A stretch of 35,543 bases of DNA. Origin: an uncultured SAR116 cluster alpha proteobacterium. GTDB taxonomy: Bacteria > Pseudomonadota > Alphaproteobacteria > Puniceispirillales > Marisalimonadaceae. The stretch spans positions 1 to 35,543 of the forward strand of contig CACNEF010000011.1 of the NCBI GenBank assembly GCA_902619485.1, read 5' to 3'. Positions 1-35,543 of this stretch are shown here, in pieces. Both the position numbers and the translations under genes were made by a program. The notes under the pieces were generated by a model. It had not been told where the DNA came from, made no database searches, and saw only the letters and a list, made by a program, of their open reading frames with translations. Positions within the stretch are counted from its first letter, which is position 1. Each line of letters opens with the position of its first letter.

Positions 1-1146
1 AAAGATTTTAATCTTTATAATGTTCCTGATCTAGCTGACACTAGATTGATGTCTAATTTGTTAATTGATTTAGGTATTAAGATAAATTGGAAAAGAGGTA
101 ATTTAAAATTTAATGGAAAACCAAAAAAAGATGAGGCATCTGATGATTTAGTTAGGCAAATGAGAGCTTCGATTCTAGTTTTAGGTCCTTTGTTGGCATC
201 AAAGGGTTCAGCAAAAGTACCTCTTCCAGGTGGCTGCGCTATAGGCAGTAGACCTATCGATTTACATGTTATGGTAATGGAAGCGCTTGGAGCAAATGTT
301 TCATTTGATAGTGGTTTTATTATTAGTTCTCTAACTAATGAAGGTCTAAAAGGAGGAGTCATTAATTTTCCTAAAGTTTCAGTAGGTGCTACTGAAAGTG
401 CAATAATGACTGCTGTGTTGGCTAAGGGGCAAACCAAAATCTTTAATGCAGCACGAGAACCAGAAGTAACTGACTTAGCAAATTGTTTAAATAAAGCGGG
501 TGCAGATATAAAAGGTATAGGAACTGAAATTTTAATAATCAATGGCGTTAAAGAATTACATGAAGTTACCCATTCTGTTGTTTCTGATAGGATAGAGGCA
601 GGTTCATTTGCAATAGCATCTAGTATTACTATGGGTAACGTAGAAATAAATAATATTAATCCTGAAAATCTTTCAGAATTTATAAATGTTCTAAAATTGA
701 CCGGTAGTAAAATTCAAATTTTTAATAATTCAATAAACGTTTCTTGTACTCAAAGACCTAAACCTCATGATGTGAGTACAGATCCTTATCCTGGATTTCC
801 TACAGATTTACAAGCTCAATACATGGCTCTTATGGCAATAGCGGATGGGAAAACATTAATCAAAGAAACAATTTTTGAAAATAGGTTTATGCACGTTCCT
901 GAATTAATTAGAATGGGAGCAAAAATATCTGTAAATCGTCAAGAAGCAGAAATCTATGGCGTAAAAAAATTAAAAGGTGCTAGAGTAATGGCATCAGATT
1001 TAAGAGCTTCAATGTGTTTAATACTTGGAGCACTAGCTGCTTCTGGGACAAGTGAAATTGATGGTTTGTATCATTTAGATAGAGGTTATGAAAATTTAGA
1101 AGATAAATTGTCTAATCTAGGTGCAATGATAAAAAGATCAAATTAA
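1..1146 (+). CDS. murA: UDP-N-acetylglucosamine 1-carboxyvinyltransferase, 5' partial
   Basis: MurA transfers enolpyruvate from PEP to UDP-GlcNAc, the first committed step of peptidoglycan synthesis in the cytoplasm. The reading frame is open from base 1; the window begins inside the N-terminal part (NVPDLADTRLMSNLL, the usual MurA segment near residue 45), so about 40 residues are missing. The motif PGGCAIGSRPIDLH contains the PEP-binding cysteine (TGC at 235-237). C-terminal motifs DLRASMCLILGALAA and DRGYENLEDKLSNLGA are typical of the family. 381 codons are present against about 420 usual. It heads a conserved alphaproteobacterial gene order. The identity is secure; the start lies outside the window. 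Confidence 0.97.
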   Translation, partial: KDFNLYNVPDLADTRLMSNLLIDLGIKINWKRGNLKFNGKPKKDEASDDLVRQMRASILVLGPLLASKGSAKVPLPGGCAIGSRPIDLHVMVMEALGANVSFDSGFIISSLTNEGLKGGVINFPKVSVGATESAIMTAVLAKGQTKIFNAAREPEVTDLANCLNKAGADIKGIGTEILIINGVKELHEVTHSVVSDRIEAGSFAIASSITMGNVEINNINPENLSEFINVLKLTGSKIQIFNNSINVSCTQRPKPHDVSTDPYPGFPTDLQAQYMALMAIADGKTLIKETIFENRFMHVPELIRMGAKISVNRQEAEIYGVKKLKGARVMASDLRASMCLILGALAASGTSEIDGLYHLDRGYENLEDKLSNLGAMIKRSN

Positions 1147-1173
1147 TTATTAAAAAATTTTAGAGTTAATTTA

Positions 1174-1593
1174 ATGCCTATTGATAAAAAAATCCAACTT
1201 AATGCTTTAAATAATGATGATATAAAAATATTCTCATTTCTTTGTCAAGATGCCATAATTTCCAAAGAAGAAATATTTTATGACAAAACAAAAAAAATGT
1301 TTGTAGCCACACTAACAAGATTTTGTTGGGAGCAACAAGAATTTAATAATAAAAACATTAACTACAGAGTTGTAACTGGTCTGCAAATTAAAAATGTTAA
1401 TAATGTTCAATATTTTAATTTTAAATCTAAAAAATCTTTTTATAATCTGTTAGCGATAACTTATGAAAAAGAAAATATTATTCTGAATTTATCTATGTCT
1501 TCAAAAATTAAATTAGATTGTAAGAAAATTAATGCTACTATTGAGGATATAGACATTCCTTGGCCAACCAAGCTAAAACCTTTGCATAAATAA
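1174..1593 (+). CDS. DUF2948 family protein
   Basis: Small cytoplasmic protein (139 aa) of unknown function. Recognised by the DUF2948-like pattern near the N-terminus (LNALNNDDIKIFSFLCQDAI, then VATLTRFCWEQQ) and by its place directly after murA, where Alphaproteobacteria usually carry a DUF2948 gene. No membrane segment or signal peptide is visible. The start ATG at 1174 lies 27 nt after the murA stop, so co-transcription with murA and hisG is likely. The function is unknown; the family call rests on recalled similarity and synteny. Confidence 0.8.
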   Translation: MPIDKKIQLNALNNDDIKIFSFLCQDAIISKEEIFYDKTKKMFVATLTRFCWEQQEFNNKNINYRVVTGLQIKNVNNVQYFNFKSKKSFYNLLAITYEKENIILNLSMSSKIKLDCKKINATIEDIDIPWPTKLKPLHK

Positions 1594-1611
1594 TTTTATA
1601 GGAAATCATAA

Positions 1612-2271
1612 ATGACTTTAAACAAAAGTTTAAATATTGCTTTGCCAAAGGGTAGGATTTTAGATTCAGTACTTCCAATTTTATTTAAAGTTGGCATCGA
1701 GCCTGAAAAATCTTTTTTTGATAGAAATGACCGTAAGTTGAAGTTTAATACAAATATAAATAATATAGATATAATAAGAGTAAGATCTTTTGATGTTGTC
1801 ACATTTTTAGCTTATGGCGCTGCTCAAATGGCGTTCGTTGGTAGCGATATTTTAAATGAATTTAATCATTCTGAAGTGTATTCTCCTTTAGATCTTAATA
1901 TAGGGAAATGTAAAATGGTTGTTGCAGCTGAAAAAGATGTTATTGCCGACGAGGATCCAAGGTCTTGGAGTCATGTACGTGTTGCTACCAAATATCCTAA
2001 TATCACAAGAAAACATTTTGAATCTAGAGGTGTTCATGCAGAATGCATAAAGTTAAATGGTGCGATGGAACTTGCTCCATCAATGGGTTTATGTAAAAGA
2101 ATAGTAGATTTGGTTGAAACTGGCTCTACTTTAAAAGCTAACGGTTTGGTTGTAGTTGAGGATATTTGCGAAGTTTCAACAAGATTAGCAGTAAATAGAA
2201 GTTACATGAAAACTAACTTAAAAACTATACAACCCTGGATTGAAAAGGTTGAGGAAGCAATAAATGTCTAA
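1612..2271 (+). CDS. hisG: ATP phosphoribosyltransferase catalytic subunit, short form
   Basis: HisG condenses ATP and PRPP in the first step of histidine synthesis. Motifs: N-terminal NIALPKGRILDSVLPIL, RSFDVVTFLAYGAAQMAFVG, and the PRPP-loop-like segment GLCKRIVDLVETGSTLKANGL. At 219 aa it is the short form, which lacks the C-terminal regulatory domain of long HisG (about 290 aa) and in known systems needs the partner HisZ; no hisZ is seen in this window. An AGGAA ribosome site precedes ATG 1612. It overlaps hisD by 8 nt, so the two are probably translationally coupled. Its position between the DUF2948 gene and hisD is an addition to the common alphaproteobacterial order. Confidence 0.95.
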   Translation: MTLNKSLNIALPKGRILDSVLPILFKVGIEPEKSFFDRNDRKLKFNTNINNIDIIRVRSFDVVTFLAYGAAQMAFVGSDILNEFNHSEVYSPLDLNIGKCKMVVAAEKDVIADEDPRSWSHVRVATKYPNITRKHFESRGVHAECIKLNGAMELAPSMGLCKRIVDLVETGSTLKANGLVVVEDICEVSTRLAVNRSYMKTNLKTIQPWIEKVEEAINV

Positions 2272-3571
2272 ATTTAAAACTAGATATATAAATTATACAG
2301 ATAGAAGCTTTAAAAAAAAATTCGACAATTTGATAAATGGTGAGAGAAAATCAAATAATAAAATTAATCTTAGAGTCACAAAAATTTTAAAAGAAATACT
2401 TGAAAAAGGTGATGATGGTCTAAATCATTGTGTAAGTGAATTTGATAAAATAAAAGTTAAAAAAATTAAAGACTTATACATTTCGCAAGATATCTTGAAA
2501 AAAGCTTATAACGGACTTGGAAGAGAACAGAAAAAAGCATTAAATATTGCAGCTAAAAGAATAAAGCAATTTCATAGTCAACAAATTCCTAAAAACTTTA
2601 ATTATAAAGATAATCTAAAAGTTAATTTAGGTTTATCTTATTCTCCAATAAACTCCGCAGGTTTTTATGTTCCTGGAGGAAAAGCAATTTATCCATCCTC
2701 AGTATTAATGAACGCAATACCCGCTTTAGTTGCGGGTGTTAAGAGGAGAGTACTTGTAAGCCCAATTTCAGACATAAACCAGTCATCTATTGTTCTTGCT
2801 GCAGCTCATGTTGCAAAAGTAACAGAATTTATTCGAATGGGTGGAGCCCACGCTGTAGCTGCACTTGCTTATGGCACAAAATCTATTTTACCTGTAAATA
2901 AAATTGTAGGTCCTGGAAATGCTTACGTTGCAGAAGCTAAAAGACAAGTATTTGGTCGAGTAGGAATTGACTCAATTGCCGGCCCTTCAGAGGTCTTAAT
3001 TGTATGCGATGAAACAGCTAACCCAGATCATGTTGCTATAGATCTATTATCACAGGCAGAGCATGATGAATTAGCCCAGTCTATTTTAATAACAACAAGT
3101 AAAGAAATTGCAGCAAAAGTGAAACTTTCGTTAGAAAAATTTCTTATGGAAATTTCTAGATCAAAAATCGCAAGTTCGTCGTGGTATGATTTTGGAGCTA
3201 TAATTTTAGTTGAAAACTTAAGTCAAGCTATTGAATTAATAAATATGAAAGCACCTGAACATTTACAATTAATTATTAAAAATCCACAAAAAGTTATTAA
3301 AGAAATAAAAAATGCAGGAGCTATATTTGTTGGTCCTTATACGCCTGAGGCGGTAGGAGATTATATTGCTGGTCCAAATCATGTTCTTCCAACAAATGGA
3401 ACAGCAAAATTTTCGAGTGGATTAGGAGTTATTGACTTCTACAAAAGAACTACAATAGTTAACTTTAATAAAAACAGCCTCAATGAACTGGGAAAACATG
3501 TAGTAACATTAGCTAAAGCAGAAGGTCTAGAGGCACATGCAAAGTCTATTTCAATAAGAATAGACAAATAA
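2264..3571 (+). CDS. hisD: Histidinol dehydrogenase
   Basis: Oxidises L-histidinol to L-histidine in two NAD-dependent steps, the last of the pathway; zinc enzyme, cytoplasmic. 435 aa, normal length. Visible motifs: GFYVPGGKAIYPSSVLMN, the IVGPGNAYVAEAKRQVFG signature, IAGPSEVLIV, zinc-site SQAEHDE near residue 265, the catalytic Glu-His pair in APEHLQL near 330, and DYIAGPNHVLPTNG with the remaining Asp/His ligands. It overlaps the end of hisG by 8 nt. The 80-nt gap that follows carries the infA promoter candidate, so the operon may end here. Confidence 0.97.
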   Translation: MSKFKTRYINYTDRSFKKKFDNLINGERKSNNKINLRVTKILKEILEKGDDGLNHCVSEFDKIKVKKIKDLYISQDILKKAYNGLGREQKKALNIAAKRIKQFHSQQIPKNFNYKDNLKVNLGLSYSPINSAGFYVPGGKAIYPSSVLMNAIPALVAGVKRRVLVSPISDINQSSIVLAAAHVAKVTEFIRMGGAHAVAALAYGTKSILPVNKIVGPGNAYVAEAKRQVFGRVGIDSIAGPSEVLIVCDETANPDHVAIDLLSQAEHDELAQSILITTSKEIAAKVKLSLEKFLMEISRSKIASSSWYDFGAIILVENLSQAIELINMKAPEHLQLIIKNPQKVIKEIKNAGAIFVGPYTPEAVGDYIAGPNHVLPTNGTAKFSSGLGVIDFYKRTTIVNFNKNSLNELGKHVVTLAKAEGLEAHAKSISIRIDK

Positions 3572-3605
3572 AATAAAAAAATATTATATAAAAACCTTGA
3601 CTAAT

Positions 3606-3634
3606 TAGACATAATAGTGAGATTAAACTTAAAT
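3606..3634 (+). promoter_or_regulatory. Candidate promoter for infA
   Basis: In the 80-nt gap between hisD and infA, TAGACA (3606-3611) is followed after 17 nt by TTAAAT (3629-3634). The block TAGACATAAT recurs upstream of the tRNA-Phe gene in this window, where the spacing and -10 match are better. TTGACT at 3597-3602 is an alternative -35. A GAGG ribosome site lies just before ATG 3652. Seen by eye only. Confidence 0.35.
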
Positions 3635-3651
3635 TTTAAAGAAGAGGATAA

Positions 3652-3870
3652 ATGGCAAAGGAAGGTGTAATAGAATTTTCTGGTATTGTAGAAGAACTTC
3701 TACCAAATGCCATGTTTAGGGTAAAACTTGACAATGACCATGAGGTACTAGCCCATACGAGTGGAAAAATGAGGAAAAATCGGATTAGAGTATTACTTGG
3801 TGATAGAGTGAATGTGGAAATGACACCTTATGATTTAACAAAAGGAAGAATTACATTTAGATATAAATAA
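3652..3870 (+). CDS. infA: Translation initiation factor IF-1
   Basis: 72-aa S1/OB-fold protein that binds the ribosomal A site during initiation. The sequence opens [19 protein letters not shown] and ends [10 protein letters not shown], both diagnostic; [19 protein letters not shown] is the conserved core. The length is exactly that of the family. Ribosome site GAAGAGG lies 7 nt before the ATG. It sits between hisD and maf as in many Alphaproteobacteria; the UPF0262 and phosphatase-like genes that often separate hisD from infA are absent here. Confidence 0.98.
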
Positions 3871-3894
3871 ATTCTGATGTGTTAAGTTTGTTTT

Positions 3895-4494
3895 ATGGAA
3901 AAAACTAAATTGAACAAACATTTTATACTTGCATCTAGTTCCCAAAGACGGCTCCAACTTCTTAGTCAAATAGGTGTTATACCTGACTTAATATTATCAC
4001 CAAATATTGATGAAAAGATATTTTCTAAAGAGTTACCCCGTATATATGTTGAGAGAATGTCTTTAGAAAAAAATAGAGTTTTTCAACAAAAATACCCTCA
4101 ATCTTTAATACTTACTGCTGATACGGTGGTTTCAGTAGGTAGAAGGATCTTGCCTAAAACTGCAGATATAAATACAGCTGAGGAATGCTTAAAATTAATT
4201 TCAGGAAGAAGACATAAAGTTTTTACAAGCTTTACGCTTTATTCACCAAAAAATTCACTCAAAACAAAAACCATACAATCAATCATAAAATTTAAAAGAT
4301 TACATCCGGATGAAATAAGTTATTATCTTGCTACAAAGGAATGGGAAGGGAAAGCAGGGGGATATGCCATACAAGGAATTGCCGCATCATTTATAAATTT
4401 TATATCAGGTTCGTACAGCAATGTAGTAGGTTTGCCCTTAGCAGAGCTTTACAGAGTGTTAATTTCTATCGGATATAATTTCAAAAATGATTAA
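3895..4494 (+). CDS. maf: Maf family nucleoside triphosphate pyrophosphatase
   Basis: Maf proteins hydrolyse non-canonical or modified NTPs (dTTP/UTP or m7GTP, by subfamily) to monophosphates. Motifs: ILASSSQRRLQLLSQIG (phosphate-binding SxxR near residue 14), TADTVVSVGRRILPKT (catalytic Asp), SGRRHKVFTSF, and GGYAIQGIAASFINFISGSY with NVVGLPLAEL at the C-terminus. 199 aa, normal length. It follows infA by 24 nt and overlaps the RNase gene by 8 nt, the usual infA-maf-rng arrangement. The subfamily (YhdE-like or YceF-like) is not decided. Confidence 0.93.
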   Translation: MEKTKLNKHFILASSSQRRLQLLSQIGVIPDLILSPNIDEKIFSKELPRIYVERMSLEKNRVFQQKYPQSLILTADTVVSVGRRILPKTADINTAEECLKLISGRRHKVFTSFTLYSPKNSLKTKTIQSIIKFKRLHPDEISYYLATKEWEGKAGGYAIQGIAASFINFISGSYSNVVGLPLAELYRVLISIGYNFKND

Positions 4495-5503
4495 TGAAAT
4501 TAAAGACCATTTTATCTTGGTAGATAAATGTGCCGAAGAGACAAGAGTAGTTGAAATTAAGAGTAAAAAAATTGTTAAAATTACTTGTTGGCAAGATGAA
4601 AAGCCTCCGTTGATTGGTAATGTTTTATATGCAACAGTTTTAAAAACATTAAATAGTGGGATTGTCAGGGCAAGTTTAAATAATAAAAAAATAGTCACTG
4701 TCAGAGCAGGGACAAAATTTTTTAAAAAAAATGAAAAAATTAAAGTTATTATTACTAGTGAAGAGTTTGAAGATAAGCCTATTCAGGCAAAATTATGGTC
4801 TGGAAATTGTGATTTAGAAAAAATGAATGATGTAAAACGGATAATTCATCTTTTTTATAATAAAAATATACCTGTAATAGAAGACAATCATGCAATCTAT
4901 TGGAATAATATGGATTTAGATAGTTGTTTTCTTAGCGCTTTAAATTCTATGATAAAAATTGAGGATGGTGGTACTTTATGGATTGAAAAAACAAAAGCCG
5001 CCACCCTTATTGATGTTGATACTAAAACTATATTAATTAACAATGAAGATGAAATGTTAAAGTTCTGTAAAAATGTGTTTCTCAAATGTATGGATGAAAT
5101 TAAATTGAGAAATATAGGAGGTATGATACTTATTGATTTTCCTAGAATGTCTTTTAATAGAAAAAAAAATCTTCATGAATTTATTACTAAAGAAGGAACA
5201 AAAAAAAATTCAGACAGCAATTTTCTAGGTTTTTCTAAATTACAACTTTATGAGATGTATGTACCAAGAAACTTTAAGTCTATAGAGAGTTTTTATATTA
5301 ATAAAAGTGAATTTGATTTTCAAAACCACATAAGATCATTGTGGAGAGCATCTAAGAAAATCAGATCTAAAAATAATATTCAGTTTTTATGTGGTAAAAA
5401 TCTCCATAAAAGATTAAAGCATAAAAAAATACCAGAATTTATAAATATTGTTGAAAGAAAAGATCTCCCAAATGATTACGGTGAGTTATCAGAAAAAAAA
5501 TAA
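4487..5503 (+). CDS. Ribonuclease E/G family protein (RNase G-like), divergent
   Basis: Probable endoribonuclease of the RNase E/G family. 338 aa. Residues about 40-90 look like an S1-type segment (NVLYATVLKTLNSGIVRASL). The two catalytic-aspartate motifs are visible: IEKTKAATLIDVDTK (D176) and GGMILIDFPRMS (D217), equivalent to D303 and D346 of E. coli RNase E. The motif normally reading LGLVEMTRKR is degenerate here (FLGFSKLQLYEMYVPR) and no CPxC zinc link is present, so this is a short, divergent member. It overlaps maf by 8 nt and is followed at once by yacG, the standard alphaproteobacterial order. Substrate unknown; rRNA or mRNA processing is inferred from the family. Confidence 0.85.
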   Translation: MINEIKDHFILVDKCAEETRVVEIKSKKIVKITCWQDEKPPLIGNVLYATVLKTLNSGIVRASLNNKKIVTVRAGTKFFKKNEKIKVIITSEEFEDKPIQAKLWSGNCDLEKMNDVKRIIHLFYNKNIPVIEDNHAIYWNNMDLDSCFLSALNSMIKIEDGGTLWIEKTKAATLIDVDTKTILINNEDEMLKFCKNVFLKCMDEIKLRNIGGMILIDFPRMSFNRKKNLHEFITKEGTKKNSDSNFLGFSKLQLYEMYVPRNFKSIESFYINKSEFDFQNHIRSLWRASKKIRSKNNIQFLCGKNLHKRLKHKKIPEFINIVERKDLPNDYGELSEKK

Positions 5504-5504
5504 C

Positions 5505-5675
5505 ATGAGAGAAAATCTAAAATTAAAATGTGTTAATTGTGATAAAGAATTTGATATCAAATTAGGTACGAAACCATTCTGTTCTAAACGATGTAGTCAT
5601 GTAGACTTAAACAATTGGTTGGGTGAAAAATATTTAATTCATATAAATGAAGAAGATTATGAAAAGGATGTTTAA
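5505..5675 (+). CDS. yacG: YacG family zinc protein (DNA gyrase inhibitor type)
   Basis: 56-aa zinc protein; the E. coli homologue binds GyrB and inhibits gyrase. The four zinc cysteines are in CVNC (CX2C) and, after a short loop, FCSKRC (CX3C), followed by the family motif HVDLNNWLGEKY. I choose ATG 5505, one base after the RNase stop codon, instead of an ATG at 5448 that would overlap the RNase gene by 56 nt and add 19 unrelated residues. The acidic tail (NEEDYEKDV) is common in the family. Synteny after the RNase G-like gene supports the call. Confidence 0.92.
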   Translation: MRENLKLKCVNCDKEFDIKLGTKPFCSKRCSHVDLNNWLGEKYLIHINEEDYEKDV

Positions 5676-5692
5676 TTTTTTTTTTTGTAAGC

Positions 5693-5721
5693 TAGACATA
5701 ATGTGATGATCACGTTATAGA
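5693..5721 (+). promoter_or_regulatory. Candidate promoter for tRNA-Phe
   Basis: TAGACA (5693-5698), a 17-nt spacer, then TATAGA (5716-5721), placed 12 nt before the mature tRNA 5' end. The arrangement fits a housekeeping sigma promoter with initiation a few bases upstream of the tRNA. A T-rich run (about 5673-5687) lies just upstream. Confidence 0.5.
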
Positions 5722-5733
5722 TTATTTTACAAA

Positions 5734-5809
5734 GCCCGGGTAGCTCAGTAGGTAGAGCAGAGGACTGAAAATCCTCGTGTCGGTGGTTCGAATCCGCCCC
5801 CGGGCACCA
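5734..5809 (+). tRNA. tRNA-Phe (anticodon GAA)
   Basis: Complete cloverleaf of 76 nt with encoded CCA. Acceptor GCCCGGG (5734-5740) pairs with CCCGGGC (5799-5805); the D arm contains AGCTCAGTAGGTAGAGC. Anticodon stem GAGGA (5760-5764)/TCCTC (5772-5776) closes loop CTGAAAA with anticodon GAA at 5767-5769. The T arm is GGTGG-TTCGAAT-CCGCC. It lies downstream of yacG as is common in Alphaproteobacteria. Its last 55 nt (5755-5809) are imperfectly repeated at 13147-13201, which makes it the probable integration site of an island; if so, the 3' half of the present gene may derive from the incoming element. Confidence 0.98.
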
Positions 5810-5823
5810 CTTTTCTTTTTTAA

Positions 5824-6191
5824 GACTTAACTAACCCGTTAGTAGAGCATTGTAAAAAAAATAATAGACCTTATGAACAAAAAAAAGACGCTCCTGCAGG
5901 TCATTTAATTGGACCAGAGGTTTATAAAAGTATTTACGTACAACCATCTACAGAGCATAAAATATTATTGATTAGGGAACATGAAGTTGATAGAAAATTC
6001 CTCCTCAATCTATTGAAATCCTTTCAAAAATATAAATCTCAACTATTGACAAAGATACCAATGAATCAGCCCTTTATCCTATTACACTTGACAAAATTGA
6101 TACTTTATATGTTGTCTGTTATTAATTATCATTTGAGACTATGGGTGATATAATTGATAGAACTGAAATGTCTAAAGAATTTCAAAATTAA
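5824..6191 (+). pseudogene. Decayed coding remnant after tRNA-Phe, family unknown
   Basis: This fills most of the 479-nt gap between the tRNA and the ABC operon. One frame is open from 5824 and reads protein-like text (HCKKNNRPYEQKKDAP, GHLIGPEVYKSIYVQPSTEH, KILLIREHEVD). Near 6000 the sense shifts to another frame (PPQSIEILSKI, then DTNESALYPITLDKIDTLYV, FETMGDIIDRTEMSKEF), which is broken by TAA at 6033 and 6123 and ends at TAA 6189. I read this as one gene ruined by a frameshift and nonsense changes; no good start codon or ribosome site is visible. The open stretch at 5968-6153 in the first frame is hydrophobic out-of-frame text, not a gene. I do not recognise the family. 6192-6288 shows nothing. 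Confidence 0.45.
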
Positions 6192-6288
6192 GTCAGTAAG
6201 GCCAATTAAACAGAAAAATTAAAAGAATCTAATGTTGTAAAAATAATTTAAGTACCAAATTAATTTATTTTTTAAATTTTAATGAAAT

Positions 6289-7344
6289 TTAATTTATTCT
6301 TTCATCTTTTTTAGTAAAAAAGTGTAAATATTTAGAAATAAACTTTATGCCAATTTTCTCATTAAGAACAACTTTAGTATTTGGATCTAATTTCACTACA
6401 ATTAGTTCATTATCCAATTCGCAATCAATATAAACGTATTGTTCAGAACCTAAATATTCACAAAACTTTATATTGCCTTTTAACATATTTTTTACTGGCT
6501 TACAAAGTTCTATATTATCTGGTCTTATTCCAATTTTAAAAACATTTTCTTTTTTTGTTTTAATATTAGTTTTTTTATTTTTGTTGAGATATATATATCC
6601 TTCTTTTTGGTTGCACTCTAAAATATTCATTTTTGGAGTTCCAATAAATTGGGCAACGAATAAATTTTGTGGATAATTATATAGTTCGAATGGTGAACCA
6701 ATTTGAATGATTTTTCCTTCATTAAGTACAACTATCTTATCTGCAAGTGTCATTGCTTCAATTTGGTCGTGAGTAACATATATTGTGGTTACTCCAAGTT
6801 CTTTATGGAGTTTTGAAATTTCTAAACGCATTTCAACTCGTAAGGCTGCATCAAGATTTGAGAGAGGTTCATCAAACAAGAAGGCTTTAGGTTTTCTTAT
6901 TATTGCTCTCCCAATTGCTACTCTTTGTTTTTGTCCCCCAGATAATTGTTTAGGAAGTCTATGCAATAAATTATCTAATCGGAGTATCTTAGCAATTTCT
7001 CCAACTCTTTTTTCTAATATTTTGTTTTTAACTCCTGATGTCTTTAAAGAAAAACCAATATTATCAAAAACACTCATATGAGGGTATAAGGCATAGGATT
7101 GAAAAACCATTGATATTCCGCGATCATATGGAATCTTATTAGTTACATCAACGTCATCGATTGAAACCGACCCGTTATCTAAATCCTCCAAACCAGATAT
7201 TATTCTCAAAAGAGTTGATTTGCCACATCCAGAAGGTCCAACGAAAACAACAAATTCTCCATCTTTTATATTAAGATCAATGTTTTTAATAACCTGATTA
7301 TCAGAAAACCATTTTGAGATATTTTTAAGTGTAATAGAAGACAT
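6289..7344 (-). CDS. Sugar ABC transporter ATP-binding protein (UgpC/MalK/MsmX type)
   Basis: Cytoplasmic ATPase of a carbohydrate (CUT1-type) importer, 351 aa. Walker A GPSGCGKST near residue 37, Q-loop MVFQSYALYPHMSV, signature LSGGQKQRVAIGRA near 135, Walker B KAFLFDEPLSNLDA, H-loop TTIYVTHDQIEAMTLA. The C-terminal 110 residues (IGTPKMNIL, IGIRPDNIEL) match the TOBE/MalK regulatory region. It is the last gene of the minus-strand operon, 11 nt after the glycosidase gene, and completes the transporter with the two permeases and binding protein upstream. The ligand is probably a glucoside, judged from the hydrolase. Confidence 0.93.
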   Translation of the reverse strand: MSSITLKNISKWFSDNQVIKNIDLNIKDGEFVVFVGPSGCGKSTLLRIISGLEDLDNGSVSIDDVDVTNKIPYDRGISMVFQSYALYPHMSVFDNIGFSLKTSGVKNKILEKRVGEIAKILRLDNLLHRLPKQLSGGQKQRVAIGRAIIRKPKAFLFDEPLSNLDAALRVEMRLEISKLHKELGVTTIYVTHDQIEAMTLADKIVVLNEGKIIQIGSPFELYNYPQNLFVAQFIGTPKMNILECNQKEGYIYLNKNKKTNIKTKKENVFKIGIRPDNIELCKPVKNMLKGNIKFCEYLGSEQYVYIDCELDNELIVVKLDPNTKVVLNEKIGIKFISKYLHFFTKKDERIN

Positions 7345-7355
7345 TTTTTTTCACA

Positions 7356-8645
7356 TTAATTTTTAAATAACTGGAAATCAAAACTCTCTCTACACAGTTT
7401 AAGAAAGATTGCTGCAGTCCATGAAAAGTTATCACCACCAAGTCCTTTACCTGTTAGGGGATCAAAATATTCAAACATCCCACCCAATTCAGTTAGTTTG
7501 ATAGTATCATTCTTAATCCTTTTTGCTAGCAAGTATTCTTTTTCATTTTCTAAGCCAACTAAAATCATATAATTCATTATTAACCAAACAGGGCCTCTCC
7601 AATATCTTTCACTTTCAAAACTTTCATGTTTTGGATCAAGGCTTGGGATACCATAAACGCATTCATCTAGAATCCTCTTACAATGTTCAATGGTATATTT
7701 TTTTTGCTTATCAGTGCCTACACCAGCATATAAACAAAGCATTGATGCGTTAGTGATTGCATCGGAGAATTGATTAGTTCTCATGTCAAATGCTGTAAAA
7801 GCTCTCACCTTATCATTCCAAAATTTTTGGCAACCATTTTCAAGTTTGTTAATCCAATACTCAATTTTACTGATTTTATTTTTATAGTTTAGTAATTTAG
7901 CTAATGATAAGAGGTCTTTATTAGCTTTTAAGAAAATAAAATTTATACCAGGATCTATAGCCAAAAAAGGTCCGTGATTATACATATTTATAGGATCCCA
8001 ATTACAATTTTTCCCATATTGAACAATAGACATAAATTTATCATAATCTTCATTAGTAGGTCTTTGAGATAGTTCTACGTGCGAAGTGTCGCACCTAAGG
8101 TACTCTTCAAAATTATCTGGAATTTTAACTTCTTTAAGTCCTAAGTCCCAGTCAGGACAATTATCTCTACCAGACTCCCAAGGATGAATTATACTTATAA
8201 AACCCTCATTATTTGGATCTCTAGCTGAAAAGAACCATTCATGATATGCCATTAAAGAGTTAAAAAGACTTTGACTTTTCTTTAGATCATAATCATCTCC
8301 GTCTCTTACCATTTCAAGTATAACACTTGCTAACACTGGGGGTTGAGAGTGACAACTTGTTTTAGAATTCGCTTTTATTTGCCAATGATTTGGACCAGGA
8401 AAATAATTAGGATTATTTTCATGAAAAACTATGTGAGGTATCATTCCATTTATCCATTGAGCATTTATTAATAAAATTAATTCTTGCCATGCTCTTGTTT
8501 TATTATAAGTGGCAATACCCAAAGCAGTAAACGCGGAATCCCAATTCCATTGGTGAGGATAAAGTTTATTGGTAGGAATTGTAAATCCACCACGATCGTT
8601 TCTGTTAATAATTTCAACAGCTTTTTGTAATTTCTCCTTCAACAT
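7356..8645 (-). CDS. GH63-like glycosidase, probable glucosylglycerate hydrolase type
   Basis: (alpha/alpha)6-barrel glycosidase, 429 aa, no signal peptide, so it acts in the cytoplasm. Motifs resemble bacterial GH63 glucosylglycerate/mannosylglycerate hydrolases: KLYPHQWNWDSAFTALG (27-43), GMIPHIVF (67-74), SQPPVLASVI (100-109), HPWESGRDNCPDWD (154-167) whose D161 fits the general acid, and GGMFEYFDPLTGKGLGGDNF (near 388-407) whose E392 fits the general base; FSWTAA follows. The first base of its ATG is the last base of the permease stop (TAATG), implying coupled translation. Embedded in a sugar ABC operon, it probably hydrolyses the imported glucoside (glucosylglycerate or a related solute). 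Family confident, substrate inferred; other GH63/GH37-like activities remain possible. Confidence 0.82.
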   Translation of the reverse strand: MLKEKLQKAVEIINRNDRGGFTIPTNKLYPHQWNWDSAFTALGIATYNKTRAWQELILLINAQWINGMIPHIVFHENNPNYFPGPNHWQIKANSKTSCHSQPPVLASVILEMVRDGDDYDLKKSQSLFNSLMAYHEWFFSARDPNNEGFISIIHPWESGRDNCPDWDLGLKEVKIPDNFEEYLRCDTSHVELSQRPTNEDYDKFMSIVQYGKNCNWDPINMYNHGPFLAIDPGINFIFLKANKDLLSLAKLLNYKNKISKIEYWINKLENGCQKFWNDKVRAFTAFDMRTNQFSDAITNASMLCLYAGVGTDKQKKYTIEHCKRILDECVYGIPSLDPKHESFESERYWRGPVWLIMNYMILVGLENEKEYLLAKRIKNDTIKLTELGGMFEYFDPLTGKGLGGDNFSWTAAIFLKLCRESFDFQLFKN

Positions 8646-9868
8646 TATCCTTTAACTCCACCAGCTGATAGGCCAGATATCAAAAATTTTTCCAAATAAA
8701 GAAAAATAACCATAACAGGTATTGTGGCTATTACGGCACCAGCCATTAAGTGTTGTTGAGGAATTTCAGAAGAGTTTAAAGACATTATACCTCTAGATAA
8801 AGTAAATATATTTGGATCATCTAAAAACATAAATGCTATCAAGAATTCATTCCATGCAATCATAAAAACATATAAACCAACACTCACAATCGCTGGTTTT
8901 GAGAGAGGTATTGCTATTTTTAGTATAATTTGAACTCTAGAAAGCCCATCAATTAGTGCAGCATCATCAATTTCACTTGATAATGCGCTGAAGTAACCTC
9001 TTAGCATATAAAGTGCAACTGGAATGGTGGTCGCAGGGTACACTAACATTAGACCAAATAAAGAGTTTCTTAAGCCCATATAAGAAAAAATTATATATAG
9101 TGGAATAATCAAAACTATAGAAGGAATTAAATAAATTAATATTACAGCACCTGAAAAAATTTTTTTGTTGGGTATCCTTAATCTAGCAAGTGCATAAGCT
9201 CCAGGAATTGAGAAAAATAAAGTAATAATTACTGTTGTGCAGGATACAATGAAAGAATTAATTAAAAACAAATGAAAATTGAAATTAGTAAACAATTCAA
9301 TGTAAGAATTAAATAGAGTTTTAAAATCGGTATTTAAATTAACAGACAAATCTAGAGGGTTTAAAATCAAGCTTTGTTGATTTTTTAAACTTGTCATAAT
9401 CATAATATAAAATGGAATTAAGGTTATCAAAATTAATATTATTAAACCTATTCCCCACATGAATTTTATTAAAAAACTTTCGATATCATGTTTTGACAAT
9501 TTTCCAGGACTTAAATTGTATAAAGAATGGTTCAAACTTACCCATATAAAAAATGAAGTTGATAAAATTAATATAAATATTATTAGTTGATTTTCATCTC
9601 CTGCATGATATGGGTTTCCTAAGTGAGAAATATAAATAAGAAAAGAAATTATAATTATTGCAGTAAGATGGAATTTTATAGATAAAAATTTTTGACTTTT
9701 GATGTAAATAAATCCTGCTAATGGCCCGATAATCATAATTTGACTTAACTCTAAACTTAATGGTGTTCCAAGAGTCAAAATGCCAACTAAAGTGAAAAAG
9801 ATTTGCCAAAAAATACCCCATATACCTCCAGACAAAATCGAAAAAAATAAGCCATATTTCCAAAACAT
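8645..9868 (-). CDS. Sugar ABC transporter permease, MalG-like, with N-terminal extension
   Basis: Inner-membrane permease, 407 aa. Residues from about 135 to the end form a normal MalG-type MetI domain: first helix near 137-160 followed by MTSLKNQ, PGAYALARLRIPNKK, and the EAA loop EIDDAALIDGLSRVQIILKIAIPLSKPA, the contact site for the ATPase. The first 130 residues are additional: about four hydrophobic stretches (near 5-30, 40-58, 68-85, 95-115) not found in ordinary 280-aa MalG proteins. It follows the other permease with a 1-nt gap and overlaps the glycosidase start by one base. The role of the extra helices is unknown. Confidence 0.9.
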   Translation of the reverse strand: MFWKYGLFFSILSGGIWGIFWQIFFTLVGILTLGTPLSLELSQIMIIGPLAGFIYIKSQKFLSIKFHLTAIIIISFLIYISHLGNPYHAGDENQLIIFILILSTSFFIWVSLNHSLYNLSPGKLSKHDIESFLIKFMWGIGLIILILITLIPFYIMIMTSLKNQQSLILNPLDLSVNLNTDFKTLFNSYIELFTNFNFHLFLINSFIVSCTTVIITLFFSIPGAYALARLRIPNKKIFSGAVILIYLIPSIVLIIPLYIIFSYMGLRNSLFGLMLVYPATTIPVALYMLRGYFSALSSEIDDAALIDGLSRVQIILKIAIPLSKPAIVSVGLYVFMIAWNEFLIAFMFLDDPNIFTLSRGIMSLNSSEIPQQHLMAGAVIATIPVMVIFLYLEKFLISGLSAGGVKG

Positions 9869-9869
9869 T

Positions 9870-11153
9870 TTAAAATGTTTCCTTTTTTGAATATCTCATA
9901 AAAAGTAAAGAGAATGTAAGTAGAAATATAAAAATTACTACTGCCACAGCTGCTCCTGCTCCAAGATTAGAAATTGCAAATGCTTGTTCATAAACATTTA
10001 CAGTAAAGGTTCTTGTTCCTGCGTTTCCGCCAGTCAATAAGAAAATGTCATCAAATTTGTTAAAGGTCCATATGAATCTTAGTAAAAATAAAATAGACAT
10101 AATACCAATTAAAAATGGAAGTGAAATATAAATGAATTGTTGGAATGGTGACGCTCCATCCATTTTGGCAGCATCATATACTTCTTCAGGAAACGACTGC
10201 ATACGAGCAAGAATAAATAAAAAAGAAAGAGGAAAATATCTCCAAATTTCAAAAGCTATAACCATTGATAAAGCTAAAGGAAATCTAAAGACATAACCAA
10301 AAATAATTATGTCAGTATATTTTTGTCCAAAAAAATTAATTGGTTTATCAATTACATTCATTTGAACTAACATTGAATTTATAATACCTGAGAAAGGATC
10401 AAATAATATTACCCATGCAAAAGCTACTGCTATCACTGGTGACACATAAGGAAAAAGAAGTAATCCACGTACAATTGATCTTCCCCTAAAAGATTTTTGT
10501 AAAATTTGTGCTGCCAGAAGACCAACTAACAATGCTCCAGCAGTGCCAAATATGGTATAGTAAAAAGAAACTTTTAATACTTCAAAAAATTCAGAAGCAG
10601 AAAAAACTTTTTTAAAGTTTTCAGTGTTAAATTCAAAAGAGGTTAGTACATTTTTGCTTGAAAAAGTTACTAACGGTTTAGTTTTTTTGGGGTTGTCTAA
10701 TTCTTTTTGCCATTGATCATTTTTATGAATTTTTACAATTATCTTTCCAGAGGATTTTGAGGAAACATTATTTAAATTACATGTTAACTCTTTTAATTTT
10801 ATCCTACATAATTGGGCTGGTTGCAAATCTTTAACTATGAAACCATTTGGAATTATGTCTTTAATTATCACATTTTTAAGATCATATTTAATCGATGAAT
10901 TTCTGTATCTATATTGAATTTCTGCAATTTGACTTTTGTCAGATAAATTTCCTTTAATGCGTTCTTTTACTATAAGTTTTGGTGGACGCAGATCTCCCAA
11001 GGATACTGGTTTAAAGGAAATCCAAAAATTAGCTAAGAGTGGAAATATTACTACAGATAATACTATTAAAATAGTTGGCAGTAAAAGTATTAGGCCAAGT
11101 TTTTTTTCTTTTTCTAATAAATTGTTTTTATTTTTTTTTTTGATATTTGTCAT
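9870..11153 (-). CDS. Sugar ABC transporter permease, MalF-like, with DUF11-like periplasmic insert
   Basis: Inner-membrane permease, 427 aa. Helix 1 at about 19-45, then a periplasmic loop of about 140 residues, then a normal MalF-type MetI domain from about 185 (FYYTIFGTAGALLVGLLAA, PEEVYDAAKMDGASPFQQF as EAA loop). The loop segment 78-143 (LKNVIIKDIIPNGFIVKDL, cysteines C116 and C125, then LNNVSSKSSGKIIVKI) resembles a DUF11-type beta-sandwich repeat (pattern: VxVxDxxPxGxxV...C...C.L..L..G....I.V). By position this loop matches the P2 loop of MalF that touches the binding protein. Its gene follows the binding-protein gene after a stem-loop. The DUF11 resemblance is by eye. Confidence 0.88.
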   Translation of the reverse strand: MTNIKKKNKNNLLEKEKKLGLILLLPTILIVLSVVIFPLLANFWISFKPVSLGDLRPPKLIVKERIKGNLSDKSQIAEIQYRYRNSSIKYDLKNVIIKDIIPNGFIVKDLQPAQLCRIKLKELTCNLNNVSSKSSGKIIVKIHKNDQWQKELDNPKKTKPLVTFSSKNVLTSFEFNTENFKKVFSASEFFEVLKVSFYYTIFGTAGALLVGLLAAQILQKSFRGRSIVRGLLLFPYVSPVIAVAFAWVILFDPFSGIINSMLVQMNVIDKPINFFGQKYTDIIIFGYVFRFPLALSMVIAFEIWRYFPLSFLFILARMQSFPEEVYDAAKMDGASPFQQFIYISLPFLIGIMSILFLLRFIWTFNKFDDIFLLTGGNAGTRTFTVNVYEQAFAISNLGAGAAVAVVIFIFLLTFSLLFMRYSKKETF

Positions 11154-11181
11154 TCAAAAATACTTAAAATTATAATGAAAA

Positions 11182-11210
11182 GTTAGACGACCTTATAAAG
11201 ATCGTCTAAC
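11182..11210 (-). terminator. Stem-loop after the sugar binding-protein gene (attenuator or mRNA stabiliser)
   Basis: GTTAGACGA (11182-11190) pairs with TCGTCTAAC (11202-11210). In the minus-strand RNA a G-U pair (11191/11201) and three more pairs (CTT/AAG) extend this to a 13-bp stem with a 3-nt loop. It starts 7 nt after the binding-protein stop and is followed by a weakly T-rich run, then the permease gene. Such intercistronic hairpins commonly keep binding-protein mRNA in excess over permease mRNA. Confidence 0.7.
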
Positions 11211-11217
11211 GAATAAT

Positions 11218-12561
11218 TTAATTTATTTTTGAAAGTTCTTTGTTTAACTTACTTACAGCAGTCTTAACATCAATTTGATCATCAATGAATTCACGAACTA
11301 CTCGATTAATAATTTGAGAATTTATAATTTTTGATGCTAAAGATAGTTGACCCTCTTTTACACCCCATCTATCAGCAGTTTGAAGTCCAGAAACAATTTT
11401 ATTAATTGTAATATCTGAATATAATTCTGATAAAGGAGCCTTTCTATCAACTCCAACTGGTAACTTTGACCATGCATTTACATATTTTGCTGTATCAAAA
11501 GGCTCACCCCTACGAACTGGGAATTTGCCCTCTGGTGCAATTGAAAGTGTAGCAGTATATCCATCTTTCATTGAATACTTAACAAACTCTGCAGCAACGT
11601 CAGTATTTGCGTCTGAGGTTACTCCAAAATAGCGTATATCTGCCCAAGCAGCACCTGCAGGATTAGATGGACCTCCAAACGTTGTTACAATTCCAGTCTT
11701 TTGTGCTAAAGCCTTTGAAGTTGGGTCATCATTGATAGTTGGTGGTGCGGAGTTTCTCAAACCAGCTAATTCATCAAGAATAAAAGGTGACCATATAATC
11801 ATAGCAGCTTTACCAGCGAAATATATTGCCCGAGATTGTTTCCAGTATAATTCACCAGCTGGTGAAGCTTTAGCAATCTTTTTATAAAAATTTAAAACTT
11901 CAGACGTTGCTTTTTCGTCTAGTGGGCTGAAACCATTTTTATTAACAGGCGATACCCCATTAGCTAAAAAAACATGTTCTAAAACTTGACTCATAAAATT
12001 TTCATCAACCTTAGTTGCTGCAACAAAACCGTACATGTTTGGTGGATTATGTAATTTATCAATTGCTTTTTCAATGTTTGCATAGCTATTTGGTGGAGCT
12101 AATCCAGCTGCATCAAAAATATCCTTACGATAAACTACCATTTGTGTCCAACCGTCAACTGGTACAGCAGCAGTTTTTCCGTCAAATTGCGCCATTTTGA
12201 TAGCGCCTGGTGCAAAAGTCCTTTTCATAAGAGAGTTTACAATGTCATCATTAGTTTCTACATCAAGAATACCAGCCTCAGACCATGGCAATACATATTG
12301 TAATGTATGATAAATAACATCTGGCAAATCACCTGCAGCGAATGCTGCTGTTGCCCTTTTACCAAGATCTTTTTCAGACACTGGTATAACTTCTACTTCA
12401 TGTCCAGTCTTTTGCCAAAAATCGGCAGCCATTGCATTTTGTTTTGCAAGACGCGCAGGTTGTTCCTCAGTGGTCCAAAATCTTATTTTTTCAGCTATCG
12501 CTATATTTGAAAATAATAGAAAGATTAGACTATATATCAAATAATTAAAAAATTTATGCAT
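11218..12561 (-). CDS. Extracellular sugar-binding protein (ABC solute-binding family 1)
   Basis: Periplasmic binding protein of the sugar importer, 447 aa. Signal peptide: basic MHKFFN, hydrophobic core to about residue 20, cleavage after AIA before EKIRFWTTEEQ. The mature part has the family 1 pattern IRFWTTEEQPARLAKQNAMA, GDLPDVIYHTL, VDGWTQMVVYRKDIFDAAGL (docking strand and Asp), and a C-terminal AAEFVKYSM helix. A GGAGGAG ribosome site is 7 nt before the ATG, the strongest in the operon. It is first in the minus-strand operon and is followed by a strong hairpin. Ligand unknown; a glucoside such as glucosylglycerate is inferred from the GH63-like enzyme. Confidence 0.92.
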   Translation of the reverse strand: MHKFFNYLIYSLIFLLFSNIAIAEKIRFWTTEEQPARLAKQNAMAADFWQKTGHEVEVIPVSEKDLGKRATAAFAAGDLPDVIYHTLQYVLPWSEAGILDVETNDDIVNSLMKRTFAPGAIKMAQFDGKTAAVPVDGWTQMVVYRKDIFDAAGLAPPNSYANIEKAIDKLHNPPNMYGFVAATKVDENFMSQVLEHVFLANGVSPVNKNGFSPLDEKATSEVLNFYKKIAKASPAGELYWKQSRAIYFAGKAAMIIWSPFILDELAGLRNSAPPTINDDPTSKALAQKTGIVTTFGGPSNPAGAAWADIRYFGVTSDANTDVAAEFVKYSMKDGYTATLSIAPEGKFPVRRGEPFDTAKYVNAWSKLPVGVDRKAPLSELYSDITINKIVSGLQTADRWGVKEGQLSLASKIINSQIINRVVREFIDDQIDVKTAVSKLNKELSKIN

Positions 12562-12597
12562 TATTTCTCCTCCAATATATTATTGAATTTGTTTTAT

Positions 12598-12609
12598 GAA
12601 ACACGTTCC
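12598..12609. promoter_or_regulatory. Possible LacI-type operator upstream of the sugar operon
   Basis: GAAACACGTTCC is an imperfect dyad (8 of 12 positions symmetric) with the central CG-type look of LacI-family operators. It lies 37 nt before the binding-protein ATG, downstream of a TTGACT-like hexamer on the minus strand near 12661. A second dyad, CTATATT-N10-AATATAG, spans 12626-12649. No regulator gene is present in the window. Weak, by-eye evidence. Confidence 0.25.
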
Positions 12610-12916
12610 CCAACGATATTTCAAACTATATTAGAATTATTAAATATAGTATTAGAGTCAATCACACTAATCAGGGAAATAATATTTGCTTAATAAATAA
12701 GCAAAATCGTTTTTTAATTTCACATTAAACTCTATTAATTTTTAAATGTATAATTGGATTTAAGGATAAAATTTTAATAAATTAAGTACTTAGTTATATG
12801 TACCACCTAACCTAATTAACAAAAGGCAAAAAATGTTTCGCCACAGATTTTAGGAGAATCGTATTTTATAGCTAAACACCCTCAGTAATGCCTTATGTTT
12901 CTAATAATCGTTAGGC

Positions 12917-13062
12917 TTATAACCTAGCATTAACTTGAACATACCTAAACAATTGACTAGCAGTCTCGTAACCACTGATAAATGTAACTTCTGGCACGTT
13001 TAATCCCGTTTCAAACATCCTTGAATTTGCCAAAGTCTATTTCTTTTCCTAAATGACGCCAT
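12917..13062 (-). pseudogene. Collapsed tyrosine-recombinase (integrase) gene, N- and C-termini only
   Basis: On the minus strand, GGAGG then ATG at 13062 begins MASFRKRNRLWQIQ, the typical opening of phage/shufflon-type integrases (MAxxRKRxxxWQ). That frame stops at TAA 13002-13000. In another frame, from about 13021 to TAA 12917, the sequence reads RMFETGLNVPEVTFISGYE then TASQLFRYVQVNARL. This is the C-terminal catalytic end of the same family, usually R-L-F-E-x-G-L-x-x-x-E-V, GH, then L-x-R-Y with the nucleophilic Tyr; here His of the GH motif is Tyr. The roughly 250-300 residues between have been deleted with loss of frame. It sits 85 nt inside the tRNA-Phe-like repeat at 13147-13201, as an element's integrase would. 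The rest of the 730-nt gap (12562-12916, 13063-13146, 13202-13291) holds only the operon leader and no recognisable gene. Confidence 0.8.
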
Positions 13063-13146
13063 TATACATCCTCCGTGTGATACAGGTGTGAAGATGGTAA
13101 TATAATTTTTGTTAAGTCTGTGATATGCCTACGTTTATTTGTACAA

Positions 13147-13201
13147 GAGCAGTCGACTGAAATTTTTCGAGTCTGTTGTTCGATTTTGCTTCCGTGCACT
13201 A
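13147..13201 (+). repeat. Displaced tRNA-Phe 3' end (attR-like), degenerate
   Basis: This 55-nt stretch aligns without gaps to the last 55 nt of tRNA-Phe (5755-5809): 40 identities. It keeps GAGCAG, the anticodon loop start CTGAAA (GAA at 13159-13161), GTC of the variable loop, TTCGA of the T loop and GCAC of the acceptor end; CCA has become CTA. The stems no longer pair well, so it is not a functional tRNA. The 5' part of the tRNA cannot be traced upstream. Orientation is the same as the intact gene. Interpreted as the original host tRNA 3' end pushed aside by integration. Confidence 0.78.
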
Positions 13202-13291
13202 AGTTTTGTAAACCCTAAATAAACTTTTTGTCACAATTGCAATTTTGTGAAATCAATAATTTATTCGTTAAAAAAAATGAGCTTGGTGATT

Positions 13292-14437
13292 TTATAAGAA
13301 TATACGTTTTGTCATATCTGGCAAATCTGAATTAAAAAAAGCATCTTTTACAATTTTTTGATGATCACTTTCTAAAACTCTTGCTAAAATAGATGCGTAA
13401 ACTGATCTTGCATCAATAGAAGAATTAAGATCTCGTCCTTCAAATAAATTTTTTTGCTCTAGTCCAGGCCAATCGCTTATTATTCTTGATTTCGGTAATA
13501 AACCTCCTGCCATAAGTATTGCTGTGCCATATCCATGCTCAGTACCAGATCCACCATTTTGCGACATAGTTCTCCCAAACTCTGTAAGTGACGCAACAAT
13601 TGTATTATTAAATGTTTGCCCCATCTGTTTTCTTAATGTGCCAATGACATCATCAAATTGTTTTAATTTTTTTGCGTGTTCTCCATTGTCTCCACCTTGA
13701 TCAGCATGAGTGTCAAACCCACCTATATCAAAAATAGCAACGCTTGGGCCTGTTGGATCCGAAAGTTGCTGTGCTGCAATTTTAGCCAATCCTTTCATAT
13801 CTCTGTCAGATCTGGATTTAGGCTCCATCATGGCTATAGGCCTTTTTCGGATGGTGCTCAAAACTTCCCATAACATCTTATCTTCTTTATAATCATTTTG
13901 TAATAATTGTAATGTACTATCATTTGGTAGTTTGTTTTTCGAGGGCATGAAACTGTCAAGATCATTACCACCTCTTAAAATTAGAGGCATAGGTAGAGAG
14001 ATAGATAATCCTTTAATGCCAGCTCCTTCCAAAGCTCTACCAACCCATCCCGTTTTATCAAAATAAGGTTGTGTCCCACCACTCTCCATTAAGTATTGTC
14101 CCTCAAAATGTGATCTTCCAGTGTAGGGTATAGACGATGCATGGAATATAGATGCTTGTCCCTGATCCCATAAAGATTTGTAATTTTTTAACATTGGATG
14201 CAAAGCGAAGTCAGCTGTAATTTGTACTGGTTTATTTACACCAATGTCAGGCCTTGCTTTTGTTAGTATATTATTCCCAATATATGGCACTGCAGTAAGC
14301 CCGTCCATACCTCCACGTAACATAATTATTACAAGATTGTTTTTTCTTTTATTAGAGGCAATTGCTTTTGATAAGACAGGTGCAGTTAAAATTAGCGAAG
14401 TTGATCCAGCTAAAAATAAACGTCTAGATATTCTCAT
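13292..14437 (-). CDS. DUF1501 family protein, probable Tat-exported
   Basis: 381 aa. The N-terminus MRISRRLFLAGSTSLILTAP has a twin-arginine motif (SRRLFL) and hydrophobic core, so Tat export to the periplasm is likely. DUF1501 motifs: NLVIIMLRGGMDGLTAVP near residue 35, SHFEGQYLMESG, VAIFDIGGFDTHADQGG (metal-type Asp/His) and LTEFGRTMSQNGGSGTEHG, consistent with an alkaline phosphatase/sulfatase-like fold. Its first four bases overlap the end of the DUF1800 gene (ATGA). DUF1501 and DUF1800 proteins usually occur as a pair; the physiological role is not established. Confidence 0.9.
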   Translation of the reverse strand: MRISRRLFLAGSTSLILTAPVLSKAIASNKRKNNLVIIMLRGGMDGLTAVPYIGNNILTKARPDIGVNKPVQITADFALHPMLKNYKSLWDQGQASIFHASSIPYTGRSHFEGQYLMESGGTQPYFDKTGWVGRALEGAGIKGLSISLPMPLILRGGNDLDSFMPSKNKLPNDSTLQLLQNDYKEDKMLWEVLSTIRKRPIAMMEPKSRSDRDMKGLAKIAAQQLSDPTGPSVAIFDIGGFDTHADQGGDNGEHAKKLKQFDDVIGTLRKQMGQTFNNTIVASLTEFGRTMSQNGGSGTEHGYGTAILMAGGLLPKSRIISDWPGLEQKNLFEGRDLNSSIDARSVYASILARVLESDHQKIVKDAFFNSDLPDMTKRIFL

Positions 14438-15900
14438 GCTTTCAACACCTTTCTACTACATAAAATTGAAATTAGAGATTTGGATTGTTCATTTTTTAAC
14501 TCTAAAGAATTCAAAAATTTCAAAAACTTTTCAGGTTCATCAAAATTTTGTTTTACTACTTTTTTAGAAATATCTATTAATGGTAAGGAGTTCCTATATA
14601 ATCCAATTTGTATGGGATTATTTATTAAAGCTATTCTTCTTACTAGATATTCTTGAGATAACCATTCATCTTTTGTATCTGGAAAACCATTAGGTTGTTT
14701 GGCTCTAAAAGGAAGGTGGCCTAATTCTGCTAGGATATATTTGATCTTTTTTTGTTTATAATTAAGTTTTGATTTGAAATCATATTCAAAAATTTTTGGG
14801 TCTCCAGGCCAATCAGCTCCTGTCATCCTTGCTATTTGAATGAGCCATGTCTCAGGTGATAAAAATTTATCGTTAGATTTACCGAATTTCCAAGTTGCTT
14901 CAATTACAGCTTGATGAATTTGAGGAAGCATACCTTTTGAATTTTCCCAGGCATCAGTAACCATTTTGATCATTTCTGGTTTTGGATCATCACAAATAAA
15001 ATGGCGACATAATTTCCAAGAAATAAATCTTCGACATTCTGCACTTTTACACAAATCTTCTACCAGATCACGTAATTGGTTTTTCCCTTTTGTTTTTGCA
15101 CTAAAACCAATAGTTTTATATTTTTTGCCAAGTACGGTATGTGTGCCAGGCTCATGCAAAGAACCTTGATAACCAATTTTTTTAGCTTCTACACCCTTTC
15201 TGCCACCTATAAAACCCCAGCCTGTCATAATATTGGCTGTGTTAATTACATCATCTTGTGTATATCCAGCATTAGGAGAAATTGTATGAAGCTCTAGTAA
15301 TTCACGACCATGATTTTCATTTAGTCCTTTTTCTGGTTTGTTTTTTCGACGCCTATTTACATTAAATTCTGAATTTGGTCCTCTTGATTTAAAATTATCT
15401 AAACTTTTAATCATTGGCCACGTTAAAGTCATATCATAGACCATATCTGCAAATCTACCTGTCATTAAAGTTCTAAGTTGTTCTCTTTGCATTGCCCCTG
15501 TATTAAAAGTAGCTAGTTTATTTTTATCAATAATAGTAAAATGATTTCCCCAAAAATGCCAAAATCTCTCAAAGACAGGTTGGTTCCCATAAACAGCTTG
15601 ATGATGTCTAATTGCTAACTCATAGCTTTCAAAGTAACGTCGACCAGAGCTTCGATATAATTTATTTTTTTTAACTTTTGCAGTAGCTGGATTCTTTTCA
15701 GTCTTTTGAATTTTGTCTTCTTGCGTGGTAAAATCTACACGAATATCAAGCATTTCCTGTTCTGAATATATTTTACCAGGCCAAATTAAATTTGGCACAG
15801 AATTCATTTGGGATTTTGCCCAATTAAGTGGGTCTTTTGGAATTTTTTCATCTGGTCTGAGACCAAAGCCAACTTTACGTAAAAAAGATTTAGGTTTCAT
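14434..15900 (-). CDS. DUF1800 family protein
   Basis: 488 aa; partner of the downstream DUF1501 gene. Motifs: AIRHHQAVYGNQPVFERFWHFW with NHFTI (near 110-135), the family hallmark NENHGRELLELHTI near 195-210, then GYTQDDVINTANIMTGWGF and a CRRFISWKLCRHF segment. No clear signal peptide; the start at 15900 (MKPKSFLRKVGFG) matches the usual beginning of family members, which open with a short basic, glycine-containing segment. Divergent from the dehydrogenase gene at 16038 across a 137-nt AT-rich gap. Function unknown. Confidence 0.9.
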   Translation of the reverse strand: MKPKSFLRKVGFGLRPDEKIPKDPLNWAKSQMNSVPNLIWPGKIYSEQEMLDIRVDFTTQEDKIQKTEKNPATAKVKKNKLYRSSGRRYFESYELAIRHHQAVYGNQPVFERFWHFWGNHFTIIDKNKLATFNTGAMQREQLRTLMTGRFADMVYDMTLTWPMIKSLDNFKSRGPNSEFNVNRRRKNKPEKGLNENHGRELLELHTISPNAGYTQDDVINTANIMTGWGFIGGRKGVEAKKIGYQGSLHEPGTHTVLGKKYKTIGFSAKTKGKNQLRDLVEDLCKSAECRRFISWKLCRHFICDDPKPEMIKMVTDAWENSKGMLPQIHQAVIEATWKFGKSNDKFLSPETWLIQIARMTGADWPGDPKIFEYDFKSKLNYKQKKIKYILAELGHLPFRAKQPNGFPDTKDEWLSQEYLVRRIALINNPIQIGLYRNSLPLIDISKKVVKQNFDEPEKFLKFLNSLELKNEQSKSLISILCSRKVLKA

Positions 15901-16037
15901 TATTAAAAAACTTTATTATAAATTTTTACTTACATTATTTTTATGATTAGATTACGATTTTAAAAATGCAAATGCAATTTAGTATATCTTAATTTAAAAA
16001 ATAATTTAAATCTCATTTAATGTTTAGGGGCATTATT

Positions 16038-17021
16038 ATGAACATGAATTCAAATAATAAAAAGAAAGTATTAATGGTTCAAGGTCTTCACGAAGAGGGC
16101 CAAAAATTATTATTAGCAAGAGATGATATTGAACCCATAACTATTATGTCAGCTAATGAAGACGAGATTTTGGAAGCAGCAAAAGAAGTTCATGGTATCA
16201 CAGTTAGGACTGCTAATATCTCAAGAAAAATAATTGAAAATTCAAAAAACTTACAAGTTGTTTCAAGACATGGTGTTGGTTATGATTCTATTGATGTTAA
16301 TGCTTTAAACGATTGTGGCATTCCTTTAGCCATTGCTGCTCATTCAAATATGATTTCAGTAGCTGAACATGCAATGTTTATGTTGTTGGCATTATCAAAA
16401 AATGTTTTTTATTATGATAAATTTGCCCGCAAAGCTGATTGGACTACTCGTTGGGATATAAGGGCGTGGGATGTTGCAGAAAAGAATTTGTTGGTAATTG
16501 GTTTTGGCAGAATAGGTTCAAGATTAGTTAAAAGAGCTCTTGCTTTTGATATGAAAGTTTTTGTTTATGATCCTTATGTGGATGTATCAGAAATAAAAAA
16601 ATCAGGAGCGAATTATGTAAGAAATTTTCTTGATATTTTACCCCAAATGGATGCCGTTTCATTACATTGCCCTAAAAATGAAGAAACAACTAATATGTTT
16701 TCTGACAATGAGTTTAAAATTATGAAAGAAAGCGCTTTTTTGATTAATTGTGCGAGAGGTGGAATTATAAATGAAGTTGCATTATTAGATGCCCTAAAAT
16801 CTAATAAAATAAGAGCTGCTGGATTAGATGTTTACGATGATGAGCCATCTACTTCTTCAAATCCGTTATTTAGTCTAGATAATATTTTACTTTCTCCTCA
16901 TATTGCAGGAGTTACTCAAGAGGCAACAATTAGGATGTCTAAACAAGCCGTTCAAAACGTACTTGATGTATTTGATGATAAAGTAGATCCTGAAGTTATT
17001 ATAAATAAAAATGTTTTATAG
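16038..17021 (+). CDS. D-2-hydroxyacid dehydrogenase (SerA/hydroxypyruvate-reductase-like)
   Basis: NAD(P)-dependent oxidoreductase that interconverts D-2-hydroxy acids and 2-oxo acids. I choose ATG 16038 because AGGGG lies 7 nt upstream; ATG 16020 has no ribosome site. From this start, 327 aa. Rossmann motif VIGFGRIGSRLVKRA near residue 154, with DP following the second strand as NAD-type acceptor; catalytic Arg in NCARGGI near 238, the Glu of DVYDDEPS near 265, and His in SPHIAG near 286. First of four + strand genes with an aldolase, an MDR enzyme and an exporter, 9 nt before the aldolase. Substrate probably a sugar acid or related 2-oxo acid; not determined. Confidence 0.9.
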   Translation: MNMNSNNKKKVLMVQGLHEEGQKLLLARDDIEPITIMSANEDEILEAAKEVHGITVRTANISRKIIENSKNLQVVSRHGVGYDSIDVNALNDCGIPLAIAAHSNMISVAEHAMFMLLALSKNVFYYDKFARKADWTTRWDIRAWDVAEKNLLVIGFGRIGSRLVKRALAFDMKVFVYDPYVDVSEIKKSGANYVRNFLDILPQMDAVSLHCPKNEETTNMFSDNEFKIMKESAFLINCARGGIINEVALLDALKSNKIRAAGLDVYDDEPSTSSNPLFSLDNILLSPHIAGVTQEATIRMSKQAVQNVLDVFDDKVDPEVIINKNVL

Positions 17022-17030
17022 GAGAAAAAA

Positions 17031-17789
17031 ATGAAACAACAAACTTTAAGAGATTGTTGGGCTAAAGAAAAAGGGGCCATCAATGCTTGGTGTTCAATAC
17101 CGAGCGCTGTAACTGCAGAAATGATGTCTATGAATGATTTTGATTCTATTACAATTGATATGCAACATGGGCTTGTTGATTATCAAGCTGCTTTAAATAT
17201 GTTACAAGTTATTTCAGGCTCAGGTAAAACTCCTATGGTAAGGGTCCCATGGAACGAACCAGGTATTATAATGAAATCATTAGATGCAGGTGCCTTAGGT
17301 ATTATATGTCCAATGATAAACACTCCCGAAGATGCAATTGATTTTGTAGGTGCTACTAGGTATGCTCCAGAAGGTCACCGAAGTTCTGGGCCAACAAGAG
17401 CCCTAATGGTTCATGGTGCAAACTATCATGATGAGGCAAATGATAAAATTATTTCGTTAGCTATGATAGAAACAGTTGAAGCTCTTGAAAATGTTGAAAA
17501 AATAGCTGCTACTGAAGGATTGACAGGAATTTATATTGGCCCCTCAGATCTAAGTATTTCAATGGGTTTTAAACCTGGTTTAGATAGAGTTGAGCCTGAA
17601 ATGATTAATGCTATAAACAAAATTTATGATGCTTGTAAAAACAACAATATTAAAGTTGGTATACACTGTCTTTCTCCTTCTTATTTAAAAGAAAAATTAT
17701 CTAATGGTTATGATTTAGCTACACTGGCTAGTGATGTTAGGATTTATGCGGAAGGTTTGAGTAACAAAATTAAAGAAGCAAGATCATAA
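17031..17789 (+). CDS. HpcH/HpaI family class II aldolase
   Basis: Metal-dependent aldolase that splits 4-hydroxy-2-oxo acids into pyruvate and an aldehyde (relatives act on 4-hydroxy-2-oxoheptanedioate, 2-keto-3-deoxy sugar acids and sulfo-sugar acids). 252 aa. Motifs: ITIDMQHGLVDYQ near residue 41 (catalytic His), MVRVPWNEP near 69 (Arg), ALGIICPMINTPEDA, and metal ligands Glu in MIETVEALENV near 145 and Asp in GIYIGPSDLSISMG near 170. A GGAG ribosome site precedes the ATG by 7 nt. Paired with a 2-hydroxyacid dehydrogenase, it suggests a route producing pyruvate. Confidence 0.92.
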   Translation: MKQQTLRDCWAKEKGAINAWCSIPSAVTAEMMSMNDFDSITIDMQHGLVDYQAALNMLQVISGSGKTPMVRVPWNEPGIIMKSLDAGALGIICPMINTPEDAIDFVGATRYAPEGHRSSGPTRALMVHGANYHDEANDKIISLAMIETVEALENVEKIAATEGLTGIYIGPSDLSISMGFKPGLDRVEPEMINAINKIYDACKNNNIKVGIHCLSPSYLKEKLSNGYDLATLASDVRIYAEGLSNKIKEARS

Positions 17790-17814
17790 AATTCAAACAT
17801 TTCAAAGGATAAGA

Positions 17815-18786
17815 ATGAAAGCAGTTACTGTAGTTGAATCTGGAGTTCAAATAATTGATGTAGATACTCCATCACCCAAGGATAGTGATGTTCTCGTAAA
17901 GGTACATGCATGTGGATTGAATAGAGCTGATATGGTAGTAGCGGATGGTGGAGCACATGGTGCGGCTGGAGGTCCCGGTACAATTGTTGGGATGGAGTTT
18001 TCAGGAGAAATTATTAAATGTGGAGAACATGTAAAAAATCTCTCAATTGGTGATAGAGTTATGTGTTCAGGGGCTTCAGTTTGGGCTGAATATGCAATTG
18101 CAGATTATGGAAGAGTAATAAAGATACCTGACAATAATATGGATTTTGCTACAGCTAGTACATTACCGATAGCTCTAGCAACGATGCATAATGCTATTGT
18201 TACAATTGGTAATTTTTGTAAAGGACAAACAATTTTAATACAAGGAGCAAGTTCAGGCGTTGGTCTTATGGGACTCCAGATAGCAAAACATTTAGGAGCT
18301 AAACTAGTTATAGGAACATCTACAAAGCCAGAAAAATTTGATAAATTAAAATCCATTGGTGCTGATCTAGTGGTAAATTCAAAAGATAAAGACTGGGTTG
18401 ATCATGTATTACAAGTAACTAATAACGAAGGTGTAGATTTAATTATAGATCAACTTTCTGGTTATACAATCAACGAAAATATGAGAGCATCCAAAGTAAA
18501 AGGAACAATAGTAAATGTAGGAAGGTTAGCTGGAGGTAATACAGAATTTAATTGTGATCTTCATGCTTTAAGAAGAATAAATTATCGTGGTGTCACTTTT
18601 AGAACTAGATCAATAAACGAAATCAGAGAAGTCTACTCAAAAATGTGGAGTGATTTAAGTGATTTGGTTGTCAAAGGGAAATTATCTCTTCCTATAGAAA
18701 GGATTTTTGAATTTGATGATGTTTCAGATGCTTTATCATGTATGAGAAACAATCAACATTTTGGTAAATTGATTTTAAAAGTTTAA
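17815..18786 (+). CDS. Zinc-free MDR oxidoreductase (NADPH:quinone reductase-like)
   Basis: 323 aa, medium-chain dehydrogenase/reductase. N-terminal GroES-like domain (DVLVKVHACGLNRADMVVADG, GMEFSGEIIKCGE), then a Rossmann domain with ILIQGASSGVGLMGLQIAKH near residue 140-160 binding NADPH, and C-terminal DALSCMRNNQHFGKLILKV. The catalytic and structural zinc cysteines of alcohol dehydrogenases are absent, so it falls in the quinone-oxidoreductase/enoyl-reductase branch. AAGGAT lies just before the ATG. Third gene of the aldolase cassette; it may reduce an aldehyde or unsaturated intermediate, but the substrate is unknown. Confidence 0.9.
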   Translation: MKAVTVVESGVQIIDVDTPSPKDSDVLVKVHACGLNRADMVVADGGAHGAAGGPGTIVGMEFSGEIIKCGEHVKNLSIGDRVMCSGASVWAEYAIADYGRVIKIPDNNMDFATASTLPIALATMHNAIVTIGNFCKGQTILIQGASSGVGLMGLQIAKHLGAKLVIGTSTKPEKFDKLKSIGADLVVNSKDKDWVDHVLQVTNNEGVDLIIDQLSGYTINENMRASKVKGTIVNVGRLAGGNTEFNCDLHALRRINYRGVTFRTRSINEIREVYSKMWSDLSDLVVKGKLSLPIERIFEFDDVSDALSCMRNNQHFGKLILKV

Positions 18787-18793
18787 ATATTTT

Positions 18794-19537
18794 ATGACTT
18801 TTGATCCAATTACAATTTTTGCAATTTTAGCTGCTTTTGCTTTAGGAGGAACACTTAAAGGTGCAACTGGTGCAGGAGCACCTATAATCACGATACCTGT
18901 TATAGCTGCATTTTATGACGTACGAATAGCAGTTATAATAATGGTGATACCAAATTTACTAACAAACATAAGCCAGATTTATCAATTTAGAAAAACAATT
19001 CTTCCAATTTTTTTTACTTTTTCATTTGCGTTAGGCGGTGGTATTGGCGCCTTTGTTGGAACAATTTTATTAATAAATTTACCTATAAAAATACTTACAC
19101 TCTCAGTTGCATTTATTGTAATAATTTATATTACACTCAAGCTGATTGTTCCTTCATGGAAATTAGCCTACCAGAGGGCTACTAAATTAGTTTTTATTAT
19201 GGGCGCTGGAGGTGGGGTCTTGCAAGGTAGTGCTGGTCTATCAGCTCCAGTATCTATAACTTTCTTAAATGCTATGAAATTAGAGCGAAATCAGTTTATA
19301 CCAACTATTTCAGTTTACTTCGGAGTTATGTCTGTTTTTCAAATTCCAACTTTATATTACTATGATTTTTTTAACTTTGAGATAACTATTCTTAGTTTTG
19401 TATCTACAATTGTTTTAATTTGTTTTATGCCCCTTGGTTCTTGGTTTGCTAAAAATATGTCAAAAGATATTTTTGACAAAATTACATTAATCTTATTAGG
19501 TTTTATTGCACTTAGAATAATTTATTTAAATTTTTAA
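18794..19537 (+). CDS. TauE/SafE family membrane transporter
   Basis: Inner-membrane protein, 247 aa, with about seven or eight hydrophobic segments. Family features: the glycine-rich ALGGTLKGATGAGAPIITIP near residue 16 and its second-half repeat IMGAGGGVLQGSAGLSAPVS near 135, matching the duplicated TauE/SafE fold. Members export sulfite, sulfoacetate or other small anions or move organic acids. It follows the MDR gene by 7 nt and ends the cassette, so it probably exports a product or imports a substrate of the pathway. It converges on the FecR-like gene with a 6-nt gap and no terminator visible. Confidence 0.88.
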   Translation: MTFDPITIFAILAAFALGGTLKGATGAGAPIITIPVIAAFYDVRIAVIIMVIPNLLTNISQIYQFRKTILPIFFTFSFALGGGIGAFVGTILLINLPIKILTLSVAFIVIIYITLKLIVPSWKLAYQRATKLVFIMGAGGGVLQGSAGLSAPVSITFLNAMKLERNQFIPTISVYFGVMSVFQIPTLYYYDFFNFEITILSFVSTIVLICFMPLGSWFAKNMSKDIFDKITLILLGFIALRIIYLNF

Positions 19538-19543
19538 ATAATT

Positions 19544-20236
19544 TTATTTGTATTTGTTACCACAAACTAATTTCCCATTTTGGGTAATACATCCATATTG
19601 AAGTTTGAAGTTTTTACTTTCAATCTTATTAGTTTTGGGTAATTTAATAACACAATCTTCCAAAAATTCTTTAGAAAATTTATTCGTCTCTAATATTTTT
19701 GTTGTTTTAGAAACTTTTCCATTATTTGATAATTCTAAAATAGTGAATGAGGGTAAACTAATTTTGTTAATGTCATTCTTATAGAAAAAACTTAGATTAT
19801 TTTTGAAATTAATTATTTCTAAATTATTTTTTTTTGTAAGAATAATAATATCCTTAATATCTTCTAAATTGTAGGAAAAGAAATTTAAGTTGTAATGCTC
19901 ATATGATTTTTTGTTTATTGAAAACAATATTGAGCCTTTTGTGAACTTAAAATTTATTTTATTTTTATTTTTTAAAATTTTTAAAGAAGAATTTGAAGAG
20001 AAACATAGTTTTGTATTATCTTGAAAAATAATTGTAGCTGGTTTTTCTCTAGTACTTAAATAATCACCAGATTTTATGCTAGTCTCTTCATTTAGAAAAA
20101 ATCTTTTTCCATGTAAGTTTAATACATAAATTTTATTATTAATTTTAGAAATATTTATTTCTGAAAAACAAGATTTTGGGAAAATAATTATTACTAAAAA
20201 AAATATTAATAAGTATTTCACAAAACTTTTATTCAC
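19544..20236 (-). CDS. FecR-domain-like exported protein
   Basis: About 230 aa from the start I prefer, GTG 20236 (MNKSFVKYLLIFFLVIIIFP, a signal peptide ending near CFS-EI). The frame stays open to a TTG at 20260, but that lies inside the terminator after the BMP binding-protein gene and adds nothing signal-like. No good ribosome site is visible. Residues about 50-110 match a FecR-type beta domain: LNEETSIKSGDYLSTREKPA, TIIFQDNTKLCFSSNSSLKI, FTKGSILFSINKK. In other bacteria this fold is found in sigma-factor regulators and in exported proteins; no sigma gene is near. The C-terminus has a Cys pair (YGCITQNGKLVCG). Real gene likely; function unknown. Confidence 0.7.
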   Translation of the reverse strand: MNKSFVKYLLIFFLVIIIFPKSCFSEINISKINNKIYVLNLHGKRFFLNEETSIKSGDYLSTREKPATIIFQDNTKLCFSSNSSLKILKNKNKINFKFTKGSILFSINKKSYEHYNLNFFSYNLEDIKDIIILTKKNNLEIINFKNNLSFFYKNDINKISLPSFTILELSNNGKVSKTTKILETNKFSKEFLEDCVIKLPKTNKIESKNFKLQYGCITQNGKLVCGNKYK

Positions 20237-20249
20237 TGGATTTAGAAAA

Positions 20250-20279
20250 AAGGTAGCCAAATAATGATATGACTACCTT
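20250..20279 (-). terminator. Rho-independent terminator after the BMP binding-protein gene
   Basis: On the minus strand AAGGTAG and CTACCTT form a 7-bp stem, extended by a G-U pair and two further pairs, followed directly by a run of six T (CTACCTTTTTTC). It begins 8 nt after the binding-protein stop codon. It ends the BMP operon and separates it from the FecR-like gene. Confidence 0.75.
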
Positions 20280-20287
20280 AATTAAAA

Positions 20288-21397
20288 TTAACCAGGAACT
20301 TTACCATTTACACCTTGTAAATAATAATTCATTCCCCATAAAGCACCATCATCAAGGGCTTTACCTGCAGGGATGATTTCTTTACCTGTGTTATCAATTA
20401 ATGGACCTGCAAAAATGTTTATTTTTCCAGACTTAATACCATCTAGCGCTTCTTGAGCTTTTTGAGCAACATTTGCTGGCATATTTTGAAATTTGGAGAT
20501 CACTAACATATCTGATTTTATACCACCCCAAACATTTCCAGGCCAATGGTTAGGACCATCCCCAGTGTTCCATTTTCCATTCCTTAGTTCCTCAATTTTC
20601 TTAATGTAGTAAGGACCCCAGTTATTTATTGAAGCAAACAATTGAGCTTTAGGAGCAAAAGCTGACATATCTGTTGATTGACCAAAGCCCATAGCTCCAT
20701 TTTTCTCAGCTATTTGAAGCATAGCAGGAGAATCTGTATGTTGCGCTAACACATCAGCGCCTTCAGCGATATGAACTTTTGCTGCATCTGCTTCTTTAAC
20801 TGGATCATACCATGTGTTTGCCCATATAACAGATATTGAAGCATCTTTATTTACAGACTTTAAGCCTTGAGCAAAAGCATTAATTCCCATAATAACTTCA
20901 GCTATTGGATAGGCTCCAATATATCCGATTTTATTAGTTTTGGTCATTAAACCAGCTACAACGCCTTGTATGTATCTTCCCTCATAAAATCTGATATTAC
21001 CAGTTGCAACATTCTTAGACCTTTTATAGCCTGTAATATGCTCAAACTTTATATTTGGAAATTCTTTAGCAACTTTTAAAGTTGGTTCCATATAACCAAA
21101 TGAGGTTGTGAAAATAATCTCATTTCCTTGTTTGGCTAATTCTCTAATCACTCGGGTAGCGTCAGGTCCCTCGGGAACATTCTCTACTACAGAGACTTTA
21201 ACATCTTTACCAAATCGTTTTTCAACCATTTGTTTCCCAAGTTCATGGGCATATGTCCAGCCATGGTCACCTGGTGTTGTTAAATAAACAAAACCTACTT
21301 TTGTCGGGCTTCCGGCAAAAGCACTCGAAATTACAAAAAATAAAACTGATATACCTAAAGTAATCAGTGAAAAAATACGGGTACAAAATTTTATCAT
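20288..21397 (-). CDS. BMP family ABC transporter substrate-binding protein
   Basis: Periplasmic binding protein, 369 aa, of the BMP/PnrA-like family, which binds purine nucleosides or related ligands. Signal peptide MIKFCTRIFSLITLGISVLF... cleaved near SAFA-GSP. Mature motifs: KVGFVYLTTPGDHGWTYAHE, VSVVENVPEGPDATRVIREL, NEIIFTTSFGYMEPTLKVA, GNIRFYEGRYIQGVVAGLMT, IGYIGAYPIAEVIMGINAFA. AGGAG lies upstream of the ATG. It is last in its operon, 109 nt after the permease, a gap large enough for its own promoter, and is followed by a terminator. Ligand inferred as nucleoside-like from the family only. Confidence 0.93.
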   Translation of the reverse strand: MIKFCTRIFSLITLGISVLFFVISSAFAGSPTKVGFVYLTTPGDHGWTYAHELGKQMVEKRFGKDVKVSVVENVPEGPDATRVIRELAKQGNEIIFTTSFGYMEPTLKVAKEFPNIKFEHITGYKRSKNVATGNIRFYEGRYIQGVVAGLMTKTNKIGYIGAYPIAEVIMGINAFAQGLKSVNKDASISVIWANTWYDPVKEADAAKVHIAEGADVLAQHTDSPAMLQIAEKNGAMGFGQSTDMSAFAPKAQLFASINNWGPYYIKKIEELRNGKWNTGDGPNHWPGNVWGGIKSDMLVISKFQNMPANVAQKAQEALDGIKSGKINIFAGPLIDNTGKEIIPAGKALDDGALWGMNYYLQGVNGKVPG

Positions 21398-21506
21398 AAC
21401 AAACTCCTAAATTAATGTTAAAATACTAGAGTGAATCTTCAAAATAACAATAAAAAAAGATTAAATATTTGATAAAATTTTACAAATGCAAATAAATTCT
21501 ACAATT

Positions 21507-22418
21507 TTATTGACCGCCAAAAAAAGGCTTACCAAGTGATGACGGTACAACACTATTATTTTTAGATAATCTTCCTGAAATCATTGTTAAAGCAATAATT
21601 GTTGCTATATAAGGCATCATTGAAAGTAACTGTGAAGGGATAGGCCAACCCCTTGCCTGTCCAACTAGTTGTGCAATAGTTATTCCACCAAATATTAGAG
21701 CGCCAACAATAATGCGCCAAGGTATCCAAGAAGCAAAGACAACTAGAGCCAGTGCAATCCAACCTCTACCAGCTGTCATACCCTCTGACCAATGTGGTGT
21801 TAAGACTAGGGGAATATAAGCTCCTCCAATACCTGCACACATTCCACCAAAACAAGTTGCATACCATCTTATTTTTTTTACCGGATATCCTACTGAGTGT
21901 GCGCTTTGATGATCATCTCCAACCGCCCTTAAAATAATTCCTGATTTTGAATACTTTAAAAAGAATGATATAAAAATTATAATCGCTATAGATAAATATG
22001 CGACAAAATCTTGTTTAAATAAAATACTACCGATTAGAGGAATATCTGATAATAAAAAAAATTCTATTTTGGGTAAAGAAGGTATGGTCTTCCCAACTAA
22101 AGGTGCTCCTGCTAACCCGGTAAGACCAGTAGCAAATATAGTTAAACCTAAACCAGTAGCAACTTGATTAGTCATGAAATTAATTGTAAATACAGAAAAA
22201 ATTGATGCCATTAGTAAACCTGATAATGCTCCTGCAATTATTCCGTAATAAGGGTTTTCAAGCCATAAAACAGCTCCTAGAGCACCTACAGCTCCGCTTA
22301 ACATCATCCCTTCAACTCCGAGATTTAAAATCCCACTTTTTTCAGCAATTAGTTCACCTGTGGCTGCAAGTAATAATGGGATTGAAGTTGCTATAATAGT
22401 TAAGATTAATGCTTCCAT
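21507..22418 (-). CDS. BMP-type ABC transporter permease (NupQ/YufQ-like)
   Basis: Inner-membrane permease, 303 aa, of the branched-chain-amino-acid-type permease superfamily used by nucleoside importers. Features: IPLLLAATGELIAEKSGILNLGVEGMML at the N-terminus (the GExxxEKSGxxNLGxEG signature), ILRAVGDDHQSAHSVGYPV as the cytoplasmic coupling loop, and MTAGRGWIALALVVFASW. Roughly eight to nine hydrophobic helices. Its ATG overlaps the stop codon of the other permease by one base, so the pair is coupled. Confidence 0.92.
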   Translation of the reverse strand: MEALILTIIATSIPLLLAATGELIAEKSGILNLGVEGMMLSGAVGALGAVLWLENPYYGIIAGALSGLLMASIFSVFTINFMTNQVATGLGLTIFATGLTGLAGAPLVGKTIPSLPKIEFFLLSDIPLIGSILFKQDFVAYLSIAIIIFISFFLKYSKSGIILRAVGDDHQSAHSVGYPVKKIRWYATCFGGMCAGIGGAYIPLVLTPHWSEGMTAGRGWIALALVVFASWIPWRIIVGALIFGGITIAQLVGQARGWPIPSQLLSMMPYIATIIALTMISGRLSKNNSVVPSSLGKPFFGGQ

Positions 22419-23497
22419 TATTTTTTACCTTCAGACCATTTGATTTTGTATTTTTGAAGAGTTTCCCCTGTTAACAAAAAAAAGAGTAAAATACCTTCAA
22501 ATAAGCCGGTTACGACTTTTGGTATACCCATCGTCATTTGAGCATTATCAGCACCAAGCTTAACTGTTGCTATAATTATTCCAGCAAATAAAATTCCAAT
22601 AGGGCTTAATCTTCCAAGAAAGGCAACAATTATTGCTGTAAAACCATAACCAAAAGATACCTCTGGTTGTAATTGACCTATATTTGCTGACACTTCAATC
22701 ACTCCTGCAACCCCAGCTAAGCCACCAGATAATAAAAGAACAGTTATAGTAATTGAATTTTGTTTAAAACCTGCAAATTTTGCTGCTTGTGGCGCAGATC
22801 CTAATACATTTATTTTAAAACCACTTAAAGTTTTGTTAACAAAAATCCAAGAAAAAGGTACTAATAAAAAAACAAACAAAATCCCATAATGAAGTTGTCC
22901 AAGAAAACCAATTCCTGGAAAGGGTATTTTATTTATTAATGCCCCTTCAGGATAGGGTTTAGATAGTGGAAAGCCAAAGCTCATTGGATCGCGTAATGGA
23001 CCTCTTACAATAAAATCAATAAATAACATTGCAACATAAACCAGCATCAAACTTACTAAAATCTCATTTACATTTAATTTAGTTTTTAAAATTGCTGGTA
23101 TAAATGCCCATAATGCTCCCCCTACAAAGCCAGCTAAGATAGTAATTAGTAAAAAGAATTTTGTTTCAATATTTGGAAATGACAATGCTATAAAACCAGC
23201 TAGCAAAGCTCCCATGATAAATTGACCTTCAGCCCCAATATTCCAAACATTAGACTTAAAACATAACATCAAACCAGTACCGATGATAATTAGTGGGCAA
23301 GCCTTAACTAATATATCACTTATACGGTCTATTCTTGAGAAAGGAGACACAAAGATTTGATAGAGGGTTTCAAGTGGGTTGTAACCTAAGAACGTGAAAA
23401 TTAGTAAACCAAAAAATATTGTAAAAACTATTGATAATATAGGTGCTATGATTATCCAGTTTTTTGAAACTTTATCTCTCGGTATGAAAGTAATCAT
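22418..23497 (-). CDS. BMP-type ABC transporter permease (NupP/YufP-like)
   Basis: Inner-membrane permease, 359 aa, partner of the downstream permease. Features: ILVKACPLIIIGTGLMLCFK followed by NVWNIGAEGQFIMGALLAG (family signature), LNVNEILVSLMLVYVAMLF, and the coupling loop VLGSAPQAAKFAGFKQNS. About ten hydrophobic segments. The first four bases overlap the end of the ATPase gene, and its stop overlaps the next ATG by one base. Confidence 0.92.
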   Translation of the reverse strand: MITFIPRDKVSKNWIIIAPILSIVFTIFFGLLIFTFLGYNPLETLYQIFVSPFSRIDRISDILVKACPLIIIGTGLMLCFKSNVWNIGAEGQFIMGALLAGFIALSFPNIETKFFLLITILAGFVGGALWAFIPAILKTKLNVNEILVSLMLVYVAMLFIDFIVRGPLRDPMSFGFPLSKPYPEGALINKIPFPGIGFLGQLHYGILFVFLLVPFSWIFVNKTLSGFKINVLGSAPQAAKFAGFKQNSITITVLLLSGGLAGVAGVIEVSANIGQLQPEVSFGYGFTAIIVAFLGRLSPIGILFAGIIIATVKLGADNAQMTMGIPKVVTGLFEGILLFFLLTGETLQKYKIKWSEGKK

Positions 23498-25050
23498 TTA
23501 ATAGGGTCCATTTTTTGATTTTTTCTATTTTTACCACCCATTAATAATCCTACATCAGTTGCTGTTATATCTCTGACATCAAATATTTCACTCAAGACAC
23601 CTTCATTTATTACACAAATCTTATCTGACAATTCAAAAATTTCTTCCAAATCTTGACTTATTAAGATAACTGCTTTTCCACTTTGAGAGAGATCTAATAA
23701 TTTTTGCCTAATTGCAGTTGCTGCGCCAATATCAACACCCCAAGTTGGTTGAGAAAAAATAGCAACTTTAGGATTGTTGGCTAAAGATCTTCCTAAAATA
23801 AATTTTTGTAAATTGCCTCCAGATAATTGACTAGCTAAAGGATTTGTTTCGGGACACCTTACATCATTATTTTTAACTATTTTTTTACTTTCATCTAAGC
23901 TGTTTTGAGGATTATTTAATAGATTAGTTATCCAACTTTTAGTATTACTATATTTGAAAAAATAAGTAAGGAATGTATTTTCACTTAATGTTAAGTTAGG
24001 AACTGTAGCATGAAAAGTCCTCTCTTCTGGTATGGTTTCAATTCCAAGTTTTCGTCTTTCATTTATATTAGTTTTACCAATGGGTATTTTCTCCAAAAGT
24101 ATTTGGTCATTATCTTTGCTATTAATTTCACCGCTTAAGATTTCCATCAACTCTACTTGTCCATTACCAGCAATTCCTGCAACACCTAAAATTTCTCCAT
24201 AATTAACCTGTAAATTTATATTTCTTAACGAAATCCCAAACTCATGATCTTTCAGCTTGTCTAAATTTTTTACCTCAAATGCTATTTTTTTTGATTTTGA
24301 CCTAATAGCTTTTTTTAATTCAGTAATTTTTTTACCAACCATTGTCTCTGCTAAAAAATTGGTTGTTGTTTTTTTAGCATCAATTGATGCAATGGATTTA
24401 CCTGATTTTAAAATAGTTACTTCATCCGCCAACTCGATAATTTCTTCTAATTTATGGCTAATATAAAGTATAGAACATCCAGAAGATGCAAGTTTTTTTA
24501 AAATTTTGAATAAATTTTTGATTTCTTGAGGAGTAAGAACTGATGTTGGTTCATCCATTATTAATAAACTTGGATTTTGCATTAAGCATCTAATTATCTC
24601 TACTCTTTGTTTTTCACCTACTGATAACTCACTAACTAATTTTAAGGGATCAACAAATAATTTCCATTCTTTTGACAATTTAGATATTTCATCAACTACT
24701 TTTTTAAACTTAATTTTATTATCTAGCGCGATTAGGATATTTTCTGCAACTGTGAGGGCAGGGAAAAGAGAAAAATGTTGAAAAACCATTCCTATTCCAT
24801 TTTTGCGGGCTATGTTAGGTGATGTTATAGAAATTTTTTGGTTGTTAATTTCAATTGATCCACTGTCTGGCTGAAGTACACCATAAAATATTTTTACTAA
24901 TGTTGATTTGCCAGCACCGTTTTCTCCTAAGAGAGCATGTATTTGTCCCTTAGCGATAGAAATATCGATGTTTTGATTTGCAACAAAATTACCAAAAGAT
25001 TTACAAATTTTTGTTGCTTTTAAAAGAATGTCTAATTCTTTTTTGGCCAT
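23494..25050 (-). CDS. BMP-type ABC transporter ATP-binding protein (two ATPase domains)
   Basis: 518 aa with two fused nucleotide-binding domains, as in NupO/YufO and sugar ATPases of the RbsA class. Domain 1: Walker A GENGAGKSTLVK near residue 42, MVFQHFSLFPALTV, LSVGEKQRVEIIRCL signature, LLIMDEPTSVLTPQE Walker B. Domain 2: GVAGIAGNGQVELMEILSG as degenerate Walker A, IPEERTFHATVPNLTLSEN, LSGGNLQKFILGRSL signature, VDIGAAT after the Walker B region. It powers the two permeases encoded immediately downstream. It begins 65 nt after the small membrane-protein gene and may be co-transcribed with the TRAP genes. Confidence 0.95.
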   Translation of the reverse strand: MAKKELDILLKATKICKSFGNFVANQNIDISIAKGQIHALLGENGAGKSTLVKIFYGVLQPDSGSIEINNQKISITSPNIARKNGIGMVFQHFSLFPALTVAENILIALDNKIKFKKVVDEISKLSKEWKLFVDPLKLVSELSVGEKQRVEIIRCLMQNPSLLIMDEPTSVLTPQEIKNLFKILKKLASSGCSILYISHKLEEIIELADEVTILKSGKSIASIDAKKTTTNFLAETMVGKKITELKKAIRSKSKKIAFEVKNLDKLKDHEFGISLRNINLQVNYGEILGVAGIAGNGQVELMEILSGEINSKDNDQILLEKIPIGKTNINERRKLGIETIPEERTFHATVPNLTLSENTFLTYFFKYSNTKSWITNLLNNPQNSLDESKKIVKNNDVRCPETNPLASQLSGGNLQKFILGRSLANNPKVAIFSQPTWGVDIGAATAIRQKLLDLSQSGKAVILISQDLEEIFELSDKICVINEGVLSEIFDVRDITATDVGLLMGGKNRKNQKMDPIK

Positions 25051-25115
25051 AAAAACACCTGATTTAATTAAAGTTTAATAAATTAAAAATGAGGATAACA
25101 AAGAAATATAAGTAA

Positions 25116-25301
25116 TCAATTCTTTTGTTTTGAAGTCTTTAGTATTAGAAAAATTAAAATTGCAACTGATATAAATATAATTGAAATAAATAAATTGAAG
25201 TTACTAACATGCATTTTGTTAAACCCACATGCAAATATTATAGCTGTTGCAATTATGATCATTAACCAATGAATTGGTTTGCCAATAAATATTTTATTCA
25301 T
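25116..25301 (-). CDS. Small two-helix membrane protein beside the TRAP transporter
   Basis: 61 aa with two hydrophobic helices (about 12-27 and 34-54) and a basic tail (KTSKQKN). Its ATG overlaps the end of the TRAP membrane-subunit gene by 4 nt (ATGA), which supports it as a real, translationally coupled gene. I do not recognise the family. By position it may assist the fused TRAP subunit, or less likely the BMP transporter encoded downstream. Confidence 0.65.
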   Translation of the reverse strand: MNKIFIGKPIHWLMIIIATAIIFACGFNKMHVSNFNLFISIIFISVAILIFLILKTSKQKN

Positions 25302-27313
25302 GTAGTAACTTTCATATTAAAACTAAGTTTTCCTTGCAAATAATATATTATCACAAGAATAAATATTCCTAAGAAATTAATGTAAAAACCATCTATTCCA
25401 TAAATATTTTGCAATGGTGGAATTAATAAAGCAACTGAGCTAAGTAGTGCTAAAGTTCTTTTAAATACGTTTAGCTTACCATTAAACCAACCCTCTAGAC
25501 CAAGTGTCATACTCCAATAAGCAAGAAGAACCGAAATCAAACTATATACACTCCATATAATTGGCCCTTCCATCAATAATGAAGGATTATAAACAAAAGC
25601 AAAGGGCACTATATATTTAGCTATTCCAACTTTACTTGACTCAACAGCAGTTGCCATTGGAGGAGACTTTGCAATTGCAGCACCCGCAAATGAAGCAAGA
25701 GCAACAGGTGGAGTAATGGTTGAAACAACTCCAAAATAAAATGCAAACATATGGGCTGCAATTGGCATTATTCCAGACTCAATCAAAGAAGGAACTATTA
25801 GAGCTGCAACAGTAATGTAAACTGCTGTTGTAGTCATGCCCATACCAAGAATTATTGCTGAAACAGCAGTAAGACATAATAAGATAAATAAAACACCTCC
25901 TGACAAATCTATAACGGATTGTGTAAATTTTAGCCCAAGACCAGATACAAATACTGATCCAATAATAATTCCAGCACAGGCACAGGCTATAGTAACTGGT
26001 ACAGTAGATTTTATTCCACTTTCAAAGGCTCCTAATAAATCAACAACTGACATTCTTGTATTTTTTTTGATAAAACTGAGAATTATTACAGAAACAATAC
26101 TCCAAAAACCAGCTGTCATAGCAGTTTTCCCATAAATCAAAAGTCCTATTAAAACAACAAGAGAAAGCAACATATGTCCTCCACCTTTAAGAACTTCGAT
26201 TACATTTGGTAAAACAGATTTATCAATTTTTTCAATACCATGTTTTTCTGCTTCAACATGAACCATAAAATAAATTGTAGTAAAATATAAAAAGGCTGGA
26301 ATTATTGCTGCTAATATTACATATGAATATGGGGCCTCTAAAAATTCAGCCATTATAAATGCTGCTGCACCCATAATCGGAGGAGTAATTTGTCCTCCCG
26401 AAGAAGCACATGCTTCAACTGCAGCAGCAAATTTAGCTCTATATCCGTAATTTTTCATCAATGGAATAGTAAATGATCCTGTCGTTACAACATTTGCGAC
26501 AGCAGATCCGTAGACTGTTCCAGTCATTCCTGATGCTACAACAGCTGCTTTTGCTGGTCCTCCAGTTCTATGGCCTGTCAGTGCAACGGCTAAGTCAACA
26601 AAAAATCTTCCAACACCTGACCTTATTAAAATTCCACCAAATATAATAAATAAAACAATATACGTTGATGCAACATAAAGTGGTATCCCGTATATCCCAT
26701 CAGATGTCATAAACAGAGTATCTATGTACTTAGCTAATCTTGTTGGAGGGCCATAAAAAAAACCAAAGAACTTGTGTGCATATAAAGCATGTAACATAAA
26801 AAAACCTGCAACAAATACCATAGCCCAACCGACTGCTCTCCTTGTTGCATCTAAAACAATAAATATAAGTATGGAGCCTACAATTATATCTCCAATATAT
26901 TTGTCCCCATATCTCATCATAAAGTTTTCCACATCCCAAGTTGTCCATAACTGGACAAAAATTATCGAAAGTATAATTATGAGATCGTAACAAAAACCAA
27001 GAGATCTTAAAAAATTACCCTTTGAGTCATTTTTTATAATTACAGGATCTTTAATATCATTTCGAAAAAGAGGGTAAATAAATACTGCTAAAACCATCAT
27101 TGCAGATAGATGGATAGATCTAAAAGATCTACCTTCCGGAGTTCCATAAACTGCAACAAATAAGTGGTAAAATGCTAATCCAACTGACAACCAAGAGCAA
27201 AGAACTATAATCCAATAATAAATTGATTTATCTTTGTTCCATTCTAGTAACTCGTCGAAGAAACTTATTTCTTTAACTTCGTTATAAACTAATTTTTTGG
27301 TATTTTGCGCCAT
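25298..27313 (-). CDS. TRAP transporter fused membrane subunit (4TM/12TM, DctQM-like, TAXI type)
   Basis: 671 aa inner-membrane protein combining the small (DctQ-like) and large (DctM-like) TRAP subunits, as is usual for TAXI-type systems. The cytoplasmic N-terminus is followed by about four helices (to about 170), then the large domain: GGILIRSGVGRFFVDLAVAL, GHRTGGPAKAAVVASGMTGT, VYGSAVANVVTTGSFTIPLM, ACASSGGQITPPIMGAAAFI and the second-half repeat ILGMGMTTTAVYITVAALIV, FGVVSTITPPVALASFAGAA. Sodium-coupled uptake is expected for TRAP systems. It follows the TAXI binding-protein gene after a strong hairpin. Confidence 0.95.
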   Translation of the reverse strand: MAQNTKKLVYNEVKEISFFDELLEWNKDKSIYYWIIVLCSWLSVGLAFYHLFVAVYGTPEGRSFRSIHLSAMMVLAVFIYPLFRNDIKDPVIIKNDSKGNFLRSLGFCYDLIIILSIIFVQLWTTWDVENFMMRYGDKYIGDIIVGSILIFIVLDATRRAVGWAMVFVAGFFMLHALYAHKFFGFFYGPPTRLAKYIDTLFMTSDGIYGIPLYVASTYIVLFIIFGGILIRSGVGRFFVDLAVALTGHRTGGPAKAAVVASGMTGTVYGSAVANVVTTGSFTIPLMKNYGYRAKFAAAVEACASSGGQITPPIMGAAAFIMAEFLEAPYSYVILAAIIPAFLYFTTIYFMVHVEAEKHGIEKIDKSVLPNVIEVLKGGGHMLLSLVVLIGLLIYGKTAMTAGFWSIVSVIILSFIKKNTRMSVVDLLGAFESGIKSTVPVTIACACAGIIIGSVFVSGLGLKFTQSVIDLSGGVLFILLCLTAVSAIILGMGMTTTAVYITVAALIVPSLIESGIMPIAAHMFAFYFGVVSTITPPVALASFAGAAIAKSPPMATAVESSKVGIAKYIVPFAFVYNPSLLMEGPIIWSVYSLISVLLAYWSMTLGLEGWFNGKLNVFKRTLALLSSVALLIPPLQNIYGIDGFYINFLGIFILVIIYYLQGKLSFNMKVTT

Positions 27314-27332
27314 TTAGATAGAATGTTAATGT

Positions 27333-27362
27333 TCAGAAAGGCACAAAATTGCGCCTTTCTGA
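27333..27362 (-). terminator. Stem-loop between TAXI binding protein and TRAP membrane subunit
   Basis: TCAGAAAGGC (27333-27342) pairs perfectly with GCCTTTCTGA (27353-27362). In minus-strand RNA a G-U, a C-G and an A-U pair extend it to 13 bp with a 4-nt loop. It begins 7 nt after the binding-protein stop and is not followed by a T run, so partial attenuation or 3'-end protection of the binding-protein message is more likely than full termination. Confidence 0.7.
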
Positions 27363-27369
27363 CTAAAAT

Positions 27370-28326
27370 TTACATAACACCTTGTTCTTTATAGTACTTT
27401 GCAGCTCCAGGATGAATTGGTACTGCTGCACCATTAACAGCGTCTTTTAGAATTACTTTTTTCCAAACGCTTTTCACTTTAACAAACTCAGCATGATTAT
27501 CCCAAAAAGCTTTTGTCATCTTATATACTAAGTCATCAGACAAATCTTTATGTACAATCATAGAAGTTACAATACCTAAAGTTGGTATATCCTTATCGAG
27601 TGATTTATAAGCACTGGCAGGGATTTTACCATAAATATAACCTGGATTATTTTTAACAATCCTATCTATTCTGTCTTTAGGTAGACCAATAAATCTGATA
27701 CCAGGACTATTTTCAAGTTCAATAAAACTAGCTTGTGGAACAGAAGTCGCAGCCATAAAAACATCTGCTTGTCCGTCTTTCATCAGAGCCACTGATTCCT
27801 TATAACTAACCATATGAACTACACCACCGTTTTTCTTGATAGTATTGAAATCATACCCATAGTCTTTTATTATTGATTCACAAAATGCAGTGCCTGTCCA
27901 TTTTGGCTTGCCAGGACTGATGTTTGCTGACTTCATATCTTCAAAACCTTTAATTTTTGAATCTGCTCTAACAGCAACTTGGAAAGCTGCAGGATATAAA
28001 GTTGCAAAATATCTTACATTTTTATGTGCCTTTTTAAATTTACCTTTTCCTGTATAGCCATTTGCAACTGTGTGAGCATATGTCCATCCAATTTCAGCAT
28101 CGCCACCATCAACAGACATCACATTTGATATTCCACCACCAGAAGTATTAGATGTTGAAACTCCCTTAATATTAGTTTCCATAACTTGCATTACTTTGGC
28201 GCCAAGAGGATACCAAGATCCACCTGAAGGTCCAGATACCATTCTGAGAAACTGATCAGAATAAGCAACAGATGATGTTACTATTAAGGAAGAAGCGACT
28301 AGTAGTACACATGAAATACGTTTCAT
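27370..28326 (-). CDS. TAXI family TRAP transporter solute-binding protein
   Basis: Periplasmic binding protein, 318 aa. Signal peptide MKRISCVLLVASSLIVTSSV cleaved near AYS-DQF. TAXI family pattern: MVSGPSGGSWYPLGAKVMQV near residue 30, STSNTSGGGISNVMSVDGGD, AEIGWTYAHTVANGY, SPGKPKWTGTAFCESII, and YKESVALMKDGQADVFM. TAXI systems take up organic acids and some amino acids. First gene of the minus-strand block and divergent (168 nt) from the catabolic cassette starting at 28495, which suggests that the cassette degrades the imported compound. Confidence 0.94.
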   Translation of the reverse strand: MKRISCVLLVASSLIVTSSVAYSDQFLRMVSGPSGGSWYPLGAKVMQVMETNIKGVSTSNTSGGGISNVMSVDGGDAEIGWTYAHTVANGYTGKGKFKKAHKNVRYFATLYPAAFQVAVRADSKIKGFEDMKSANISPGKPKWTGTAFCESIIKDYGYDFNTIKKNGGVVHMVSYKESVALMKDGQADVFMAATSVPQASFIELENSPGIRFIGLPKDRIDRIVKNNPGYIYGKIPASAYKSLDKDIPTLGIVTSMIVHKDLSDDLVYKMTKAFWDNHAEFVKVKSVWKKVILKDAVNGAAVPIHPGAAKYYKEQGVM

Positions 28327-28494
28327 TTAAACCCCCGAATAATTAAGTTGTTAAGTAATTAATAGTATCACAATTTATTTCTAAAAACGTCAAGTGATAG
28401 TTCTTTTTTTATTAATAAATTTTTATAAAGGTTTAACTAGAAATAAAAAGAGTGTAGAAATATAAACACTAGGATGTCTGAGGGGGGTATAAAC

Positions 28495-29433
28495 ATGAAT
28501 ATTAGAAAAGTGAAAGTCACAGAAGTTGGTCCACGCGATGGTTTTCAATCTGAAAAAACTATTTTAAATACTGATGATAAAATAGATGTAATAAACAATT
28601 TAATTGATGCTGGTTTTCCAAGAATTGAAGTTTCATCCTTTGTCTCTCCAAAAGCTATTCCCCAACTAGCAGATGCAGCAACAATATTAGAAAAGGTAAA
28701 AAGAAACCATGAGACTACTCTAGCCGCATTAGTTCCTAATGCTAAAGGGGCATTAAGGGCAGTTGATGCAAATTTAGATGAAATTGTTGTTTTTTTATCT
28801 GCCTCTGAAAGTCATAATAAAAAAAATGTAAACCGAAGCGTCAAAGATTCACTTCTTGGATTTAAAGACATTGCAGATATTGCAGGAAAAAATAATATAC
28901 CAATTCAAGGAGACATTGCTACAGCTTTTGGTTGTCCTTTTGAAGGAAATGTTTCTGCTAAAAGGTTAGCCGAGATTTCAAAAGAATATAAAATGATGGG
29001 CTTCAAAGGTGTCACTCTTGGAGATACTACTGGGATGGCAACTCCAACAGTAGTTACTGAGGCTGTTAACGCAATTAGAGATATGGTTAATAATTTTGAC
29101 ATAACTCTTCATTTTCATAATACCAGAGGAATTGGTCTTGCAAATGTTATGACTGGATTAAATCTAGGAATTGCAAATTATGAAAGTTGTTTTGGAGGTA
29201 TGGGTGGATGCCCATTCGCACCCAATGCTACAGGAAATATTTGTTCAGAAGATTTAGTTTATCTACTTCATGAAATGGGTATTGAGACAGGCATAAATTT
29301 AGAAAAATTAATTAATGTTGCAAAAAAAGTAGAAACTTTAGTTGGTCATAGATTACCTGGTCAAGTTATGAGGGCAGGTCCAAGGTTGTTAAAATATTCT
29401 ATGGAAGATGTTCCTACAGCAATTGGAGCTTAA
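28495..29433 (+). CDS. HMG-CoA lyase family protein (DRE-TIM)
   Basis: Cleaves 3-hydroxy-3-methylglutaryl-CoA, or a related 3-hydroxyacyl-CoA, to acetyl-CoA and an oxo acid. 312 aa from ATG 28495, chosen because AGGGGGG lies 8 nt upstream; ATG 28474 adds seven unrelated residues. Motifs: VTEVGPRDGFQSEKT (catalytic Arg-Asp), IEVSSFVSPKAIPQLAD, LGDTTGMATP, LHFHNTRGIGLAN (metal-binding HxH) and GGMGGCPFAPNATGNICSED (signature Cys loop). First gene of a tight + strand operon; the next gene starts right after its stop. The match to HMG-CoA lyase is good, but 2-hydroxyacyl or citramalyl-type relatives exist. Confidence 0.88.
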   Translation: MNIRKVKVTEVGPRDGFQSEKTILNTDDKIDVINNLIDAGFPRIEVSSFVSPKAIPQLADAATILEKVKRNHETTLAALVPNAKGALRAVDANLDEIVVFLSASESHNKKNVNRSVKDSLLGFKDIADIAGKNNIPIQGDIATAFGCPFEGNVSAKRLAEISKEYKMMGFKGVTLGDTTGMATPTVVTEAVNAIRDMVNNFDITLHFHNTRGIGLANVMTGLNLGIANYESCFGGMGGCPFAPNATGNICSEDLVYLLHEMGIETGINLEKLINVAKKVETLVGHRLPGQVMRAGPRLLKYSMEDVPTAIGA

Positions 29434-30588
29434 ATGAGTGAACAAAAAAATATCGGAGCACTTTCAGGTATTAAAGTTATTGACCTTACAAGGGTATTAT
29501 CCGGACCCTTTTGTACAATGCTGCTTGCAGATATGGGTGCAGAGGTAATTAAAATTGAACCCCCCAAAGGTGACAATGTAAGAAATCAAGGAGATATGGT
29601 GGATGGTTTTAGTTCCTATTTTGCACAGTTTAATAGAAATAAAAAGTCAGTAATTCTTGATCTTTATGTGGATTCAGAAAAGGATATTTTAAGGTCTTTA
29701 CTTTCAGATTCGGATGTAGTTGTAGAAAATTTCAAGGCTGGTGTTTTTGACAAAATGGGTTTTGATTATGATACTTTAAAATCTATTAATCCAAAATTAA
29801 TAAGTGCTTCTGTTAATGGATTTGGCAGTAAAGGAGAAATGAGTGACAGACCAGCTTTTGATTTTATAGCACAAGCATTATCTGGTTTTATGTCATTAAA
29901 TGGTACTGAAGAAAGTGGCCCAATGAGAGCTGCTATGCCTATATCAGATTTAGTTGCAGGATTATACTGTGCGTTTGGGATTGTATGCGCTCTACAATCA
30001 CGTATTAAAACTGGCAAAGGACAAAAGGTTGAGGCAAGCCTTACTTCCGGTTTAATTTCAATGATGGCATACTTATCATCTGAAAGCTTTGTTACAGGAA
30101 AAGCACCAAACAAATCTGGTAATAATCATCCTATTTTAGCCCCTTATGGAATTTTTAAAACATCTGACGGAGAAATTGCAGTAGCACCAGCAAGTGATAA
30201 GTTTTGTAGAATATTTCTTGAATGTATTGATTTAACAAATTTATTAGAAAATGAATTATATAAAAATAACTCTAATAGAATGAAAAATAGAGATAGTCTG
30301 AACGAAATTGTAAATAAGAGAATGATTTCTGAAACTTCCGATTTTTGGATTAAAAAATTAAATAAAGCCGGGTGTCCTGCAGCAAAAATAGTTTCACTTC
30401 CAGAGGCTTTGAATAGCCAGTTAATTCAAGATAATGAGATGGTTATTAATTCCAATGGGCCAGAGGGGAGACAAATTAAGATGACAGGGTTTCCGGTAAA
30501 ATTATCTGACACACCATCTAAACTCTATAGATCCCCCCCTTTATTAGGTGAACATACAAAGGAAATTTTGAAGACAATTAAAAAATAA
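29434..30588 (+). CDS. CaiB/BaiF family class III CoA-transferase
   Basis: Transfers CoA between acyl-CoA and a free carboxylate. 384 aa. Motifs: IKVIDLTRVLSGPFCTMLLA and DMGAEVIKIEPPKGD near residues 13-47, FNRNKKSVILDL, VENFKAGVFDKMGFDYDTL, and MPISDLVAGLYCAFG, in which D172 fits the catalytic Asp that forms the acyl anhydride. The ATG follows the lyase stop directly, with no intergenic base. Role inferred: activation of an organic acid so that the following crotonase and lyase can act on it. Confidence 0.9.
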   Translation: MSEQKNIGALSGIKVIDLTRVLSGPFCTMLLADMGAEVIKIEPPKGDNVRNQGDMVDGFSSYFAQFNRNKKSVILDLYVDSEKDILRSLLSDSDVVVENFKAGVFDKMGFDYDTLKSINPKLISASVNGFGSKGEMSDRPAFDFIAQALSGFMSLNGTEESGPMRAAMPISDLVAGLYCAFGIVCALQSRIKTGKGQKVEASLTSGLISMMAYLSSESFVTGKAPNKSGNNHPILAPYGIFKTSDGEIAVAPASDKFCRIFLECIDLTNLLENELYKNNSNRMKNRDSLNEIVNKRMISETSDFWIKKLNKAGCPAAKIVSLPEALNSQLIQDNEMVINSNGPEGRQIKMTGFPVKLSDTPSKLYRSPPLLGEHTKEILKTIKK

Positions 30589-30606
30589 TATGGAGAATTA
30601 GTTATT

Positions 30607-31398
30607 ATGGATTTAGAAACAATTAATTTTAAAATTGAAAATGAAATAGCATACATTGAATTAAATAGACCAAAACAATATAATTCTTTAAATCAAACTA
30701 TGGCTGAAGAGTTATTTAAAGTCTCATTAGAATGCGACGATAATCCTAAAATAAGGTCCGTTTTAATGACTGGATCGGGAGAAGATGCGTTTTGTGCAGG
30801 TGGAGACGTTCCCTCTTTTCATAAATACGGTAATAAGACTTCCAGTCATTTGAAAGAGGTAACAACAACCCTTCATGGAGCAATTTCAAGACTTTCTAGA
30901 ATGAATGCTCCACTAATCGTCGCAGTTAATGGTGTTGCTGCTGGTGCGGGTTTTTCTTTTGTTGGATTTGCAGATATTGCAATTGCTTCAACAAATGCAA
31001 CATTTGTTTCAGCTTATTCAAAAATAGGATTAACTCCAGACGGATCTTCAACCTATTTTCTTCCAAGAATTATTGGTACTAGGAGATATACAGAACTTAT
31101 CTTAACAAATAGGGTTTTAAATGCAAATGAGGCTCTTGAATGGGGATTGATTAATAAGGTTGTTGATTTAAAGGATTTAAAGGATGAAGCAAATAATTTA
31201 GCCCAAAAATTAGCTTCAGGGCCATCTTTAGCATTTGGAAAATTAAAAAATTTAGTTAATAACAGTTTTTTAGATTCACTTGAAGGTCAAATGGAATATG
31301 AATCGCGAATGATTGCTGAATCAGCTAAAACAAAAGATGGTATTAATGGTATCGAAGCTTTTGTAAATAAAAAATCAGTAATATTTAAAGGTCAATAA
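30607..31398 (+). CDS. Crotonase family protein, PaaG-like isomerase/hydratase
   Basis: 263 aa, acts on an acyl-CoA. Oxyanion-hole motifs: GSGEDAFCAGGDVPSF (near 56-71) and NGVAAGAGFSFVGFADIAIA (near 108-127). The two hydratase glutamates are absent: by alignment, the position of rat Glu144 is S117 and that of Glu164 is Tyr in VSAYSKIG. Instead D145 in GLTPDGSSTYFLPRIIG matches the catalytic Asp of PaaG-type isomerases. A double-bond or epoxide-type isomerase is therefore more likely than a classic enoyl-CoA hydratase. TGGAGA lies before ATG 30607. Third gene of the catabolic operon. Confidence 0.88.
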   Translation: MDLETINFKIENEIAYIELNRPKQYNSLNQTMAEELFKVSLECDDNPKIRSVLMTGSGEDAFCAGGDVPSFHKYGNKTSSHLKEVTTTLHGAISRLSRMNAPLIVAVNGVAAGAGFSFVGFADIAIASTNATFVSAYSKIGLTPDGSSTYFLPRIIGTRRYTELILTNRVLNANEALEWGLINKVVDLKDLKDEANNLAQKLASGPSLAFGKLKNLVNNSFLDSLEGQMEYESRMIAESAKTKDGINGIEAFVNKKSVIFKGQ

Positions 31399-31409
31399 AA
31401 GGTTTTTTT

Positions 31410-32498
31410 ATGTCTGTTGATATCTTGGTCTTTGATGGTGATGGTATTGGACCAGAAATAATGTGTTCAACCATAGCAATTATTGAACTTTTGAATGCAA
31501 AATTAAAGTTAAATATAAATTTAAAAAAAGAAATTTTAGGTTTTGAACTTTTAAAGCAAAAGGGTGTAACTTTTACTGATGACTTATTACTAAAATCAAA
31601 AGAAGCAGATGGTATAATACTAGGTCCCGTTGATCATAATGATTATCCCTCAGTTTCTCGTGGTGGGATTAATCCTTCAGCTAAATTTAGAATTGAATTA
31701 GACTTATATTCTAATATTAGACCAGCAAAAAACTACATTAATGTTAAATCATTATCACAAAATATGGATTTAGTAATCGTACGTGAGAACACAGAAGGAT
31801 TTTATGCAGATAGAAATATGTATGATGGCAATGGTGAGTTTAGTCCTGTTCCAGGTATAGGATTATCATTACGAAAAATTACAAAAGAAGCATCTTTAAA
31901 AATTGCAGAGTCAGCATTTGAAATAGCCCTATCAAGATCTGTTAATAAAAATATATCAAAGGTTCATGTCATTCATAAAGCAAATGTTATGAAAATTACT
32001 GATGGCATTTTCCTTGATGCTTGTAGGCATATTTCATCAAAGTATAATGATGTTGATTACGAAGAGATGCTGGTAGATGCATGTGCTGCTCATCTTGTAA
32101 GAAAACCTGAGCAGTTTGATGTTATTTTAACTACTAATATGTTTGGAGATATCTTATCAGATTTAGCAACCGAATTATCTGGTTCTTTAGGTCTTGCTGG
32201 GTCATTAAATGCTGGTAAGAAATACGCTATGGCTCAAGCACAACACGGAGCAGCCCCTGATATTGCAAAAAAAAATATTGCAAATCCAATTTCATTAATT
32301 TTATCTTCAGCCATGTTATTTGATTGGCTTGGGAAGAAAAGAAAACTCGACAAACTTATTTTAGCTTCTAATTTAATAAACAAATCTGTATTGGAATTAC
32401 TGAAACATAAAGAAAACTTAACTAGAGACCTCGGTGGTAAAGCCTCAACTACCAAAACTACAGATAACTTGATAAATATATTAAACAACTTGATTTAA
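31410..32498 (+). CDS. Isocitrate/isopropylmalate-family beta-decarboxylating dehydrogenase
   Basis: 362 aa, NAD(P)- and metal-dependent oxidation of a 2-hydroxy acid with beta-decarboxylation. Motifs: FDGDGIGPEIMCS at the N-terminus, SNIRPAKNY, VIVRENTEGFYADRNMYDG (substrate loop), VIHKANVMKITDGIFLDACR (catalytic Lys), LVDACAAHLV and TTNMFGDILSDLATELSGSL (metal Asp). The substrate loop reads RENTEG, unlike the REL of true 3-isopropylmalate dehydrogenase and closer to isocitrate, tartrate, D-malate and homoisocitrate enzymes. No leuCD genes are near, so a catabolic role is favoured over leucine synthesis. Substrate unknown. Confidence 0.85.
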   Translation: MSVDILVFDGDGIGPEIMCSTIAIIELLNAKLKLNINLKKEILGFELLKQKGVTFTDDLLLKSKEADGIILGPVDHNDYPSVSRGGINPSAKFRIELDLYSNIRPAKNYINVKSLSQNMDLVIVRENTEGFYADRNMYDGNGEFSPVPGIGLSLRKITKEASLKIAESAFEIALSRSVNKNISKVHVIHKANVMKITDGIFLDACRHISSKYNDVDYEEMLVDACAAHLVRKPEQFDVILTTNMFGDILSDLATELSGSLGLAGSLNAGKKYAMAQAQHGAAPDIAKKNIANPISLILSSAMLFDWLGKKRKLDKLILASNLINKSVLELLKHKENLTRDLGGKASTTKTTDNLINILNNLI

Positions 32499-32502
32499 AA
32501 AC

Positions 32503-33603
32503 ATGTCTGATCAAATATCTATACCAGCAGTTTATATGAGAGGTGGAACCTCAAAAGGTTTGCTTTTTAATCACAATGATCTACCCAAAGATAAGTTTAA
32601 ATTGGATAAATATCTACTTGCTGCCATGGGGTCTCCAGACCTCAGACAAATAAATGGAATTGGTGGAGCAACATCAGTGACAAGTAAAGTTTGTATAATT
32701 TCAAAAAGCAAACAAAAGAATGTAGATATAGATTACTTATTTGCTCAAGTAATAGTAGACAAAGCAAAAGTAGATTACGGTCCTACCTGCGGTAACATGC
32801 TCTCAGCAGTTGGCCCTTTTTCAATCGAAAAAGGCTTCATTGATGCTGAAGAAAATGAAACTAAAATTAATATTAGATCAGTAAATACAGGTTCTATAAT
32901 TGAAGCTGTAGTGCCTACACCTAATAAAAAATTAAAATATATGGGAGATTTTGAAATTGATGGAGTTCCAGGGAGGGGTGCTCCAATTTTATTAAAATTT
33001 AAAAATATAGTAGGTGGAGCTACAGGAAAAATGTTACCTACAGGTACACCTTTAATAACAGTTAATGGTATAGAAGTTACATGTCTTGATATTTCAATGC
33101 CTATGGTTATGGCTAAAGCCTCTGACTTTGGCATAATTGGAAATGAAACAAGCAACGAGCTAAACAACAATTTGGAATTACTTAACAAGATTGAAGAGAT
33201 CAGAGTTATTGCGGGTCAGCAAATGGGGTTGGCGGATGTAAGTGGAAAGGTAATACCAAAATTTGCTCTTTTATCAAAGCCGCTAAATGGCGGAACTATT
33301 ACGTCTAGATATTTTACTCCAAATACCTGTCATGAGACACATGCTGCTACAGGTACTAATTGCATTGCATCTGCCTGTCTGATTTCTAATACAATTGCCT
33401 CTCAAATTTCTAAAATTGAGGTGAAAAAAGAAAATAAAGTTTCTGTAGAGCATCCTTTGGGTTCAATAGATTGTTTTGTTGAAACAAGATTATCTACTAA
33501 AGACAATAAAAATGATTTCATAGTTTCTTGTGGTATTTATCGGACATCTAGAAAAATAATGGATGGAAATATTTATATTCCAGAAAATTTAAATGATCAC
33601 TGA
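32503..33603 (+). CDS. PrpF-type isomerase (2-methylaconitate/4-oxalomesaconate family)
   Basis: 366 aa, DAP-epimerase-like fold. PrpF-family enzymes shift double bonds in unsaturated tricarboxylates (2-methylaconitate; the 4-oxalomesaconate tautomerase GalD is a relative). Motifs: IPAVYMRGGTSKGLLF at the N-terminus, INGIGGATSVTSKVCIIS, DYGPTCGNMLSAVGPFSIEK (Cys of the first half-site), GAPILLKF, MLPTGTPL and CHETHAATGTNCIASACLI (second half-site). No prpC/prpD/acnD methylcitrate genes are adjacent, so the substrate is probably another unsaturated polycarboxylate. It overlaps the next gene by 11 nt. Confidence 0.88.
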   Translation: MSDQISIPAVYMRGGTSKGLLFNHNDLPKDKFKLDKYLLAAMGSPDLRQINGIGGATSVTSKVCIISKSKQKNVDIDYLFAQVIVDKAKVDYGPTCGNMLSAVGPFSIEKGFIDAEENETKINIRSVNTGSIIEAVVPTPNKKLKYMGDFEIDGVPGRGAPILLKFKNIVGGATGKMLPTGTPLITVNGIEVTCLDISMPMVMAKASDFGIIGNETSNELNNNLELLNKIEEIRVIAGQQMGLADVSGKVIPKFALLSKPLNGGTITSRYFTPNTCHETHAATGTNCIASACLISNTIASQISKIEVKKENKVSVEHPLGSIDCFVETRLSTKDNKNDFIVSCGIYRTSRKIMDGNIYIPENLNDH

Positions 33604-34663
33604 CAGATCAAAACTAGTTGAAATTTTCTTTGGGTGGTGGCCTGAAAAATGGCGATATACTTTGAGTTTATTGTTAGCAATAGCGAGTGGATTTTTTGCT
33701 TATTATATAGGCCTTCCTTTACCATGGATGCTGGGACCATTGATAGGTTGCGGATTTTTTGCGGCAATAGGTAAAGGAGTAATTATAGGGAAAAAACCAA
33801 GACCTGTTTGTAGAGCATTACTTGGATGTACAATTGGAGCTAATTTTGGACCAGAAATAATTGACAGAGTTGATGAAATAGGAATTTCATTATTATTTGT
33901 TCCATTTTTTGTAATCTTAATGGGTTCTACAACTTATTTCTATTTAAACAAAATTATGAAAATGGACAAGCTAACCTCAATTTATGGCTCTTTTCCTGGT
34001 GGTTTGAATGAAATGGTTATTCTCGGTCAAGAGATTGGATCAAACCCAAGAACTTTAGTATTAATACATGCTACTAGAATTGTAGTTGTTGTTTTTCTAT
34101 CTTCTTTACTAATTTTGTTTGTTCCTAAGCTAAGTGTTGATATGTTACCAAGTCCAGATTTATTTCATAATTGGGAGCAACTCCCATTTGTCTTTATCAT
34201 ATCTTATTTAGGCTGGTTTTTGGCAGTTAAGTTGAAAATCCCGGGTCCAACAATAATTGGTCCAATGATATTTTCAGCGCTTATTCATATCTTTGAAATT
34301 GTCGAGGCAATGCCAATGTACATAATTGTTATTGCTGTCCAAATTTTACTAGGTTCAGCTCTTGGATGTCTGTTTAAAAATATTACTTTTAAAGAAATGT
34401 CTGGGCCCGTGCTTGCTGGACTGATAACAACTTTAATATCTATTATTCCGCTATTCATTATTTACTTTATTTTAATAAATATTGGGTATGATCCATTATC
34501 AATTTTACTAGCATTTTCGCCAGGAGGACAATCCGAAATGAACATCTTAGCTCTTTCTGTAGGAGCAGATATGTCATTTATAAGTCCACATCATATGTTG
34601 AGAGTTTTTATGGTAATAATTTTTGCTGGACTTCTACATAAAATTATAAAACAAAATCTTTAA
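33593..34663 (+). CDS. AbrB family membrane protein (putative transporter)
   Basis: 356 aa integral membrane protein with about nine or ten helices and an internal repeat: GLPLPWMLGPLIGCGFFAAI near residue 40 is echoed by KIPGPTIIGPMIFSALIHI near 218, and SFPGGLNEMVILGQEIGSN near 132 by AFSPGGQSEMNILALSVGAD near 309. This is the pattern of the AbrB/ammonia-monooxygenase-labelled membrane family, which is unrelated to the AbrB transcription factor; function uncertain. It starts 11 nt before the prpF-like stop, so translation is coupled. Last gene of the cassette; it may move a substrate or product. Confidence 0.85.
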   Translation: MITDRSKLVEIFFGWWPEKWRYTLSLLLAIASGFFAYYIGLPLPWMLGPLIGCGFFAAIGKGVIIGKKPRPVCRALLGCTIGANFGPEIIDRVDEIGISLLFVPFFVILMGSTTYFYLNKIMKMDKLTSIYGSFPGGLNEMVILGQEIGSNPRTLVLIHATRIVVVVFLSSLLILFVPKLSVDMLPSPDLFHNWEQLPFVFIISYLGWFLAVKLKIPGPTIIGPMIFSALIHIFEIVEAMPMYIIVIAVQILLGSALGCLFKNITFKEMSGPVLAGLITTLISIIPLFIIYFILINIGYDPLSILLAFSPGGQSEMNILALSVGADMSFISPHHMLRVFMVIIFAGLLHKIIKQNL

Positions 34664-34665
34664 TT

Positions 34666-35067
34666 TTATTTTTTAATCTTAGACTTGTTTTTATCTACCA
34701 AGCTCATTTTTGTATTATCGACAAAAGGAGCATTTTCAATCCAAGACATCTCAAAACCTTCAATGCAAGCTATATTATATCCATATTCATTAGGATTTGA
34801 TCGTCTTTTGTGATGAGTATTTATTCCACAGATTTTACAAAAATAATGTTCAGCTACATAGGTGTTCCATTTGTAAGTTGATAAATATTTTTTACCAGAG
34901 ATGATTGTAAGCACATCAACAGGAGCAGAGCCCATTACAAATCCCTTTCTTGAACAAATAGAACAATTACATCTACGAAGATCTTTTAAATTTATGTTCA
35001 CTTGAAATTTAATTACACCACAATGACAACTCCCTTTGAGGGGTAATTTTAAATCTTTAACTTTCAT
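34666..35067 (-). CDS. GFA family zinc protein (glutathione-dependent formaldehyde-activating-like)
   Basis: 133 aa, cytoplasmic, Mss4-like beta fold. Zinc ligands: GSCHCGVIKF (C14, C16), RCNCSICSRKG (near 33-38) and HYFCKICGINTHHKR (near 94-97). The family includes Gfa, which promotes S-hydroxymethylglutathione formation, and many members of unknown activity. It converges on the AbrB-type gene with only 2 nt between stops, and starts 8 nt after the DapA-like gene, so it is likely co-transcribed with that gene. Confidence 0.88.
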   Translation of the reverse strand: MKVKDLKLPLKGSCHCGVIKFQVNINLKDLRRCNCSICSRKGFVMGSAPVDVLTIISGKKYLSTYKWNTYVAEHYFCKICGINTHHKRRSNPNEYGYNIACIEGFEMSWIENAPFVDNTKMSLVDKNKSKIKK

Positions 35068-35075
35068 CTTGTTTC

Positions 35076-35543
35076 TTAAAATGTAAATCCATAATTATCT
35101 CTTAATTTATTTGCTAACTCGCTTGTTTTATTTTCAGAGATAGGTTTGAAAGGTGGTCTTAAATTGTTCCATAAAGAGTTTTTGGTTTGTATGGCTAATA
35201 AAGATTTTTGGGCGGGTATAGGTGCATAATCTTGAAATAATAATCTAACTGATTTAACCTTTTTCTGAAGTTTTTCAGCTTCTTCCCATTTTCCTGAATG
35301 ACATAGATCTATTACCTTAGAGATATCTTTACTATTCAAGTTAGCAGTTGCTGAAATACAACCAGGTGCACCTAATTTAATAGCTTCAATTACAGGAAGT
35401 TCAGCACCAGGATAAACTACTAAGTCTTTGATGTTTAGGAGGGCTTCTGTGTTTTCCCAAACGCCAGAACTATCTTTAATCCCTATTATGAATTCTGGGT
35501 AAGCTTCTTTCAATTTTTTAACTAGTTTTATTGACAAACCAAC
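35076..35543 (-). CDS. DapA/NanA family class I aldolase, 5' partial
   Basis: C-terminal 155 residues of a dihydrodipicolinate-synthase-family protein; the frame is open to the window edge, reading VGLSIKLVKKLKE at the cut. FIIGIKDSSGVWENTEALL contains the Schiff-base lysine of the family, followed by VYPGAELPVIEAIKLGAPGC and ISATANLNSKD (the GxxGxISAxAN motif). The C-terminus RPPFKPISENKTSELAN is usual. The family covers lysine synthesis (DapA), sialic-acid and 2-keto-3-deoxy sugar-acid aldolases. With no lysine genes around, a catabolic aldolase is at least as likely. Confidence 0.87.
   Translation of the reverse strand, partial: VGLSIKLVKKLKEAYPEFIIGIKDSSGVWENTEALLNIKDLVVYPGAELPVIEAIKLGAPGCISATANLNSKDISKVIDLCHSGKWEEAEKLQKKVKSVRLLFQDYAPIPAQKSLLAIQTKNSLWNNLRPPFKPISENKTSELANKLRDNYGFTF

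Follow-up and report, generated by a model that had tools for sequence, protein, structure and literature searches.

Islands integrated into tRNA genes, in which the target gene is regenerated and a displaced fragment of it is left behind, have been mapped with the Islander algorithm, which insists on an integrase for every island (PMC4383910). In Alteromonas australica, additive flexible islands have been described in which a tRNA gathers cargo cassettes, and one such island there terminates in a copy of the final 52 nt of a tRNA-Leu (PMC4119200). For the streamlined planktonic Methylophilaceae, repeats of the last 20 nt of tRNA-Lys, a tycheposon, and metabolic cargo are reported, and the same article characterizes the tycheposons of Prochlorococcus as small cargo elements that reside at tRNA genes and employ a tyrosine recombinase (PMC10872708).

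A related arrangement is described herein for a 35,543-nt stretch of DNA (the window), which is contig 11 of the 1.62-Mb draft genome of an uncultured SAR116 bacterium (43 contigs, 78% complete). Where individual genomes need to be told apart, G-numbers denote the compared genomes (G000 being the window's own) and L-numbers their loci. The segment from 5810 to 13201 is interpreted, with a probability of about 0.92, as what is left of a small integrative element, now dead, that was inserted at tRNA-Phe. No published description of this SAR116 case was found in the literature listings searched, and the main text of a SAR116 paper of 2025 makes no mention of genomic islands, tRNA, or integrases (PMC12262181).

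Attachment Sites and Anatomy of the Island

According to ARAGORN the window holds a single tRNA gene, tRNA-Phe, which is also the sole Rfam match above the gathering score (71.4 bits). As proposed in the initial annotation, the last 55 nt of this gene recur in direct orientation 7392 nt away, with 40 of 55 positions identical and no gaps; the similarity does not reach into the 5' part of the tRNA, where 3 of the first 21 nt match, and a whole decayed tRNA gene is thereby ruled out as the identity of the displaced copy. The next best place in the window for the tRNA-Phe 55-mer scores 26, the maximum was 30 both for 100 windows simulated under a first-order Markov model and for 200 shuffled 55-mers set against the real window, and five other tRNA sequences (one Met, two Val, and two Thr) reached at most 29, so the objection foreseen at the outset, that the match might prove no better than those of other tRNAs or of shuffled sequence, does not hold. 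Differences in the displaced copy are almost exclusively to A or T (14 of 15), and 11 of 34 GC sites are changed as against 4 of 21 AT sites, the pattern expected of AT-biased decay. A restored tRNA and a displaced 3' fragment in direct orientation, a feature by which tRNA-targeted integrative islands are recognized, are accordingly both present.

The DNA enclosed by the two copies consists of one intact minus-strand operon of five genes with gene debris at both ends, as had been claimed, and the debris can now be identified (Table 1). At the left end it derives from a 204-aa protein whose intact relative has no Pfam match. At the right end, tblastn recovers residues 3-25 of a tyrosine integrase at 13089-13021 (83%) and residues 282-318 at 13030-12920 (84% to the integrase of G072), both on the minus strand; both ends of the gene are kept, nearly all of the middle is gone, and the two pieces are no longer in frame. 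The right-end debris had also been considered AraC-like, an interpretation given up once these integrase ends had been found, and a match of 6243-6289 to a spacer near gene c20 of relatives was not used, being AT-rich and overlapping the operon tail that G017 also has.

Table 1. Features at the tRNA-Phe locus of the window and the basis on which each was assigned.
Feature	Position	Strand	Basis
tRNA-Phe, target gene; 5755-5809 = restored 3' end (attL)	5734-5809	+	ARAGORN; Rfam tRNA 71.4 bits
Possible left end of element, decayed	5810-5845	+	Resembles motif after CCA in relatives; score 14 vs. 99.9% null 16
Pseudogene of 204-aa protein, cluster c59, function unknown	5875-6239	+	blastx E 9.5e-14, two pieces, 40% and 32% identity
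Cargo block also present in G017	6258-12872	-	89% DNA identity to G017:C2 (L056 5139-11773)
Sugar ABC transporter ATPase (UgpC/MalK type)	6289-7344	-	ABC_tran, TOBE_2; NCBIfam UgpC subfamily 448 bits, cut-off 432
MGH1-like glycoside hydrolase (mannosyl-/glucosylglycerate type)	7356-8645	-	PF22422 1.8e-103; PDB 2z07 6e-105
ABC permease	8645-9868	-	PF00528
ABC permease	9870-11153	-	PF00528
Solute-binding protein	11218-12561	-	SBP_bac_8, SBP_bac_1; sugar-binding proteins in PDB
Operon leader carried along	12562-12872	-	82% to stretch upstream of operon in G017, 80% in G016
Tyrosine-integrase pseudogene, internally deleted, out of frame	12917-13089	-	tblastn, two pieces
Element end arm adjoining displaced copy; includes integrase start	13031-13146	+	Aligned with five islands, four relatives
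Displaced tRNA-Phe 3' end (attR)	13147-13201	+	40/55
Sequence directly 3' of tRNA-Phe in G017	13202-13291	.	76/88 aligned bases identical
DUF1501 and DUF1800 genes, probably older island of hotspot	13292-15900	-	Pfam; presence, version, orientation vary between relatives

The relic reads away from the displaced copy, and the place and orientation of its pieces mean that this copy lies at the position expected for it in an integrase element. A tyrosine integrase gene adjoining the attachment site is thus found as a relic only, and with nearly all of the middle of that gene lost the element can presumably no longer move itself; the island is a dead member of the tRNA-targeted integrative genomic islands, not a working one. 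Among the matches listed, the whole draft has one PF00589 domain, and it is not on the window contig. In the mechanism proposed, the integrase would have acted on two sites, the tRNA-Phe gene of the chromosome and an attP bearing a copy of its 3' end, and recombined them, whereupon the incoming copy would have restored the tRNA and the old 3' end would have been displaced to the far end, the integrase gene starting at the displaced-copy end and reading into the island.

Empty Site and tRNA-Phe Hotspot

In G017, the sequence found beyond the displaced copy in the window comes directly after tRNA-Phe. The window flanks, when joined at 5809/13202, agree with G017 at 349 of the 377 bases aligned, and the joint falls on the CCA end. 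A relative thus has an empty site jointed at the tRNA 3' end, together with the scar of an older element. A 40-nt left-end motif, read off the same sequences on which it was then scored, follows the CCA in 17 of 34 tRNA or copy ends; the G017 site scores 22 on it, as against 14 in the window and 16 for the 99.9% null, and since the G017 site passes, the DUF1501/DUF1800 genes there are probably an older island and the site is empty only of the island considered here.

The DUF1501/DUF1800 genes had been proposed as a native flank that should directly follow the tRNA in some relatives. DUF1501 does lie within 100 bp after the tRNA in 4 of the 24 intact loci of the genus (G017, G033, G023 with a 51% version, and G003 with a 26% version), and in the window these right-flank genes are 97% identical to those of G017, which is without the island; their status as native flank is not borne out, given the variation among relatives listed in Table 1. 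In named records, relatives of the DUF1501 gene occur in SAR116 single-cell AG-390-M08 (97%) and SCGC AAA015-N04 (92%), as found in a contig scan (two loci).

Cassettes at tRNA-Phe vary among the 24 genus loci with an intact tRNA-Phe, as is characteristic of additive islands: TPR proteins, a four-gene operon, and a TRAP transporter (DctM) are among what follows the tRNA, DUF1501/DUF1800 occur there in both orientations, and some loci have little. Further tRNA-Phe copies are present in G035 and G022 (two each, in tandem) and in G025 and G006 (one each), with a weak one in G007 (29/45). The locus is interpreted as a hotspot at which such islands are stacked, the newest next to the tRNA. Two observations concern the surroundings of the gene in other genomes. 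G020 has a copy of the tRNA-Phe 5' half (nt 1-41, 86%; G020:C20 9634-9675, L044) at a distance of 1.2 kb ahead of the intact gene, whereas it is the 3' end that is usually copied, and the RNase E/G-like gene that precedes tRNA-Phe (window 4487-5503) has homologues with several stops in G012:C12 and G025:C6.

Integrase Family and End Arm

Seven tRNA-Phe copies of relatives were aligned, five of which (in G022, G036, and G006, and two in G035) are preceded by an arm of ~110 bp that matches the arm of the window; a clear arm is absent before the remaining two, namely the nearer copy of G022 and the copy of G025. Of 136 genomes in the order, 17 have a match to the arm model (R1) with an E value of no more than 0.001, among them the five that supplied the model. 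A full-length integrase of the family occurs together with the arm and a tRNA-Phe 3' copy in G072 (44/45), G044 (43/45), and G062 (31/45), and in G032 a contig ends in the arm. The empty site, the integrase relic, the common arm, and integrase-bearing relatives therefore support the initial proposal that an element integrated site-specifically at the 3' end of tRNA-Phe and then decayed.

Within the genus, 14 of 25 tRNA-Phe loci were searched for the integrase family by tblastn and yielded fragments only or nothing, and a wider PF00589 search gave, among the matches listed, none on a contig where they have tRNA-Phe. In G011, G022, G013, G006, and, from another genus, G069 (loci L009, L041, L045, L042, and L118) the integrase is cut off at the same point and followed by the same 200 bp, and this joint of five genomes and two genera marks an island without integrase, either an old one or one that has spread; beyond it, in G022, G006, and G013, lies the four-gene operon mentioned above, for ATP-grasp, Alpha-E, transglutaminase, and proteasome-like proteins. 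The integrase is truncated at other points in the window, in one G035 island, and in one G062 island, and these differing truncation points indicate that it was lost several times.

The full-length integrase of G062 (L108 746-1702) reads HDLGHEA where its relatives have HDLRHEA; the Arg is taken here to be catalytic, and G062 has probably lost it. Related integrases (~33-37% identity) adjoin tRNA-Val in G009, G012, and G015 (L114 5164-6267, L110 5366-6469, and L112 5357-6460) and are likely sister families with another tRNA target. Viral contigs gave no match to a 47-nt tRNA-Phe piece and four loci matching the integrase at 22-28% identity, and 474 phage records have a match to the integrase, all below 60% identity and the best at 37.8%, which leaves no close phage source. 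In PHROGs, the G072 integrase matches general integrase families, and six of the seven other proteins given match nothing.

Cargo Operon

Against the glucosylglycerate hydrolase model NF047898 the hydrolase scores 309 bits, below the cut-off of 550, so only membership of the wider MGH1-like family is claimed and the substrate named is a prediction. The nearest solved structures are those of Thermus TTHA0978 and of mycobacterial hydrolases, presumably mannosylglycerate and glucosylglycerate hydrolases. Judged from sequence, the cargo comprises an ABC importer and a glucosyl-/mannosylglycerate-type hydrolase, both intact, and is predicted to import and cleave a small sugar-like solute. Between the window and G017, the operon differs at 0.30 of fourfold sites and at 0.084 of amino acids, which indicates that the cargo genes have been kept by selection.

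Former Locus, Mosaic Structure, and Age of the Operon

Of the 61 genomes searched, 18 have the hydrolase at an E value of no more than 1e-20, the window's genome included; G016 and G002 keep its C-terminal part only, ~80 codons (L068 9278-9523 and L069 9503-9748), and that of G003 (L061 9621-10910) is split by a TGA. The operon was seen next to tRNA-Phe in none of the 17 other genomes with the hydrolase (its surroundings having been compared in all but G039 and G054), and the other objection foreseen at the outset, that all relatives carry it there, does not hold. In 13 of the 17, the hydrolase and the listed tRNA-Phe are on different contigs or, in G053, are separated by 343 kb; for the other four (G002, G011, G018, and G039), no intact tRNA-Phe is listed.

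Among the operon loci of the genus that were fetched, 13 of 14 have the same neighbour genes, in a different order in G016 and G002, and G017 is the exception. That neighbourhood, but not the operon, is present on contig 1 of the window's genome, where its DNA is 93-94% identical to that of G022. At the joint is a 26-34 bp scrap of the ATPase gene, which matches G013 best (34/34); over a 38-nt stretch at the scrap, identities are 34 for G013, 32 for G014, 30 for G022, 29 for the island's own gene, and 28 for G017. Since the scrap is nearer the common genus type, a common-type operon stood there and was then deleted in place. The earlier suggestion that the operon was acquired through integration consequently stands with an amendment: the island and its decay agree with it, but the operon was not new to the lineage, having an older genus locus with an in-place deletion.

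In G017 the operon lies within a tandem array of tRNA-fMet copies, between 50-nt copies at L056 5038 (50/50) and 11869 (46/50), with its last stop codon ~130 bp from the CCA of the latter. The window's genome has a tRNA-fMet array of its own, on contig 1 near the deleted operon site. These arrays of tRNA-fMet 3' copies extend over G017:C2 121504-138979 (L056, L079) and G000:C1 629965-635807 (L078, L076); every copy in them is followed by a common terminator-like hairpin, and a weak integrase N-terminus (57-60%, E 0.001-0.004) adjoins one copy in the window's genome.

Compared in 300-bp steps, the ends of the island operon are nearer to G017 (88-96%) than to the remaining ten genomes (73-87%), and the stretch of ~9.1-12.1 kb is nearer to the common type (89-99%) than to G017 (78-92%), with the outermost step, 6250, low for all and step 12250 undecided. 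FastTree, applied to 11 sequences, likewise places the window with G017 for 6290-9050 and 12250-12700 (support 1.000) and with G014 for 9150-12150 (support 0.80). The island copy of the operon is, on these comparisons, a recombinant, and on the simplest account its central ~3 kb of common genus type would probably have come from the resident copy before that copy was lost.

As for age, the flanking genes differ from those of G017 at 0.21 of fourfold sites (JC 0.25), or ~0.125 per lineage, and the displaced copy differs at 15 of 55 positions (JC 0.34), which exceeds 0.25/2 and, as a rough estimate, makes the island about as old as the G017 split or older. If it is older, G017 may have lost the island instead of never having had it. 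The term "ancient," used in the initial annotation, is thus apt on the scale of species within the genus and, judged by the divergence of the displaced copy, not beyond it.

Alternative Explanations

Given that just 40 of 55 bases match, the repeat might be attributed to chance similarity or to a plain partial duplication of the tRNA gene, with no integrative element involved; such an origin has next to no probability and is refuted by nulls that reach only 30, as well as by the integrase relic, the common arm, and the empty site. An assembly or amplification chimera, in which the operon and tRNA-Phe became linked only during laboratory work, would accord with a draft of 43 contigs and 78% completeness and with an exact arrangement that is seen in one genome only, but it is very improbable, as the decayed copy, the integrase relic, and the arm make up one coherent structure that recurs elsewhere. 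Several points do weigh against the island interpretation: the left end of the window element, which, at a score of 14 versus 16, is too decayed to prove; the lack of a clear arm before two of the seven aligned copies; the age of the displaced copy relative to the G017 split; the left-end motif at the G017 site; and a 78% complete draft with no second genome found to have the island.

An alternative of greater weight, although still unlikely, is that the island integrated in another SAR116 lineage and arrived ready-made by homologous recombination in conserved flanks, which would have produced the same anatomy with no integrase acting in this lineage. The operon is already a recombinant, trees of the flanks give no one consistent sister for the window's genome, and the displaced copy is old relative to the G017 split, all of which are in keeping with such an import; against it, the hydrolase search of 61 genomes turned up no donor and no other genome with this island, and the right flank is 97% identical to that of G017, which is without the island. 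Integration at tRNA-Phe in this lineage, followed by decay, remains the preferred interpretation.

Implications

The empty site, the relic, the full-length relatives, and the deletion scar together show a nutrient-uptake operon of an uncultured marine clade changing its address. A displaced tRNA fragment at 73% identity can, moreover, mark a dead island that a rule calling for an intact integrase would miss. It may tentatively be speculated that SAR116 maintains a cassette economy, in which cargo is re-packaged between elements of differing tRNA specificity, as the single genome pair of G017 (tRNA-fMet) and the window (tRNA-Phe) might suggest, and in which integrase-less islands are moved in trans through conserved ends acted on by rare integrase-bearing copies. 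If this is true, tRNA genes would play a part in a streamlined genome comparable to that of attI sites in an integron. The tRNA-Phe and tRNA-fMet loci of SAR116 offer testable hotspots of cassette exchange.

Comparison With Known Systems

The tRNA target, the tyrosine recombinase, and the cargo of the island fit the tycheposon pattern, whereas the recombinase here is dead. Tycheposons have further defining replication or helper modules, and the island is not classed as a member. It resembles the islands found by Islander in its restored tRNA, its displaced 3' fragment at the far end, and the tyrosine integrase adjoining it, and departs from them, as they are described in that article, in having an integrase pseudogene and a fragment of just 73% identity (PMC4383910). 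With A. australica it shares a tRNA that gathers cassettes, in another host, at another tRNA, and with other cargo, and it goes beyond the account given there in that the relic of an integrase and the place where the cargo once lay can be recognized as well (PMC4119200). The Methylophilaceae provide a parallel in streamlined plankton, with tRNA-end repeats and cargo of metabolic functions, although the copies here are of ~55 nt and the integrase is decayed (PMC10872708). In summary, the SAR116 island is a new and unusually well resolved case of the known additive tRNA islands.
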